NCBI RefSeq assembly: GCF_004376845.1
Contig: NZ_SNUW01000005.1
Span: 186,001 to 250,000 of the forward strand
DNA: 64,000 nt
Direction of reading: 5' to 3'
Source of the DNA: Psychromonas algarum
Lineage (GTDB): Bacteria; Pseudomonadota; Gammaproteobacteria; Enterobacterales; Psychromonadaceae
Shown: positions 1 to 64,000 of the stretch, one piece after another
How positions within the stretch are numbered: the stretch's first letter is position 1
How the letters are laid out: each line of letters opens with the position of its first letter
The notes under the pieces: model-generated
Seen by the model: only the letters and a program-made list of their open reading frames with translations
What the model was told of the DNA's origin: nothing
Database searches by the model: none
Position numbers and translations under genes: made by a program

Positions 1-2198
1 CTCTCGCTCATGTCAACAACTTTAACAACGTCAGGCTTACCTTCACGAGAAACAGTAACAGTTAACTCGTTAGCAACAACTTTGATTTGGTAAGAGAAAA
101 CTTCACCTAATGCAATACCGTCATCAGTAATACCGTCTAAACCACCAATTAAATCATGGTAATCATCAGTACCTTCTAAAGTATTTTCATGTGCGAAGTA
201 AACTGTACCTGTATCGCGGCTAGGAAGTTTACGGTAGTACAGACGAATTGGCTCATCATCTTGGTCATGGATTTGACCGATAATGAAACGACCCGCTTGG
301 TGTACAACACCAGTCGTTGTAGTGTGGTCTACTTTCATTGTTACGTTAAGAACACCATCTACACCACCAGCAGCTTTTTTGTCTGCATCAGGTGCGCTAC
401 CGAATACCCAGTTGTTTTTATTAACACCTTTAGTTGCGTAAGCTTTGTTACCTTTACGTAACATTTCACGCATTTCTGTACGAGTGTATTTAGTATTAGT
501 AGAAGTACGAACACCTTTGATGTACGAACGAATAACTAAACCGCCATCTTCAGCTGTGTAGAACAGTTCTGGATGCTCGTAACCCGCTAGTAGATCCCAT
601 TCTTGAACGTTATCAGCTCGTTTGTTTCCATCAGCATCAGTTGCGATAGATAGGTACCAGCTAGTTAGGTCAATGTTTTGGTACGGTTTGTTACCAGGTT
701 TTGGCATCGCTGGAATTTTCGGCGATGTTAGAGCAACGTTAGTTGTACACTTCATTGAGTCACAAGGTAGTGGTAAGAACTCAATTTTAGGTGCAGTTGG
801 AACATGGCTTATGTGGATTTTCTTGAACGTTGCATCAAATGCGCCACCACCAGCTTTATAAACTTGTGGGTATAGACCCGCTTTGAAGTAGAATGTTTCT
901 TTCTTCCAAGCATTATCTAACTCTTCACCAAATTTAAGTTTCTTAGTAACACCACCAGCAGATAGTTCAATACCATCATCAGTCATTTTGATGATGTAAA
1001 CCCATGGTTGGCTTGGATCTGCAATTTTACCTAACTTAACAGAGAACGCACTTTTTTCAGTCGTTTTGTTTAAGATAACGCGAACAGGTTTATTAGCACC
1101 TTCCCACATTAATTTAGCAGTTGCAGCATTGATACCATGTGCATGGATTTGACCTAAAACAACTTTAGGATCAGATTTTGATTTACCATCTTTTTTCAAT
1201 GGTGCTTCAGGGATTTCATTTAGCTGTAATGTAGCAGCTAATGTATGTGTACCGCCGTAAGCCCAGTTTGCTAAAGGTGTTGCATCACACGCTTTCCAAC
1301 CAGTTGTTAACTCACGTAATTCAGTACGAATGTAAGTAGAGTTTGGAGTACTTGTACCGCCATCTAGTGGAGTACGGAAATGCCAACCAGCTTTATCTAC
1401 TTTGAAGTAATCATTGCTAGTTGCATCAGAAAGTGAAGAACCATCTAAGCTACAGCCTCGAGGTAAAATTTCGCCAGCAGAAGTCGCTTTAGTACCTTGC
1501 AATTTATAGTATGCAGCAGCGTCTTTTGCTTTAGCACCGTATAAGCCTTCGTTTGTTACTGGAACAGTTAATTTCCAGTTATTAAGAGAAGTTGCAGGGT
1601 TATCGTTACGTTCTAATTCAACTGTTGGAGCAGCAGCTTTAAGCGCAGCTAAAGAATCACTATTAATAAACTCAAGAGCACTACATGTGTTGATCTTACA
1701 GTTTACAGCGTTAAATTCAGTAACACTGTTCCATGAGTTTTTACTGTTACCTTGGCCAACGTATTTAACGTAACGCGCTTTAACAGGAGCTGTAAATGGG
1801 AAACGTTCAATAGTGTTTGTTCTGCCAGAAGATTTTTGACCAGATAAAACTTGAGTCCAAGTTTGTCCATCTTCACTTACTTCGATATCAAAGTTAGTAG
1901 AACGCTCATCACCTTTACTGAATGCAATACGCACAGCATCAAATTCAGATACTAGGCCGTAATCTAAAGTAGCAGTCTCACCTGGGCCATTTGCAGACCA
2001 ACGTGTTTGAATGTCACCATCAATTAGACGATCTGGACCATTACCATCGTTTGAACTTGCTACCACTTTAACTGGTACAAGGTACGGTTCAGAGCCTTTT
2101 TCATTGATAGGTCCTGTTGGACCGCTAGTAGTAACACATCCAGCTAATGCCACAGCAATAGACGAGGTTAAAAATAGACTTAATTTTCCATGTTTCAT
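1..2198 (-). CDS. Alginate lyase lipoprotein, CBM32 plus two PL7 domains (partial)
   Basis: The gene runs off the left edge; 732 codons are visible. The N-terminus is a lipoprotein signal with lipobox LAGC (Cys21), so the protein should be anchored in an envelope membrane. Residues about 35-170 look like an F5/8 type C (CBM32) sugar-binding domain. Two polysaccharide lyase family 7 domains follow. The first has RTELRE (about 291), QIHAHG (about 350) and YFKAGLYPQ (about 437), the three PL7 hallmark motifs. The second has RTEMRE (about 573) and QIHDQD (about 641) and is cut before its third motif. PL7 enzymes cleave alginate by beta-elimination. Start ATG at 2198 follows a GGACTCC stretch shared with the paralogue at 3311. 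Function as alginate lyase is well supported; polyM or polyG preference cannot be read. Confidence 0.9.
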   Translation of the reverse strand, partial: MKHGKLSLFLTSSIAVALAGCVTTSGPTGPINEKGSEPYLVPVKVVASSNDGNGPDRLIDGDIQTRWSANGPGETATLDYGLVSEFDAVRIAFSKGDERSTNFDIEVSEDGQTWTQVLSGQKSSGRTNTIERFPFTAPVKARYVKYVGQGNSKNSWNSVTEFNAVNCKINTCSALEFINSDSLAALKAAAPTVELERNDNPATSLNNWKLTVPVTNEGLYGAKAKDAAAYYKLQGTKATSAGEILPRGCSLDGSSLSDATSNDYFKVDKAGWHFRTPLDGGTSTPNSTYIRTELRELTTGWKACDATPLANWAYGGTHTLAATLQLNEIPEAPLKKDGKSKSDPKVVLGQIHAHGINAATAKLMWEGANKPVRVILNKTTEKSAFSVKLGKIADPSQPWVYIIKMTDDGIELSAGGVTKKLKFGEELDNAWKKETFYFKAGLYPQVYKAGGGAFDATFKKIHISHVPTAPKIEFLPLPCDSMKCTTNVALTSPKIPAMPKPGNKPYQNIDLTSWYLSIATDADGNKRADNVQEWDLLAGYEHPELFYTAEDGGLVIRSYIKGVRTSTNTKYTRTEMREMLRKGNKAYATKGVNKNNWVFGSAPDADKKAAGGVDGVLNVTMKVDHTTTTGVVHQAGRFIIGQIHDQDDEPIRLYYRKLPSRDTGTVYFAHENTLEGTDDYHDLIGGLDGITDDGIALGEVFSYQIKVVANELTVTVSREGKPDVVKVVDMSE

Positions 2199-2335
2199 TG
2201 GAGTCCCTATTTATATTATTTTGTGATTTAAAGTTGCGAATTAGAGCGTAACTATCAAGCTGATAAATACTTTAATCCTACAAATAGATTACATGAACTT
2301 TTTCCCTCCTGTCAGTGGGTTTATCAGGAAGTCTT

Positions 2336-2351
2336 AACTAGATCTCAATTT
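2336..2351 (-). promoter_or_regulatory. Shared upstream motif of the alginate lyase gene
   Basis: AACTAGATCTCAATTT lies about 138 bases upstream of the start at 2198. A near-identical copy sits upstream of the paralogue at 3490. It contains the palindrome AGATCT. Seen directly is the conservation between the two upstream regions; a role as binding site or promoter part is inference. The rest of 2199-2681 holds no gene that I can see and is AT-rich leader and promoter DNA. Confidence 0.35.
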
Positions 2352-2681
2352 CATAACCTAAATTCCTCAAAAAGTAGATCTGTAAATGCAAAACAGATGT
2401 TTTATGCCCAATTATTAGGCGTTACAGACGGTTTCAAATGGGTTAAAACAAAAGGAAAAGCAAACAATAAACAACAAAAACGAAGTAATTAACCTTAAAT
2501 AATTGCTAACAAACGAGTATGAAAAACCATAAATTTACGTAAGGAAGGCATTATTTTTTGACAAAAAAAACAGTGGATTAAAATAGGAAATAAAAAAATA
2601 AGTGATTAAATTGTATTACAAAAAGAGTACTTAAAATGAACTCATTGCTACTGCTCAGAGTAACAATGAGTTCAAAGAGAG

Positions 2682-3311
2682 CTATTTAACGGCAGAGTCA
2701 ATGGCTGCTGGAGTATCTCCATTAATTAACTCAGAAGCTAAACAGGTATTTACCTTACAATTAACAGCATTGAACTCAGTAATACTATTCCATTGATTAT
2801 GTGTATTGCCGTAACCAACGTATTTAATAAATTGAGCTTTAACAGTGACAAATGGGAAACGTTCAAAATCAGATGTTTTTCCTGAAGACTCACCCGCTGT
2901 CACAACTTTAGTCCAGCCTTTACCGTCTTCACTCACTTCAATGTCAAAACGACTAATACGTTCACTACCATTATGGAAAGCTAAACGTACAGCATTAAAT
3001 TCAACACTTTTTCCATAGTTTAAAACGACCCAAGCTTTATTACCTTTAGAAGACCAACGAGTATTTAGATCGCCATCAAATAATGCATCAGGTTTATGCC
3101 CATCATGTTGACTAGAAAAAATGCCAACTGGTTTAAGGATATCTTCAGTGCCTTTCTCATTACTTGGACCGTAAGCTTTAACATAACCATTTGGAGTGAT
3201 CAGTACAGGTCCGCTTTTTTTAGCCTTGGGAGGAGTAGCTGTTGCAGCGCAACCAGCTAATGCTATAGCAACTGAAGTCGTAATTAACAGACTTAATTTT
3301 CCATGTTTCAT
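2682..3311 (-). CDS. Lipoprotein with lone CBM32 domain, truncated paralogue of the alginate lyase
   Basis: This 209-residue protein opens with almost the same residues as the neighbouring alginate lyase (MKHGKLSL, lipobox LAGC at Cys21). It continues with one F5/8 type C domain (WSSKGNKAWVVLNYG, FDIEVSEDG, FIKYVGYG, WNSITEFNAVNC). It ends shortly after the NTC motif, exactly where the lyase goes on into its first PL7 domain. It therefore looks like a tandem duplicate that lost, or never had, the catalytic part. It likely binds alginate or a related glycan at the cell surface. Start ATG at 3311 follows a GGACTCC stretch shared with the lyase. There is no sign of decay inside the reading frame, so it may be functional as a binding protein. 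Confidence 0.8.
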   Translation of the reverse strand: MKHGKLSLLITTSVAIALAGCAATATPPKAKKSGPVLITPNGYVKAYGPSNEKGTEDILKPVGIFSSQHDGHKPDALFDGDLNTRWSSKGNKAWVVLNYGKSVEFNAVRLAFHNGSERISRFDIEVSEDGKGWTKVVTAGESSGKTSDFERFPFVTVKAQFIKYVGYGNTHNQWNSITEFNAVNCKVNTCLASELINGDTPAAIDSAVK

Positions 3312-3431
3312 TGGAGTCCTTAATAATATTATTTTATGTTGAATGTCTTAATGCAGATTAAAAACGGAGTATCGAAATTAGATTCATATCCAGTAAATCA
3401 TATCATGGTAATTTATTTTAACCCTCGCTTG

Positions 3432-3455
3432 CTTACCTTACCTTACCTTACCTTG
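3432..3455. repeat. CTTAC pentanucleotide repeat
   Basis: Four perfect CTTAC units plus CTTG lie between the start of the CBM32 lipoprotein gene (3311) and the upstream motif at 3490. Repeats of this kind can slip during replication; whether this one varies is unknown. Confidence 0.7.
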
Positions 3456-3489
3456 AAGAGTAAATAATGGTGATTTTTCAGATATTCTA

Positions 3490-3505
3490 AACTAGATCTC
3501 AGTTT
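3490..3505 (-). promoter_or_regulatory. Shared upstream motif of the CBM32 lipoprotein gene
   Basis: AACTAGATCTCAGTTT matches the copy at 2336 in 15 of 16 positions and lies about 179 bases upstream of the start at 3311. The 3312-3776 gap otherwise contains only the CTTAC repeat and AT-rich DNA between divergent genes. Confidence 0.35.
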
Positions 3506-3776
3506 GATGCATATAAAAACCTGTTGAATATAAAATTGTGATCTTTTGCGAATAACACTAATCCATCATTACACACAAACGTTCACATTTCATACAAAAC
3601 AACCACATAAACCCTAAAGAGATCACTAAACCAACAATAAGAACGTAAATAATAGGACAGGAAGATAGTTGTTAATTACACTAATAAATTAAGGTTTTCA
3701 TTTTTGACACAATAGATGTTTGAAAATTTTTGTTCTATTTTCTAAGTACAAAATAATATCAATAAAAGGCGTTAAC

Positions 3777-5141
3777 ATGAGAAACAAAGCCCTGTTTATT
3801 ATCCTCTCAATATTATTTTGGGGACTTGCTGCAATGACAATTTGGGGTGCAAGAGAACATTTTATTGAACATGAAACAGAACATGAAAAAGCTCGTACTG
3901 CTAAAGAATTAGATATTATCCGCTTTAGCCTAGAGTCCGCTGTGTTAACGGAAACCTATATCTCTGATAGTTTGGCAACCATAGTGAGTTTAGATCCTCA
4001 ATATGCAATTGATAATTGGACTGAATTAGGAAAAAAATTACTAGATAAAACCAAATATATTCGTAACATCGGTCTCGCAACTGATAACGTGATCACTGAG
4101 GTATATCCATTAAAAGGAAATGAATCAACGATTGGTTTTGATTACAGAACACGTCCCGCACAATTAAAAACCGTACTCTATGCTAAACAACAAAAATCAG
4201 TTTATCTTGCCGGCCCTTTAACTCTTTTTCAAGGTGGAACGGGCCTTATTGCTCGCTTCCCTATTTTTTCAAATTTTGTCGATAATAACGATTATTGGGG
4301 AGTCCTTAGTGTTGTTATAGACTTTGACTTACTAATTTCTGAAACAGGTTTAAATGATTTTAAGAATGCTGACATCGCGCTAATGAAACATAATATTGAT
4401 GACAATAGTACTCATGTTTTCTATGGCGATAAAAGTGTTTTTGAACAACCTGATATAGAGTACCCAATTCAACTGCCATCGGGCCAATGGACAATGGCTG
4501 CCAAAATAAAGGTTAGTAATCTGCAAGAGATCCACTCAATCAATAATATACTTTTAACCATCTCTTTTATTGTGGTGTTGCTTTTATATATTTTACTGCT
4601 GTTGCTATACCGAGATTATAAATACAAAGTGATGCTCACACTGCAAGACGAACTCACTAAAATACCTAATCGTCGTCATATCATGCAATTACTTAAAAAA
4701 TTAACGGCAGATAGTAACGCTTCTTTTGCCCTATTAAACATTGATATCAATGGGTTCAAAAAAATAAACGATAAACTAGGACATGAAGCTGGCGACCAAT
4801 TTATTAAATACGTTGCAAATTTATTAACCTCAGAAACAAAAGATCATGGCACCGCTGCACGTTATGGTGGTGATGAGTTTTTAATTGTACTTGAGAATGT
4901 AGAAAATAATGCACAGGTTGAAACCTTCATCAATCAGATCCGAGAAGCAACTAAATCCACACAGTTTTTTTGGCATGACCATGAGATCCCACTTTCATTA
5001 AGTATTGGTTCAGCTATTTTTGAAGGTGAAATAGATACAATAGAAAAATTATTATCAAGTGCTGACAAAACAATGTATGCACAAAAAAACCAGGGGCGTC
5101 GTAAAACAGATAGGGTCAAGCCTGAAGAAAGTAAATTATAA
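3777..5141 (+). CDS. Diguanylate cyclase with periplasmic CHASE-type sensor
   Basis: Makes cyclic di-GMP from two GTP in response to an unknown extracellular signal. The N-terminal membrane segment (MRNKALFIILSILFWGL) is followed by about 230 periplasmic residues that look like a CHASE domain (FDYRTRP, LAGPLTLFQGGTGLIARFP). A second membrane segment (ILLTISFIVVLLLYILLLLLY) leads to the cytoplasmic GGDEF domain. The active-site motif RYGGDEF is intact. The usual RxxD inhibitory site just before it is absent (DHGTAARYGGDEF), so product feedback may be lost. An upstream TTG at 3720 is in frame, but the ATG at 3777 begins the membrane segment and has AAAGGCG before it. I therefore chose 3777. Confidence 0.88.
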   Translation: MRNKALFIILSILFWGLAAMTIWGAREHFIEHETEHEKARTAKELDIIRFSLESAVLTETYISDSLATIVSLDPQYAIDNWTELGKKLLDKTKYIRNIGLATDNVITEVYPLKGNESTIGFDYRTRPAQLKTVLYAKQQKSVYLAGPLTLFQGGTGLIARFPIFSNFVDNNDYWGVLSVVIDFDLLISETGLNDFKNADIALMKHNIDDNSTHVFYGDKSVFEQPDIEYPIQLPSGQWTMAAKIKVSNLQEIHSINNILLTISFIVVLLLYILLLLLYRDYKYKVMLTLQDELTKIPNRRHIMQLLKKLTADSNASFALLNIDINGFKKINDKLGHEAGDQFIKYVANLLTSETKDHGTAARYGGDEFLIVLENVENNAQVETFINQIREATKSTQFFWHDHEIPLSLSIGSAIFEGEIDTIEKLLSSADKTMYAQKNQGRRKTDRVKPEESKL

Positions 5142-5152
5142 CTTGTAGACAG

Positions 5153-5190
5153 AACTGACTTTAAAATATTCAGCAATTAAAGTCAGTTTT
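5153..5190. terminator. Bidirectional hairpin between convergent genes
   Basis: AACTGACTTTAA pairs with TTAAAGTCAGTT across a 12-base loop, and T-runs are present on the + side. It sits between the GGDEF gene (end 5141) and the antiporter gene (end 5231). Confidence 0.7.
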
Positions 5191-5230
5191 GATAATTTCA
5201 AAGCAAAAGACGCACACCTTTAAGCTTTCA

Positions 5231-6850
5231 TTAAGAAGCAACCTCTTCTCGTTTTTGTTCACATTGTTTCACTAAAAGCGAAGCCGTTTCATATTGAGCA
5301 TGCACAAAAGAACTAATAGCGAGATCAGATAACACCTCTTTTTCTTCCAGGGTATTCACTTTTACAATCAGGTTTGCTTGAGGGTAATACTCTAATACCG
5401 ATTCACAAATAATTTGAATATTACGAATTGAGTTCACCGTTAAAATAATTCCTGTTGAGGCTTCAACTTTTAATGACTCTAAAACAGGTTGTTTATCTAA
5501 GTGACCAAAATAAGCGCTGTAACCTCTTCTTCTCGCCAATTGCACGTGTTGCAAGTTATCAGAAATAATTAAGAACTTTTTATTTTTACTTTGTAACTCT
5601 TTGGCCACAATTCTACCTAAAGTATCAAAGCCACAAATAATAATATGTTGCTCAATTTTCACCGGCGTAATTTTATCAGCTTCAAAGAATTCAGTGACAA
5701 ATAACGCCGCCAATTTATAAATATTGTTAACCATAAATGGTGTAATAATCATTGATAACACAGTCACCAAAATAAGAAATCCACCTAACTCCTGAGAGAT
5801 AATATTTTGGCTTGTAGCTAATGCAAAAATAGCAAAGGAAAACTCCCCCACCTGACACAAAGCTAATGCTGCTTTAAGTGCATCACTTTTGTTAGACTCT
5901 CTTCTAATTAAACAATAAACAACAACAGCTTTAATCAACATAGTAGCAACCAAAACAGCCGCAACAAAATGCAAATGGCTCAAGAAATACAGCACATCTA
6001 TTTTAGTACCGATAGAAAAGAAAAAGGCGCCTAATAACAGGTCTTTATAAGAAGCAATATCAGACTCAACCTTCACGTGAAACTGGCTTTCAGCAATGAT
6101 CATCCCCGCAATAAATGCACCTAAAGAATAAGTAAATCCCATCTCATGTGCGAGTAAAGAAGCACATAAAACAATGGCTAATACAGAGCCTAAGAACATC
6201 TCCTCCATTCTTGCGCGACTTGAAAAGTGTAATAACCATTCAATGATTTTTTTACCCAAGGTAAACATAAACACAATCACTAAACAGGCATAAATAGAGG
6301 TTTTAAGTAAAACATCCCCAACTGACAACCCTTCTTTAGCTAAAAAACCAATCAATAACAAAATCGGAATAACCGCAAGATCTTGAAAGATGAGAATCGC
6401 CACTGATTTTTCACCATAGGGTGTCACAATATCTTTAGATTTTTTAAGGTAAGTCACCACAATTGCCGTAGAAGAAAGACTGAAAGCCAATGCAATAATA
6501 ATTGCAGAAGTCATATCCAATTTAATCGCATAAAAGGTAATTAAAAATATCAGTATGGAGCTAACCACAACCTGAATAAAACCATTAATGAAAATGATCT
6601 TTCTTAACCTTTTTAATTTATTAAAAGACATCTCCAAACCAATGGTAAACATCAAAAAGACAATGCCAAATTCACCAATGAGCTCTAGAGACGTAAGATC
6701 GGAATGACCATTAAAATCGAAGATATTACTAATAATGGTGCCAGTAATAATGTAACCGACAATATGAGAAATAGAGAATTTTGTAAGCACTATGTTGATA
6801 ATGCTCGCGATAGCTAATGAGATAGCAATAATGATAAGTATCGAGTCCAT
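5231..6850 (-). CDS. CPA2-family cation:proton antiporter with TrkA-N domain
   Basis: A 539-residue membrane protein of the monovalent cation:proton antiporter-2 (KefB/KefC/YbaL) type. The first 380 or so residues form about 12 hydrophobic segments with family motifs such as FGIVFLMFTIGLEMS, ALAFSLSSTAIVV, IFQDLAVIP and LAHEMGFTYSLGAFIAGMIIAES. A cytoplasmic TrkA-N-like domain starts at about residue 400 (HIIICGFDTLGR). The dinucleotide loop reads GFDTLG rather than the usual GxGxxG, so NAD(H) binding may differ. The gene stands alone. Potassium or sodium efflux for pH or osmotic control is the likely role; the ion cannot be read from sequence. Confidence 0.87.
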   Translation of the reverse strand: MDSILIIIAISLAIASIINIVLTKFSISHIVGYIITGTIISNIFDFNGHSDLTSLELIGEFGIVFLMFTIGLEMSFNKLKRLRKIIFINGFIQVVVSSILIFLITFYAIKLDMTSAIIIALAFSLSSTAIVVTYLKKSKDIVTPYGEKSVAILIFQDLAVIPILLLIGFLAKEGLSVGDVLLKTSIYACLVIVFMFTLGKKIIEWLLHFSSRARMEEMFLGSVLAIVLCASLLAHEMGFTYSLGAFIAGMIIAESQFHVKVESDIASYKDLLLGAFFFSIGTKIDVLYFLSHLHFVAAVLVATMLIKAVVVYCLIRRESNKSDALKAALALCQVGEFSFAIFALATSQNIISQELGGFLILVTVLSMIITPFMVNNIYKLAALFVTEFFEADKITPVKIEQHIIICGFDTLGRIVAKELQSKNKKFLIISDNLQHVQLARRRGYSAYFGHLDKQPVLESLKVEASTGIILTVNSIRNIQIICESVLEYYPQANLIVKVNTLEEKEVLSDLAISSFVHAQYETASLLVKQCEQKREEVAS

Positions 6851-7104
6851 TATGATCCTTATAATGAGTAGCTTGTGACAGCCAATATATAACGTAGGTC
6901 ACATTTCTTACACTCTTTTTTTAAAAAAAGAATGAAAAAACAACTTCATAATCTAGTAAGTTGGGGGAAGATCATACAGATCGCAGCATCGCAATCCTAT
7001 GTTACAAATGAGGCCATCTTACTTTAAAAACTTTTTTGGAGACTGTAATAAAACTGTGTAACTGCTTATTTATAATCCTACTATTTGGAAAAGGATAAGC
7101 AGTT

Positions 7105-7339
7105 ATGGATCAAAAGCAATTAGAAGTGTTTGCTCGTGAAGCCGCTAAAACATTAAAAACAGAAAAAGACCTCACTAACTTTAGCCAGATGCTAACCAAG
7201 ATAACCGTTGAAGCTGCCTTAAATGCAGAGTTAGACGACCATCTTCTACTCTAAGCACCGTAAATCATCTTCTACTAACAGTCGTAACGGCACATCAACC
7301 AAAACTATTATCACTGATGATGGGGCGTTTGAACTTGAC
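7105..7339 (+). pseudogene. IS256-family transposase, N-terminal remnant with frameshift
   Basis: Opens MDQKQLEVFAREAAKTLK and continues through the family-typical TVEAALNAELDDHL. It then hits a stop at 7252 because of a frameshift. The adjacent frame resumes with YSKHRKSSSTNSRNG and ends near ITDDGAFELD. Only about 78 of the roughly 400 residues normal for IS256 transposases are left. A Shine-Dalgarno-like AAAAGGA precedes the ATG. Confidence 0.75.
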
Positions 7340-7355
7340 CAGAATATTTTATTTG

Positions 7356-7430
7356 GTAGCAGTAAATTGAGACATATTTTTTACACCACTGACGAATAGT
7401 TTCATAGCTAACACCAACCTCACTAGCTGA
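7356..7430 (-). pseudogene. IS6-family-like transposase fragment
   Basis: The minus strand reads SASEVGVSYETIRQWCKKY, which resembles the helix-turn-helix region of IS6/IS26 transposases (typical form GVDVSYETIRRW). Only about 25 codons survive and the flanks contain stops. The assignment rests on this one motif. Confidence 0.5.
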
Positions 7431-7689
7431 AAGTAACTATTAATATAACGAAAACTGAGCGTTCTCAATGGAGTAATTCAACTCGCCACTTTTTCTTATC
7501 ATTGCAGTTAAAGATAACTCACGACTGTGTAACTTAGGTCACACAGTTGAGTAATGAAGCGATATACGAGGGACTTAAGCAATTGATTCTTAAATCAATA
7601 ATATTGTTATGATCACACATGTTTAGATATAGATTTAGTACTAGAACACCAAAAAGAATTATTTATTTTCTAAACGGGCTCAAATTTTA

Positions 7690-7713
7690 TGATTCAATAT
7701 TTATATTGAATCA
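7690..7713 (-). terminator. Palindromic hairpin directly after the helicase stop codon
   Basis: An 11-bp perfect inverted repeat (TGATTCAATAT with ATATTGAATCA, two-base loop) abuts the stop codon of the helicase gene. There is only a weak T-tract downstream, so it may stabilise the mRNA end rather than terminate efficiently. Confidence 0.5.
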
Positions 7714-10629
7714 TTAACTGACAACCGCTTTTAATCTCGCTAACGGTTTCATCTCTTCACTTGCAATAATAGCTTGATAATCGCTATTTTTAGCGATCAA
7801 CTGATAACGTCCATCGTTTAATTTTTTGACATCACGTAATAGATACTGATCATCGCCCGTCATTTCATGATTCTCAATGACTATGGTTTGTCCTTGCAAA
7901 GAGCCTGCGCTATCCGGTGTAATGAGCTCTAATAAAAGCAAGTCACCATCTTGTATTGGATGTTTACCACCGTTCATAGAATGACCTGTTGCGTACGCTA
8001 AAAAATGTCTCTTGGGATCTAAATGTCCATGTCCTTCTGGCGCGATCTTATATTCAACTTGTGAAGAATCTCCAGTTTTAAAGTGACCACATGCTATTTT
8101 TATATCAGGATAGAAGCCGAGTTGTATTACATTATTTTCGACATAGCTTTCGACATAGCTATTTGCTTCAATAAGCGTTTCAGATAAGTCTTCAATTGCC
8201 GTTTTAACAGTATCTCGATGTCTATATGCTAATAGTCTAAAATCCAGTAATTCCTGCACCCAATGTTCAAAGTAGTCTTTATCATTTTCAGCAATGTGAA
8301 TATTAGCCACAAATTTATTATCGATAATGGAAAACCATGTTTTTGTGTTTTTATTGGCTGTTGCATAGGCTTTTATTGGATTACGTTTCCAGTAGCTAAG
8401 CCATACTTTACTATTCGCTTCACTCTGACGCTCTTTACTTGGTAACTCTGTTTCGAACAAATGAGGATAGCGTTTTAATACTCGATAGCTTTCAGCACTT
8501 AACGCTTCAAGTGAAGGTGGTTTTGCAAATCCATCTAATCGTAAAAATGCTTTCAACAAGATAGCTTTAAAGGATTTGGACATACTGGTTGTTTGTACTA
8601 CAGAGGTGATAAACGCTACATGATTATCTGATAGTTGATGAGTCATATTATGTTTTTCAACTTCAATAATAAGCTCAACCCAGCTACCATATTGCTTGTT
8701 TACTTTCTTTAAATCACTATACGCTAAGAAGAACTCTGATGCTGTTGGCCTATGTCCAAGTTGTTCATAAAGTGTCTGATAATCTTCTAGAGCATTTGTA
8801 CGTTGTTGTTTAGCTAACACTTCCCAAAATTCAGTTATTTCAAGGTCATAATTAATATAACAACCTTCACTCAAAGTAGGATCTTTGTATTTAGCTAAGG
8901 TTTCTTGTACTGACCCACTCCCCAATAAAGCAGCAGGCTTATTTAAAAATGAATGATGATTTCCGATGAAGTCTAAAACTACAAGGTGTGATTTATTTTC
9001 AAATAACCGAAGACCACGCCCTAATTGCTGTAAAAATAAAATTTTAGAATCACTAGGACGTAACATTAGAATCGTATCGATAGCAGGTAAGTCGGTTCCT
9101 TCATTAAACAGATCAACAGAAAAGAGAATTTCTAGTTCTCCACTCGCTAGTTGATTAAGGGCATCATTACGGCGAACGGTAGATTGACTATGTACCGATG
9201 CAGCTTTGATCCCTTTTTTTATAAAACTATCCGCCATAAAGTCAGCATGCTTTGTTGATATACAAAAAGCGAGAGTCGTTGCTTGCTTATGCTTTTCCCA
9301 ATGATGGAGAATATGCAAAAACCTTTTTTGAGTCGCAAATTGGTGTTCGAGGTGATCGGGATCGAATCGGCCATTACGCCATGGAATAGCCGTATAATCG
9401 ACACTACCATCCCAAATACCGTAATAATGGAAAGGCACTAATATTTGGTCATCAATCCCTTGCGTTAAATTACGCTCGTAGACTAAATTATTTTCACATA
9501 AACCCAATATATCTGCTTGATCCGTTCTTTCAGGTGTTGCCGTTAATCCGAGTAAAAATTTTGGCTCAAAATAGGTAAGTAAATTTTGATAAATCGATGC
9601 ACTGGCATGGTGAAATTCATCGACAATGACATAATCAAAATGATTTTTTGTAAACTGATTTAAATGTGTATTTTTGCCAATTGTCTGTACAGAAGCAAAA
9701 AGCAATTCAGCTTCTTGATCTTTAACATTGGCCTTATAAAACCCAGTTTTTTTAGTTGGTAATAATTGTGCAAACGTTCTTTGAGCTTGTATTAAAATCT
9801 CTTCTCGGTGAGCAACAAATAAAACTCTTTTTGCATTCACCTGTTTTACATCAAAAGCAGACAACCATGTTTTACCCATGCCTGTTGCTAAAACAACTAA
9901 ACCTCTGAGGTAGCCTTCTTCACGTGTTATCTGTAAAGCCTGTAACGCCTCTAATTGAATGTTACTAGGCGTTGCGCGTTCGGTAGGCTCTAGTTGAACA
10001 CTTGGAGCATTGATATTAACAAATTTCATCACCCGTCTACGTTGCAAGTAATCGGAGATCCATTCATTAGTCAAAGTCTTTACTTTAGAATGGGAGAAAA
10101 TAGCAGAAAATGCCTCTCGAATAGCATTAAAAGTGATTGCCTCTTTAGAGTCTATAGGTAAGTTAAAATCATGACGATAGCACCATTCATGAGCGTTAGT
10201 TAATGCACTTTTACTAATATTGTTTGAACCAATAAAAGCACAACCCTCAGTCACTTCCGCAGTCGATGAACTCACTTTAGTCTTTACAAAAATATAAGAC
10301 TTCATGTGGAAACTTTGTTGATTATCGCTTTGATATATACGAATATCAGCCCCTCTATCAACAAGTGGCATGAGTTCTCTTAGAGCGATAGGATCTGTAA
10401 TATCAAGATAATCAGAGGTTAATATTTTTAGCTGACAATTATTAACGAGAGCATCTTTTAAAGACTCAAATAATAAAGTTAAACCACTTCTTTGAATGAA
10501 AGAAACAGTTATTTCAATTTCGTCTGCACGATTGATAGCGTGTATTAATTTAGGTAATAGTGGGTCTTCATCACCCGTTGTCAGTTGTGAATCCCCGAGT
10601 AGTAGGCTTGATGAAAGAATTTTATTCAT
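7714..10629 (-). CDS. PLD nuclease-SF2 helicase with C-terminal S24 (LexA/UmuD-like) autoprotease domain
   Basis: A 971-residue multidomain protein. Residues 1-200 form a phospholipase D-like nuclease domain (HMK at 108-110, GSNN at 134-137). An SF2 helicase follows: Walker A ATGMGKT (248-254), DEFHH (337-341), TATP (363-366) and QLGRGLR (535-541). The middle region is of the DUF3427/helicase-associated type. The last 130 residues look like a peptidase S24 domain: cleavage-type dipeptide Cys847-Gly848, GHSM with Ser884, PIQDGDLLLLE, RDVKKL with Lys935 or Lys936, and a NSDY tail resembling the LexA NSEF. Cys-to-Ser spacing is 37 residues, as against 35 in LexA and 36 in UmuD. The gene overlaps the upstream methyltransferase gene by 8 bases. 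Defence or damage response is the likely role (inference). Confidence 0.85.
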   Translation of the reverse strand: MNKILSSSLLLGDSQLTTGDEDPLLPKLIHAINRADEIEITVSFIQRSGLTLLFESLKDALVNNCQLKILTSDYLDITDPIALRELMPLVDRGADIRIYQSDNQQSFHMKSYIFVKTKVSSSTAEVTEGCAFIGSNNISKSALTNAHEWCYRHDFNLPIDSKEAITFNAIREAFSAIFSHSKVKTLTNEWISDYLQRRRVMKFVNINAPSVQLEPTERATPSNIQLEALQALQITREEGYLRGLVVLATGMGKTWLSAFDVKQVNAKRVLFVAHREEILIQAQRTFAQLLPTKKTGFYKANVKDQEAELLFASVQTIGKNTHLNQFTKNHFDYVIVDEFHHASASIYQNLLTYFEPKFLLGLTATPERTDQADILGLCENNLVYERNLTQGIDDQILVPFHYYGIWDGSVDYTAIPWRNGRFDPDHLEHQFATQKRFLHILHHWEKHKQATTLAFCISTKHADFMADSFIKKGIKAASVHSQSTVRRNDALNQLASGELEILFSVDLFNEGTDLPAIDTILMLRPSDSKILFLQQLGRGLRLFENKSHLVVLDFIGNHHSFLNKPAALLGSGSVQETLAKYKDPTLSEGCYINYDLEITEFWEVLAKQQRTNALEDYQTLYEQLGHRPTASEFFLAYSDLKKVNKQYGSWVELIIEVEKHNMTHQLSDNHVAFITSVVQTTSMSKSFKAILLKAFLRLDGFAKPPSLEALSAESYRVLKRYPHLFETELPSKERQSEANSKVWLSYWKRNPIKAYATANKNTKTWFSIIDNKFVANIHIAENDKDYFEHWVQELLDFRLLAYRHRDTVKTAIEDLSETLIEANSYVESYVENNVIQLGFYPDIKIACGHFKTGDSSQVEYKIAPEGHGHLDPKRHFLAYATGHSMNGGKHPIQDGDLLLLELITPDSAGSLQGQTIVIENHEMTGDDQYLLRDVKKLNDGRYQLIAKNSDYQAIIASEEMKPLARLKAVVS

Positions 10630-11221
10630 TTATAACGTCCTTGCGTAAAATCACATTCAACCATTGTTCGGATTCACGCCCTTCTCGCAGATCTCCCGTT
10701 CTCCATTGTTTAACAATGGCAATAGGTTTCCCCGTAATATACTGCCCAAAACTGACTTCATCTACATTGGTAAATACCCTACCATTTCGAATAACTTCTT
10801 CTCGTCCTAATTTAAAAGAGCAATAAAAAACGCCTGACTCTTTTAATAGTGAAACAAATTTCGATATTACATTGGATAACTCATCTTCTGGGACATGTAA
10901 TAAAGAAGCACAAGCCCAAATCCCATCGAATTTAATGCTACTTTCAAAGGTTTGAAATAAGGCTTGTTGCACTGGTTGCTTTATTAATTTGGAAGCTAAA
11001 GATGCTAACTCTTTACTTGCATCAAATGCACATATTTCATATCCATGTTCAATGAAGAATTTACTATCTCGACCAGCACCACATCCAGCGTCCAGTATTA
11101 AACCGTTATTTTTAATTAAAGGTAAAAATTCATCATATAAAGCAGTCATATCAATATCGACAGTTGCGTCATAAAATGATTTTGCATTCGAGGAATAATA
11201 TTGAGCGTTGAGAGTTTTCAT
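10622..11221 (-). CDS. Class I SAM-dependent methyltransferase, operon partner of the helicase
   Basis: A 199-residue Rossmann-fold methyltransferase. Motif I is ILDAGCGAGRDSKFF (about residues 42-56), motif II ends in ICAFDAS, and a later motif reads FDGIWACASLLHVP. No target-recognition domain or DNA-methyltransferase DPPY/NPPY motif is visible. The substrate may therefore be a small molecule, a protein or an RNA. The family resembles TehB/UbiE-type enzymes only in a general way. Its end overlaps the start of the helicase gene (8 bases), which implies translational coupling and a joint function. No LexA-type operator is visible in the AT-rich DNA upstream. Confidence 0.82.
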   Translation of the reverse strand: MKTLNAQYYSSNAKSFYDATVDIDMTALYDEFLPLIKNNGLILDAGCGAGRDSKFFIEHGYEICAFDASKELASLASKLIKQPVQQALFQTFESSIKFDGIWACASLLHVPEDELSNVISKFVSLLKESGVFYCSFKLGREEVIRNGRVFTNVDEVSFGQYITGKPIAIVKQWRTGDLREGRESEQWLNVILRKDVINE

Positions 11222-11536
11222 AAATTCTTAATTCAGTTTATTTTTTAAATAATATTACTTAGCTATGACACGATTAGAAAATTAAAAGTACATTCAAAAA
11301 ATTTAAAAATATTAATTATTTTTAGTCTGTGCTTAAATTTAAAACATATTATATTAAATTGATATTTTAAAACCTACTCACAAACCATATAAAACTGTTG
11401 ATGGTCGCAATTTGGTCACAAATTGGTCACAAAAGTTAAAAACTCAATTTTAGTCCTTAAATACTTAGCGATAATACAGTAAGTATTCCTGAGGGAATGG
11501 ACGTATGAAACGAAGAAATTTGTAAATTTTAAACAA
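11222..11536. other. Intergenic DNA upstream of the methyltransferase-helicase operon
   Basis: Very AT-rich spacer between the methyltransferase start and the tRNA operon terminator. I see no gene and no CTGT-N8-ACAG SOS box. It presumably holds the promoter of the operon. Confidence 0.4.
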
Positions 11537-11576
11537 AAAAAAACCGCTTTTGCGTTTAAGCATAAAGCGGTTTTCT
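11537..11576 (-). terminator. Terminator of the tRNA operon
   Basis: AAAACCGCTTT pairs with AAAGCGGTTTT, followed on the minus strand by a long T-run. It lies six bases past the last tRNA. Confidence 0.85.
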
Positions 11577-11581
11577 TAATG

Positions 11582-11658
<77 letters not shown>

Positions 11659-11688
11659 AGATATTTTAATTCGTATTTTAAAATCAAG

Positions 11689-11758
11689 GGTCAGAACCCT
11701 CTGGTCCAACTCTTATCCAAAACACCGGAGATGCGCTACCAAGCTGCGCTAATCACCG
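11689..11758 (-). pseudogene. Decayed tRNA-Pro, copy A
   Basis: The 5' half (acceptor strand, D-arm and start of the anticodon stem, positions 11729-11758) is identical to the intact tRNA-Pro. The anticodon loop is then broken by an insertion and the T-arm is lost. The remaining AAGAGTTGGACCAGAGGGTT is shared with the second decayed copy near 12260. Confidence 0.75.
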
Positions 11759-11819
11759 AAATTGTTAATATCTTTATTAGTCTTGGGTTGAAAATAACTA
11801 ATTGATATTGTTGTTTAAA

Positions 11820-11904
11820 TGGTGCGGAAAGAGAGACTTGAACTCTCACACCTTGCGATACTAGAACCTAAATCTAGCGCGTCTACCAATTCCGCCACTT
11901 CCGC
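11820..11904 (-). tRNA. tRNA-Leu (anticodon UAG)
   Basis: 85 nt with encoded CCA and a long variable arm. The anticodon loop TTTAGGT sits between CTAGA and TCTAG, giving UAG. The position matches leuT in the enterobacterial argX-hisR-leuT-proM order. Confidence 0.95.
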
Positions 11905-11941
11905 ATCTATTTAAACTTTTACTCATTTTACTTTTAAAAAA

Positions 11942-12018
11942 TGGGGCGAATGACGGGGTTTGAACCCGCGACAACCGGAATCACAATCCGGGGCTCTACC
12001 AACTGAGCTACATCCGCC
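11942..12018 (-). tRNA. tRNA-His (anticodon GUG)
   Basis: 77 nt including the extra 5' G(-1), which pairs with the discriminator C as expected for tRNA-His. The anticodon loop TTGTGAT lies between CCGGA and TCCGG. CCA is encoded. Confidence 0.95.
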
Positions 12019-12035
12019 ACTATACTTTTTAAAAA

Positions 12036-12112
12036 TGGTACGCCCTACAGGATTCGAACCTGTGGCCTACGGCTTAGAAGGCCGTTGCTCTATCCAGCTG
12101 AGCTAAGGGCGC
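12036..12112 (-). tRNA. tRNA-Arg (anticodon UCU)
   Basis: 77 nt with encoded CCA. The anticodon loop CTTCTAA between CGGC and GCCG gives UCU. The enterobacterial operon carries an Arg tRNA with CCG at this place, so the isoacceptor differs. Confidence 0.92.
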
Positions 12113-12159
12113 AAAAGCAGGACTTATTACTTACAATGACAAATCACTGTTTTTAAATG

Positions 12160-12236
<77 letters not shown>

Positions 12237-12240
12237 AGTA

Positions 12241-12339
12241 TTTTTTGTGCTTTGTAATAACGGGTCAAACCCTCTGGTTCAACTCTTTCACAAAGCATTG
12301 GATATGCACTATCAAACTGTACTTCACCAAGTTATGTTT
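12241..12339 (-). pseudogene. Decayed tRNA-Pro, copy B, in the operon leader
   Basis: The minus strand carries a degenerate 5' half (GGTGAAGTACAGTTTGATAGTGCAT, compare GGTGATTAGCGCAGCTTGGTAGCGCAT). A better conserved stretch, AAGAGTTGAACCAGAGGGTTTGACCC, follows and is shared with copy A. It lies between the promoter and the first intact tRNA, so it is transcribed as leader. Confidence 0.6.
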
Positions 12340-12399
12340 AATAAAAAGTAAAACTTATTATTAAACCGCTGAAACATTAATGCTTATCAACGGAGCGAG

Positions 12400-12428
12400 A
12401 TATTACTGAGTTGCTCGGAGATCGTCAA
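12400..12428 (-). promoter_or_regulatory. Sigma-70 promoter of the tRNA operon
   Basis: The minus strand reads TTGACG, 17 bases, TAATAT, then CTCGCTCCG. The near-consensus hexamers and GC-rich discriminator fit a strong, stringently controlled stable-RNA promoter. The predicted start is near 12393, about 155 bases before the first tRNA. Nothing else is evident in 12429-12608. Confidence 0.7.
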
Positions 12429-12608
12429 ACTTTATTTGTAGATATTGTGTTGCTTGCTGAATAATTAAACGGTTTGTCTTAATATCGATCTATTTTATTC
12501 AATAAATCTTATGAACCTAGAATATATATCAGGCAGGTTTAACATTTGGTAATATTAAATCTTGCCCTAGAACTCTTATTTTAGGTTATTAAATTAAATA
12601 TTAAGGTG

Positions 12609-13010
12609 ATGAGTTTGTATGAATTAACACTGACACTTATTCGTGGTTTACCAGGAAGCGGGAAAAGTACATTAGCGAGAAGTTTGCTAAATAATTATCT
12701 AAATGAATGTGCTCATCTTGAAGCAGATATGTTTTTTGTTAATAAACAGGGGGAATATGAATTTGCTCCTAATAAGCTTAAACAAGCCCATCAATGGTGT
12801 GAACAACAATGTGAATTATATTTGCAGCAAAATATAAATGTTATCGTTTCGAATACCTTCGTAAAACAATGGGAGCTCAAATATTATCGTTTGCTTGCTA
12901 AAAAATATAATGCAAAATTAATTATCCAAACCTGTCACGGAAAATACAAAAATATACATCAAGTACCAGAAGCGACAATTAAAAAGATGAAACGCCAATG
13001 GGAAGTATAA
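12609..13010 (+). CDS. Small P-loop kinase-like ATP-binding protein
   Basis: About 133 residues. The Walker A motif GLPGSGKST sits near the N-terminus. HLEADMFF follows and resembles the acceptor-binding aspartate region of polynucleotide kinase and zeta-toxin-like P-loop kinases. NVIVSNTFVKQWEL is typical of the AAA_33/N4BP2L-type family. The length is short but contains the whole core. The start is unclear: GTG 12606, ATG 12609 and TTG 12615 are all in frame, and AAGG at 12603-12606 is best spaced for the TTG. The gene stands alone between the tRNA operon and the GntR region. Substrate unknown; nucleic-acid or small-molecule phosphorylation are both possible. Confidence 0.75.
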   Translation: MSLYELTLTLIRGLPGSGKSTLARSLLNNYLNECAHLEADMFFVNKQGEYEFAPNKLKQAHQWCEQQCELYLQQNINVIVSNTFVKQWELKYYRLLAKKYNAKLIIQTCHGKYKNIHQVPEATIKKMKRQWEV

Positions 13011-13236
13011 TTTTCAAATAAATGATTTAGATTAATCCGTATTCTTGAACATAGTGAAGTCCCCCTTTGAGAACTATTCCAAGCGACAGCACACCTATCT
13101 TCTGGATCTTAATAACTGCTACAAGCGTTATTGCTCATTTTTATTAAATTGGGGTGAATAAGGGATTAACACATATTTTAGCCAATCACTTTTTTACCTA
13201 TTCAATATACATTTATTAGTTGAATCGAAGCTTCTA

Positions 13237-13944
13237 TTAATTATTAATGCTAATCATAACTGCATCTGTTCGCCAATATTCAAATTCACAATCAATGATG
13301 TCATTGTGTTGGTTATAATTAACACGGCATATTTTTAATACTTGTTGCCCAGTACGTATGTTTAATGCTTGTGCAACATGTTCTGGTGCAGCAGTAGGGA
13401 TAAATTCAAAATTAGAGCGATTCGTTTTGAATCCGTACTTTGTTGCATAAAGTATGGTCAGGGATTGCGCTAAATCTTCCGATAAAATATCCGGAAAGCA
13501 ATGACTAATAAGGCAGTTTTCAACAAACAATACCGCACGACCATCAATATAGCGTAATCGCTCAATAACATGAATGGGTGTCAACTCTGACAATGCTAAA
13601 AGTGTAGCAATAATGCTAGGTGCCATCATGCTTTTTACTCCCAATAACTGAGTTTTAGCGGTACGTTGTTGATCCCTTATCATTTGATGAAAATGACAGC
13701 GTGATAAGGGGTTATATTTAATTCTAGGTGGAGAAACAAACCATCCTCTTCGATCTTCTCGATAAATTAAACCTTCCACCTCCAATGAATCCAATGCACT
13801 TTTTACACTAATTCTAGTGATTGAAAAAAGCTCACTTAATTCACGCTCAGAAGGAATTTTTTGTAAAGGTAATAATAACTTCCCACTAATTTGATCTCTT
13901 AAAACTGCTTTGATGTCTTTCGAAACGTCCTTTGCCACGCCCAT
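13237..13944 (-). CDS. GntR-family transcriptional regulator, HutC/UTRA subfamily
   Basis: A 235-residue repressor-type protein. Residues about 10-75 form a GntR winged helix-turn-helix (PSERELSELFSITRISVKSALDSLEVEGLIYREDRRGWFV). The C-terminal 150 residues look like a UTRA ligand-binding domain, which in this subfamily senses small sugars, phosphonates or phospho-compounds. It is divergent from the transporter/phosphatase operon that starts at 14156. A TGGTCTAGTCCA palindrome lies two bases upstream of its own start codon and a perfect version lies in front of the operon. Autoregulation together with control of the operon is therefore likely. The inducer is probably a substrate or product of the operon (inference). 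Confidence 0.88.
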   Translation of the reverse strand: MGVAKDVSKDIKAVLRDQISGKLLLPLQKIPSERELSELFSITRISVKSALDSLEVEGLIYREDRRGWFVSPPRIKYNPLSRCHFHQMIRDQQRTAKTQLLGVKSMMAPSIIATLLALSELTPIHVIERLRYIDGRAVLFVENCLISHCFPDILSEDLAQSLTILYATKYGFKTNRSNFEFIPTAAPEHVAQALNIRTGQQVLKICRVNYNQHNDIIDCEFEYWRTDAVMISINN

Positions 13945-13945
13945 A

Positions 13946-13957
13946 TGGTCTAGTCCA
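13946..13957. promoter_or_regulatory. Operator-like palindrome in front of the GntR gene
   Basis: TGGTCTAGTCCA is a near-perfect palindrome (10 of 12 positions). It closely resembles the TGGTCTAGACCA core bound by HutC-subfamily regulators such as DasR. It abuts the regulator start codon. Confidence 0.65.
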
Positions 13958-14115
13958 ATTAAATTGCATTCACTTTCTATATTTAAACTTCAAAACTGAA
14001 AATAAGCAATCCATTCACCTGTTAAATATTAAGCATTCAATTTATTGGTCATAAAAACGACTTATTTCCGTAAGTAAATTGTAATACTTCTCAGATAGCA
14101 TAAAAAAATAACTGC

Positions 14116-14127
14116 TGGACTAGTCCA
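14116..14127. promoter_or_regulatory. Operator-like palindrome in front of the phospho-compound operon
   Basis: TGGACTAGTCCA is a perfect 12-bp palindrome 28 bases upstream of the binding-protein start. It is nearly the same as the site at 13946. Its position just upstream of the ribosome binding site suits repression. Confidence 0.7.
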
Positions 14128-14155
14128 AAAACCAACCATGAAGGATGAAAATATA

Positions 14156-15205
14156 ATGAAAGTATTTACAACAACGAGCACCTTACTTGCACTATCACTC
14201 ACCCATAATGTCTATGCGACAGAATCAATGGAATCACTGATTAAAGCGGCTCAAAAAGAGGGGCAAGTCTACAGTGTCGGTATGCCAGACAGTTGGGCAA
14301 ATTGGAAAGACACATGGGTTGACCTTAAAGAAAAATATAATATTAGCCACCAAGATACTGATATGAGCTCTGCGCAAGAAATTGCAAAATTTGAAGCTGA
14401 AAAGAATAATGCGACGGCAGATATTGGTGATGTCGGTTTTGCATTTGCACGCGTCGCAACCAGCAAGGGTGTGACACAACCTTATAAGCCGACTACGTGG
14501 AACGATGTTCCTGATTGGGCAAAAGATAAAGATGGTCATTGGGCTTTAGCTTATACTGGAACTATCTCTTTTATTTCTAATAACAACCTCGTAAAAAATG
14601 CACCAAAAACATGGGCTGATTTACTTGAGGGTGATTACAAAGTCACCATTGGTGATGTCGGTGTTGCTTCTCAAGCCAATAATGCCGTATTAGCAGCCGC
14701 TTTTGCTAATGGCGGCGATGAGTCAAATTTAAAACCTGCGATTCAATTTTTTGAAAAATTATCTAAACAAGGCCGCCTTTCTTACGCGGATCCAAGTTTA
14801 GCTAATTTAGAAAAAGGTGAAGTAGAAGTTGCGGTGATGTGGGACTTTAATGCGCTTAATTACCGAGACAAAATCGACCGCACTCGCTTTACGGTTGGTA
14901 TTCCACAAGATGGTTCAGTTACTTCAGGTTACACCACTATTATTAACAAATACGCCAAAAATCCTAATGCAGCAAAGCTTGCGCGTGAATATATTTTCAG
15001 TGATTCAGGACAAATTAATTTAGCAAACGGCTATGCACGCCCGATTCGTACCAACGTAACGTTACCGGTTGAAACACAAGCAAAACTGATCCCAAATGAT
15101 CAATATAAAGCCACTCACCCAATCACAGATTTTAAGGCATGGGAAAAATCTGCGCGCAGACTACCACGAGCATGGCAAGAAAACGTGTTAATCCACCAAC
15201 AATAA
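14156..15205 (+). CDS. ABC transporter substrate-binding protein
   Basis: About 349 residues. A signal peptide (MKVFTTTSTLLALSLTHNVYA) precedes the mature periplasmic protein. The fold looks like family 1 solute-binding proteins of the AfuA/PotD/PhnS type: a DIGDVGFAFA stretch, the hinge region WADLLEGDYKVTIGDVG, GEVEVAVMWDFNALNY and GYTTIINKYAKNPNAAKLAREYIFSDSGQ. An upstream in-frame ATG at 14138 exists, but 14156 begins the signal peptide and has AAGGA ten bases before it. It is the first gene of a six-gene operon under the GntR-site control. The ligand is probably a phosphorylated or phosphonate compound, judged only from its neighbours. Confidence 0.85.
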   Translation: MKVFTTTSTLLALSLTHNVYATESMESLIKAAQKEGQVYSVGMPDSWANWKDTWVDLKEKYNISHQDTDMSSAQEIAKFEAEKNNATADIGDVGFAFARVATSKGVTQPYKPTTWNDVPDWAKDKDGHWALAYTGTISFISNNNLVKNAPKTWADLLEGDYKVTIGDVGVASQANNAVLAAAFANGGDESNLKPAIQFFEKLSKQGRLSYADPSLANLEKGEVEVAVMWDFNALNYRDKIDRTRFTVGIPQDGSVTSGYTTIINKYAKNPNAAKLAREYIFSDSGQINLANGYARPIRTNVTLPVETQAKLIPNDQYKATHPITDFKAWEKSARRLPRAWQENVLIHQQ

Positions 15206-15217
15206 TTGAGATTTAAT

Positions 15218-16021
15218 ATGAATAATAAGGTGATCCTTGTTGTTCTTGATGGTTTAAATCTAACAGTAGCCCAACACTGTATGGGCTACTTAACTGGATT
15301 AATAGAGCACAAGAAAGCAAGTCAATACGCTTTACAGAGTGAATTACCGTCACTATCTCGCCCTTTATACGAATGTATATTAACCGGCAACTCTCCGGTA
15401 AATAGTGGCATTGTCCACAATCATGTCACACGTAATTCGCATTTAGAATCTGTTTTTAGTTTGGCAAATAAACAGGGTAAAACTACAGCGGCAGCTGCCT
15501 ACCACTGGGTGAGTGAGCTCTATAATATTTCACCTTACAATGCACAAAGAGACCGCCATACCCACAATGAGAAGCTGAATATTCAACATGGCGTATTTTA
15601 TCATTGGGATCATTACCCTGATGAGGCATTATTTCTTGATGGTGAACACCTACGTCATCAATATGATCCCGACTTCCTATTGATCCATCCGATGAATATT
15701 GATGATACAGGACACAAGCACGGATTAGATTCAGCTGAATATCGTAACTCAGTGCGTCAAGCCGATATTATTTTATCGGAATTTCTACCGCAGTGGATAA
15801 GTGCTGGCTACCAAATAGTGATCACCAGCGATCATGGTATGAATAACGATAAATCCCACGGTGGCACACTCAAAGAAGAGCGTGAAGTTCCACTCTATTT
15901 AATTGGTGATCAGTTCACTCATAAAGCAAATGCGATAAAACAAACGGAGCTTTGCGGCATGATCTGTGAGTTACTGGGGTTAGAACATTCGAAACCCTTT
16001 ATTAAGGAGTGCTTAAAGTGA
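15218..16021 (+). CDS. Cytoplasmic alkaline-phosphatase-superfamily phosphodiesterase/phosphatase
   Basis: About 267 residues, no signal peptide. Metal-binding motifs of the alkaline phosphatase/nucleotide pyrophosphatase superfamily are visible in order: VVLDGLN near the start, a nucleophile region LPSLSRPLYECILTG with Ser in place of the usual Thr, HPMNIDDTGHKHG, TSDHGMN and a late SHGG. Related enzymes split phosphodiesters, phosphonoacetate or phosphomonoesters. The TTG at 15206 is in frame but the ATG at 15218 starts the conserved strand. The gene ends in a GTGA overlap with the permease gene. Its place inside a transporter operon suggests that it acts on the imported compound. Confidence 0.78.
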   Translation: MNNKVILVVLDGLNLTVAQHCMGYLTGLIEHKKASQYALQSELPSLSRPLYECILTGNSPVNSGIVHNHVTRNSHLESVFSLANKQGKTTAAAAYHWVSELYNISPYNAQRDRHTHNEKLNIQHGVFYHWDHYPDEALFLDGEHLRHQYDPDFLLIHPMNIDDTGHKHGLDSAEYRNSVRQADIILSEFLPQWISAGYQIVITSDHGMNNDKSHGGTLKEEREVPLYLIGDQFTHKANAIKQTELCGMICELLGLEHSKPFIKECLK

Positions 16022-16914
16022 ATACCGACAGGATCGTGCAACAAGATCAGCGTAAGCAAGATATAAAAAAAACGAGAGTTTTTTCAAAATTAGCGAATTA
16101 TAAGCCCATATTATGGTTTATTCCCTTTGCATTTTTTTTTTACTTGTTCCAAATCGCCCCAATGATATGGGTATTCATTAACAGTTTTGTTTATGAAGGA
16201 AAGTGGTCATTGGAAAATTACCACGAGATTTTTAATTCATCTTTCATATTACAAAGCTTTCATAACAGCGTATGGATAAGTTTTTGGTCCAGCTTGATTG
16301 GGTTATTAATCGCCGCATTATTAGTTTCATCTCTACGACATCTCAACAGCCGTATCAAAGAAGCGATCATCGCTTTTACTAATATGAGCAGTAACTTTGC
16401 AGGGGTGCCCTTAGCCTTTGCTTTTATCATTATCTTGGGCACCAATGGTGCAGTCACTCTGCTATTAAAACAGTGGGGGATCATTGAGGACTTTAACCTT
16501 TATAGCCGTTGGGGTTTACTCACACTGTATATCTACTTTCAAATACCCTTGGGTGCATTATTACTTTATCCCGCTTTTGATGCACTTAAAAAAGATGCCT
16601 ATGAAGCCGCAGCATTGCTCGGTGCTAGTTCATTCAGGTACTGGATAAAAATAGGCTTTCCTATTCTTTCTCCGGCACTACTTGGGACTTTCATTATTTT
16701 GTTCGCTAATGCGATTGGTGCTTATGCAAGCGTATACGCACTGACTTCAGGAAATTACAATATGGTGACCATCCGAGTAGCTAGTCTTGTATCTGGCGAT
16801 CTCTTTTTAGAGCCCAACTTAGCAGCAGCAATCTCCGTAGTTTTGATGCTACTACTTGCCTTTATTACTGCTATTAATCAGTGGTTAATTTCACGGAGTT
16901 ATTATGGAAAATAG
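16018..16914 (+). CDS. ABC transporter permease 1
   Basis: About 298 residues with six predicted membrane segments and the binding-protein-dependent permease signature EAAALLGASSFRYWIKIGFPIL, which contacts the ATPase. I chose GTG at 16018. It overlaps the preceding stop as GTGA and has AAGGAG eight bases upstream; the in-frame GTG at 16009 lies on that ribosome binding site. The resemblance is to spermidine/putrescine and 2-aminoethylphosphonate-type permeases (PotB/PhnU class). It works with the second permease and the ATPase that follow. Confidence 0.85.
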   Translation: MNTDRIVQQDQRKQDIKKTRVFSKLANYKPILWFIPFAFFFYLFQIAPMIWVFINSFVYEGKWSLENYHEIFNSSFILQSFHNSVWISFWSSLIGLLIAALLVSSLRHLNSRIKEAIIAFTNMSSNFAGVPLAFAFIIILGTNGAVTLLLKQWGIIEDFNLYSRWGLLTLYIYFQIPLGALLLYPAFDALKKDAYEAAALLGASSFRYWIKIGFPILSPALLGTFIILFANAIGAYASVYALTSGNYNMVTIRVASLVSGDLFLEPNLAAAISVVLMLLLAFITAINQWLISRSYYGK

Positions 16915-17692
16915 TAAACAGTTTGTTCATAAAGGCGTTGTATACAGCATTACAACACTCTTATTGATACCAATATTAGCAACGTTTATCTATTCGTTAT
17001 CATCAAGTTGGGGAGCGACTATTCTGCCCGATGGTTTCACCTTTAAATGGTATAGCAGCCTATTAACGGATCCTCGTTTTCTGGATGCATTCGGGCGTTC
17101 ATTGTTTATCTGTATTGCGTCACTGCTATTAGCGACCCTATTAGTATTGCCGATGATTTTTGTCGTTTTTTATTATTACCCTAAACTCGACAAAGTGATG
17201 AATCTGCTGATTTTATTGCCCTTTGCAGTGCCACCAGTGGTCTCTTCAGTGGGGCTATTACAATTATACGCAAACAGTTCTTTTCAACTGGTCGGCACGC
17301 CATGGATATTAATTGGTACGTATTTCACCATCGCTCTTCCTTTTATGTACCGTGCGATTGCCAATAGCTTTACTGCAATAAACTTAAAAGACTTAATCGA
17401 TGCGGCTCACCTGTTAGGGGCAACCACCACAAAAGCATTTTTATTAATCATTTTACCGAACTTAAAAAAAGGGTTACTAGCTTCCCTATTCTTATCATTT
17501 TCGTTTCTATTAGGTGAATTTGTTTTTGCCAACATCCTGGTCGGAACACGTTACGAAACCTTACAAATCTATCTTTATAATATGCGCCAAACCAGTGGTC
17601 ACTTTACATCAGCACTGGTCATGACCTACTTTGCCTTCATCTTCTTATCTACTTGGCTGGCAAGTCGTTTAACCAGAGGAAATAATCAATGA
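16904..17692 (+). CDS. ABC transporter permease 2
   Basis: 262 residues with six membrane segments and the EAA-type loop DAAHLLGATTTKAFLLIILP. The start overlaps the first permease gene by 11 bases. It pairs with permease 1 to form the heterodimeric channel, as in PotC/PhnV-type systems. A segment LLPFAVPPVVSSVGLLQLY is typical of this group. Confidence 0.85.
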   Translation: MENSKQFVHKGVVYSITTLLLIPILATFIYSLSSSWGATILPDGFTFKWYSSLLTDPRFLDAFGRSLFICIASLLLATLLVLPMIFVVFYYYPKLDKVMNLLILLPFAVPPVVSSVGLLQLYANSSFQLVGTPWILIGTYFTIALPFMYRAIANSFTAINLKDLIDAAHLLGATTTKAFLLIILPNLKKGLLASLFLSFSFLLGEFVFANILVGTRYETLQIYLYNMRQTSGHFTSALVMTYFAFIFLSTWLASRLTRGNNQ

Positions 17693-18711
17693 GTTACGTA
17701 AAAATAAATAGTCTTAGCAAACGTTTTGGTGATGTCACAGTTTTTGAAGATATCGAATTTAATATTGAGAAAGGTGAATTTGTTACCTTACTTGGCCCAA
17801 GTGGTTGCGGAAAATCTACCCTGCTTCGAACACTAGCAGGTCTAGATAAAGCTAATGCAGGACAAATATGCGTTGATGGGGTCGATATCACTAATGTATC
17901 GCCTCAACACCGTGAAATCGGCATGGTTTTTCAATCCTATGCCTTATTTCCAAATATGACAGTCGAAGACAATGTGTTTTTTGGATTAAAGATGAAAGGG
18001 AGCAGCAAAAAAGAAGCCAAAGTAAACCTACAAAAAATGCTGACACTTGTTGAGCTAAACGGGAAAGAGAAATTTTACCCACACGAACTATCAGGTGGTC
18101 AACGTCAGCGTGTTGCACTAGCAAGAGCCTTAATCGTAAAACCAAGAATATTGCTGCTTGATGAACCCCTATCGGCGCTTGATGCCAAAATACGCAAAAA
18201 TCTGCGACAACAAATTTTGGATATTCAAAAAGAGTTGAACCTTACCACTATCTTTGTGACACATGACCAAGAAGAAGCGATGTTGATGTCCGATAGAATT
18301 TTCTTAATGAACAAAGGAGAGATAATACAACAGGGTAATCCAGTAGAAATATATACCAAGCCTGCTAATGAATTTGTCGCTAGCTTTATGGGCAACTATA
18401 ACCTAATTTCAGGTGAAACTGCGAAACACTGGTTTAACATCAATACTACTAGCCCAAAAGTCGCTATCCGTCCAGAGTCTATTTATATCAAAGAGGCTGG
18501 CCGGCACTATGCTGACCATATATCATCGCCAAAATCTGCGAAGATCATCTCTCACCAATTACTTGGTAATATCATTCGCTATAACCTAAAAGTAGAAAAT
18601 GAAGTCTTAACCGTGGATTTATTAAACCGCTCCTCTGAGCGATTGATGCCAAAAGGCAGCGAGATAGAACTATTATTCAACTTAAACGAAATTCAACCAG
18701 TGGGAACTTAA
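17689..18711 (+). CDS. ABC transporter ATP-binding protein
   Basis: 340 residues. Walker A GPSGCGKST, signature LSGGQRQRVALARAL, Walker B ILLLDEPLSALDAKIR and the H-loop VTHDQEEA are all intact. The extra C-terminal domain after residue 240 (VAIRPESIYIKEAG) is a TOBE-like regulatory region found in PotA/FbpC/UgpC-type ATPases. Overlap with the preceding permease is ATGA. It energises import of the unknown compound. Confidence 0.9.
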   Translation: MSYVKINSLSKRFGDVTVFEDIEFNIEKGEFVTLLGPSGCGKSTLLRTLAGLDKANAGQICVDGVDITNVSPQHREIGMVFQSYALFPNMTVEDNVFFGLKMKGSSKKEAKVNLQKMLTLVELNGKEKFYPHELSGGQRQRVALARALIVKPRILLLDEPLSALDAKIRKNLRQQILDIQKELNLTTIFVTHDQEEAMLMSDRIFLMNKGEIIQQGNPVEIYTKPANEFVASFMGNYNLISGETAKHWFNINTTSPKVAIRPESIYIKEAGRHYADHISSPKSAKIISHQLLGNIIRYNLKVENEVLTVDLLNRSSERLMPKGSEIELLFNLNEIQPVGT

Positions 18712-18712
18712 C

Positions 18713-19378
18713 ATGCTAAAACCTCTTTACGTATTTGATATGGATGACACCTTAGTCAATGGCGATTGCTCCATGTTATGGAATGTTTTTTTGGTAGAAA
18801 AAGGCATTATCAAGGATCCCAATTTTATTGAAAAAGATCGCGCAATGATGCTTGAATATGCACAAGGGGAAATGAATATGGAAGAGTATCTAACCTTCTC
18901 CTTAGCACCTATCATGGACGTTTCCGCAACCCAAATTGATGAGTTGGTCGATGAGTTTGTTACAAAATCCATATTACCTAACGTATTTTCTGAAGCAAAA
19001 ACATTAATTTTTCAGCTAAAAGAAAATGAAGTCCCTTTACTGATTATTTCAGCTACAGTCTCTTTTATCGTTAAAAAGGTGGCAAAGCAACTTGGTATTG
19101 AACATGCAATTGGTATCGATCTATTGATGAAAAATAATTGCTATTCAAGCCAAGTTGACGGTGTAGCAAGTTATCGAGAAGGCAAAGTTCAGCGCTTAAA
19201 AAAATGGATTGAGATAAATACAATAGAATTTCAAAGCATTCATTTTTACACTGATTCAATCAACGACTTACCATTGTGTCTTTACGCAGATCATACTTAT
19301 TTAATTAATCCTTGTGAGCAATTAATAGAGCAAAAGAAAAATCATGATCATTGGCAAGTATACAAATGGGGAAAGTAG
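18713..19378 (+). CDS. HAD-IB family phosphatase
   Basis: 221 residues. Motif I is FDMDDTLVNGD, motif II LLIISATV, and the late acidic motif YTDSINDLPL. This matches the HAD superfamily subclass IB, which includes phosphoserine phosphatase-like enzymes. It starts one base after the ATPase gene stop and ends the operon. A natural reading is removal of phosphate from a product of the imported compound. The substrate is unknown. Confidence 0.82.
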   Translation: MLKPLYVFDMDDTLVNGDCSMLWNVFLVEKGIIKDPNFIEKDRAMMLEYAQGEMNMEEYLTFSLAPIMDVSATQIDELVDEFVTKSILPNVFSEAKTLIFQLKENEVPLLIISATVSFIVKKVAKQLGIEHAIGIDLLMKNNCYSSQVDGVASYREGKVQRLKKWIEINTIEFQSIHFYTDSINDLPLCLYADHTYLINPCEQLIEQKKNHDHWQVYKWGK

Positions 19379-19536
19379 GAGCTATTTCATACTTTTTAAT
19401 ACCTTGGAGGATATTAGTAAAGCAGACTACGCGACCAATGCAGACTCTGGTTATTAAATCTTTTTAATGAGCCGTAATACAGATATATTGTTAAATGGAA
19501 AACTAGTTAGCAGATTCAACCTGAAATACAAAATCA

Positions 19537-19860
19537 CTAAGTAGCTATAGCTATAATATGTTCAGCCATTAAGTTGGCTGGCGCTTTGAAATTAAGCTTC
19601 TTTCTTGACCTATCATTTAAGTTAACTATTACACCTTCAACTTCTGTTTGCGATATGTTTTTAAAGCCCGTTAATTTCTGCCAATATTGGCGTAATAGTT
19701 CATTAGCGTTTTCATTCAAGCCACGTTGCCATGAGCAATAAGGAGTCGCAAAGTAGCTCCCACACTTTGAATGCTCAGTCATCACTTCATGAAAAGTAAA
19801 CTCCTTAGCGTTATCTGCTGTGATGGTGAATCCCCCACCTTTAAGTTGAATATCCTGCAT
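19537..19860 (-). pseudogene. IS30-family transposase, C-terminal remnant
   Basis: The 107-residue reading frame carries ITADNAKEF (the second catalytic Asp region), YFATPYCSWQRGLNENANELLRQY and LNDRSRKKLNFKAP, all hallmarks of the C-terminal half of IS30 transposases. The N-terminal half, with its helix-turn-helix and first catalytic Asp, is missing. I found no inverted repeats. The rest of 19379-19984 holds no gene. Confidence 0.85.
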
Positions 19861-19984
19861 TAATACGATTCAATACTTTCTACAAAAAAATACGTTTAAT
19901 ATCCTACTAGCAACTGTAATATATATGTATAAGATTAGCCTAGTAGTTCAATCAGTTAGTTATTATTGATGGAGTAAAATCAAC

Positions 19985-20854
19985 ATGGTTCAAGAACATA
20001 AAGATCACTCTTCGTGGGTAAGTATTATTTTGCTATTAATCTGTATTGGGGTATTAGGATACAGTGTTTATTATTTTGTTTATTCTAACTCAAATCGCAG
20101 TGTTATCGCTCTCATGGAGCCGATTGAGAATATGAGTAAAGATGTAAATGAGCTCTCTAGCATTGTACTTGAAGAAGATTCAGACCTCGTTCCGATAGAA
20201 GTGCCCTCTTCAGCTTTACCTATTAAAGCTGAAGTGCCAAAAGCACAAGAAGTAGATGATTCACTCCCTTTATTAGACGAATCTGACCCTATTATTTTAA
20301 CCACTCTTACAGAAGTAAGTGAACCGGGTTTAGTTGCAGAGAAATTATTAAAACATGACTTGCTTCGTAGCTCAGTTGTTTTTATTGCTAACTTTAGCAA
20401 CGGTGAGTTTATTTCTAACTTTAGCCCTCTAACAGCCATCAACCAACCTTTTATAATTGAAAGCAGAAACCAAGAGATTTTTGTTGATCCACGTAGTTAT
20501 GAGCGTTATGACAATTACACCAATTATATTGTTTCTATTGATAGTCACAAAATAGTAGAACACTATAAAAAATTAAAGCCGTTGATTGATGAAGCCTATG
20601 CTGAAATTGCTCGTCCTGGAGCAAATTTTGATGACGCGTTAAATGGTGCAATAGAAATGGTATTAAGCGTACCCATTGTTACAGAGCCAATTAAATTGAA
20701 CTCCCCTTCTGTGATGTACCGTTATAGTAGTCTTGAATTGGAAAATTTAAATGATGCTCAGAAATTAATGTTACGAATGGGGCCTGATAACTTAATGAAA
20801 ATACAAAATAAATTACAAAGTCTTCAAACTGAATTAGACAAAATGCATCATTAG
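19985..20854 (+). CDS. DUF3014-type membrane-anchored protein
   Basis: 289 residues. One N-terminal membrane segment (WVSIILLLICIGVLGYSVYYFVY) is followed by an acidic linker and a conserved region with LLRSSVVFIANFSNGEF, YERYDNYTNYIVSIDS and AQKLMLRMGPDNL. I recognise this as the DUF3014 family; no function is established that I can state. The linker is rich in Glu, Asp, Pro and Ser. The protein probably faces the periplasm. GGAG precedes the ATG. Confidence 0.75.
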   Translation: MVQEHKDHSSWVSIILLLICIGVLGYSVYYFVYSNSNRSVIALMEPIENMSKDVNELSSIVLEEDSDLVPIEVPSSALPIKAEVPKAQEVDDSLPLLDESDPIILTTLTEVSEPGLVAEKLLKHDLLRSSVVFIANFSNGEFISNFSPLTAINQPFIIESRNQEIFVDPRSYERYDNYTNYIVSIDSHKIVEHYKKLKPLIDEAYAEIARPGANFDDALNGAIEMVLSVPIVTEPIKLNSPSVMYRYSSLELENLNDAQKLMLRMGPDNLMKIQNKLQSLQTELDKMHH

Positions 20855-20908
20855 ATTTTGTGTTTATGTTTGGTTGCTAAAGTTTGTTATAGGTTTTGGA
20901 TAAAGGTT

Positions 20909-21427
20909 TTAGCAACCATCAAAATTCATCATATAAGTTGGTGGAGTATTAATCGAACTTGCTTGAGTGTATTTAAAATAGCAATCATCATTTCTTACAT
21001 CATTATCTTTGTTTGTATCAAATCCAATATAGGTATGTTCAATTCCTTCATAAATAATGGAGAAATCATCAGATAGATCAATACGCTTTTCAACATCGGT
21101 ATTATCAAGATAGAACCATTTTAATCGTGTATCGTACTGCCCATCAGCATTGGTATCAACATCCAGTAGATCATCTCGTCCTACAATGCCTATTTGGGTG
21201 GAGTAACTTGGCATGTGTGATTTCATATACATAAAATCATTTGCTGTTTTTGCGCTTAATTGAACTTGCTTGATGGCTGCAATTTTTGCATCTCGGCCTA
21301 AGGAAACAAAAGATGAATAAGCAATAGAGGATAAAATACCTATCAGGATAATGACAATAATTAATTCTATTAACGTAAAACCTGATTGTTTATTTTTTGA
21401 ATCTAGGTTGCCTTTCACATTATTCAC
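20909..21427 (-). CDS. Type IV pilin-like protein, MSHA pilin type
   Basis: 172 residues. The prepilin site SG|FTLIELIIVIILIGILSS with Glu5 is intact, with a 16-residue leader. The C-terminal region has an Asp-rich loop (DVDTNADGQYD), a second acidic stretch (DTNKDNDVRNDD) and two cysteines (DDCYF and FDGC) that probably form the terminal disulfide of MSHA-type pilins. It is isolated from other pilus genes in this window, so assembly would rely on a machine encoded elsewhere. The Asp loops suggest calcium binding (inference). Confidence 0.85.
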   Translation of the reverse strand: MNNVKGNLDSKNKQSGFTLIELIIVIILIGILSSIAYSSFVSLGRDAKIAAIKQVQLSAKTANDFMYMKSHMPSYSTQIGIVGRDDLLDVDTNADGQYDTRLKWFYLDNTDVEKRIDLSDDFSIIYEGIEHTYIGFDTNKDNDVRNDDCYFKYTQASSINTPPTYMMNFDGC

Positions 21428-21670
21428 ACATTCACTTCCATTTAAATGACAGGTTTCGTTCTATTCCTTTATGAGTAGGATTATATGGTAGTGTTTTATC
21501 ATCATTTAAAATTATTTTGATACTATTTGATTTGGATAACATAAAAACGCAAGTTTACTAATACCAATTGCAATAATGAGTGAATCTATTTTACTGTTCA
21601 ACATTACCTACTTAATACAATTGGTACCATTATCTTCACGACTAACTTATTCAGTAAACTTACATTTTTG

Positions 21671-23440
21671 TTAATATATTCGATTTGCTATCCATAACGT
21701 TTGGTAAGGTTGCAACACAAAACTTTCTTGTTGCATGGTTAATTCATCTCCTGTAATTAAATCGATCCACTGATCTGTCATTACAAGATTTAAATCATGA
21801 ATCGCTAACGTGATTTCTTGGTCGGTCACGTTACTAATACAAAATATACTTTGTTTTCTGTCCTTGCTTTGTCGCCAGAATCCAAATAATTGCAGACCAA
21901 GATGTAATGTAAATTGAGTTGCATTTGGATGAAAAGCAGGTTGTTTAATACGAATATCTAATAAATTTTTCAAAGAAGAGAGCACAATCGCATGATGATT
22001 ATGGCTATCCGCTAAGTTCTTTTGTAGTTGTTCGTAATCCCAACGATGACGATTAATCGATCTATTCTGCTGTGTGTTTTCTACTTTTTCATAATCATTT
22101 TGCGTGCCTAATAAACTATGAATATAAACACCAGGGATCCCTTCTAAGGCAAACATAATGGCATGAGCACAAATAAAGCGCTGTAATCCAAACTCGTCTG
22201 GGCCTTTGGTTGTCCCTTTTAATGCATCATATAAAGCGATATTAATTTCGTACGGTTTTTGATGCCCTGATTCTGTGCTGCGCCAAGAGACTTTCCCACC
22301 AAAGGTTTGCATGGTTTCAACTAAAATGTTTAGTTCATCGTCATTTAACAACCCTTCTGCAGGCCTCAATCCAATACCATCATGGGATGCGATGAAGTTA
22401 AAATAAGTGGTGCCATCTTGTGAAGGCGGCATACTCATTAACCAACGTTTAAGGTACAAACAATCACCCGTGACTAATGTATTAATTAATAAAGGAGGAA
22501 GGGAAAAATTATAGATTGCATGTGCTTCATTAGCATTACCAAAATAGGTTAGGTTTTGTGAATTTGGGATATTTGTTTCTGTAATGATCACCGCATCACT
22601 CTGTGCATGCTCAAGTAGTGTTCTTAATAAACGTATTACTTCATGGGTTTCAGGTAGATTGATCGAGCTACTGTTGAGTTTTTTCCACAAAAATGCAACT
22701 GCATCAAAACGAAATATTTTAACTCCCATGTCTAAATACAAACGAATAATACTGACAAAGCTTTTTAATACTTCAGGATTTCTAAAATCAAAATCGACTT
22801 GGTCATGGCTAAAAGTACACCATACATACTGTGTTCCATTACCTGTTTCAGTTTCTCTTAATAAATCAGATGTTCTAGGGCGAACAACGTCACTTAAATC
22901 ATCTTCTGGAGAAGCGGTAAAAAAGTAATCATGTCCAATACCTTCACCTTTAATAAAGTTATCAAACCAAGCACTTCTGCTTGAACAATGGTTAATAACT
23001 AAATCTGACATCAAGCGGCGATCTTTTGCGATTGCCTGTATTTCTTGCCAACCACCTAAAGATTCATTAACACTTGAATAATCAATGACAGAAAAACCAT
23101 CATCGGAGCTGTATGGGAAAAATGGCAAGATATGAATACTATTAACACTTTTCTTTAAATATTGATCAATAAAATGCTGTAGCGTGACAAGTGGTTTTTC
23201 ATCTTCTTTTACTAAAGTATCACCATAAGTGATCATGATGACATCTTGTTGCGACCAATGATTTTGATACGCAACGGGTGTACAGCAGTTTTTTTCAAGA
23301 CGCATTAATTGTATTAATTCATCACTCAACTGTTCATAACTGGTGGTTAACTCAACTTCATTATAAATAAAACTAAGCTGTTGTATTAATTTGGTTTTTA
23401 GTAAATCTAACTCATTATCTATGGAATTAAAGTCCGTCAT
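21671..23440 (-). CDS. GH13 sucrose phosphorylase-type enzyme, probably glucosylglycerate phosphorylase
   Basis: 589 residues from the ATG at 23440, which has AAGGGGG before it; the TTG at 23455 is in frame but overlaps that site. Glycoside hydrolase family 13 motifs are present: [14 protein letters not shown], nucleophile region [11 protein letters not shown], acid/base in [10 protein letters not shown] and the transition-state Asp in [13 protein letters not shown]. The overall form is that of subfamily GH13_18, sucrose phosphorylase and relatives. The gene lies directly behind glucosyl-3-phosphoglycerate synthase and phosphatase genes. Glucosylglycerate, split with phosphate to glucose-1-phosphate and glycerate, is therefore the likely substrate. 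Sucrose cannot be excluded. Confidence 0.83.
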
Positions 23441-23525
23441 AGAAACCCCCTTCAATAATAATTATTTCAGCAAACTTAGTTTGTTTATTATTGGCAGCCT
23501 TTAGTGACTGCCATCCCCTGTGATT

Positions 23526-24752
23526 TTATTGCTCACTAAACTCTTGATAATCTAATTCTACAGCTTCTTTAAGTTGCTCTAATACATCTGGCATTGCACT
23601 GATCACCCTGCTCCATGAAGGAATAAAAGGTGTATCCATTGGTTTGTCTAAAAAGATTTGTCCCGCTGTCATGACATTTTCAGCAAACATTTCAATGGCC
23701 TTTTCTTCATTGTGAATATCTAAACTTAATCCATTCATCAAAGCATCACCTCGATACATTTCTAAGTAATCAAGGGCAATACGGTAATAGGTTGCTTTTA
23801 ATGTACGGATGCTTTCAGGACTAAATGTTTCACCTTGTGTCGCGAGTTTACGGATAAAGGCTTTAGTAATATCAATAGACATTTTAGATAAGCCACCTTC
23901 AACACTATCTAATGAAAGGTCTTGATGTTTATGATCATAAGCGTCAGCAATATCAACCTGACAAGTACGATTACTTGCATAGTTACGATGCATTTCAGAT
24001 AACACGCCAATCTCTAATCCCCAATCACTTGGAATGCGTAAATCACTTAATACGTCTTTACGGAAAGAGAACTCACCTGCTAATGGATATAAAAAGCTAT
24101 CAATGAACTCTAAATAGTCATTATGTCCAACCGTTTTCTTTAATGCTTTAACCAATGGTGTCACTAAGAGGCGAGATACACGTCCATTAATTTTTCCATC
24201 GGCCACTCGAGCATAATAGCCTTTACAGAATTCATAGTTAAATAATGGATTAGCAACCGGATAGATTAAACGAGCTAATAAAGAACGATCGTAAGTCACA
24301 ATGTCGCAATCATGCAATGCAACTGATTCAGCTTTCCCTGAAGCTAGCGTGTAACCCATGCAATACCAAACATTACGTCCTTTACCTAGCTCTTTAGGTG
24401 CAACCCCTAAGGCTTGTAGTTTTGCATCTAATGCTTGTAAACGAGGACCTTCATTCCATAAAACACGATGATGTTGAGGTAATTTTTTAAAGAATTTAAG
24501 TGCATGTCGATATTGCTCTTCATTTGCACGATCTAATCCGATAACGATTTCAGATAAATATGGCACTTCACTTAAATGCTCCACAATATCTGATAATGCA
24601 TCACCTTCTAATTCAGAATAAAGTGAAGGCAAAATAAGTCCCATCGGACGAGTTGAGGAAAAGCTTTGTAGTTCAGCTTCAAGGTCTTCATTGCTACGCT
24701 GTCTAAGGTTATGCATTGTAGTCACAATGCCATTTTGATAAAAGTTTGCCAT
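23526..24752 (-). CDS. Glucosyl-3-phosphoglycerate synthase-like glycosyltransferase
   Basis: 408 residues, GT-A fold. The metal/nucleotide-sugar motif reads HDCDIVTYD, preceded by GKGRNVWYCMGYTLASGKAESVAL. EFSFRKDVLSDLRIPSDWGLEIGVLSEM matches the conserved region of GpgS-type enzymes. It transfers glucose from an NDP-glucose to 3-phosphoglycerate. AAGGAA stands eight bases before the ATG. The neighbouring phosphatase gene would complete glucosylglycerate synthesis, a compatible solute used in salt stress and nitrogen limitation in other marine bacteria. Confidence 0.83.
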   Translation of the reverse strand: MANFYQNGIVTTMHNLRQRSNEDLEAELQSFSSTRPMGLILPSLYSELEGDALSDIVEHLSEVPYLSEIVIGLDRANEEQYRHALKFFKKLPQHHRVLWNEGPRLQALDAKLQALGVAPKELGKGRNVWYCMGYTLASGKAESVALHDCDIVTYDRSLLARLIYPVANPLFNYEFCKGYYARVADGKINGRVSRLLVTPLVKALKKTVGHNDYLEFIDSFLYPLAGEFSFRKDVLSDLRIPSDWGLEIGVLSEMHRNYASNRTCQVDIADAYDHKHQDLSLDSVEGGLSKMSIDITKAFIRKLATQGETFSPESIRTLKATYYRIALDYLEMYRGDALMNGLSLDIHNEEKAIEMFAENVMTAGQIFLDKPMDTPFIPSWSRVISAMPDVLEQLKEAVELDYQEFSEQ

Positions 24753-24779
24753 GTTATTATTCCTTTAATTTCCAATTAT

Positions 24780-25601
24780 TTATAATGATAAAATTTCATT
24801 TAAACATTCTGCCCAACCCGCTGGCCCGTATTGCTGACTTTGATAAACATTGTTGGTTCTTTTTAAGTGGGTAAATTCATGTACAGGGGAACGAATTTGT
24901 ACCGCTATCGTCGCTTGTTCCAGCATTGCGATATCATTTTTACCATCACCTAGTGCGATGCTAATAGCAGGTTCGTTATCAATTAATTGATCTTCATACA
25001 CTGCGGTTAACCACTGTTGCGCTTGGCCTTTATCACAAGCACCACTGATATGCAGAAAACGCCCTCCTTCTAATACATTCGCCCCTAAGCTTTGCATTAA
25101 GCTTATAAATTCTGTTTGTTGTTGTTTGCTGCCAAACCAATCTAAGGGTTCACTATACTGACGCTGTTTTGCCAATGATGCATTATCAATATTCAAGCCA
25201 GTTAACCTTGCAACCTGCTGTTCATCCATTTCAGAGAAACCTGTAAACCATGGTTTAAATGACATGGCATTGGTCGCTAATACAGACAACCAATGGTCTT
25301 TATCTTGGCAAAATGACTTAACCCAGTAATCACCTTGCAATTGAGTTTCTTCAGGTTGTTTTTTAAAGTAATTGACGGGGATGTAAACGGCGGCGCCATT
25401 TTCAATAATGAAAGGGGAATTTAAATCAAGTTGCTTGCGGATAAGTAAAATTTCGGGGAGCGTTTTACTACTGTTAGGGATAATCGCTATGTCATGTTGC
25501 TTTAGCTTTTTTATCGTGTCTTCAGCTTCTGTTGTTTGATAAGTGTAATGGTCTAATAATGTGCCATCTAAATCGGTAAAAATTAATGTTTTTTTATGCA
25601 T
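24780..25601 (-). CDS. Mannosyl/glucosyl-3-phosphoglycerate phosphatase, HAD-IIB
   Basis: 273 residues. Motif I is IFTDLDGTLLDHYTY, motif II IIPNSSKT, and the late motif ALGDGKNDIAMLEQA, which defines the Cof/MPGP branch of HAD phosphatases. FIIENGAAVYIP is typical of mannosyl-3-phosphoglycerate phosphatases. The adjacent gene is a glucosyltransferase, so the natural substrate is probably glucosyl-3-phosphoglycerate. It appears to be the first gene of the three-gene operon. The upstream gap to 25836 shows no gene. Confidence 0.83.
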   Translation of the reverse strand: MHKKTLIFTDLDGTLLDHYTYQTTEAEDTIKKLKQHDIAIIPNSSKTLPEILLIRKQLDLNSPFIIENGAAVYIPVNYFKKQPEETQLQGDYWVKSFCQDKDHWLSVLATNAMSFKPWFTGFSEMDEQQVARLTGLNIDNASLAKQRQYSEPLDWFGSKQQQTEFISLMQSLGANVLEGGRFLHISGACDKGQAQQWLTAVYEDQLIDNEPAISIALGDGKNDIAMLEQATIAVQIRSPVHEFTHLKRTNNVYQSQQYGPAGWAECLNEILSL

Positions 25602-25836
25602 CGATATTCCGTTTATTAATAATGATATCCGTTATCTTTCTTTCCTAAATAATATAAATCTAAATAACATAAAAAATCGCTTTATGATGAACAGGCTTGA
25701 TCTGTCATATTTACTGATAAGCCATTGCTTAATTAATGAGTCTCTTATAAACGCATTAATTTCTCATGAAGATTAAACGGCTTTTATTTCAAACTGTTTA
25801 ATCTTTACTTAACATTTTTTCGCGTTTCTTATACGT

Positions 25837-25968
25837 TTACAATACACAAAAAACTAAACAAATCAAACTCATAATAGAAATAGCCATCGCACTCATAAGC
25901 TCTTTAATGCTCAAGAATCCAATTGTATCTGTATGTTGAGAGTCTTGATAAATAGATGGCTGTTTCAT
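25837..25968 (-). CDS. Small membrane protein, 43 residues
   Basis: A short frame with a strong ribosome binding site (AAGGAGAGTAAT before ATG), ten bases after the stop of the PdsO-like gene. The N-terminal half is polar (MKQPSIYQDSQHTDT) and the C-terminal half hydrophobic (LMSAMAISIMSLICLVFCVL), so a single membrane segment is likely. I do not recognise the family. Position and ribosome binding site argue that it is real and co-translated with the OmpA-like gene. Confidence 0.6.
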   Translation of the reverse strand: MKQPSIYQDSQHTDTIGFLSIKELMSAMAISIMSLICLVFCVL

Positions 25969-25978
25969 ATTACTCTCC

Positions 25979-27103
25979 TTAAACTGCGTAGGTTTTTGTT
26001 GACATAAGTGATTGACCCAGCGGTTTTATGGATAAATTTTCCACCGATGTGGTTTTTTCATTTCCTTCAATCAACTCTATTTCAGTTGTCTTGTTTGAAG
26101 CCCCCTTTTTATTATTTTTCGTTGATTCATTTGGCTCTTTTATCAACTTTGCATTTTCACTTTTAACTTGTGTGTTTTGCTCAAGCTCATTTAAAGTAAG
26201 ATCTGTATTAACTTCGACTACACCATGCTTATCTGCATGGTTTATCTCATTTAATTGAGCTGTTGAAGTTGCTGTCTGCGCTTCCTTTTTTGCTAGCTGT
26301 AATGCTTTTTCTTGTCGCTTCACTCGCGCTTCTATTTTTTCTTCACGCTTTTGAATCGTCATTGCTAATTTATCTAATTCAGGTTGGTACTGTTTTATCT
26401 GCACTCTTCTTAGTTGGTGGTTATAAGCTTGATGAATTTGGCTCGACGCCTCATATTCGCCTAAAGTGACCAAACTTAATTGCTCTGCATTCACGCCATG
26501 ATCAATTAAAAAGGTTGCAACATTTTGAGCACGTTTTTTAGCTAAGCTTAAATTGTAAGTTGCACGGCCCGATCTATCTGTATGACCAATAACCTGCCAT
26601 TTTTGATCGCTATTTTGTGCTTTTATTTGTTCCGCAACTTCAAGTAGTTGTATCTTATATTCTGGCGCTATCTTGGCTGATGAAAGTTTAAAAAGGACAT
26701 TATTGCTTTCTATTTTGTCTACACTAGATGCTGAACCGATTGCTTGTTCATTCACAGCAGCAAGTTTATGGCTCTCATGCTGTTCTGTGGTTTGCATCTG
26801 TGTATCGTCTACTACTGCATCATCTAATAGATTGTTTTCTGCAATAGCCGCAAGTTGCTGAGCATCGGTTGTTAATAAACTATCATCTTGTTTTTGAGTT
26901 AAGTAAGTAACATTTTCATTGGCAGTTTGTTGAGATGTTTCAACTAAAGTATATTCAGTTAATTGATCTGTATATTGTGATGCTGAACGTTCAGTTCGAT
27001 ATTCTTCTAATAAAACTAATCCGCCCGTGATTGCAGAAAGTACTACTACGCTAAGTACTGCTTTGTTAAAGTTTGATAATGATTTTTGTGTGTTTTTTTT
27101 CAT
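25979..27103 (-). CDS. pdsO: OmpA-family protein, PdsO-like (sortase-associated)
   Basis: 374 residues. One N-terminal membrane segment (KAVLSVVVLSAITGGLVLLEEY) is followed by a polar linker and an OmpA C-terminal domain at about 128-235 (FKLSSAKIAPEY, VIGHTDRSGRATYNLSLAKKRAQNV, LRRVQIKQY). That domain binds peptidoglycan in known relatives. A charged coiled-coil stretch (QKREEKIEARVKRQEKALQLAKKEA) and a low-complexity tail end the protein. It is divergent from a PdsR/PdsS-like pair, which is the reason for the PdsO name. The sortase and sortase target that normally accompany it are not in this window. Name moderately sure; domain call sure. Confidence 0.72.
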   Translation of the reverse strand: MKKNTQKSLSNFNKAVLSVVVLSAITGGLVLLEEYRTERSASQYTDQLTEYTLVETSQQTANENVTYLTQKQDDSLLTTDAQQLAAIAENNLLDDAVVDDTQMQTTEQHESHKLAAVNEQAIGSASSVDKIESNNVLFKLSSAKIAPEYKIQLLEVAEQIKAQNSDQKWQVIGHTDRSGRATYNLSLAKKRAQNVATFLIDHGVNAEQLSLVTLGEYEASSQIHQAYNHQLRRVQIKQYQPELDKLAMTIQKREEKIEARVKRQEKALQLAKKEAQTATSTAQLNEINHADKHGVVEVNTDLTLNELEQNTQVKSENAKLIKEPNESTKNNKKGASNKTTEIELIEGNEKTTSVENLSIKPLGQSLMSTKTYAV

Positions 27104-27352
27104 AATGTTTACCCCTTTAGAATAATAAGTGCAACTCAGTTGCTGTTTTAGTGTCTGTCGTTGTTGATGTCAGTATTAAAACAAATCTAAATGGCAAAAT
27201 TAGGGGCAGACAATGGCAAAGCAATGATCAATTATGTCCAAAAAATGGCAATTGCTTTATTTCATGTTTTTACACACATTCCAGGTAATAAATTTTGTAT
27301 ACTGCGTTTCTCCACAATACACATTGATTAATAAACAAGGATAGCCACCAGC

Positions 27353-28069
27353 ATGAAACGTATTGCTATAATTGAAGATGACCACGCTATTCGTGAAAAT
27401 TACATAGACTTAATGCAGCGCCATGGTTATCAAGTAAATGGTTATTCAACACGCGATGAAGCTTATCAAGCATTTTCTATTCGCTTACCTGATTTAGCTA
27501 TTATCGATGTCGGTTTAGGCAATGAATACGATGGCGGTTTTACTTTATGTCAGCAATTACGTCAGTTATCAGCCACCGTTCCTATTATATTTTTGACTGC
27601 TCGTGATAATGATATGGATAGTATTTCAGGTTTACGTTTAGGTGCCGATGACTATTTAAGTAAAGAAATTGGTTATGCACATTTAATGGTGCGTATTAGC
27701 GCCTTATTTAGAAGAGTTGAATTAAGCCAATCGATGGTAACTTCTGAATCAGCCGTTCTGCAACGAGGCGCATTAACGATTGATAATGACAAGATGCAAA
27801 TCAGTTGGGATGGACAGTTATTAGATATCACTATCACAGAGTTTTGGATCATTCATGCGTTAGCTAATAAAGCGAGTGTTGTAAGAAGTCGCCAACAGTT
27901 AATGAAAGATGCCAATATGGTGGTAGACGATAATACTATTACTTCACATATTAAGCGGATCCGAAAAAAGTTTTTACAAATTGATCCTGAATTTGATGAA
28001 ATTAAAGCTATTTATGGCATGGGATATCGTTGGGATATTACTGCAGATAAACCAGAGCTTAAATCATAA
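27353..28069 (+). CDS. pdsR: OmpR-family response regulator, PdsR-like
   Basis: 238 residues. The receiver domain has the acidic pair EDD at 8-10, the phospho-acceptor Asp52 (IIDVGLGN) and the TARD switch region. The expected Lys after GLRLGADDYLSK is present. A winged-helix output domain follows (ITEFWIIHALANK, TITSHIKRIRKKF, GMGYRW). The motif DVGLGNEYDGGF is characteristic, as I recall, of the proteobacterial dedicated sortase system regulator. Its stop overlaps the kinase start by one base, so the two are translationally coupled. Confidence 0.8.
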   Translation: MKRIAIIEDDHAIRENYIDLMQRHGYQVNGYSTRDEAYQAFSIRLPDLAIIDVGLGNEYDGGFTLCQQLRQLSATVPIIFLTARDNDMDSISGLRLGADDYLSKEIGYAHLMVRISALFRRVELSQSMVTSESAVLQRGALTIDNDKMQISWDGQLLDITITEFWIIHALANKASVVRSRQQLMKDANMVVDDNTITSHIKRIRKKFLQIDPEFDEIKAIYGMGYRWDITADKPELKS

Positions 28070-30267
28070 TGCAATTTAAATGGGGATTACGCAGTAAATT
28101 ACTGACACTAAGCAGCTTATTATTATTGCTACCTTGGTTTGCTTATCAATTCATTGTACAAATGGAAAACTTTTTACGTGAAGGACAACAACAAACATTA
28201 CTTGGTACAACCAGTGCTATCGCCATGACTTTACATGAAAGACCTTCATTGTTTAATGAAGATATTAGTTTTTTACCAGATGTAAAAAAAGGTCACGATT
28301 TATATGTTTACGATTTAGCCGACCCGATCACGCTTGATGCTAACAATGATGATTGGGGAAACATTAAAAACTTTAAAAATACCTACCCCAGTCATTTAAA
28401 TACAGACAATCACACAAATAGCGATAAAGTCTATTTTAATCAGTCCATTGGTAAGAAATCTGGTTACCTCTATGCTTATTTTGAAGTGTTTGATTCACAT
28501 CCGAGTAGGCGTAAAAGTGGTGATCAAAATATGACACATAACGATCATCTAATACTCGCCATGAGTGCCCCAACGGGTGAATTAGAACGCTATATAATTT
28601 CCGTTAGCAATGATGGCTGGTTTAATGCTTATCGCTATCCACAACACAGCATATATGCTAAAAATTTAACCCGAGAAAAGTCCATTCAAGGTATTTGGAA
28701 ATCAACTGAATACGGGTATAACATAGAGCTACGAATGCCTTTAACTTTATTAGGCAATAAATTAGGCTTTCAACTGAATACCGTTTCGGATCCTGACACG
28801 GGTAAAATAGATCAAACCATTGGCACATCCAATGTATTAGACATTGATAAATTAGGCAGTGTATTAATTCCCTCACCTGAAATAAAAAACATCTTATTAG
28901 CCATGAGCCATACTCGTTCAAGATTATGGGTTGTTGATAGACACCAACGAGTAATTGCAAAAGCCGGTGATATTCATCAAGCCACAGGTGTTTGGCCTGA
29001 AGAGCTAGCAACACAAACAAGCGCTTCTTTTTGGTCGAAAATAACAGCTAGCTTATTAACCCCTATCTACGATCTATTATTAGACAAAGCAGATAATAGT
29101 TTTATTGATGATATAAAAAACGATACGCAATTAAAAAATTCATTAGTTGAACAAGCGCTATTGGGAAAAGCAGTTACACAATGGCGACTCAGTGCAGATA
29201 AAAAAGTCTCTATTTTAAGTGCTGCTCACCCGATATTTATGACACCTAGTGGTCATGTTAAAAGCAATACAGATAACCAAGAAAATAAACAAATTGTAGG
29301 TGTTGTTATTGCAGAAGAAACAAATCACGGCATTTTGACGTTACGTAATCAAGCATTACAAAAAATGTTTAATGTATTACTCGCCGTGATATTAATGGCA
29401 GGCATATTATTATTTTTATTTATCTCCACCGTAGTAAGCCGTATACGAAAATTACGAGATCAAAGCGAGCAGATACTTGACCAACATGGACGTTTAAATG
29501 GTGAGTTTCACGCAAGTCCACAAAGTGATGAAATTGGAGATTTATCACGCAGCATGGCTGATATGGTAAAACGTTTAGGTCAATATCACCATTATGTTGA
29601 ACAGCTCTCTGCTCGTTTATCACATGAATTACGCACGCCAGTTGCGGTTGTTCGCTCTTCTTTAGAAAACTTAGCCTTGTTACCTGCAGATAATGAACAA
29701 CAAAAATATATACAACGCTCTCAGCAAGGTATTCAACGTCTTAATAAAATTCTAACAAGCATGAGTGAAGCAAGCCGTATTGAGCAAAGTTTGCAACAAG
29801 CTGAAAAAGAAAGTATTAATCTAAGTACTCTAATAAACAGTTGTTTACAGGGATATGAGATGATTTATCCAGATGCTCATTTTGATAAAAAAATCACCGA
29901 TGAGCAGTTGATGATAAATGCAGATCCCGACTTTTTAGTGCAGATGTTGGACAAGGTTATCCATAATGCGATTGAATTTTCTGTGCATGATAATGCAGTT
30001 AAAGTCTCCTTAATAAAACAACAACAGAGTGCTCAATTAAGTATTGAAAATATAGGCCCGTTACTTGTTAATGAAAACAGCCAAGACCTATTTCAATCTA
30101 TGGTCTCCATTAGACCCACTTCTCAGCAACATGATACTCATTTGGGGCTGGGTTTATACATTGCAAAAATGATTTGTGATCACCACCAAGCAACGTTATC
30201 AATTAGCAATAATAGTCACTTGACTGGGGTAACGGTTACTATTACCTTGCCTCTCATTAATCTTTAA
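28069..30267 (+). CDS. pdsS: Sensor histidine kinase, PdsS-like
   Basis: 732 residues. An N-terminal membrane segment (LLTLSSLLLLLPWFAYQFIV) and a second one near 435-460 enclose a large periplasmic sensor. The sensor contains a region like a family 9 carbohydrate-binding fold (ITLDANNDDWGN, YLYAYFEVFD, GYNIELRMPLTLLGNKLGFQ). A HAMP-like linker precedes the H-box LSHELRTPVAVVRSS, N-box DKVIHNAIEF and G-box LGLGLYIAKM, all intact. This architecture fits the dedicated sortase system kinase. The ligand is unknown; the sugar-binding-like fold invites a glycan or peptidoglycan signal (inference). Confidence 0.8.
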   Translation: MQFKWGLRSKLLTLSSLLLLLPWFAYQFIVQMENFLREGQQQTLLGTTSAIAMTLHERPSLFNEDISFLPDVKKGHDLYVYDLADPITLDANNDDWGNIKNFKNTYPSHLNTDNHTNSDKVYFNQSIGKKSGYLYAYFEVFDSHPSRRKSGDQNMTHNDHLILAMSAPTGELERYIISVSNDGWFNAYRYPQHSIYAKNLTREKSIQGIWKSTEYGYNIELRMPLTLLGNKLGFQLNTVSDPDTGKIDQTIGTSNVLDIDKLGSVLIPSPEIKNILLAMSHTRSRLWVVDRHQRVIAKAGDIHQATGVWPEELATQTSASFWSKITASLLTPIYDLLLDKADNSFIDDIKNDTQLKNSLVEQALLGKAVTQWRLSADKKVSILSAAHPIFMTPSGHVKSNTDNQENKQIVGVVIAEETNHGILTLRNQALQKMFNVLLAVILMAGILLFLFISTVVSRIRKLRDQSEQILDQHGRLNGEFHASPQSDEIGDLSRSMADMVKRLGQYHHYVEQLSARLSHELRTPVAVVRSSLENLALLPADNEQQKYIQRSQQGIQRLNKILTSMSEASRIEQSLQQAEKESINLSTLINSCLQGYEMIYPDAHFDKKITDEQLMINADPDFLVQMLDKVIHNAIEFSVHDNAVKVSLIKQQQSAQLSIENIGPLLVNENSQDLFQSMVSIRPTSQQHDTHLGLGLYIAKMICDHHQATLSISNNSHLTGVTVTITLPLINL

Positions 30268-30291
30268 CCATATTCAAAGGCTGGAAATTTC

Positions 30292-31242
30292 ATGCGCGTA
30301 TTTGCTACTTCAGAAAAAGCAGAATTTGCTCTACAACAACTGACACAAGTTCAGCATCATTTTGTAACTGCTTTAGCACAACTCTCTACCGGTACTCATT
30401 TCAAATCCGTATCATGGTTACGAGATAACGGGAAACACGGTGGAGGTGAACGTTTTCAAGCAAGTGATAATATGGTATTTAATCGAGCATCTGTGAATGT
30501 GTCACAAATACACTTTGAAGATGATCCTGATAAAAACTTTTTATCTGCAACAGCCTTATCCACCATTATTCATCCTCAACATCCACTAGCACCGTCAATA
30601 CATATTCATGTTAGTTGGACTGAATTAAAAAATGGACAACAATATTGGCGTTTAATGGCAGATTTAAACCCAGCGATTGAAGATAAAGCCGATACTTTGT
30701 TATTTAATACCATGCTGCAACAAGCAACGGGAGAATATTTTGAAAGTGGTATTCAACAAGGTAATCAATATTTTTATATTCCTGCATTAGAAAAATATCG
30801 AGGTATCAGTCATTTCTATTTAGAAGGTTTTACTGGAGATGAAAATACACCAAAGCACTTTGCTATCGATTTTGCTCAACAAGCGATTAACTGTTACATC
30901 AGCATATTAAACGATAAATTTAGTCGCTTAGCCCCACCTTCTGATGAGGAGTTACAGCAACAACTCGACTATCACACACTTTATTTTTACCAAGTATTAA
31001 CCCTTGATAAAGGAACTACAGCCGGGTTGTTAATACATAACCAAAATGATGTAGGGACATTAGGTTCATTACCCGCTTATATTAATCGAGCTTTATTAGC
31101 GAGCTGGATAACATCATCATTACCCGCACAACAACCTCTTGTTAAAGTATTAGTTGAATTATTGCCCGAGCAGAAAAGTGTGCATATTACCCCTGAGATA
31201 AAAACAAATATTGCAAATGCTATTCGCCAGCATTATTTATAA
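30292..31242 (+). CDS. Coproporphyrinogen III oxidase-like protein (HemF family, divergent)
   Basis: 316 residues. HemF-type elements are recognisable: GGGERF, MVFNRASVNVSQIHFED, and IHPQHPLAPSIHIHVSWTE in the place of the family HPxNPxxPTxHxN. The aerobic enzyme decarboxylates coproporphyrinogen III to protoporphyrinogen IX. Several residues around the conserved His depart from the E. coli form, so activity is not assured. It starts 25 bases after the kinase gene and may be co-transcribed with it, an unexpected pairing. Confidence 0.72.
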   Translation: MRVFATSEKAEFALQQLTQVQHHFVTALAQLSTGTHFKSVSWLRDNGKHGGGERFQASDNMVFNRASVNVSQIHFEDDPDKNFLSATALSTIIHPQHPLAPSIHIHVSWTELKNGQQYWRLMADLNPAIEDKADTLLFNTMLQQATGEYFESGIQQGNQYFYIPALEKYRGISHFYLEGFTGDENTPKHFAIDFAQQAINCYISILNDKFSRLAPPSDEELQQQLDYHTLYFYQVLTLDKGTTAGLLIHNQNDVGTLGSLPAYINRALLASWITSSLPAQQPLVKVLVELLPEQKSVHITPEIKTNIANAIRQHYL

Positions 31243-31266
31243 GAGCTGCTGATTTCCTATAGCATT

Positions 31267-31323
31267 TTGGCTATCAAGCAAATATGCATGAAAAATGTTT
31301 CATTGTATTTATTTGATAGCCAA
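31267..31323. terminator. Long hairpin after the coproporphyrinogen oxidase gene
   Basis: TTGGCTATCAAGCAAAT pairs with ATTTATTTGATAGCCAA (one mismatch) around a 23-base loop. No clear T-tract follows, so termination or mRNA stabilisation are both possible. Confidence 0.5.
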
Positions 31324-31471
31324 GCAGTTTCAACTACTGCTTTACTTCACCTTTCTATACTTCTAAAATCATTGCTCTTTATATCAAACGTAATAATTAT
31401 GTCAGTTTGTGTTATGCGGAATAAGCACAAATTTAATAATGTATTTAATTATATAGATATCTTTGATATTA

Positions 31472-31477
31472 CCCCCC
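31472..31477 (+). promoter_or_regulatory. C-tract in the pyrC leader, possible start-site control
   Basis: Six C residues follow a -10-like GATATT (31465-31470). They stand about 25 bases before the pyrC ATG. In enteric bacteria pyrC is controlled by nucleotide-dependent choice of start site in a C/G run. Similarity of layout is seen; the mechanism here is inference. Confidence 0.3.
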
Positions 31478-31499
31478 TTTTTATTATGCGGAGCACTTT

Positions 31500-32531
31500 A
31501 TGAGCAGCAAATTAACGATCACTCGTCCAGACGATTGGCATGTACATTTACGCGATGGTGAAGTATTAAAAGATACCGTACGTGATACCAGTCGTTATAT
31601 GGGTAGAGCTATTATTATGCCAAATCTTGTGCCACCAGTAATGACAACTGACAGCGCATTAGCTTATCGTGAACGTATTTTGGCAGCACAGCCAAAAGCG
31701 ACATTTACTCCTCTTATGGTTATTTACTTAACAGATAAAACAACAGCAGAAGAGATCAAAAAAGCGAAAGCCTCTGGGCATGTATATGCTGCAAAACTTT
31801 ATCCTGCAGGCGCAACAACAAACTCTGATTCAGGTGTGACTGATTTTAAAAATATCAAAGGTGCACTACAAGCAATGCAAGAAGTAAATATGCCTCTGCT
31901 AGTACATGGTGAAGTCACAACTCATGATGTCGATATTTTTGACCGTGAAGCAGTTTTTCTGAAAGAAGTATTAAGCCCAATTGTAGAGGCCTATCCAAAC
32001 TTAAAAATAGTACTTGAACATATCACTACCGCTAATGCCGTAGAGTTTGTTAATCAAGCAAGTGCTAATGTTGCTGCAACAATCACTGCACATCATTTAA
32101 TGTTTAACCGTAATCATATGTTAGTTGGTGGTATTAAACCGCACTTTTATTGCTTACCTATTTTAAAGCGTAATACACATCAGTCAGCATTAGTTAAAGC
32201 AGCAACTAGTGGCAGTAAAAAATTCTTTTTAGGAACGGATTCTGCGCCACATGCTATTGGTGCAAAAGAGTCAGCATGTGGTTGTGCAGGCTCATACACT
32301 GCTTTTGCAGCCTTAGAGTTATACGCAGAAGTATTTGAAGCAGAAAATGCTTTAGATAAATTAGAAGCATTTACTAGTTTTAATGGTCCTGATTTTTATG
32401 GGCTACCGCGTAATGAAGATACCGTTACAATAGAAAAAACATCATGGCCTGTTCCTGCAACGTTAACCTTTGGTAATGATGTTGTTGTGCCGATTAAAGC
32501 AAATGAAAGCATCACTTGGAAAATAGTGTAA
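31500..32531 (+). CDS. pyrC: Dihydroorotase
   Basis: 343 residues, class II dihydroorotase. It closes carbamoyl-aspartate to dihydroorotate in pyrimidine synthesis, in the cytoplasm. The two metal-binding His are in WHVHLRDGE. The carbamylated Lys lies in [18 protein letters not shown]. Further metal ligands are in LLVHGEV and LEHITT, and the final Asp in FLGTDSAPH. Length matches E. coli PyrC. The gene has its own promoter region and is followed by the 41-bp repeat array. Confidence 0.95.
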
Positions 32532-32562
32532 GCTTATAATATATTTAGGGGTTATATTTTTT

Positions 32563-33004
32563 AAGGTGGTTTAAAAGCCACGCCCCTAACATCAAAATTG
32601 CTACTAGGTAGCTTAAAAAGCTACGCCCCTACATCAAGATTGCTATTAGGTAGCTTAAAAGCTACGCCCCTACATCAAGATTGCTACTAGGTAGCTTAAA
32701 AGCTACGTCCCTACATCAAGATTGCTATTAGGTAGCTTAAAAGCTACGCCCCTACATCAAGATTGCTATTAGGTAACTTAAAAGCTACGTCCCTACATCA
32801 AGATTGCTATTAGGTAGCTTAAAAGCTACGCCCCTACATCAAGATTGCTACTAGGTAGCTTAAAAGCTACGTCCCTACATCAAGATTGCTATTAGGTACC
32901 TTAAAAGCTACGCCCCTACATCAAGATTGCTACTAGGTACCTTAAAAGCTGCGCCCTACATTAAGATTCGTATTAGGTAGCTTCAAAGCCACGCACCTAG
33001 ATCA
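32563..33004. repeat. Tandem array of about eleven 41-bp palindromic units
   Basis: A unit of the form CTATTAGGTAGCTTAAAAGCTACGCCCCTACATCAAGATTG repeats head to tail in the gap between convergent pyrC and the HlyD-like gene. Each unit holds the inverted repeat GTAGCTT-AA-AAGCTAC. Outer units carry the variants GTGGTTT...AAAGCCAC and TAGCTTC...AAGCCAC. Alternate units differ mainly at CTACT/CTATT and CGCC/CGTC, suggesting duplication of pairs. There are no unique spacers, so this is not CRISPR. Related single copies occur at 40930 and 41041. Confidence 0.85.
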
Positions 33005-33005
33005 A

Positions 33006-33031
33006 AAAAGGCGAATGAAAATTCGCCTTTT
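33006..33031 (-). terminator. Terminator of the YibH/YibI-like operon
   Basis: AAAAGGCGAAT pairs with ATTCGCCTTTT; on the minus strand a T-run follows. The near-symmetrical ends could also stop pyrC transcripts. Confidence 0.8.
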
Positions 33032-33069
33032 AAAAGTTACGGCTAATATTTAGCCTTAATACTTCTTCA

Positions 33070-34029
33070 TTAATGGAATGGGAAGAAGTAAGACATCCAT
33101 GAAGACATACGTAATAAGACTCTACGCATTATGGCTACATGATGGAACGAATCTGAATAAATAGCTGTTTGACCATAAGCACCACCCGGTAATAAATCTC
33201 GATACTCATCAAAACGAGGATCATCAATTTCAATCACAACAGGTACTCGACCCGGCATATCGATCGCATTAAAATTAATCAGTCTTCCTGAGGCTTGCAC
33301 TTCACCTTCTGCTAAAACTGGTAATACTTGTACCACTTTACCCGTAAACACTTTACCTGGGATGCCATCAAAAGCCATTTCAGCTTCAAAACCCGCTTTT
33401 AAACGTAAAGTACTGTTTTGACGATACCAACCGACATATCTAAATGAATCTTCTTGTACAAACACCATGGCAGGACGTAACGGCATAGGTACAACATACA
33501 AACCAGGAAATACCATCATTTGAGTAACATAACCATCTGTTTGTGCTCGAACAACGGTATTGTCTAAGTTGTATTTAGCACCCTCTAATTGTGCTTTTAA
33601 GTTATTCACTAACGAGGTTTGCGTATCAACACTTTCTTGACTACCTAATCTTTTACGTCTTAGCTCTCTTGCGCGTTGTAAATCCTTTTCAGCTTTGATT
33701 AATTGAGCTGATAATGCATCAACTTGAGATTGAAAAGGAACGGGATCAATAGTAAATAATACGTCGCCTTTTTTCATCGGTGTATTTGCTTTAGCTTCTA
33801 CTGATACCACTGTGCCACGAACAGAAGGCATAATAGGTGTCGTGATAAAATATTCGCGGCTTGCTTCTGAATAAGGATGGTTATAATTCATCAACATAAT
33901 CAGGGTACCAATTAATGCAATGCCCCCTAATACAGCAGTTGGAACAGTCCATTTATTCAGTGGTATTTTAAATACTTTAAAAATAACCAGACAAACAGCG
34001 GAATAGGTTAAAACCAATAATAGATCCAT
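33070..34029 (-). CDS. HlyD-family membrane fusion protein (YibH/YiaV-like)
   Basis: 319 residues. Two N-terminal membrane segments are followed by a biotinyl/lipoyl-like half (VRGTVVSVEAKANTPMKKGDVLFTIDPVPF), a coiled-coil hairpin (about 100-160, rich in Leu, Arg and Gln) and the returning half (VVRAQTDGYVTQMMVFPGLYV). This is the periplasmic adaptor fold used with efflux pumps. No transporter gene is next to it; instead it follows a DUF3302 gene, the arrangement seen for E. coli yibH/yibI and yiaV/yiaW. The start overlaps the preceding stop as TAATG. The substrate is unknown. Confidence 0.83.
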   Translation of the reverse strand: MDLLLVLTYSAVCLVIFKVFKIPLNKWTVPTAVLGGIALIGTLIMLMNYNHPYSEASREYFITTPIMPSVRGTVVSVEAKANTPMKKGDVLFTIDPVPFQSQVDALSAQLIKAEKDLQRARELRRKRLGSQESVDTQTSLVNNLKAQLEGAKYNLDNTVVRAQTDGYVTQMMVFPGLYVVPMPLRPAMVFVQEDSFRYVGWYRQNSTLRLKAGFEAEMAFDGIPGKVFTGKVVQVLPVLAEGEVQASGRLINFNAIDMPGRVPVVIEIDDPRFDEYRDLLPGGAYGQTAIYSDSFHHVAIMRRVLLRMSSWMSYFFPFH

Positions 34030-34448
34030 TATTTATCTCCTTGCTGTTCAGCAATAATCGACTCACCTGAAGGCTCAATTGTCTCGCTTGAAGTATATTC
34101 TTTAGTTGTTATAACGGCTTGTTGCTGTTTTAAAGCAGCTTCTAATGCTTCAACACGGTTTTGCAATTTAATTAATTGCATGCTGTTATCATTATTATTT
34201 TCTTGTGCTTGTTTATCAGAAAAGCCCCAGCCTCTATCTTCTCGATATAACGTCGCCCAGATCCATAAAAATGGCCAAAGTACGTGCAGTGTTAAAAGGC
34301 TGATCCAACCCGCGGTATGAATTGCATCTTGTTGGGGGTGATTACGTTTTCTAGCAATATCGTAGGGAATATCATGGATCATGATAATACCGTAGAAAAG
34401 TGTTATTGCTGCGAAGATTAATATTCCTAAGGCTATGGTTTCAAGCAT
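34029..34448 (-). CDS. DUF3302 inner-membrane protein (YibI/YiaW-like)
   Basis: About 139 residues with two membrane segments (TIALGILIFAAITLFYGIIM and a Trp-rich one around HVLWPFLWIWATLY). The conserved IPYDIARKRNHPQ and YREDRGWGF motifs define DUF3302. A C-terminal tail of coiled-coil type follows (LQNRVEALEAALKQQQ). The ORF extends five codons further up, but the ATG at 34448 has AAAGGA before it. It is translationally linked to the HlyD-like gene and probably works with it. Confidence 0.83.
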   Translation of the reverse strand: MLETIALGILIFAAITLFYGIIMIHDIPYDIARKRNHPQQDAIHTAGWISLLTLHVLWPFLWIWATLYREDRGWGFSDKQAQENNNDNSMQLIKLQNRVEALEAALKQQQAVITTKEYTSSETIEPSGESIIAEQQGDK

Positions 34449-34566
34449 AATGATTCCTTTCATTTAAAATTAATTTATTATCACAGAAATAAAAAATCCC
34501 ACAAAGAGATTTACTTTAAATTTGCAAAGTAATCACAAAATGGGATTAATAAGGTTGTTTATTAAC

Positions 34567-35166
34567 CTATTTATCTTCAAATAAAGGCATTTTTTTAAGG
34601 AAAGTTGTCAATAAGACAATACGTGTACCATTAACTCGTCCTTCAATATGCTCAGGATTATCTGTTAACGAGATATTACGTACAGGTGTTCCACGTTTAG
34701 CAGTGAAGTTAGCGCCTTTTACTTCTAAATCTTTAATCAAGGTAACATTATCACCAGCGACTAAGATTGCACCATTTGAGTCACGAGTTGGAGCAACAGC
34801 TTCAATCTCATCAGCAGCAACGCCATAGTCAGCCCATGCTTTTTGCTCGTCTTCCATATACATCATGTCTAACAAGTCTTGCGCCCAACCTTCACCTGAT
34901 TTACTCAAACGAGTTAATAAACGAAAAGCGGTAACTTGTACTGCTGGCACTTGACTCCACATACTGTCATTCAGACAACGCCAATGGTTGTTATCCATTT
35001 CACTGTTTTTTTCAATTTGTGACAAACAAGTAGCACAAACTAATACAGATTTATCAGAGTTAGGCTCTTTAACAGGTGGAACTTCAAAAATAGAAAGTGC
35101 ATCTGTTGATGAACATAATTCACAGCATCCATTACTGCGTTCTGTTAAAGCGGCATTGATTGGCAT
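34567..35166 (-). CDS. PhnA/YjdM-type zinc-ribbon protein
   Basis: 199 residues. The N-terminal zinc ribbon has CCELC and CATC pairs (residues about 14-18 and 43-46). The C-terminal domain carries DSNGAILVAGDNVTLIKDLEVKG, typical of the PhnA/YjdM family. Despite the old name 'alkylphosphonate uptake protein', the E. coli homologue has no proven phosphonate role. AAGG lies eight bases before the ATG. Monocistronic in this window. Confidence 0.85.
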   Translation of the reverse strand: MPINAALTERSNGCCELCSSTDALSIFEVPPVKEPNSDKSVLVCATCLSQIEKNSEMDNNHWRCLNDSMWSQVPAVQVTAFRLLTRLSKSGEGWAQDLLDMMYMEDEQKAWADYGVAADEIEAVAPTRDSNGAILVAGDNVTLIKDLEVKGANFTAKRGTPVRNISLTDNPEHIEGRVNGTRIVLLTTFLKKMPLFEDK

Positions 35167-35280
35167 AGTAAGACCTTAATTTTTATGAGTTTAATTTTGG
35201 GCGCTATTATGCCCCCTTTTGTGTACAAAAAAAACTACCTAGCCCTTTTTATATTAATCATGGTAGTGAGTTAATAATAG

Positions 35281-36336
35281 CTAGGGACAAATTGTATTTG
35301 GTGTTCCATTTACTTGTGAGTCTATTGTCATTAATAAAGAGTAATCATTAATATGAGCCGGATCTAACAAATCATTTTCTAGTGATATAAGTGCCACACC
35401 ACCAGCAGAACTTTGTGCATATTGTGTTTTATCTGTTGCTGTCGGAATACCATTATAATAATAGAAAGTACGTGCTGCAGTTCTATCTAAACAAACATCA
35501 GAATTTTTATGAGTGAAGATATCTTCAAAAGTTTTAGTCTGGCCATCTGTGCTTACTCCCTGTGCAGGGATCGCAACAACCAGTTTATTTTTAACTATAC
35601 AACGCTCCTCCTTCCAATAAACCACAGATTCTTTCATATCCTCTAAGTTATCATCACTATCGTTATTTGCTTTTTCAAGCGTTAATATATTGATAAAATC
35701 AGCATGCTCTAAGGCATCATCAGAGACCGCATCGGTTAATGAGCTATCATCACCCGCATTGACTACAAAACTTAATAGTTTATTTTCATCATGTACAGTC
35801 TCTTCAATCGATTCAATTAACGTTTCAAAATCATCCTCATCAGCAGCACTAGGAAATTGCCAATTAATGTCTATTCCATCAATGGAATAATCATCAAATA
35901 AACTTTTAATGGCTCTTTTAAAGGTTAATGTAGCAGACGAGCTGTTAGCAATCGCTTTAAATTCGCTTCCTGAGCTACCAATTGAAAAAAGAACTAATGT
36001 ACCTGTATTCGCTTGAGTAACCGCGTCCATTAGATCATCTAAGTCATTATCGAGATCACTTGAAATTTCGAGAGTACCATCAGCATTCACAGCAATTTTG
36101 TCGTAGATAATATGCGTTAACATTGAAAAGTCGATTTCATCGACAACATCTTCATCAAGATCAGATAAATAAGCAATTTGCTTAAAATCTACTGGCGTAG
36201 TATCAGCATCACAAACAACGGGGTCTTTAGTCCAATTATCTCTGATAAAGTCACGCGTCTTACAAGAGATTAATGAGAGCGAAAAAGCACAGATAATAAG
36301 GCATTGAATTGATTTTTTATTTGTAAATAACTGCAT
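35281..36336 (-). CDS. GH18-fold lipoprotein without catalytic glutamate
   Basis: About 351 residues, lipoprotein signal with lipobox LISC (Cys25 or 26). The body follows the glycoside hydrolase family 18 barrel: THIIYDKI near strand 2, LVLFSIGSS on strand 3 and DGIDINWQ at 154-161 on strand 4. The family signature is DGxDxDWE. Here the third Asp is Asn159 and the proton-donor Glu is Gln161, so hydrolysis should be abolished. A chitin- or peptidoglycan-binding surface lectin is a sensible reading. The protein is strongly acidic, as expected for a marine exported protein. GTG 36339 and ATG 36336 are both possible starts. Confidence 0.72.
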   Translation of the reverse strand: MQLFTNKKSIQCLIICAFSLSLISCKTRDFIRDNWTKDPVVCDADTTPVDFKQIAYLSDLDEDVVDEIDFSMLTHIIYDKIAVNADGTLEISSDLDNDLDDLMDAVTQANTGTLVLFSIGSSGSEFKAIANSSSATLTFKRAIKSLFDDYSIDGIDINWQFPSAADEDDFETLIESIEETVHDENKLLSFVVNAGDDSSLTDAVSDDALEHADFINILTLEKANNDSDDNLEDMKESVVYWKEERCIVKNKLVVAIPAQGVSTDGQTKTFEDIFTHKNSDVCLDRTAARTFYYYNGIPTATDKTQYAQSSAGGVALISLENDLLDPAHINDYSLLMTIDSQVNGTPNTICP

Positions 36337-36457
36337 CACTATAAATTGTATCCATTAGACATTTTTAATATGAGTAATAATATCACTTACCTTAAGGGGG
36401 CAAGCAAGTTAAAATGATTAAATAACTCTTCCGCATCTCATCAAATAGGCAAACGCT

Positions 36458-37606
36458 ATGAATGAAGTATTAAATATCGCAGATCAAACCTTAATTTTAC
36501 ATCGCCACCCGCGCAGAAAAAATGAAACATTTCAAGCTTGGGACTCTGCGGATGAATACTTAATTAATCATTTTAACGATAGTGAACTAGGTCAATACAT
36601 TACCGATGATGGACAACTACTGATCATCAATGATGGTTTTGGTGCTTTAAGTTGTTACTTTAAAGACTTTGAAAGAACAGTTGTATCGGATTCATTTTTA
36701 TCTGTTGGTTCAATCAAATTGAATATGCAACGTAATCGTTGTGGACCAGAGTCATTATTAATTCAAGATAGCTTACAAAGCCTACCAACGAATGCAAAAG
36801 TTGTATTAATCAAAGTGCCTAAAACACTGTCATTTTTAGAGTATCAATTACAGCAGCTAAGTGCGGTTATCAGCGATGATACGATTGTTGTCGCTGCGGG
36901 TAAGGTTGATGCGATTCATAAATCTACTTTGGCTTTATTTGAAAAATATATTGGAACAACAAAAACTTCACTTGCAAAGAAAAAGTCTCGTCTAATCTTT
37001 AGCTTGGTTGATCAACGTGAAATAGCAGAAACTGAAATAGCAACGACTTGGGATATTGAACGCCAAGGTTGGACTATCCATAACCATGCAAATGTATTTT
37101 CACGTAACCATTTAGATATTGGCGGTCGTTATTTAATGGATAACTTGCCTGAAGGCGATTTCACCAAGGTTATCGATTTAGGTTGTGGTAATGGTGTTGT
37201 TGGGATGGCAGCCGCAGAAGCTTATCCAAATGCACAAATTACTTTTATTGATGAGTCATACATGGCAGTAGATTCTGCCCGTATCAACATGTTAAAAAAC
37301 TTCGAAGAAGAACGCTCTGATAATACACGTTTTGTAGTTAATAATGGGTTAGTTGGTTTTAAAGGTCGTAGTTATGATTTAATTCTTTGTAACCCTCCAT
37401 TCCACCAACAGCATACTATTACGGATCATATTGCATGGAGCATGTTTAACGACGCTCATTTTTGTTTAGCAGTTAATGGTGAATTAGTTATTGTGGGTAA
37501 TCGTCATTTAGATTATCAAGATAAATTAGAGCGTATTTTTGGTAATTGTGAATTAATTGCTGAAAACAAAAAATTTGTTATTTTACATGCGGTCAAAATG
37601 GAATAG
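36458..37606 (+). CDS. rlmG: 23S rRNA (guanine-1835-N2)-methyltransferase
   Basis: 382 residues. An N-terminal degenerate methyltransferase-like domain (AWDSADEYLINHF) is followed by a catalytic Rossmann domain with VIDLGCGNGVVGM and the N6/N2-methyltransferase motif LILCNPPFHQQHTITDHIAW. Length and both domains match RlmG of E. coli, which modifies G1835 of 23S rRNA. Single gene with its own terminator. Confidence 0.92.
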   Translation: MNEVLNIADQTLILHRHPRRKNETFQAWDSADEYLINHFNDSELGQYITDDGQLLIINDGFGALSCYFKDFERTVVSDSFLSVGSIKLNMQRNRCGPESLLIQDSLQSLPTNAKVVLIKVPKTLSFLEYQLQQLSAVISDDTIVVAAGKVDAIHKSTLALFEKYIGTTKTSLAKKKSRLIFSLVDQREIAETEIATTWDIERQGWTIHNHANVFSRNHLDIGGRYLMDNLPEGDFTKVIDLGCGNGVVGMAAAEAYPNAQITFIDESYMAVDSARINMLKNFEEERSDNTRFVVNNGLVGFKGRSYDLILCNPPFHQQHTITDHIAWSMFNDAHFCLAVNGELVIVGNRHLDYQDKLERIFGNCELIAENKKFVILHAVKME

Positions 37607-37640
37607 TTCAAACTAGGCTATACACAGAAAATAAATATTG

Positions 37641-37668
37641 ATGCCATTCTTTTGAGTGGCATTTTTTA
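37641..37668 (+). terminator. Terminator after rlmG
   Basis: ATGCCA pairs with TGGCAT and is followed by six T residues. Confidence 0.65.
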
Positions 37669-37804
37669 TCTCTTTCATTTTTAAGAATAAAGAGGTTTAT
37701 TTCCCGACACAAAAGCTTCATTAAACTTTCATATAAAATCTACCTAGCATTCATATTCTCCCATTAATCTGTCTTCGATTTATCAACTAATGACAAGGAT
37801 TGAC

Positions 37805-39616
37805 ATGAACAGTAGTAAATTTAAAAACCTTAATAAAACTCACTTTAAACCACTAGCAACCAGTTTAATTGTAAGCACACTATTAATTGCCTGCGCTGCA
37901 GATCAAAAAAACAATAGCATCAGCTATACACCTACTATTGAAAATCAAACCGATATAACGCCAGTTTCATTGGATATTAACTTAATTGGACGTGCTGTTT
38001 TAGGAGCTCAATCTGCAGAAGGTGCCGCTGAAATTGTGCAATATCATCAAGCGAGCAATAGAGTTTATGCAATCAATAGTTCAGGTCATGAAGCGACAAT
38101 AGAGATCCTTAATTTATCTGATATTAGTGCCGGTGCTTTAACTAAAAATGACCAAGGTGTTATTAACAATAGCAATCTAATAGTCGAGAAAACTTTAAAC
38201 TTAAATTTACATACTCCAGGGGATGCAAATAGCATTGCCATTTCAGACAAACTGGATCTTTTAGCCGTTGCTCTTGCTGCTAAAGACGTCAACACAAAAG
38301 GTAATATTGCTTTTTATAATATTGCCGGTGCAACGCCTGTCTTCATTAAAAATATTGAAGTAGGTTATTTACCAGATATGGTTACCTTCTCTCCTGACAG
38401 CAATAAGGTCATTGTTGCAAATGAGGGAGAACCAAGTGGTGATTATTCATTTGATCCTGAAGGCACTATTTCAATCATTGATATTAACAATGCCGTTATT
38501 GCTGATACTGCTACAGAATTAAACTTTAATGCCTTTAATAACAAGCAAGCAGAACTTGAAGCGCAAGGTGTTGTGTTTGCTAATCCAAGTGGTCGTACAA
38601 TTAAAGGCAATGTAATTAAAACAACCGTTTCTATGGATTTAGAGCCTGAATATGTTGCAGTAACAGAAGATAGTTCAACAGCTTATATCTCTTTACAAGA
38701 AAATAATGCAATTGCAGTAGTTGACCTTACTAACAATACACTCGTTGAAATCCTTGGTTTAGGTTTCAAGGATTGGAGTAAGTATAAAATGGATGCTTCA
38801 GATAAAGACCAAGGTATTAACTTTCAGCAATATGACAATTTATACGGAATGTATCAGCCCGATACATTAGCAACATATAACGTTAATGGTCATCAATACA
38901 TTGTCTCTGCAAATGAAGGTGATGGCCGTGAATACTTCTTTGATAGTCCAAATGAAAGCGCTTGTTTAGCTGATGGAGGTCTTGCTTATGATAAAGAAGA
39001 TGGTTGCTTATCTTACATTGATGAATCTCGAGTAAAAAACTTAACTTTAGATGCCACTAGTTTTGCCAACGTCAATAATGATGACAATGACATAGGACGC
39101 TTAATTGTTAGCACAGTTAAAGGTGATACGAATAATGATGGTAAATATGAACAACTTTATACTTATGGAGCTCGCTCATTTAGTATTTGGGATAGCCAAG
39201 GTGATGTTGTGTTTGACTCCGGTGATGATATTGGTTTAATAACCGCTAAAATTCACGGTGAAGCATTTAATAACAATGAAGATGAAAACAAAGGTGATAC
39301 TCGTTCAGACGCTAAAGGTGCTGAACCTGAAGCATTAGCATTAGGCACGATTGATGGTAGAACTTATGCATTTATCGGCTTAGAACGTATGGGCGGCATT
39401 ATGGTTTACGATATTACCGATCCACTTAATGCAACTTATATTGATTACTTTTATAACCGAGGAACAATAGAAGGCGAAGGTATCACTGGTGATTTAGCTC
39501 CTGAAGGCATGGCATTTATTGAAGCCACAGCCAACACCCCTGCTCGTTTAATAGTAGGTAATGAAATTTCAGGCTCTGTTTCAATATGGGAAATTGTGAC
39601 CAAAAATATCGAATAA
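37805..39616 (+). CDS. Choice-of-anchor I family lipoprotein
   Basis: About 603 residues from the ATG at 37805, which is six bases after AAGGA. The signal has lipobox LIAC. The mature part looks like a seven-bladed propeller related to choice-of-anchor I and mesenchyme-specific cell-surface glycoprotein-type domains: DMVTFSPDSNKVIVANEGEPSGDY, LEPEYVAVTEDSSTAYISLQENNAIAVVDL, YIVSANEGDGREY, and the late GAEPEALALG and EGMAFIEA motifs. Some relatives are fused to phosphatases; no catalytic domain is seen here. No separate anchor beyond the lipid is needed. Function unknown. Confidence 0.78.
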   Translation: MNSSKFKNLNKTHFKPLATSLIVSTLLIACAADQKNNSISYTPTIENQTDITPVSLDINLIGRAVLGAQSAEGAAEIVQYHQASNRVYAINSSGHEATIEILNLSDISAGALTKNDQGVINNSNLIVEKTLNLNLHTPGDANSIAISDKLDLLAVALAAKDVNTKGNIAFYNIAGATPVFIKNIEVGYLPDMVTFSPDSNKVIVANEGEPSGDYSFDPEGTISIIDINNAVIADTATELNFNAFNNKQAELEAQGVVFANPSGRTIKGNVIKTTVSMDLEPEYVAVTEDSSTAYISLQENNAIAVVDLTNNTLVEILGLGFKDWSKYKMDASDKDQGINFQQYDNLYGMYQPDTLATYNVNGHQYIVSANEGDGREYFFDSPNESACLADGGLAYDKEDGCLSYIDESRVKNLTLDATSFANVNNDDNDIGRLIVSTVKGDTNNDGKYEQLYTYGARSFSIWDSQGDVVFDSGDDIGLITAKIHGEAFNNNEDENKGDTRSDAKGAEPEALALGTIDGRTYAFIGLERMGGIMVYDITDPLNATYIDYFYNRGTIEGEGITGDLAPEGMAFIEATANTPARLIVGNEISGSVSIWEIVTKNIE

Positions 39617-39637
39617 TAATGTGTCGACTCGTATAAC

Positions 39638-39672
39638 AAAAAGGCTCATTTCACATTGAAATGAGCCTTTTT
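39638..39672. terminator. Bidirectional terminator between convergent genes
   Basis: AAAAAGGCTCATTTC pairs with GAAATGAGCCTTTTT; T-runs on both strands serve the lipoprotein gene and the convergent psiE gene. Confidence 0.88.
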
Positions 39673-39695
39673 ACATCAAAATAATTAATCAATTT

Positions 39696-40097
39696 TTATA
39701 AATTAGTATCTGAGTTACCGTAAGGATATTTGATATGACCATATCGGATCACTAATATAGCAATCACAATAATCAAAATAGCAGCAGCTAAACCTAACAT
39801 TCTAACTGTATCTAAATTTTTCATATCTAAAATCATGTAACGAGCTAAAGCAACAACTGCAATATAGAGTGGCATTCGAACAGGTAAACGTCCTGATTTT
39901 AAATACAACCCAACCATGGCAACCACTTCTAGGTAGATGAAAAGTAAAAGTAAATCTGCCAAAGTAATGGTTGAATCTTGCACCATATGCCAAATTTCAT
40001 TAGCCATCGCGACCACAGTTAATATAGCAATGGTAAATAATCCTAGCGCCTCAACCAAAGCGAGGGCTTTATAACCCGACTTTTTAAAATCAACCAT
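39696..40097 (-). CDS. psiE: PsiE family membrane protein
   Basis: 133 residues with four membrane segments. ADLLLLFIYLEVVAMVGLYLKSGRLPVRMPLYIAVVALARY is the PsiE family core. In E. coli psiE is induced by phosphate starvation; the function of the protein is unknown. No clear Pho box is visible upstream. A short cytoplasmic C-terminus follows the last segment. Confidence 0.87.
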   Translation of the reverse strand: MVDFKKSGYKALALVEALGLFTIAILTVVAMANEIWHMVQDSTITLADLLLLFIYLEVVAMVGLYLKSGRLPVRMPLYIAVVALARYMILDMKNLDTVRMLGLAAAILIIVIAILVIRYGHIKYPYGNSDTNL

Positions 40098-40231
40098 AAT
40101 ATATCCTTTTAATATGACTTAATTCCGCTTAATTACGCTCACAATACTGTTAACAAATAATGAGAGAATGACGGATCAATTTTGTTGAGCGTCATTTTGA
40201 TGAACGAGCATCATATATTTATTTTTTAGTT

Positions 40232-40750
40232 TTATTTTTTACTACCGTCTGCTTTAACACAGGTATAGATCTGCTTGTTAGATTTAGCTTTCGCCTTAAG
40301 ACTTGTTTTACTTAAGGTTAGAATTTGAGCTGATTCATTTACTTTTTTAGGAAAAAAGCTTTTTAAATTCAATATCTGATCTAACTCTGGATTGCTGACA
40401 TTAACAAAAGTCAGCTCCGTAGAAGACATGGTTAGTTGATCCCCTTTTAATTTCCAGGTTGAGCTATCTGTCGCTTTGTATGTAACAACAGGCATACCGG
40501 GAATAGTAAATAATGCTGTACCAAAACCTTTAGACTTACCGTTATTAAGAAAATTAACCGTATAATTTACTTTCACTTTTATCTGCGTTTTAGGATCAAT
40601 CACTTCATCTTTACAGTGCCAGTAACCATAAATGTTATCTTTGTTAATACTTTTGTTTTTCGCAACAGCATTGGCAGAGTTTGGTGTCGTCGCAAATGAT
40701 GAAAGTGAAAAAGCAAACATTAATAAGGGTAATGTTTTAATGATCTTCAT
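40232..40750 (-). CDS. Secreted protein of unknown function
   Basis: 172 residues from the ATG at 40750, which begins a good signal peptide (MKIIKTLPLLMFAFSLSSFA) and has AAGGATCC upstream; the frame is open for 50 codons more but without signal character. The mature protein has a YWHCKDE start and a terminal YTCVKADG, so the two Cys may pair. The middle (VNYTVNFLNNGKSKGFGTALF, STWKLKGDQLTMSSTEL) resembles lipocalin-like or META-type small beta-barrels in pattern only. I do not recognise the family. Confidence 0.65.
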   Translation of the reverse strand: MKIIKTLPLLMFAFSLSSFATTPNSANAVAKNKSINKDNIYGYWHCKDEVIDPKTQIKVKVNYTVNFLNNGKSKGFGTALFTIPGMPVVTYKATDSSTWKLKGDQLTMSSTELTFVNVSNPELDQILNLKSFFPKKVNESAQILTLSKTSLKAKAKSNKQIYTCVKADGSKK

Positions 40751-40929
40751 ACTTGGATCCTTATGGAAAATGCTAATACCTGTACTTATGTAGAAACCAT
40801 CAATAAACAATTTTAATAATAAGATTAAGAGCTTATTTGCTGTATTAATAGCACTATTATTGTTGTTAACATAATATAATTTACAATTATGTCGTTCCAC
40901 TTAAATAGATGGTTAGATGAATTAGAGTT

Positions 40930-40949
40930 AAGTGGCTTAAAAGCCACTT
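40930..40949. repeat. Single palindromic repeat related to the 41-bp array
   Basis: AAGTGGCTTAAAAGCCACTT is an inverted repeat of nine bases on each side. It is the GTGGC/GCCAC version of the GTAGC/GCTAC hairpin in the array at 32563. Confidence 0.75.
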
Positions 40950-41040
40950 TCCTAAAATCTTCACTACTTTATACTTCTAGTTTCTAATAGCATTCAGGTT
41001 AATTAGATTGTTAGATTAATTAGGATTAGGTGGATTAAGT

Positions 41041-41079
41041 ACTAGGTGGCTTAAAAGCCATGCCCCTTAGCACTAGCCT
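41041..41079. repeat. Second dispersed palindromic repeat
   Basis: ACTAGGTGGCTTAAAAGCCATGCCCCTTAGCAC carries the same hairpin core and the same CCCCT flank as the array units. The DNA between it and 40950 shows no gene. Confidence 0.7.
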
Positions 41080-41106
41080 GTAAGTTTTTTCTATTCCAAA
41101 ATAAGT

Positions 41107-41134
41107 AAAAAAAGCCCCGCAAAATAGCGAGGCT
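41107..41134 (-). terminator. Terminator of the sdh-suc operon
   Basis: On the minus strand AGCCTCGC pairs with GCGGGGCT (one G-U pair) and is followed by seven T residues. Confidence 0.82.
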
Positions 41135-41171
41135 CAGAGTCATTACAGCAACTAATTAAAAGTGGTATAAA

Positions 41172-42044
41172 TTACCAACCAGTAATTTCACGTAATGCTT
41201 TGCCGATATCGGCTAAAGATTTAGTCGTTTTAACACCTGCATCTTCTAGCGCTTTAAATTTATCTTCAGCTGTTCCTTTACCGCCAGCAATGATTGCACC
41301 AGCATGTCCCATACGCTTACCAGCAGGAGCCGTAACACCCGCAATGTAAGAAACAACAGGTTTAGTTACATTTGCTTTAATAAATGCAGCCGCTTCTTCT
41401 TCCGCAGTACCACCGATTTCACCAATCATTACGATTGCTTCTGTCTCAGGATCTTCTTGGAATAATTTTAAAATATCAATGAAGCTTGAACCTGGGATTG
41501 GATCACCACCGATACCAACACAAGTCGATTGGCCGAAACCTTCATCAGTTGTTTGCTTAACAGCTTCATAAGTTAATGTACCTGAACGCGATACAATACC
41601 TACTTTACCTTTCTTATGAATGTGACCTGGCATAATACCAATTTTACATTCATCAGGAGTGATAACACCTGGACAGTTAGGGCCAACCATTACAACACCA
41701 GCTTGATCTAATTTAATTTTAACAGTCACTAAATCAAGTGTTGGGATACCTTCTGTAATAGTGACGATGAATTTAATACCTGCATCAATCGCTTCTAAAA
41801 TAGCATCTTTACAAAATGGTGCTGGTACGTAGATTACTGAAGCCGTTGCGCCAGTTGCTTCTACTGCTTCACGTACTGTATTAAATACAGGAAGACCTAA
41901 ATGTGTTTGACCGCCTTTACCAGGAGAAACACCACCTACCATTTTTGTACCGTACTCAAGAGCTTGTTCTGAGTGGAAAGTTCCTTGACCACCAGTGAAA
42001 CCTTGACAAATTACTTTAGTGTCTTTATTAATTAAAATACTCAT
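41172..42044 (-). CDS. sucD: Succinyl-CoA ligase, alpha subunit
   Basis: 290 residues. It forms succinate and CoA from succinyl-CoA with ATP or GTP formation, together with SucC. The CoA-binding Rossmann part begins [16 protein letters not shown]. The phospho-His lies in [17 protein letters not shown]. Length equals that of E. coli SucD (289). The start overlaps the sucC stop by one base. Last gene of the eight-gene operon. Confidence 0.97.
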
Positions 42045-43210
42045 TATTTGCCACCTACCGCTTTCACAGACTGCTCAGCCGCATCTGTTAATGATGTTGC
42101 TGCAATAATATTAAGACCTGACTCAGCTAAGATCTTACGACCTAGCTCAGCATTGTTACCTTCTAAACGAACGATAACTGGAACTGAAACACCTACTTCT
42201 GCAACCGCACCAATAACACCATCAGCAATTAGGTCACAACGAACAATACCGCCGAAGATGTTAACTAAAACAGCTTTAACTTTATCGTCAGAAAGAATGA
42301 TTTTGAATGCTTCTGTTACACGTTCTTTAGTTGCACCGCCACCAACATCAAGGAAGTTAGCTGGGTTACCACCGTGTAAGTGCACGATATCCATTGTACC
42401 CATAGCAAGACCAGCACCATTCACCATACAGCCAATGTTTCCGTCTAGTGCTACGTAGTTTAATTCCCACTGTGCAGCGTGCATTTCACGTTCGTCATCT
42501 TGCGTTGTATCGTTAATCGCTAAAAGCTCTTTTTGACGGTACATTGCATTTGAATCGATAGAAATTTTACCATCTAAACAAATTAGATCGCCTTCACCTG
42601 TTACTACTAATGGGTTGATTTCTAATAAAGATAAGTCTTTCTCTTCAAAAATAGTCGCAAGACCTAAGAAGATTTTAGTAAATTGACCAACTTGCTTACC
42701 AGTCAAACCTAATTTGAATGCTAATTCGCGACCTTGGTACGCTTGTGCGCCAACCAATGGGTCAATAGTTGCTGTATGAATTAATTCAGGAGTCTCTTCA
42801 GCAACTTTCTCAATCTCAACACCACCTTCAGTTGAAGCCATGAAAGTAACACGTTGTGAAGCACGATCGATAACCGCACCTAAGTAAAGCTCATTTGCAA
42901 TATCACTACAGCTTTCTAATAATAATTTATTAACTGGTTGACCATTTGCATCTGTTTGATAAGTCACTAAGTTTTGACCTAACCACTTATGTGCAAATTC
43001 ACGAATTGATTCTTTAGAATCAACTAATTGAACACCACCAGCTTTACCACGACCGCCCGCATGTACCTGACATTTAATTACCCATTTGTCTCCACCTAAT
43101 TGAGACGCAGCGTTAACCGCTTCTTCAGCGCTATCACAAGCCATACCTTGTGGAACCGGTAAACCGTATTCTTTAAATAGCTGTTTTGCCTGATATTCAT
43201 GCAAATTCAT
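42044..43210 (-). CDS. sucC: Succinyl-CoA ligase, beta subunit
   Basis: 388 residues, ATP-grasp fold. [20 protein letters not shown] is the family start. [15 protein letters not shown] binds nucleotide, and [11 protein letters not shown] contacts the alpha subunit. E. coli SucC has the same length. It partners sucD. Confidence 0.97.
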
Positions 43211-43280
43211 GTTTCATTTCCATCTGTTTAGTTAAACTTAGTAGCTCGAAAGCCGCGAGTGTAAAAACAATTTTTTGTTT

Positions 43281-43303
43281 CGCTGCTTAGCTAATAAGCA
43301 GCG
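43281..43303 (-). other. Intercistronic hairpin between sucB and sucC
   Basis: CGCTGCTTA pairs perfectly with TAAGCAGCG around a five-base loop inside the 111-base gap between the sucB stop and the sucC start. No T-tract follows on the minus strand. It may be an mRNA processing or stability element, or a weak attenuator, that separates the dehydrogenase and ligase parts of the transcript. Confidence 0.6.
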
Positions 43304-43321
43304 AATAGATTTATTTAGTAC

Positions 43322-44488
43322 TTATACATCTAATAAAAGACGAGTTGGATCTTCAAGTAACTCTTTAATTGTTACTAAGAAACCAACTGATTCTTTACCA
43401 TCAATCAAACGGTGATCGTAAGAAAGTGCTAAGTACATCATTGGTAAAATTTCTACTTTGCCATCCACTGCCATTGGGCGATCTTGGATTTTATGCATAC
43501 CTAAGATAGCTGCTTGTGGTGGATTGATAATAGGTGTTGAAAGTAGTGAACCAAATACACCACCGTTAGTTACCGTAAAGTTACCGCCCATCATCTCGTC
43601 AACGGTTAATTTGCCGTCACGACCTTTGATTGCTAACTCACGAATACCTTTTTCAATTTCAGCAACACTTAAAGTATCTGTATCACGTAAAACAGGTGTT
43701 ACTAAACCACGAGGCGTTGATACAGCAATACTGATATCAAAGAAGTTGTGGTAAACAATGTCAGTACCATCAATCGCAGCATTAACTTCAGGGTAACGTT
43801 TCAGTGCTTCAGTAACAGCTTTAATATAGAAAGACATGAAACCTAAACGAATACCGTGTTTTTTCTCAAATACATCTTGGTACTGCTTACGAAGATCCAT
43901 GATTGGTTTCATGTTAACTTCGTTAAATGTTGTTAGCATTGCTGTTGAATTTTTAGCTTCTAATAGACGCTCTGCAACACGCTTACGTAAACGAGTCATT
44001 GGAACACGTTTATCACTACGCGCAGCCACTGCTGCAACAATATCAACTTTAGGTGCCGTTTCATCTTGGTTTTTAGCCTTACGGAAGTTATCAACGTCTT
44101 CACGTGTAATAACGCCACCTTTGCCAGAACCTTTAATATCACGAGCATCTATGCCTTCTTCAAGCATTAAACGACGTACTGAAGGACTTGCATCAGCTGT
44201 TTTTGCAGGCGCTTCTTCAACAGGAGCAGCTTCTTCTTTAGCAGCTGGTGCATCACCCGCTTCTAATTTAGCTAATAACTGTTTTGATAGAACGGTTGCA
44301 CCTTCATCTTCAATTATTTCTTTTAAAACTCCTGATGCTGTAGCAGGTACTTCAAGCACAACTTTATCAGTTTCAATTTCCACTAAAACTTCATCACGCT
44401 CAACAAAGTCACCAGGTTGTTTGTGCCATGTAGCAACTGTTGCATCTGCAACTGACTCAGGCAATTCCGGAACTAATACTTCAATCAT
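43322..44488 (-). CDS. sucB: 2-oxoglutarate dehydrogenase E2, dihydrolipoyl succinyltransferase
   Basis: 388 residues from the ATG at 44488, which has AGGAAG upstream; a GTG three codons before is in frame. One lipoyl domain ([11 protein letters not shown], modified Lys), an Ala/Pro-rich linker, a peripheral subunit-binding domain ([15 protein letters not shown]) and the catalytic domain with [15 protein letters not shown] are present. It transfers succinyl groups from E1 to CoA. E3 is not in this window. Confidence 0.96.
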
Positions 44489-44543
44489 AATTAACACTTC
44501 CTACTGTAATAATTTGTGACTCAATAAATTTAAATAGTTTTGA

Positions 44544-47354
44544 TTATTCTTCTTCAAAACCAAGCGCTTCATTTACTAGTGCTTTTTGTTGTTTAACATG
44601 CAGTGACATATAACCTACCGCCGTTGATGCTGATGCTGCTCGACCGGCATATTGCAAGCTTGCACCTTCAGGCATCACACCACGGAAGTGATGTTGACTA
44701 CAATACCAAGCGCCTTGATTCTGAGGCTCTTCTTGACACCATACAAATTCAGTCACATGGGCATATTGTTCAAGTAACGCATTCACTTCTTCAGTTGGGA
44801 ATGGGTATAGTTGTTCAATACGAATAATGGCAACATTATTAAGTTCTTCAGCACGACGTTTTTCTAATAGTTCGTAATAAACCTTACCACTACATAAAAC
44901 GATACGGTCTACCGCTTTAGGATCTAACTCATCAATTTCACCAATGGCATTTAAGAAAGTGCCAGAAGATAATTCATCTAAGCTTGATACTGCTAAAGGA
45001 TGACGTAATAAAGACTTAGGTGACATTACGATTAATGGACGACGCATTGAGCGAACAACTTGACGGCGTAACATATGGTAAACCTGTGCTGGTGTTGAAG
45101 GTACACAGACTTGCATATTATGCTCAGCACATAATTGTAAATAACGCTCTAAACGAGCTGATGAATGCTCAGGACCTTGACCTTCATAACCATGCGGTAA
45201 TAAAACAGTCAGACCACACATACGGCCCCACTTTTGCTCACCCGATGATAAAAATTGGTCAAATACAACTTGAGCACCATTTGCGAAGTCACCAAACTGT
45301 GCCTCCCAAATACATAAACCTTTTGGCGCAGCTGTGGAATAACCATATTCGAATGCTAAAACCGCTTCTTCTGATAACACAGAATCGTATACGTCAAAAT
45401 GCCCTTGATCTTCCGAAACATTTTTTAATGGTACGTATGTTTTTGATTCAGTTTGCTCATGCAAAACAGCATGACGATGGAAGAAAGTACCACGTCCAGA
45501 ATCTTGACCTACTAAACGAATATTGTATTTAGAATCAAGCAATGTTGCATAAGCGAGGTTTTCAGCAAAACCCCAATCACATAATTTTTCACCACGCGCC
45601 ATTGCAAGACGGTCGTTATAAATTTTGTTGATACGAGAATGTTGTTTTTGCTCTTCTGGATATTGGCTAATTGATTCGGCTAACTCAACTAAACGTTCTT
45701 TTGGAAAAGCCGCTTCATAACCAGCGTCCCAATCATGTTTTAGGTAAGGAGACCAATCAATTGAATGACCTTGTGATGCCTGCCATTCTTTAACAACACA
45801 CTCACCGTTATCTAATGCATCTCGGTAATCAGACACTAATTGTTTAGCAAAAGCAGCATCAATAACCCCTTCACTTTCTAATTGCTTAGAGTAGATGTCA
45901 CGAGGTGTTGGATGTTTTTTGATTTTTTGGTACATCACAGGCTGTGTTGCACTTGGCTCATCAGCTTCATTATGACCATGACGGCGGTAACAAACTAAAT
46001 CGATCACTACATCACGTTTGAATGTGTTGCGGAAATCAAGAGCGATTTGAGCCGCATGCATTACTGCTTCTGGATCATCTGCATTAACATGGAAAATAGG
46101 TGCTTGGACCATTTTTGCAATATCAGTACAGTAACGAGTAGAGCGAGTATCTTCAGGGTTAGAAGTTGTGAAACCAATTTGATTGTTAATAACAATACGA
46201 ACCGTACCACTTACTTTGAAAGCACGTGCTTGTGACATATTAAATGTCTCTTGCACAACACCTTGACCTGCAATTGCAGAGTCACCATGAATGGTAATAG
46301 GTAATACACTTTCACCAATACCATCTAAACGTTCTTGACGTGCTCGTACTGATCCTAAAACAACAGGATTAACGATTTCTAAATGAGATGGGTTAAATGC
46401 TAATGATAAATGCACATTACCTTTAGGTGTTTGGAAATCACTACTGAAACCTTGGTGGTATTTCACATCACTAGAACCATCGATATTAGCGTGTTTACCA
46501 GCAAACTCATTGAATAAATCTGTTGGTTTTTTACCGAGCACGTTTACTAACACATTCAAACGACCACGGTGAGCCATACCAATAACAACTTCTTGTGCGC
46601 CTTGCTCACCTGAACGGCGAATAATTTCTTTCAGCATAGGGACAAAAGAGTCACCACCTTCTAAAGAGAAACGTTTTGCACCAGGAAATTTAGAACCGAT
46701 GTAACGTTCTAGACCTTCTGCTGCTGTTAACTCTTCTAAGAAGCGGTGTTTTGCTTCATCACTGAATGATGGGCTACTTTCACTTGATTCAATACGATTT
46801 TGTATCCAACGTTTCTCTTCGGTATTCGTGATGTGCATATATTCCACACCTAACGAACCACAATAAGTACGCTTAAGTGATGCTAATAAGTCTTTTAAAA
46901 TCATAGTTTCATTGCCAGCAGCAAATGAACCTACATTGAAATTAGCATCTAAATCAGCCCCGCCTAACTCATGATAAAATGGGTCTAATTCTTTAATCGT
47001 TTCATGTTTAACCAAACCAAGTGGATCTAAATTAGCAACTTCATGACCACGGTTACGATATGCCCCGATCAATTGTAATACTTTCACTTGTTTTGCATCA
47101 TTGTGAACAGCACCTTCAGGCGGTGTAAAACATTTTGGCGCTTTTGCTGCATGTTTCATCTGTTCACGGATAACCGAGTGACGTTCTTCTGGAGAGTCAC
47201 TCACACTTGGTAATGCATCAAAGACTTCACGCCAATTAGCGTCCACTGAAAGTGGATCGTCTAAATAAGACTCATAGATGTCTTCGATGTAAGTAGAATT
47301 TGCCCCGGAAAGATGCGATGAGGCTAACCAAGTTTCCATTACATTAGTTGGCAT
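44544..47354 (-). CDS. sucA: 2-oxoglutarate dehydrogenase E1
   Basis: 936 residues. It decarboxylates 2-oxoglutarate with thiamine diphosphate. The N-terminal YIEDIYESYLDDP helix for complex binding, GMAHRGRLNVLVN, the ThDP motif GDSAIAGQGVVQET and VCYRRHGHNEADEPSATQP are intact. Length matches E. coli SucA (933). It lies between sdhB and sucB with short gaps. Confidence 0.97.
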   Translation of the reverse strand: MPTNVMETWLASSHLSGANSTYIEDIYESYLDDPLSVDANWREVFDALPSVSDSPEERHSVIREQMKHAAKAPKCFTPPEGAVHNDAKQVKVLQLIGAYRNRGHEVANLDPLGLVKHETIKELDPFYHELGGADLDANFNVGSFAAGNETMILKDLLASLKRTYCGSLGVEYMHITNTEEKRWIQNRIESSESSPSFSDEAKHRFLEELTAAEGLERYIGSKFPGAKRFSLEGGDSFVPMLKEIIRRSGEQGAQEVVIGMAHRGRLNVLVNVLGKKPTDLFNEFAGKHANIDGSSDVKYHQGFSSDFQTPKGNVHLSLAFNPSHLEIVNPVVLGSVRARQERLDGIGESVLPITIHGDSAIAGQGVVQETFNMSQARAFKVSGTVRIVINNQIGFTTSNPEDTRSTRYCTDIAKMVQAPIFHVNADDPEAVMHAAQIALDFRNTFKRDVVIDLVCYRRHGHNEADEPSATQPVMYQKIKKHPTPRDIYSKQLESEGVIDAAFAKQLVSDYRDALDNGECVVKEWQASQGHSIDWSPYLKHDWDAGYEAAFPKERLVELAESISQYPEEQKQHSRINKIYNDRLAMARGEKLCDWGFAENLAYATLLDSKYNIRLVGQDSGRGTFFHRHAVLHEQTESKTYVPLKNVSEDQGHFDVYDSVLSEEAVLAFEYGYSTAAPKGLCIWEAQFGDFANGAQVVFDQFLSSGEQKWGRMCGLTVLLPHGYEGQGPEHSSARLERYLQLCAEHNMQVCVPSTPAQVYHMLRRQVVRSMRRPLIVMSPKSLLRHPLAVSSLDELSSGTFLNAIGEIDELDPKAVDRIVLCSGKVYYELLEKRRAEELNNVAIIRIEQLYPFPTEEVNALLEQYAHVTEFVWCQEEPQNQGAWYCSQHHFRGVMPEGASLQYAGRAASASTAVGYMSLHVKQQKALVNEALGFEEE

Positions 47355-47397
47355 TAAAATTCCTTATTCCTATTTATTGTTTAATTATTAAACGTAA

Positions 47398-48111
47398 TTA
47401 AACAGCGCGTTGTAATAACATAGATTTAATTTTACCAATCGCTTTGGTTGGGTTTAATCCCTTAGGACAAACACTAACGCAGTTCATGATACCGTGACAA
47501 CGAAAAACACTAAAAGCATCATCTAAATTCGATAAGCGTTCTTCAGTTGCACTATCTCGACTATCGATAAGGAAACGGTATGCAGCTAATAAACCAGCTG
47601 GACCAATGAACTTATCTGGGTTCCACCAGAACGAAGGACAAGAAGTTGAACAACATGCACATAAAATACATTCGTACAAACCATCTAGTTTTTCGCGTTC
47701 TTCAGGAGATTGTTTAAACTCCCCTGCTGGCGGTGTGTTGCCATCAGTAATTAAAAATGGTTTCACCTTTTCATACTGCGTATAAAACTGTGTCATATCA
47801 ATCACTAAATCACGTACTACTGGTAGACCTGGTAATGGTCGCAACACTATCTTACCTTTAGAAAGTAAATCAGACAGTGGAGTAATACAAGCTAGTGCAT
47901 TTTTACCATTAATATTTAAACCATCACTACCACAAACTCCTTCACGACATGAACGACGGAAAGAAAGTGACTTATCTTGCTCTTTTAATGCAATCAATGC
48001 ATCTAGTACCATCATGTCAGAACCTTCAGGTATTTCAAGGCTCATCTCTTTCATTGATGGCTTATCATCAATATCAGGGTTGTAACGATAAACAGAAAAT
48101 ATAACTTTCAT
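47398..48111 (-). CDS. sdhB: Succinate dehydrogenase iron-sulfur subunit
   Basis: 237 residues. Cysteines for the [2Fe-2S] cluster (CREGVCGSDGLNINGKNALAC), the [4Fe-4S] cluster (CILCACCSTSC) and the [3Fe-4S] cluster (CHGIMNCVSVCPKGLNP) are all present. It passes electrons from SdhA to quinone at the inner membrane. Confidence 0.97.
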   Translation of the reverse strand: MKVIFSVYRYNPDIDDKPSMKEMSLEIPEGSDMMVLDALIALKEQDKSLSFRRSCREGVCGSDGLNINGKNALACITPLSDLLSKGKIVLRPLPGLPVVRDLVIDMTQFYTQYEKVKPFLITDGNTPPAGEFKQSPEEREKLDGLYECILCACCSTSCPSFWWNPDKFIGPAGLLAAYRFLIDSRDSATEERLSNLDDAFSVFRCHGIMNCVSVCPKGLNPTKAIGKIKSMLLQRAV

Positions 48112-48125
48112 AATTTAAAACCTTC

Positions 48126-49892
48126 TTAGTAAACACGTGCTTTAGGTGGGAAAGCTTCACGTAGTACAGGCGCCATATTAACGTCACGTTTACACATACT
48201 TTCTGTTTCAGGATTGAAGATACTGTGGTGTAACCAATTTGCATCATCACGATCAGGGAAGTCAAAGCGACTATGTGCACCACGACTTTCTGTACGGAAG
48301 TTTGCTGCTAATGCAGTTGAAAATGCTGTTTCCATTAAGTTATCTAATTCTAAACATTCGATACGGTTAGTATTAAATTCACTACTTTTATCATCTAATT
48401 TTGCATTCTTCAAACGTTCGCGTAAAACTCGTAACTCAGCAAGACCTTCTGCCATTGCTTCACCATCTCTAAATACTGAGAAGTTGTTTTGCATGCATTG
48501 CTGTAAATCTTTACGAATTTGGTTAGGACATTCAGTGCCATCGCCTTTCTCCCAACGATTAAAGCGTTCTAATGCGGCTTCAATATTCGCTTCAGTTGGT
48601 GCTTTAGCAGTATTTGTCTTAGTTAATACTTGGCCAAGATGTTTACCCGCTGCACGGCCAAATACAACTAAATCTAATAATGAGTTGCCACCTAAACGGT
48701 TTGCACCATGAACAGATACACTTGCAATTTCACCTACTGCAAATAAACCTTTCACTTCTACATCTTTACCATTTTCATCAAGTTTTAATACTTGACCATT
48801 CACCGTTGTTGGTACGCCACCCATCATGTAATGACACGTAGGAATAATTGGAATTGGCTCATGAACAGGATCAACGTGTGCGAAAGTACGAGATAATTCA
48901 CAGATCCCAGGTAAACGAGACTCTAAAACATCCTTTCCTAAATGGTCTAATTTCAATTTGATGTGTGTGCCCCATGGACCTTCACAGCCACGACCTTCAC
49001 GAATTTCAATCATGATAGAGCGAGCAACAACGTCACGGCCAGCTAAATCTTTTGCATTTGGCGCATAACGTTCCATGAAGCGTTCGCCGTCTTTATTAAG
49101 AAGATAACCACCTTCACCACGACAACCTTCAGTCACTAATACACCTGCACCAGCAATACCGGTTGGATGGAACTGCCACATTTCCATATCCTGTACAGGA
49201 ACACCTGCACGTAATGCCATACCAACACCGTCACCAGTATTAATGTGAGCATTCGTAGTAGAAGCGTAAATACGACCTGCACCACCAGTAGCTAAAACTG
49301 TTGCTTGAGCTTTAAATACACACACTTCACCACTTTCAATATCAATTGCAGTACAACCAACCACATCACCATCATCATTTTTAATTAAATCAAGTGCATA
49401 CCACTCAGAGAAAATGGTTGTTTTGTTTTTAACGTTTTGTTGGTAAAGCGTATGTAACAATGCATGACCTGTACGATCAGCAGCTGCCGCAGTACGCGCA
49501 GCTTGTTCACCACCAAATTCTTTCGATTGACCACCAAATGGACGTTGATAAACTGAACCATCTTCGAAACGAGAAAATGGCAAGCCCATATTTTCAAGTT
49601 CACGAACAGCATCAGGACCTTCTTTACACATAAACTCGATAGCGTCTTGGTCACCAATAAAATCAGAACCTTTAACGGTATCGTACATGTGCCATTCCCA
49701 GTTATCTGGATGAGAGTTACCTAATGCTACGGTAATACCACCTTGAGCAGATACTGTATGAGAACGTGTTGGAAATACTTTAGTAATCAACGCACAACTT
49801 TTGCCTTCTTGCGAAATAGATAATGCCGCGCGCATACCTGCACCACCAGCACCAATAACAATCGCATCAAATTCACGAATAGGTAAACTCAC
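48126..49892 (-). CDS. sdhA: Succinate dehydrogenase flavoprotein subunit
   Basis: About 588 residues. FAD-binding [17 protein letters not shown], the covalent FAD His in [11 protein letters not shown], active-site [11 protein letters not shown] and the Arg/His region [14 protein letters not shown] are present. I prefer the GTG at 49892 as start: it lies one base after the sdhD stop and has GGGGTG in front. A GTG at 49901 is also in frame. Oxidises succinate to fumarate. Confidence 0.96.
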
Positions 49893-49893
49893 C

Positions 49894-50238
49894 TTAAACA
49901 CCCCACAAAATTACAAAACCAAAAATAACGTATATAAATGCAACTGTTGTTAACACAAACTGTAATGTGCCACGTAATAACGTACATTTAACGTAATCTG
50001 TTAATACTTGCCAAACACCAATCCATGCATGAACTAACATTGCCACTAAAGCCATTAATGTAAATACTTTAGTAAACGTTAATGAGAAAAAGCCTGTCCA
50101 TACTTGATAGCTCATATCTGCAGAAACAATAAAGCCTACAAAATATAATATGTAGGCTAATAGAATAACTGCACTGGCACGAATCAAGATGTAATCATGT
50201 ACACCACTGCGCCCAAATGTTCCTGCAACCTTTACCAT
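49894..50238 (-). CDS. sdhD: Succinate dehydrogenase membrane anchor, SdhD
   Basis: 114 residues with three membrane segments. The start ATG at 50238 ([23 protein letters not shown]) overlaps the sdhC stop by seven bases; the frame continues upstream through sdhC DNA, which is a shadow. [13 protein letters not shown] carries the conserved Asp-Tyr of the quinone site. Length matches E. coli SdhD (115). Confidence 0.94.
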
Positions 50239-50606
50239 ACTAAAATCCCCGCTAATACCGATAATACAACTGTGAGAGCAAAGCCCACTTTTGCACTTAA
50301 TGAAGCACTTTCTAAATCTTCCCAATGACCTAAGTCTTGAATCATATGACGAACACCAAATACAGCGTGGTATGCTAGTCCTGTTAATGATCCCCAGAAA
50401 ATGAATTCAACAATGAATAAGTCAAAATAACTTTGTACACGTTGGAAGTCTTCAGCGGAGGATAATGAACAATTAAGGAGGATTAGGAATATTGCTAAAG
50501 CAATAAAAACGATGATCCCAGAAACACGATGCAAAATTGATGCAATTGCTGTAACGGGAAATTTAACCGTAGATAGGTCTAAATTTTTTGGTCTCTCTTT
50601 GCGCAC
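50232..50606 (-). CDS. sdhC: Succinate dehydrogenase cytochrome b556 subunit, SdhC
   Basis: 124 residues, GTG start with AAGAGA upstream. The family motif ILHRVSG (quinone site Ser/Arg region) and the heme-ligand motif HAVFGVRHMIQDLG are present, with three membrane segments. First gene of sdhCDAB-sucABCD. Confidence 0.94.
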   Translation of the reverse strand: MRKERPKNLDLSTVKFPVTAIASILHRVSGIIVFIALAIFLILLNCSLSSAEDFQRVQSYFDLFIVEFIFWGSLTGLAYHAVFGVRHMIQDLGHWEDLESASLSAKVGFALTVVLSVLAGILVW

Positions 50607-50665
50607 AATTTATCTCTTTTTTAATGGCCAATTACAAGGGGTTGTTTCACAATTGCTATTGTTAG

Positions 50666-50685
50666 CACATTGTTAATACAATGTG
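50666..50685. promoter_or_regulatory. ArcA-like inverted repeat between sdhC and gltA
   Basis: CACATTG-TTAATA-CAATGTG has seven-base arms. Within it GTTAATACAATGTGA resembles the direct-repeat ArcA box (GTTAA, six bases, GTTAA). ArcA represses sdh and gltA in enteric bacteria. Position about 60 bases upstream of sdhC fits. The rest of the 350-base divergent region must hold both promoters. Confidence 0.45.
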
Positions 50686-50955
50686 ACGCGCATAAGCTTT
50701 TTTTTGTGATATAGGCACAATATAAAATGGATTTTCTGCCTTATAAGTCACAAATTAATATTATTGCTTCTGCTCAGTAATTTCGGGGACTTACAACATA
50801 TTATCAAGTATTAATCTTTTTAAAAAAACATTGATCCATCACAATTTTTATGTCACTTCTCAAAGTTTAAATGTTAAATTTGACAAGGTCATTTTAAGCC
50901 TGTAAAAATATGCGCAACAAAAAACATCTAAAAATTTTAGACAAGGGAGAAAATA

Positions 50956-52251
50956 ATGTCGGATAAAACTGCAATACTTCATTTACCAGGACAAGAACCT
51001 GTAGAATTACCAATCTTAACAGGCTCAGCAGGTAATGATGTAATTGATATCCGTAGCTTAGGAAAAACTGGCTACTTCACTTACGACCCAGGATTTCTTG
51101 CAACTGCTTCTTGTGAATCAGCAATCACATACATTGATGGTGATAAAGGTATTCTTTTACACAGAGGTTATGCGATAGATGAATTAGCCGAAAAGTCAGA
51201 TTATTTAGAAGTATGTTATCTATTATTAAACGGCCAACTACCAACTATAGAAGAATTTGCTAAATTTAAACACATTGTTCTCCACCACACTATGTTACAT
51301 GAGCAATTAGTTTCTTTTTACCGTGGTTTTCGTCGTGACTCTCATCCAATGGCTATCATGTGTGGTGTTGTTGGTGCTCTATCTGCTTTCTACCATGATT
51401 CTTTAGATATCACTAACGAATCTCACCGTGAAATTGCGGCATTCCGTTTAATTTCAAAAATGCCTACACTAGCAGCAATGAGCTACAAATACTCAATGGG
51501 ACAACCATTTGTATCTCCAGATAATTCACTATCTTACGCTGGTAACTTCTTAAAAATGATGTTTGCTATTCCTTGTGAACCGTATGTTGTGAATCCTGTA
51601 CTAGAAAGTGCAATGGATAAAATCCTAATTCTACATGCTGATCACGAGCAAAATGCTTCTACATCGACAGTACGTTTAGCGGGTTCTTCAGGTGCTAACC
51701 CATTTGCATGTATCGCGGCTGGTATTGCTTCTCTATGGGGTCCTGCTCACGGCGGTGCTAACGAAGCTTGTCTAGAAATGTTAGAAGAAATTGGTAGTGT
51801 TGATCGTATTCCAGAGTTTATTGCACGCGCTAAAGATAAAAATGACCCATTCCGCCTAATGGGTTTTGGTCATCGTGTTTATAAAAACCATGATCCTCGT
51901 GCAACGGTAATGCGTAAAACATGTCACGAAGTATTAGATGATCTAAACATTGATGATCCACTACTAGATGTGGCAATGGAATTAGAGCGTATTGCACTTG
52001 AAGACCCATACTTCATCGAGAAAAAACTTTATCCTAATGTAGATTTCTACTCGGGTATTGTTTTACGTGCAATGGGTATTCCACGTACTATGTTTACGGT
52101 AATCTTCGCTATTTCTCGTACTATTGGTTGGATTTCACACTGGAAAGAAATGCTAGATCAACCAGGCCAAAAAATTGGTCGTCCTCGCCAGTTGTACACA
52201 GGTGAAGTTGATTTAAATTATCCTAAACGTGTTGATACTTTCCTTTTATAG
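50956..52251 (+). CDS. gltA: Citrate synthase, type II
   Basis: 431 residues. It condenses oxaloacetate and acetyl-CoA. Catalytic His in [11 protein letters not shown], second His in [12 protein letters not shown] and Asp in [11 protein letters not shown] are present. The N-terminal extension is that of the hexameric, NADH-sensitive type of Gram-negative bacteria. AAGGGAG stands before the ATG. Divergent from sdhC, as in E. coli. Confidence 0.97.
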
Positions 52252-52301
52252 TCGCACCACTTAGTGTCACAGCTAAGTGCAATGATTAAGTAAATACCTC
52301 T

Positions 52302-52329
52302 AAAGCCAGTATTGATACTGGCTTTTTTT
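52302..52329 (+). terminator. Terminator after gltA
   Basis: AAAGCCAGTA pairs with TACTGGCTTT around four bases and is followed by T residues. Confidence 0.9.
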
Positions 52330-52404
52330 ATTGCTAAAAATAATACCAATTGCATTTAGTATGTGATTTGATCTATTCAAAGTAACAAAATGATTGAAGA
52401 AATT

Positions 52405-53118
52405 ATGTCTAAACAATTATTTGCATTATCTAATACTGACACCTATTTTCCTGATCCGAATAAAGCATTAAACGATCCTGAAGGTTTACTGGCGATTGGT
52501 GGAGATTTATCTAGCAAACGTTTAATCAATGCCTATCAACAAGCTATCTTCCCGTGGTTTTCCAAGGGAGAGCCTATTTTATGGTGGAGCCCCGCTGAAC
52601 GTGCAGTGATCCAACCTGAACACGTTCATATCAGTAAAAGTATGAGTAAATTCATACGTCATACCGATCTTACAATCACTGTTAATCATGATTTTTCATC
52701 TGTGATTGAAGCATGCTCTCTGCCACGTCAAAAACAAGCTGAGACATGGATAAGCCCTGCTATTAAACAAGCTTATAAAGAGTTACATCAATTAGGTTAT
52801 GCTCATTCAATTGAGGTATGGAATGGTGAATTATTAGTTGCTGGATTATATGGGGTAAACGTCGGAGGCATCTTCTGTGGCGAGTCTATGTTCCAACAGC
52901 AGACGAATGCATCAAAGCTTGCTTTTATTGCATTATGTCGTCATTTTTCGGCGCATCAAGGACAACTTATTGATTGCCAAATGATGACACCTCATTTAGC
53001 AAGTATGGGGGTCGAGGCAAATACAAGAGAACAATTTTTAACACAGTTATCACTATTTAAAGAAGCCTCATTAGATGAACATTGCTGGCAACAACAAATT
53101 CTATTACTGACCCCTTAA
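52405..53118 (+). CDS. aat: Leucyl/phenylalanyl-tRNA-protein transferase
   Basis: About 237 residues. It adds Leu or Phe to N-terminal Arg or Lys of proteins for ClpAP degradation. Family motifs are FPDPNKALNDPEGLLAIGGDL, YQQAIFPWFSKGEPILWWSP, GVNVGGIFCGESMFQ and DCQMMTPHLASMGV. The ATG at 52390 is in frame, but homologues begin near MSKQLFAL and GAAGA stands before 52405. Confidence 0.94.
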   Translation: MSKQLFALSNTDTYFPDPNKALNDPEGLLAIGGDLSSKRLINAYQQAIFPWFSKGEPILWWSPAERAVIQPEHVHISKSMSKFIRHTDLTITVNHDFSSVIEACSLPRQKQAETWISPAIKQAYKELHQLGYAHSIEVWNGELLVAGLYGVNVGGIFCGESMFQQQTNASKLAFIALCRHFSAHQGQLIDCQMMTPHLASMGVEANTREQFLTQLSLFKEASLDEHCWQQQILLLTP

Positions 53119-53205
53119 TCAAGTTAAGAATAAAGTCATGGAATAACACGCACTTTATAAACCTCTTAACTAGAAGTTAAATAAAATGCGCCTTATTGAA
53201 GATTA

Positions 53206-53610
53206 TTATTTATTGATTAACTGGCTGTTGATTGCACCTAGAACTGCTTTTCGTGTAATTAAACCAACATACTCAGCATCTTCATTTAATACTGGATACA
53301 TTTTAGGTTTTTCATGGATCATCTTCTGTGCCAAGTCCACGATACTTAACGTACCTTGTACTGCCAAAGGAGCACAAGACATCACGTCTCCTACTAATGC
53401 AGCATGTTCACTGTAGTAATTAGCTTCAATAATTTTAGCTAAGCAATCTTGCTCAGATAACCAGCCTACAACATGCCCTTCTTGATTAACAACAGGACCA
53501 CCGATTAGGCTTGAAGCTAGTAGTTTATCTACTGCTGCTTCTAAATTCATATCTTCAGTAAATGAAATGCTTTTACCTGTCATAAATTGTTTTACTTGTA
53601 AATTTTCCAT
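53206..53610 (-). CDS. Two-CBS-domain protein
   Basis: 134 residues made of one CBS pair: VKQFMTGKSISFTEDMNLEAAVDKLL with GGPVVNQEGHVVGWLSEQD, then VMSCAPLAVQGTLSIVDLAQKM with YPVLNEDAEYVGLITRKAVL. CBS pairs bind adenine nucleotides. No other domain is attached. Role unknown; likely a small energy or metal-status sensor. Confidence 0.87.
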   Translation of the reverse strand: MENLQVKQFMTGKSISFTEDMNLEAAVDKLLASSLIGGPVVNQEGHVVGWLSEQDCLAKIIEANYYSEHAALVGDVMSCAPLAVQGTLSIVDLAQKMIHEKPKMYPVLNEDAEYVGLITRKAVLGAINSQLINK

Positions 53611-53741
53611 ATCTTATATTTCCTTTATTAGATAATTCAATCTAACCCTTTTTTAAAAGAAAGTCGATATTTCAAAGGAGATAAAAGAAGATAGTATGCT
53701 AAAATATTTTCTTTATATATCAATCAACAAAGGGTCTTAAT

Positions 53742-54287
53742 ATGGCTTCATTACAAGAGCAATTAATGAATTCAGGCTTAGTAAATAAGCAAAAAGCAAA
53801 ACAAGCACAAACTGAAAAACGCCGTCAAGCAAAGCAAAAAAAGAAAAAAGGATCCGTGGTGGTTTCTGATGTGCAACTTGCAGTACAAGAAAAAGCTGAA
53901 TTACAAAAACAAAAAGACCTACTGAATAATCAACAAACACAAGAACAGTTAGCAATTCGTGCCGCACATGGGAAATTAATCCAAATGATCGCGCAACATT
54001 GCGAAAAAGATTATCAGGGTGAATTAGATTATCACTTTACTTATGATAATAAAGTTAAACGCATTGCGGTTACTAAAACGATCCAACAAGGTTTAATTAA
54101 AGGTGCTTTTGCTATTTGTGTTTTGAATGAAGAATTTTATTTAATCAATAAAGAAGCAGCAGGAAAATTACGTGCCATTGACGAATCAGTATTAGTTGCT
54201 CTTCATGATCAAACTGAGAATAAATCATCTGAGGTTGAAGATGATCCTTATGCTGAGTTTGCAATACCAGATGATTTGATGTGGTAA
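53742..54287 (+). CDS. DUF2058 (YaiL-type) protein
   Basis: 181 residues. It begins MASLQEQLMNSGLVNKQKAKQAQ and has a long Lys/Arg/Gln helix (about 15-75), then a small conserved domain (DYHFTYDNKVKRIAV, GAFAICVLNEEFYLI). This is the DUF2058/YaiL family. The basic helix suggests nucleic-acid or ribosome contact (inference). Confidence 0.85.
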   Translation: MASLQEQLMNSGLVNKQKAKQAQTEKRRQAKQKKKKGSVVVSDVQLAVQEKAELQKQKDLLNNQQTQEQLAIRAAHGKLIQMIAQHCEKDYQGELDYHFTYDNKVKRIAVTKTIQQGLIKGAFAICVLNEEFYLINKEAAGKLRAIDESVLVALHDQTENKSSEVEDDPYAEFAIPDDLMW

Positions 54288-54341
54288 CAATAAGGTGCCA
54301 GTTAAGCCATTCTTTAGCTTAGCTGGCAATCATAACAGTAG

Positions 54342-55370
54342 TTACGCCTGTAATCGTAAAGACGCCGTTAATAAGCACAGAGCCCCTTCTAAATCGAGAT
54401 TATTTAATGCAACAGAAGCTTGCTCTTGCACAATAGGTTTAGCATGAATAGCAATACCCAAAGCAGATGCAGCCATCATCACTAAATCATTTGCGCCATC
54501 ACCAATAGCAACAGTCTGTGATGCTGCTATATCATATCTGCTAGCTAATTCATGTAAAGTTCTTGCTTTAACATCCGCATTTACAATTTCACCCGTCACT
54601 TCACCAGTTAATGTATTATCGATAATTTCTAATGTGTTGGCATAAGCCGCATCAAAACCATGATCATCTTTTAAACGATTTGCAAAATAAGTAAAACCAC
54701 CAGATGCAATGGCCACTTTCCAATTCGCAGCTTTTAAACCAGCAATTAACGGTATTAATCCCGGCATCAGCGGCATATTATCAGCCACCTCTTTAATTAA
54801 ACTTTCTGGTGCACCTGCTAATTTCCCAACACGCGTACGTAAACTGCCATTAAAATCTAATTCACCACGCATAGCGGCAGCAGTCACCGCCGAAACTTGT
54901 TCACCCACACCGTACAAACGAGCAATTTCATCAATACATTCAATTTGAATTGTAGTTGAGTCCATATCCATTAACACCAAACCAGGTTTAGTGAAATCAG
55001 GTAAACTAGCTACTAAAGCAAAGTCACAGCCGACTTCCAGTGCAAATGCTTTAATTGCTTGTTGTAATACTTGAGGCGCTTTATTTAATGAAAAACGAAT
55101 AAAACTGACTTGTTCTACACTGCCTAAGTTAGCTAACAGGACTTTTGTTACAGCTTGTTCTAGCAAGCAAGTTTTCAAAGCATTTAATACACTAGTCGAT
55201 AATTCTTTGCCCATCAGAACTAATTCAGATTGGACAGAAAAGGTGCTATCAACATTTTCGTTTATCAAAAATAACGATTGCTTTGCCGCTAAATCACTGA
55301 GTAAATCAGATTTCCATTCCATAATTGAAAGAGAATTGGCAGGGACTTGAAGTGTTTTGCTTATTTCCAC
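54342..55370 (-). CDS. serB: Phosphoserine phosphatase
   Basis: 342 residues. HAD motif I is LVLMDMDSTTIQIECIDEIA, motif II VAIASGGFTYF and motif III AIGDGANDLVMM. The N-terminal extension of about 130 residues resembles the regulatory part of E. coli SerB. It performs the last step of serine synthesis. Divergent from the smp-like gene, as in E. coli. Confidence 0.95.
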   Translation of the reverse strand: MEISKTLQVPANSLSIMEWKSDLLSDLAAKQSLFLINENVDSTFSVQSELVLMGKELSTSVLNALKTCLLEQAVTKVLLANLGSVEQVSFIRFSLNKAPQVLQQAIKAFALEVGCDFALVASLPDFTKPGLVLMDMDSTTIQIECIDEIARLYGVGEQVSAVTAAAMRGELDFNGSLRTRVGKLAGAPESLIKEVADNMPLMPGLIPLIAGLKAANWKVAIASGGFTYFANRLKDDHGFDAAYANTLEIIDNTLTGEVTGEIVNADVKARTLHELASRYDIAASQTVAIGDGANDLVMMAASALGIAIHAKPIVQEQASVALNNLDLEGALCLLTASLRLQA

Positions 55371-55489
55371 TGTAATATACCTATGTAGTTAATTGCTTTA
55401 TAAATAAAGACTTAAAAATAATTGCAAACAAGATAACGATTGCTCATTTATAATGCAAGCGCAGATGGAATAACTAAGGAATTAAACAA

Positions 55490-56137
55490 ATGGATAACAA
55501 ACTTTTTTGGGTAGTACGTATATTACAACTACTTACCCTATGCATTTTATTCACTGTGATCAGTTATCAATTTGTTAGTTTAAAAAGCGAATCAAATGCC
55601 GTACGTTACCAACAAACAGAAGCTTTCTCATATTCCCTAACTAATTTAGCAGCCGCTCAGGCAACCCGTTACCTATCAGAGAAAAAGCATAAAGACCTAC
55701 AACTACTCATGGATGAACTCAGTGAAGATCCTAATGTGAGAGATGCCACTATTTATGATCAATTAGGGCAAATTATCTATCAATCTAAAACAGCATTGCC
55801 TTTACCTGTACTATTACGATTAGGTGACAACAGCATAGAACCCGAAGGTGTGATCCCTTATATTGCAGAGCTTTATTCAGAATCAACCAAAATAGGTTAT
55901 ATACGTGTTACATTAGAGCAAAAACGTATTTTAAGTTTAATTTATGATTATCAAGAACGCGGTTTTTCTATTCTAATGTTATTAATCATTCTTGCTTTTA
56001 CTGCGGGTATAATTCTTATGGCCGTCTTTTTTAGAAAATCAGAAACGGCTTATAAACAATTAATTACAGAAATTCCAAAAGGTATAGAACGAGCAAAAAA
56101 TGATGTCGCTAAACTAACTTCCCGTAGTAATAAATAA
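55490..56137 (+). CDS. YtjB/Smp family membrane protein
   Basis: 215 residues. An N-terminal membrane segment, a periplasmic domain of about 130 residues (YLSEKKHKDLQLLMDELSEDPNVRDATIYDQLG) and a second segment (GFSILMLLIILAFTAGIILMAVFF) match the AhpA/YtjB (Smp) family. The place opposite serB is conserved in gammaproteobacteria. Function not established. Confidence 0.83.
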   Translation: MDNKLFWVVRILQLLTLCILFTVISYQFVSLKSESNAVRYQQTEAFSYSLTNLAAAQATRYLSEKKHKDLQLLMDELSEDPNVRDATIYDQLGQIIYQSKTALPLPVLLRLGDNSIEPEGVIPYIAELYSESTKIGYIRVTLEQKRILSLIYDYQERGFSILMLLIILAFTAGIILMAVFFRKSETAYKQLITEIPKGIERAKNDVAKLTSRSNK

Positions 56138-56252
56138 GTAAATGCCCAAGAGTGCACAAAAAAACATCAAACAAACCATAGTTGATAAAGTTTCATTGAC
56201 AGTCACCTTGAGATGCAGCAAAATCACTTCGCTTTCAACAGCTTCTATATAA

Positions 56253-56328
56253 GCTCGCTTAACTCAGTTGGTAGAGTGCCGCCATGACATGGCGTAGGTC
56301 ACTGGTTCAAGTCCAGTAGCGAGCACCA
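56253..56328 (+). tRNA. tRNA-Val (anticodon GAC)
   Basis: 76 nt with encoded CCA. Acceptor GCTCGCT/AGCGAGC and T-stem ACTGG/CCAGT pair perfectly. The anticodon loop ATGACAT gives GAC. Position 27-43 is a C-T mismatch, so the anticodon stem has four pairs, an oddity for an active tRNA. Solitary gene. Confidence 0.85.
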
Positions 56329-56554
56329 TATTTTATTTTCATATCATACATTAACCCTATAAACTCTATTACTCCCTCTATATAAAACTTACTCTATTTC
56401 TAATAATTTCAGTGATTATCTCAAGCACTGGAAAGTTGTAATAAATTGATAAAGTGAGCATATATATAAATTCACTGTATTATCCAGCTCTCCATTTTTG
56501 TTTACTTATCAAATTAATTATTAGCTCCGTATATGCCTGCTTACATCAAAATGT

Positions 56555-56586
56555 AAAAAGCCAGTCAAATAAATTAACTGGCTTTA
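56555..56586 (-). terminator. Terminator of the large lipoprotein gene
   Basis: AAAGCCAGT pairs with ACTGGCTTT around a 12-base AT-rich loop; T-run on the minus strand. Confidence 0.78.
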
Positions 56587-56609
56587 TCTTCCGTGTTTAA
56601 ATTGTACGA

Positions 56610-58802
56610 CTACGAATTTAAGTTAAAGACGGTAATGTTTAATTGATGTGTATGCTTATTTGCAGTGACACTGTAAATTTTATCACCAATACGCTTTAGC
56701 GAATCATGTCGATTTAACCGAACATCCTTTAATTTTTGGGCTGGTTGAACTGTATTACCATTGCTATCAATTACTTGCATAATCGTTGATTCAAAACCAT
56801 TTGCATTCCATTTTTCCCACAAGACTAAAAATTGATCATTGCCGATACTGCTCATGTGAATTCGAGTGGCGCCTTCTACTTTGCTAGGCTTTACTCCTGA
56901 CGCAGTATGATATTGAGTAAGCCACTTGATACCCCTTACTTGTTGATCATGTTTCCCGCCATCGAAATCATAATAAGCACCCTCTTCTGGCTGACTGCCA
57001 TTCTCAGTGATCACCAAGTCATTCTCAATCACAGTATTCTTATTGGTTGTCTGATCTAGATTTTCATTAATTAACATGAAACCAACATTCATTGGATCGT
57101 GGCTACCTGTTCGAGTATTATCTAAAACCTTACCTGTAGGGCTTGGCTCTCCTGCAAACACCATGACTAACCCATTATCTGATTCTCTAACCATACCAAT
57201 TTCAGAGTAAGTTGAATTATCATTTGATGAACCATAAATAGGTGTTCCATCAGGTTTTACCCCTATTTGTGGAAAAGGACCACGTCCATGGTGAGATGGC
57301 GTCGTATAATGATTTGTTTTGAATGTATAGACGACACGAGAATCACGTCCTTGATCAGTTATTCTGTGTACCAAAATTCCACGAGGGTAATTATCACCAA
57401 TCTCTGTAGCAATAAAACTTTGTCCATCTTCTGCAACCGTCATCTTATTACCAAATGAGTGACCTGCTGTTTGTCCCATTGATTTGATAATAGAAAGTGT
57501 TGATGCATCAATCAAATACGCATCTGCCCCTTCGTGGTTAAGTCCATCACCAGTGACTGTATGTTTACGGGCCATAATCAATGCCAACTTATTATTTGCA
57601 TACTCTAAGCTTACTTTAAAGTGAATGCCAAGATTATGCTTAGCATCAGACGGCGTATCAATACTTCCAAATTCAGTGGCGTTTAATGGGTTTTTATTGG
57701 ATGCTGATGGTTGATTTAATTCTTTTTCTTGAATGATATTTCCTTGCTGATCAGACTGAACCAACACGACAGACAATACATCGTTTTTCAAAAATACAGA
57801 TTTGGTTTCTATCATTAAATAAAATAGGTTCCCATTTTCATCGGAAGCCGCAGCCGCCAACATGCGCTTTGTATTGTCTTGTGGTTGTGAGAGTTCAATG
57901 GTTGAAGTTAATTGATTATCATCAAACTTAGTGAGATACACTTTATGCTGTTGACGGTCTTGCCAGATAATGCCCAACCCTCCATCATCCAGCGCTATTG
58001 GCGTTAAAAGGCTATTTACTCCCATACTTTCTGGCCCGCCATTAAAATCACTAATCCCCATCGGGGTGCGATTTGAGCCTACATCTACAATGTATTTATT
58101 AACATTAAAAGCGCCGGCGCTTGCTATTTGTGCACCTTGTAAACCTTCATCAATCTTAGAATAACTGCTCAACCGAGTGCCTTCGGGTACAACAAGCAAA
58201 GTCATCTCGTTTTTGAACCTGTTTAAGTTTATATTTGGTAGCTCAGTAAGGCCTGTCGCGGTGACTTTAATATCACTGATTGCAGTAAACTTAATTCCAT
58301 CAAAAAGATAAACGCTATATTCCCCTGTTTGTTGAAAATCAAAGGCCAAGCTCACATTAGATGCGGCAAAGTGCTTAGCAGGATCCTGGCTTGGTGAAAT
58401 TTTATAAGCAGTGTAGCTATCCTCTTTGCTAGTGCTTAATACACCATATTCAACGTGATAATTTCGATTATTATAATCCCCCCCTACCCAGCAACCGCGT
58501 CCATCACTTGACTGAACAATGAGTAGATTTTCTAATCTATCTTCCGACCTAGCGTGACTATAATTTTGGTCACAATCAGCTGATTTTGAATCCCCAATTA
58601 ACATTTTTGTTGCTTTAGCAGTAAACTTATACTGCTTTAATAAAGGTAAATCGCTAAACGAGTTGCCTGTATTAGCAGCATTCGGCGTATTGGTTGAAAC
58701 GCTCATACCCGTTGAATTAGTTGAATTATTCCCACCTGAATTACAAGCGGTTAATGCGAATAATGAGACGACAGCGATGACCAAAAAATTTCTTTTTTTC
58801 AT
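56610..58802 (-). CDS. Large lipoprotein of unknown function
   Basis: 730 residues. The lipoprotein signal ends in lipobox LTAC (about Cys20), followed by an Asn/Ser/Thr-rich linker. The first 200 residues contain CDQNYSHARSEDRLENLLIVQSSDGRGCW, with two Cys that may pair. The remainder has repeating 'DDGGLGIIWQDRQQHKVYLTKFD'-like strands and a late GNDQFLVLWEKWNANGFESTIMQVID that read like a beta-propeller. I do not recognise the family. Monocistronic with terminator. A CRP-like site lies about 260 bases upstream. Confidence 0.7.
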   Translation of the reverse strand: MKKRNFLVIAVVSLFALTACNSGGNNSTNSTGMSVSTNTPNAANTGNSFSDLPLLKQYKFTAKATKMLIGDSKSADCDQNYSHARSEDRLENLLIVQSSDGRGCWVGGDYNNRNYHVEYGVLSTSKEDSYTAYKISPSQDPAKHFAASNVSLAFDFQQTGEYSVYLFDGIKFTAISDIKVTATGLTELPNINLNRFKNEMTLLVVPEGTRLSSYSKIDEGLQGAQIASAGAFNVNKYIVDVGSNRTPMGISDFNGGPESMGVNSLLTPIALDDGGLGIIWQDRQQHKVYLTKFDDNQLTSTIELSQPQDNTKRMLAAAASDENGNLFYLMIETKSVFLKNDVLSVVLVQSDQQGNIIQEKELNQPSASNKNPLNATEFGSIDTPSDAKHNLGIHFKVSLEYANNKLALIMARKHTVTGDGLNHEGADAYLIDASTLSIIKSMGQTAGHSFGNKMTVAEDGQSFIATEIGDNYPRGILVHRITDQGRDSRVVYTFKTNHYTTPSHHGRGPFPQIGVKPDGTPIYGSSNDNSTYSEIGMVRESDNGLVMVFAGEPSPTGKVLDNTRTGSHDPMNVGFMLINENLDQTTNKNTVIENDLVITENGSQPEEGAYYDFDGGKHDQQVRGIKWLTQYHTASGVKPSKVEGATRIHMSSIGNDQFLVLWEKWNANGFESTIMQVIDSNGNTVQPAQKLKDVRLNRHDSLKRIGDKIYSVTANKHTHQLNITVFNLNS

Positions 58803-59365
58803 TTTCTAACCTAAATAAAATAGTGATTTTATGTAAATGATAATGGGGATGTTTTAAAAATAGATTGAATGTAAATGTAATAACGATGAAATAGTCTTAA
58901 AAATAGTTAGATTAGATTAACGGTAAAATACTTCATAAACTGTGTCAGTTCAGGTTTGCTATTTACAATGAAAGCCTAATTATTTTTTTATTTCTAACAT
59001 TCCAATTTAAATGTGGAGTTTATTGGTTATTAGGAAAATATTATTGATCCGCATCACTATAGTGACTCAAATCACATTTTTAAGGGGGGGGGAATGTAAC
59101 TGTCTTATATTAGCAACTTCATCTGAAAAGATTTGAGAAGAGATTTAGGACACTGTCGTGTTATTGAGTGCGAGCCAATTAATTTATTAAAATATAAGCT
59201 AACTTAAATTATGCTCCCAATAATTGAATTCCTACCGGATAAGGTCGTTATATTCTGCTTGTATTAAATATCAATGAGTAAAATAAATGACTCAATTTAA
59301 ACCATAATTTCAACGACAATATTTTTAACTACAAAACTTAATTTGATTAATTCCACAATACAATA
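58803..59365. other. Intergenic region with CRP-like site and G9 tract
   Basis: No gene seen. It holds AGTGACTCAAATCACA at 59061-59076 (nine of ten CRP consensus positions) and a run of nine G at 59084-59092. Both are upstream of the large lipoprotein gene on the minus strand. Confidence 0.5.
59061..59076. promoter_or_regulatory. CRP-like binding site
   Basis: AGTGA-CTCAAA-TCACA compared with TGTGA-N6-TCACA. It lies about 260 bases upstream of the lipoprotein start at 58802, which is rather far for direct activation unless the leader is long. Confidence 0.45.
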
Positions 59366-59710
59366 TTATTTGCTTGATATTGGACACAAATCGGTATTAT
59401 TAACGGTTAAAACAGTTCCATCAGAATAATAGCAATAACGATTAAAGCCATTAATTTTTTGGTTAGTTAACGAACCAAAGCCTGCATTTCTATTTTGAAT
59501 AGTGATTGTAGGTGAACCGTTGTTTTTTGATTGTGCTGAGTTATTGATTGGGCATAAATCGCTACTATTTACGGTTAATACTCCACCATCTGAATAACTA
59601 CAATAACGGCTAAAGCCATTAACTTCTTGTGATTTAAGTGTCCCCCACGCAAAAACATCTAACGAGAAAACGACAAAGAAAAATAAGATAATTGTTTTAC
59701 ATTTAGACAT
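59366..59710 (-). CDS. Small secreted protein with two copies of a Cys-containing repeat
   Basis: 114 residues. Signal peptide MSKCKTIILFFFVVFSLDVFA. The mature part is two copies of a 35-residue unit. Copy 1 reads WGTLKSQEVNGFSRYCSYSDG..LTVNSSDLCPI; copy 2 reads FGSLTNQKINGFNRYCYYSDG..LTVNNTDLCPI. They are joined by a short Asn/Ser linker. Each unit has two Cys that probably pair in the periplasm. I do not recognise the family. No operon partner. Confidence 0.72.
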   Translation of the reverse strand: MSKCKTIILFFFVVFSLDVFAWGTLKSQEVNGFSRYCSYSDGGVLTVNSSDLCPINNSAQSKNNGSPTITIQNRNAGFGSLTNQKINGFNRYCYYSDGTVLTVNNTDLCPISSK

Positions 59711-60268
59711 ATTTATTTACCTACACTCTTAATATTTTGCGTAATGCATTTAGTACTACATGAGACAATATCTACCACTTCTCCCTTTTACTAAAGAAAA
59801 AGAGTAAAAATAGTTTTAATGCTGTTTAGATTTTAAGTACTAAAAATCAATTTCAACCTCTGATGAACAGCTTACTAACAATTATTTTGTTTAAAATTCA
59901 AACAAATAATGTCAGCACCATGAAATGATGCTTAACATGTCAACTTGTTACGGGCTTGTTGTAATAGCGATTCTTATGTTGCACCTAGGTTAGCAATTTA
60001 AAAACCAATGATTTTCATTATGTAAAATTATCAGTTATTTCATACTGCATGTTGGATTTTAAAAGATGATGAAGGTATACAAGAGTAAAGGTTTAACGCA
60101 AAAAGACTAAATGATAAACATTTCAACATCATTATTCTGATCTAAACAACACTTCGTTCTTAATTTAAAGGGTATTTGTTAACTACGAAGCGATTCTGTT
60201 AATCCATTACACAAAAACTCGTAATACAAGATGTATTACAGTTAATTCAAGCTTAAGGTAAATACTTT
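59711..60268. other. Intergenic region upstream of the peptide transporter
   Basis: About 560 AT-rich bases between divergent genes. I see no gene or RNA, and no convincing operator; both promoters must be here. Confidence 0.4.
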
Positions 60269-61738
60269 ATGAGTCAAACAAAAATACCCAATACAATATT
60301 TGGTCATCCTAAAGGATTGTTTTTATTATTTTCAACTGAGTTGTGGGAACGATTCAGTTACTATGCAATGCGTGCAATTTTAGTGCTTTACTTAGTTGAT
60401 CAAGTTAGTACTAAAGGCGGACATGGTTTAGGTTGGAGTCAAGAAAATGCACTATCTTTATACGGTACTTTTACCGGTCTAATATACTTAACGCCACTCA
60501 TTGGTGGTTGGTTAGCTGATAACTATTTAGGACAACGTAAAGCGATCTACATTGGTGGCGCACTAATGGCCGCTGGACAATTCATGTTAGGTACACCACA
60601 TGCTTGGATTCCAGGCATGGAAACTCAAATGTTCTACCTTGGTCTAGGTGCTTTAATTCTAGGTAATGGTCTATTCAAACCCAATGTTTCAACTATGGTT
60701 GGCGACTTATACGAAAATGGTGACAATAGACGTGATGGTGCTTTTACTATCTTCTATATGGGTATCAATTTAGGCGCATTTCTATCTGGCATTGTCGTTG
60801 GTTTTGTTGTCGCTAAATTTGATGGTAGTTATCAAGCAGGCTTTATTTGTGCGGGTATTGGTATGCTCCTATCGCTACTAATTCAGTTCACCTTTGCACA
60901 GAGATTTTTAGGTGATATTGGTAAATACCCTGCAGCCAAGTTACAACAGGCTGCAAACAAAAAAAGTGGCTTAACAAGCAAAGAGCCATTAACCAAAATT
61001 GAACGTGACCGTATTAAAGTAATTATGGTGATGGGGTTATTTACGATTATTTTCTGGGCTGGTTTTGAACAGGCCGGTGGATTAATGAATTTATTCACTA
61101 ATAACTTTACAGATCGCATGATTGGAACGTGGGAAGTACCTACTACTTGGTTCCAATCATTGAACGCTATGTTCATCGTTATATTCGCTCCCGTCATTGC
61201 TTCTATCTGGATAAGATTAGGTAAAAATGAGCCAAACTCTCCTCTTAAATTTGCGATTGGCTTAATTCTACTTGGGATCGGTTTCTTATTTATGATGGGT
61301 GCGGTACTGCAAATGGATGGTGATCATACTGCTAAATCAAGCATGTTATGGTTAGTTGGAGCTTATTTCTTCCATACTATGGGCGAACTATGTTTATCAC
61401 CTATCGGCTTATCAATGGTGACTAAATTAGCACCGCTACGTATAGCTTCATTGATGATGGGAGCATGGTTCCTATTTGTTGCCATTGCGAATAAAGTGGC
61501 TGGTGTTATTGGCTCATTAATTGGTCATAGTACGTCAGTGGAAGATCAGCTTGCGAATGCAATGTCTATCTTCTCAGGCATCGCACTTACCGCTGCTGTT
61601 TCAGGTATTATTCTGTACTTTATGTCTGACAAACTAGTTGATTGGATGCATGGTGCTGAAAACAAACAAGAGCCAAATGAAACAGTAATAGTTGAAGATG
61701 TCTCTGTTATTAGTGAGCTTGAACCAATTAAAGCTTAA
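60269..61738 (+). CDS. POT-family proton-coupled oligopeptide transporter
   Basis: 489 residues with about 14 membrane segments. The POT signature ELWERFSYYAMRAILVLYLVDQ holds the ExxERFxYY proton site. Further family motifs are TPLIGGWLADNYLGQRKAI and FYMGINLGAFLSGIV. Imports di- and tripeptides with protons (DtpA/B-like). A strong terminator follows. Monocistronic. Confidence 0.93.
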   Translation: MSQTKIPNTIFGHPKGLFLLFSTELWERFSYYAMRAILVLYLVDQVSTKGGHGLGWSQENALSLYGTFTGLIYLTPLIGGWLADNYLGQRKAIYIGGALMAAGQFMLGTPHAWIPGMETQMFYLGLGALILGNGLFKPNVSTMVGDLYENGDNRRDGAFTIFYMGINLGAFLSGIVVGFVVAKFDGSYQAGFICAGIGMLLSLLIQFTFAQRFLGDIGKYPAAKLQQAANKKSGLTSKEPLTKIERDRIKVIMVMGLFTIIFWAGFEQAGGLMNLFTNNFTDRMIGTWEVPTTWFQSLNAMFIVIFAPVIASIWIRLGKNEPNSPLKFAIGLILLGIGFLFMMGAVLQMDGDHTAKSSMLWLVGAYFFHTMGELCLSPIGLSMVTKLAPLRIASLMMGAWFLFVAIANKVAGVIGSLIGHSTSVEDQLANAMSIFSGIALTAAVSGIILYFMSDKLVDWMHGAENKQEPNETVIVEDVSVISELEPIKA

Positions 61739-61810
61739 AACAAGGACATTTTATATCTTGTTATATTTGCCACATTTATCAGTACGATAGATTGGCGAAT
61801 ATAAATAGAG

Positions 61811-61854
61811 AGGGGATGTAATAGGTAAGCAAAACTAACCTTTACATCCCCTTT
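61811..61854. terminator. Strong terminator between convergent genes
   Basis: AGGGGATGTAA pairs with TTACATCCCCT, extended by AGGTTA/TAACCT-like pairing in the stem, and followed by T residues on the + strand. Confidence 0.85.
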
Positions 61855-61877
61855 TCATTTTATTTATTAGCAACAAA

Positions 61878-63005
61878 TTACTTTTGAGGAATAATTAAGT
61901 ATTTCTCTCCGGTTGCTTGTTTAGAATAAGCAGCGATTGATTTTAATTGTAACGCTTCTGCTAATGACACTTCATGAGTATATTTACTGGCAAAGGTGGT
62001 TGTGATCTCATCAGCTACACGTTGACGCATTTTAATGACAGTTTCTGTTCCTAGTTTCCCTAAAGCATTAAACAATAAGAAACCACTCACCGCCCAAGCA
62101 AAACCAAAGTTACGATGTAAGGTAATTGGCCCACGGTTTAATGCACCATAAATATAAACTTGTTTAAAAGTATCAGTCCCGTAAACACTGTGCTCTTGTA
62201 TATCTCGAGCAGCTGCGGCTTCCATACAATTCAAAATATCACTTGTTAATTGGCCGCCACCAATTGGATCAAATGCAATCGTGGCACCTGTTTCAATAAT
62301 TGCAGCAGTTAAATCAGCAATAAACGTATCATTGCTTGAGTTGACTACATATTTTGCCCCCATGTTACGTAATAATTTTTCTTGCTCTTGTTTACGTACA
62401 ATATTGATTAAGTCGATACCATCGGCAATACAAATGCGGTTTAACATTTGACCAAGGCTAGACGCTGCAGCTGCATGAATAATAGCTTTATGCCCTTCTG
62501 CTTTCATGGTTTCTACCATCGCTAATGCCGTTAATGGATTAACAAAAGACGATGCCCCTTCTTTGGCAGTTGTTCCTTCTTTTAACAGCAAACAGCTTTG
62601 TACATTTGCACATAAATATTGGCGGTAAGTTCCTCCCCCAATCACAGCCACAGTTTTACCCATTAATGCTTGTGCTGCTGGTGATGAGCCTGCTGCTACC
62701 ACCGTTCCCGCACCTTCATTACCCACTTGTGTTGCTTTATTAACACGTGTTTTAAGTGATGGCATGTACTCAACTGGTACATCTGCTGTAATGATTGGCT
62801 TTTTCTCTGTGCCTGATTGAACGGCTTTAGACATATCTCCAGCACTAAACAGAACAGCTAAATCTGATGGATTTAAAGGTGCAGCTTCAATGCGAATAAC
62901 AACTTCGTTTTCACTTGGTTGTGGCATATCTATTTTTTGTAATGCTAATGTGAGTTTGTTGTCTTCACTGATTGTTGATATAAGTTGAGTATTTGAATTT
63001 GTCAT
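61878..63005 (-). CDS. MDR-superfamily oxidoreductase (quinone reductase-like)
   Basis: 375 residues. The N-terminal GroES-like domain has VVIRIEAAPLNPSDLAVLF and GNEGAGTVVAAG. The cofactor domain follows (AIIHAAAASSLGQMLNRIC, FDPIGGGQLTSDIL). Zinc-ligand motifs of alcohol dehydrogenases are missing, so a zinc-free NADPH:quinone or enoyl reductase is likely. Its neighbour is a glutathione S-transferase gene in the same direction, 102 bases upstream. The pair suggests handling of electrophiles (inference). Confidence 0.82.
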   Translation of the reverse strand: MTNSNTQLISTISEDNKLTLALQKIDMPQPSENEVVIRIEAAPLNPSDLAVLFSAGDMSKAVQSGTEKKPIITADVPVEYMPSLKTRVNKATQVGNEGAGTVVAAGSSPAAQALMGKTVAVIGGGTYRQYLCANVQSCLLLKEGTTAKEGASSFVNPLTALAMVETMKAEGHKAIIHAAAASSLGQMLNRICIADGIDLINIVRKQEQEKLLRNMGAKYVVNSSNDTFIADLTAAIIETGATIAFDPIGGGQLTSDILNCMEAAAARDIQEHSVYGTDTFKQVYIYGALNRGPITLHRNFGFAWAVSGFLLFNALGKLGTETVIKMRQRVADEITTTFASKYTHEVSLAEALQLKSIAAYSKQATGEKYLIIPQK

Positions 63006-63107
63006 CTATTTTGCTCCTAAAAATAATTATCTTTTAAGCCAACCACATGAATATATTGGCAAAAGTTTGTTAGTTATCTAGTTTGTTTTATTTACTGTTA
63101 ATTAATA

Positions 63108-63785
63108 TTATTTGGCATTTTTAGTTTGAAACTGGGCGCTAATTTTTTGCATAAATTCAGACATATTAGCGAGGCGATCTAATTCCACGCGCTGAGCTAT
63201 TTCAGATTGACTCATTGAATCTTGCCACTCTTGCATTCCCGGTATTTCAGACAATACATTCCAATTGAGTTGAGTAGAAGCAATTGATTTTACAATCACG
63301 TTGACGTAATACACATAGATGTCAGCCATGGTAAATTGCTCGCCCACAATCCAAGGTGAAAATTGACATAAGGCATTTAAAGCTGTCACTCCACGCTTTA
63401 ATACTTGACGTACTTCTATCGCAACAGCTTCAGGAATTTCAGTGCCTGTAAATGCATAAGAAATTAATCGTCTGCTTGGTAATTCCAAATACAGCTCTGC
63501 TATTTTCATGATTTGACGTACGACAGCACGCTCTCCTAAATTTTCAGGGTATAGCGGTATCGCAGGATAGGTATCTTCAATAAAATCACAAATAACACTC
63601 GACTCTGAGATGTTAAGACCTTCAGACGTGGTAATAGCAGGCACTTTACCAACAGGACTCACTGCTAATAACTCGTCACTTCCACCGTAGATAAGGTTTT
63701 CTTGGAATGTTAATTCTTTATATAAAAGTACATGTTTCACTAGGTTGTAATAATTACTAGCGGCAAAACCGTGTAAAGTGATCAT
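63108..63785 (-). CDS. Glutathione S-transferase
   Basis: About 225 residues from the ATG at 63785, eight bases after GGAAG; the ATG at 63800 has no such site. The thioredoxin-like N-domain has ITLHGFAASNYYNLVKHVL, the cis-Pro region GKVPAITT and the glutathione-binding SESSVICDFIE. The C-domain has WIVGEQFTMADIYVYYV with the N-capping box Asp. Detoxification by glutathione conjugation is the family role; the substrate is unknown. Confidence 0.88.
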   Translation of the reverse strand: MITLHGFAASNYYNLVKHVLLYKELTFQENLIYGGSDELLAVSPVGKVPAITTSEGLNISESSVICDFIEDTYPAIPLYPENLGERAVVRQIMKIAELYLELPSRRLISYAFTGTEIPEAVAIEVRQVLKRGVTALNALCQFSPWIVGEQFTMADIYVYYVNVIVKSIASTQLNWNVLSEIPGMQEWQDSMSQSEIAQRVELDRLANMSEFMQKISAQFQTKNAK

Positions 63786-63885
63786 CAATTTGACTTCCAT
63801 TATTAGTGTGGAGGTAAATGTTTAAGTGGGATCTATTATTACTTGTTTTAATTAGCTTATATATAAGGGATAACGTGAATCACTA

Positions 63886-63900
63886 TTGTCTTTAAGACAA
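63886..63900. promoter_or_regulatory. Inverted repeat upstream of the GST gene
   Basis: TTGTCTT-T-AAGACAA is a compact palindrome about 100 bases upstream of the GST start. A regulator site is possible; nothing else supports it. Confidence 0.3.
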
Positions 63901-64000
63901 CAATAAAGCATAGAAGAAATTAAACAGATCAATGGACAATACTTATTAACGCATCATTAAAGTGAATTTAAAACCTCATAATTCAATATTCAATTAGATT

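Follow-up and report, generated by a model that had tools for sequence, protein, structure and literature searches.

The window analysed here, a stretch of 64,000 nucleotides of Psychromonas algarum (contig NZ_SNUW01000005.1, positions 186,001 to 250,000), encodes a nuclease-helicase whose C-terminus is a genuine S24 (LexA/UmuD-type) domain and not a chance match. Together with a small SAM-dependent methyltransferase (MTase), relatives of this domain recur across at least three nuclease types, the MTase and the S24 domain being the constant parts and the nuclease the variable one. In this S24 family the catalytic lysine is replaced throughout by arginine. Our tentative reading, held at somewhat less than even confidence, is that the MTase and the Arg-type, presumably protease-deficient S24 domain make up a control cassette, independent of the nuclease, within an undescribed modular defence system. 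Attached to PLD-translocases, HNH nucleases or other SF2 restriction helicases, the cassette would gate or target them via the retained cleavage-site segment, possibly by docking on RecA-ssDNA filaments.

Domain architecture of the nuclease-helicase

The features of the two genes are as follows:
7714..10629 (-): open reading frame of the nuclease-helicase, 971 aa (PLD nuclease, SF2 helicase, helical coupler, S24)
10180..10548 (-): PLD-family nuclease domain, residues 28-150 (PF13091, 36.7 bits; conserved HxK and GSxN motifs)
9007..9969 (-): SF2 helicase/translocase domains, residues 221-541 (PF04851 and PF00271; motifs ATGMGKT, DEFH, TATP and QLGRGLR)
8140..8952 (-): coupler region, mostly helical, residues about 560-830 (AlphaFold model)
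7714..8100 (-): S24 (LexA/UmuD-type) domain, residues 844-971 (Pfam, profile and AlphaFold fold match)
8080..8100 (-): KIACGHF segment, residues 844-850, with the would-be cleavage site Cys847-Gly848 (conservation)
7978..7980 (-): Ser884, equivalent of LexA Ser119 (Ser in 27/27)
7834..7836 (-): Arg932, which takes the place of the catalytic lysine Lys156 of LexA (hhalign; Arg in 26/26)
7822..7824 (-): Lys936, in the column of LexA Lys160, four residues past the dyad position (Lys in 26/26)
10622..11221 (-): SAM-dependent MTase, 199 aa, Methyltransf_25 type (open reading frame and Pfam)

LexA-type domains are known as self-destructing switches of the SOS response. Pfam finds PLD nuclease, SF2 helicase and Peptidase_S24 domains in this order in the 971-aa protein, and the S24 match (residues 844-958, 30.0 bits, E 4e-7) lies above the Pfam cut-off of 23.3 bits. 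A phmmer search of the PDB with the S24 domain alone returned only noise, and a profile of 26 relatives was required to retrieve UmuD (E 3e-4). The AlphaFold model of the domain (pLDDT 83, pTM 0.81) gave an S24 fold as well: its first 35 matches in the PDB are all LexA, UmuD or lambda CI (best E 5e-6), and for this reason we regard the assignment as secure. A LexA/UmuD-type tail on a PLD-helicase had been proposed in an earlier note made from the DNA letters, and it is borne out by these matches. The motifs on which that proposal was built (Cys847-Gly848, G-H-S884-M, the DGD motif and the N-S-D-Y tail) are all present in the sequence, positions 7714-8091 correspond exactly to residues 847-971, and the arithmetic that gave a Cys-to-Ser spacing of 37 and a fragment of 124 residues is right. 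With UmuD, LexA and lambda CI the domain thus shares the fold, the serine and the NSDY-like tail, with a Cys-Gly cleavage-site motif as in UmuD, but it is attached to a nuclease, whereas the S24 domains of those proteins are attached to a repressor or to a polymerase subunit.

The rest of the protein resembles a known, 5mC-dependent type IV restriction enzyme. PADLOC calls it mREase_IV (type IV, SauUSI-like; E 6.5e-89), and its nearest solved structure is that of SauUSI (7clg, E 9.5e-89, residues 20-674), which consists of PLD, ATPase, helical coupler (618-805) and SRA reader (806-953) domains (PMC7913695). The PLD nuclease, SF2 translocase and helical coupler occur in identical order in both proteins. 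SauUSI, however, is a single polypeptide that ends in the SRA reader and carries no S24 domain (PMC7913695), while the window nuclease is paired with an MTase and ends in S24, without a DUF3427 or SRA match in Pfam. Its coupler region is modelled as almost entirely helical (pLDDT 80) and found no match in a fold search of the PDB at E<0.001. We considered whether residues 553-838 might conceal an SRA reader and ruled this out, as the AlphaFold model is almost wholly helical there. In some relatives (L110 and L122, for example) the second half of DUF3427, which we take as the SRA part, comes after the S24 domain. Because of this order the S24 domain appears to have been inserted between the coupler and the reader, and to stand alone at the reader's position in the window form. 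Placed where SauUSI has its methyl-DNA reader, it probably gates or targets the nuclease.

The active site of the S24 domain

The earlier note took the domain for an intact autoprotease with its catalytic lysine at Lys935/936, and here the alignments disagree. In hhalign the catalytic lysines of LexA (Lys156) and UmuD (Lys97) pair with Arg932 (QYLLR932DVKK936L against EVTVK156RL), and Lys936 pairs with the LexA residue four positions beyond Lys156. Arginine occupies the Arg932 column in all 26 aligned domains that reach it and in two further relatives (28/28), and Lys936 is likewise constant (26/26 domains reaching the column), while position 935 is variable, with Lys in only 4. As controls from the same bacterial group, ordinary S24 proteins (LexA, UmuD-like and repressor-like, counted where they align at the lysine column) have Lys in 59 of 59 cases and Arg in none. 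Because Arg932 is constant in the family and Lys is universal in these controls, the Ser/Lys dyad of the window S24 family is not intact, and the change from Lys to Arg is fixed in, and specific to, this family. Compared with LexA, UmuD and lambda CI, there is also a 2-residue insertion after the serine, and the distance from Ser to the dyad position is 11 residues longer (48 against 37, using the Arg932 column), so that the insertion of about 14 residues suggested before shrinks to 11 in the proper column.

The expectation that homologues keep Cys-Gly, Ser and Lys therefore holds for the first two elements and fails for the dyad lysine. Ser884, Cys847 and Gly848 are each constant in 27/27 aligned domains, as are Ala846 and Phe850, and Lys889 is kept in 26 of the 27. 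Conservation in the domain peaks at KIACGHF (rank 1-2 of 135 seven-residue windows), and the domain has 30 invariant columns in 26 sequences with a median pairwise identity of about 55%. Since the cleavage segment is the most conserved part, and the serine and an always-Arg substitute are retained along with it, the domain is, judging from its conservation, not vestigial. The central puzzle of the locus is that the nucleophile and the cleavage site are retained and the general base is swapped.

A second S24 subfamily (S24b) occurs on similar proteins. In the window's genus, two PLD-helicase-DUF3427 proteins (L141:2520-5972, minus strand, and L142:3794-7183, plus strand) have an S24b C-terminus; the same subfamily is found on other helicases (L190-L192, of which L191 is an SLFN-g3 helicase by scan) and on a restriction-helicase-like protein (L194). 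Like the window protein, these are helicase or restriction proteins with a C-terminal S24 domain, but S24b is a separate subfamily with an intact dyad: Ala-Gly, Ser (in GESM, GHSM or GKSM) and the T[IV]K motif are retained in 7/7. In L141 and L142 no MTase lies directly beside the S24b gene. S24b-tailed helicases may be true self-cleaving helicases, and on alignment grounds the notion of a helicase that cleaves off its own tail suits them better than the window protein, because they keep Ala-Gly, Ser and Lys. Small S24-like proteins of about 140 aa, with DGHSMQ or YGHSMQ and FICK motifs (L172, L173, L175, L176, L181, L186-L188), are common in one genus.

The methyltransferase partner and the exchange of nucleases

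The MTase gene lies directly upstream of the nuclease-helicase gene, and the two reading frames overlap by 8 nt. The nearest solved structure is that of the uncharacterised protein RPA2492 (3e23). The arrangement recalls type I, type III and ISP restriction-modification systems, in which an SF2 translocating nuclease also adjoins an MTase gene, but the window MTase is of the Methyltransf_25 type: neither the DNA-MTase motif IV (DPPY/NPPY) nor a Pro-Cys motif was seen in its alignment, and it has no recognisable target-recognition domain. An adjacent or fused MTase accompanies 25 of 27 S24-bearing nucleases as against 2 of 23 S24-less PLD-helicases (Fisher p about 1e-9, which is indicative only, as the loci are related). 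The two S24-bearing exceptions are a frame-split copy, with an MTase farther upstream, and a gene at a contig end; the two S24-less proteins with an MTase are one with a broken S24 reading frame and L140. In L122, L134 and L136 the MTase is fused to the nuclease, as its N-terminal part. The MTases beside L110, L137 and L138 score weaker (52-75 bits) and may not be orthologous, and that of L137 is encoded on the opposite strand.

The same MTase and S24 pair is found on a PLD-helicase, on an HNH nuclease and on a different SF2 helicase. It encloses an HNH nuclease in L133 (genome G547, 514 aa) and L197 (G1041, 520 aa), and a third locus of the same genus, L198 (G1063), encodes a PLD-helicase-S24 protein with an MTase, the protein being 92% identical to that of Pseudoalteromonas locus L028. 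Between the MTases of the HNH locus L133 and the PLD-type L028 the identity is 68%, whereas no other MTase in the comparison set exceeds 51% identity to that of L133. In L130 (G396) the pair flanks an SF2 helicase that lacks a PLD domain; the N-terminal nuclease of this protein is PD-(D/E)XK-like by eye only and had no match in Pfam or the PDB.

Several of these loci have features of their own. In two species of one genus the MTase and HNH-S24 genes (L133:2863-5007 and L197:2542-4697) lie beside a tatC-like gene, and a third species of this genus has an MTase with PLD-helicase-S24 at another site, a natural nuclease swap. At L142:560-2254 an MTase-like gene precedes the gene for an S24-less relative of the L133 HNH protein, next to NERD, NUDIX and S24b helicase genes. 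At L130/L131 (G396:C1, about 3105942 to 3143511) an insert of about 38 kb interrupts the S24 gene, whose N- and C-terminal halves lie on either side; the insert carries phage-like genes, Mu-like by appearance.

The S24-nuclease system is present in 23 of 346 genomes of the order, with a patchy distribution and several broken copies among the relatives. An ABC-3C system adjoins L028, and NERD and NUDIX genes adjoin L114. These neighbours, the patchy occurrence, the broken copies and the tRNA cluster beside the window copy (below) speak for a role in defence. A whole-protein scan of genome contigs returned one distant helicase only, and relatives of the S24 domain were found in neither viral contigs nor phage records. 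SOS transcriptional control via a LexA box was considered and is unsupported: the regions upstream of 26 loci contain 2 sites of the form CTG-N10-CAG against 2.2 expected, and lexA loci, used as a control, gave such sites. Around the module in the window, five tRNA genes (Pro, Leu, His, Arg, Pro) lie upstream (11582-12236), with degenerate partial tRNA-Pro-like copies between them, a cluster that is possibly an integration hotspot. Downstream (7105-7400) there is a short broken frame resembling the start of an IS256-type transposase, for which Pfam gave no confirmation. Positions 13237-19378 contain genes for a GntR-type regulator, a solute-binding protein, a phosphodiesterase-family enzyme and an ABC transporter, and resemble a phosphonate uptake/degradation operon.

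Possible roles of the S24 tail

That the locus is a two-gene, nuclease-exchangeable, restriction-like defence unit with an S24 tail that gates or targets the nuclease is a proposition for which we regard the case as almost evenly balanced. The small SAM-dependent MTase and the S24-ending nuclease, in the window a SauUSI-type PLD-SF2 DNA translocase, would act as one unit. The S24 domain would no longer be a normal Ser/Lys self-cleaving protease and would serve as a binding or gating switch instead, with the Ala-Cys-Gly (ACG) segment docked in the Ser/Arg cleft. A partner, either the MTase or a RecA-ssDNA filament, would release or lock this segment and thereby turn on or target the attached nuclease, which would then degrade the invading DNA. 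RecA-ssDNA filaments are the obvious candidate ligand, because each of LexA, UmuD and CI binds to such filaments (8gms, 8gmt, 8gmu); RecA is encoded in the window genome, and by analogy it is possible that the S24 domain docks on it. In line with the earlier note, which knew of no well-described system of this build, none was found in the searchable open-access papers: within that library and the wording used, we found no SauUSI-type or HNH nuclease described as carrying an S24 tail, and the papers on DUF3427, SauUSI, BREX and phosphorothioation do not mention LexA or S24.

A fairly unlikely alternative is that the S24 domain is a mere protein-protein adaptor, used for dimerisation or for docking of the MTase, in which the cleavage segment is no switch, and that the MTase licenses the nuclease by modifying the nuclease itself, a co-factor or a small molecule. 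The S24 domains of LexA and UmuD are indeed dimerisation domains, and the joint travel of MTase and S24 over three nuclease types, sometimes as a single polypeptide, agrees with such a role; it would, however, leave unexplained why conservation is strongest precisely at the cleavage segment and in the Ser/Arg cleft.

We consider it rather improbable that the tail is a self-cleaving protease still, with Ser884 acting together with Arg932 or, via a local shift, with Lys936 or Lys889, so that a slow or triggered cut at Cys847-Gly848 would free the nuclease-helicase from its tail. The constancy of the ACG segment, Ser and Arg could also mean an unusual but active protease. A most conserved segment that contains an invariant Ala-Cys-Gly, together with an invariant serine, is what one would expect if the site is cut; Lys936 is constant and Lys889 nearly so. 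A Lys-to-Arg mutant of LexA reportedly retained slight activity at high pH, which would favour this reading too, and a search for LexA K156R in the searchable papers returned nothing relevant. Against it stand the 59 alignable ordinary S24 proteins that keep Lys and never have Arg, the location of Lys936, which falls in the LexA Lys160 column, four residues farther down the strand, and the related S24 protein IrvR, whose Lys-to-Ala mutant is deficient in autocleavage (PMC7101444). Because the dyad lysine is always Arg, and because the cassette of MTase and tail occurs on at least three nucleases, we think it likelier that the tail serves for control than that it still works as a self-protease. 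Finally, an ordinary SauUSI-type restriction enzyme with an irrelevant, decaying LexA fragment is very improbable: the catalytic lysine is lost and the relative L140 lacks the S24 domain, but L140 could be a truncation, the domain keeps its invariant columns despite the divergence of the sequences, and it recurs on unrelated nucleases.

There is a real chance that the cassette of MTase and S24 is a new kind of control module. The occurrence of the Arg-type S24 domain on DNA-destroying enzymes, with a near-constant MTase and exchangeable nucleases, suggests that bacteria have put the LexA switch to new use, as a module that controls or targets defence nucleases. The window S24 family offers a natural test of whether a cleavage segment and an active-site cleft can signal without proteolysis, for which the S24b sister group, with its dyad intact on other helicases, provides a ready comparison.
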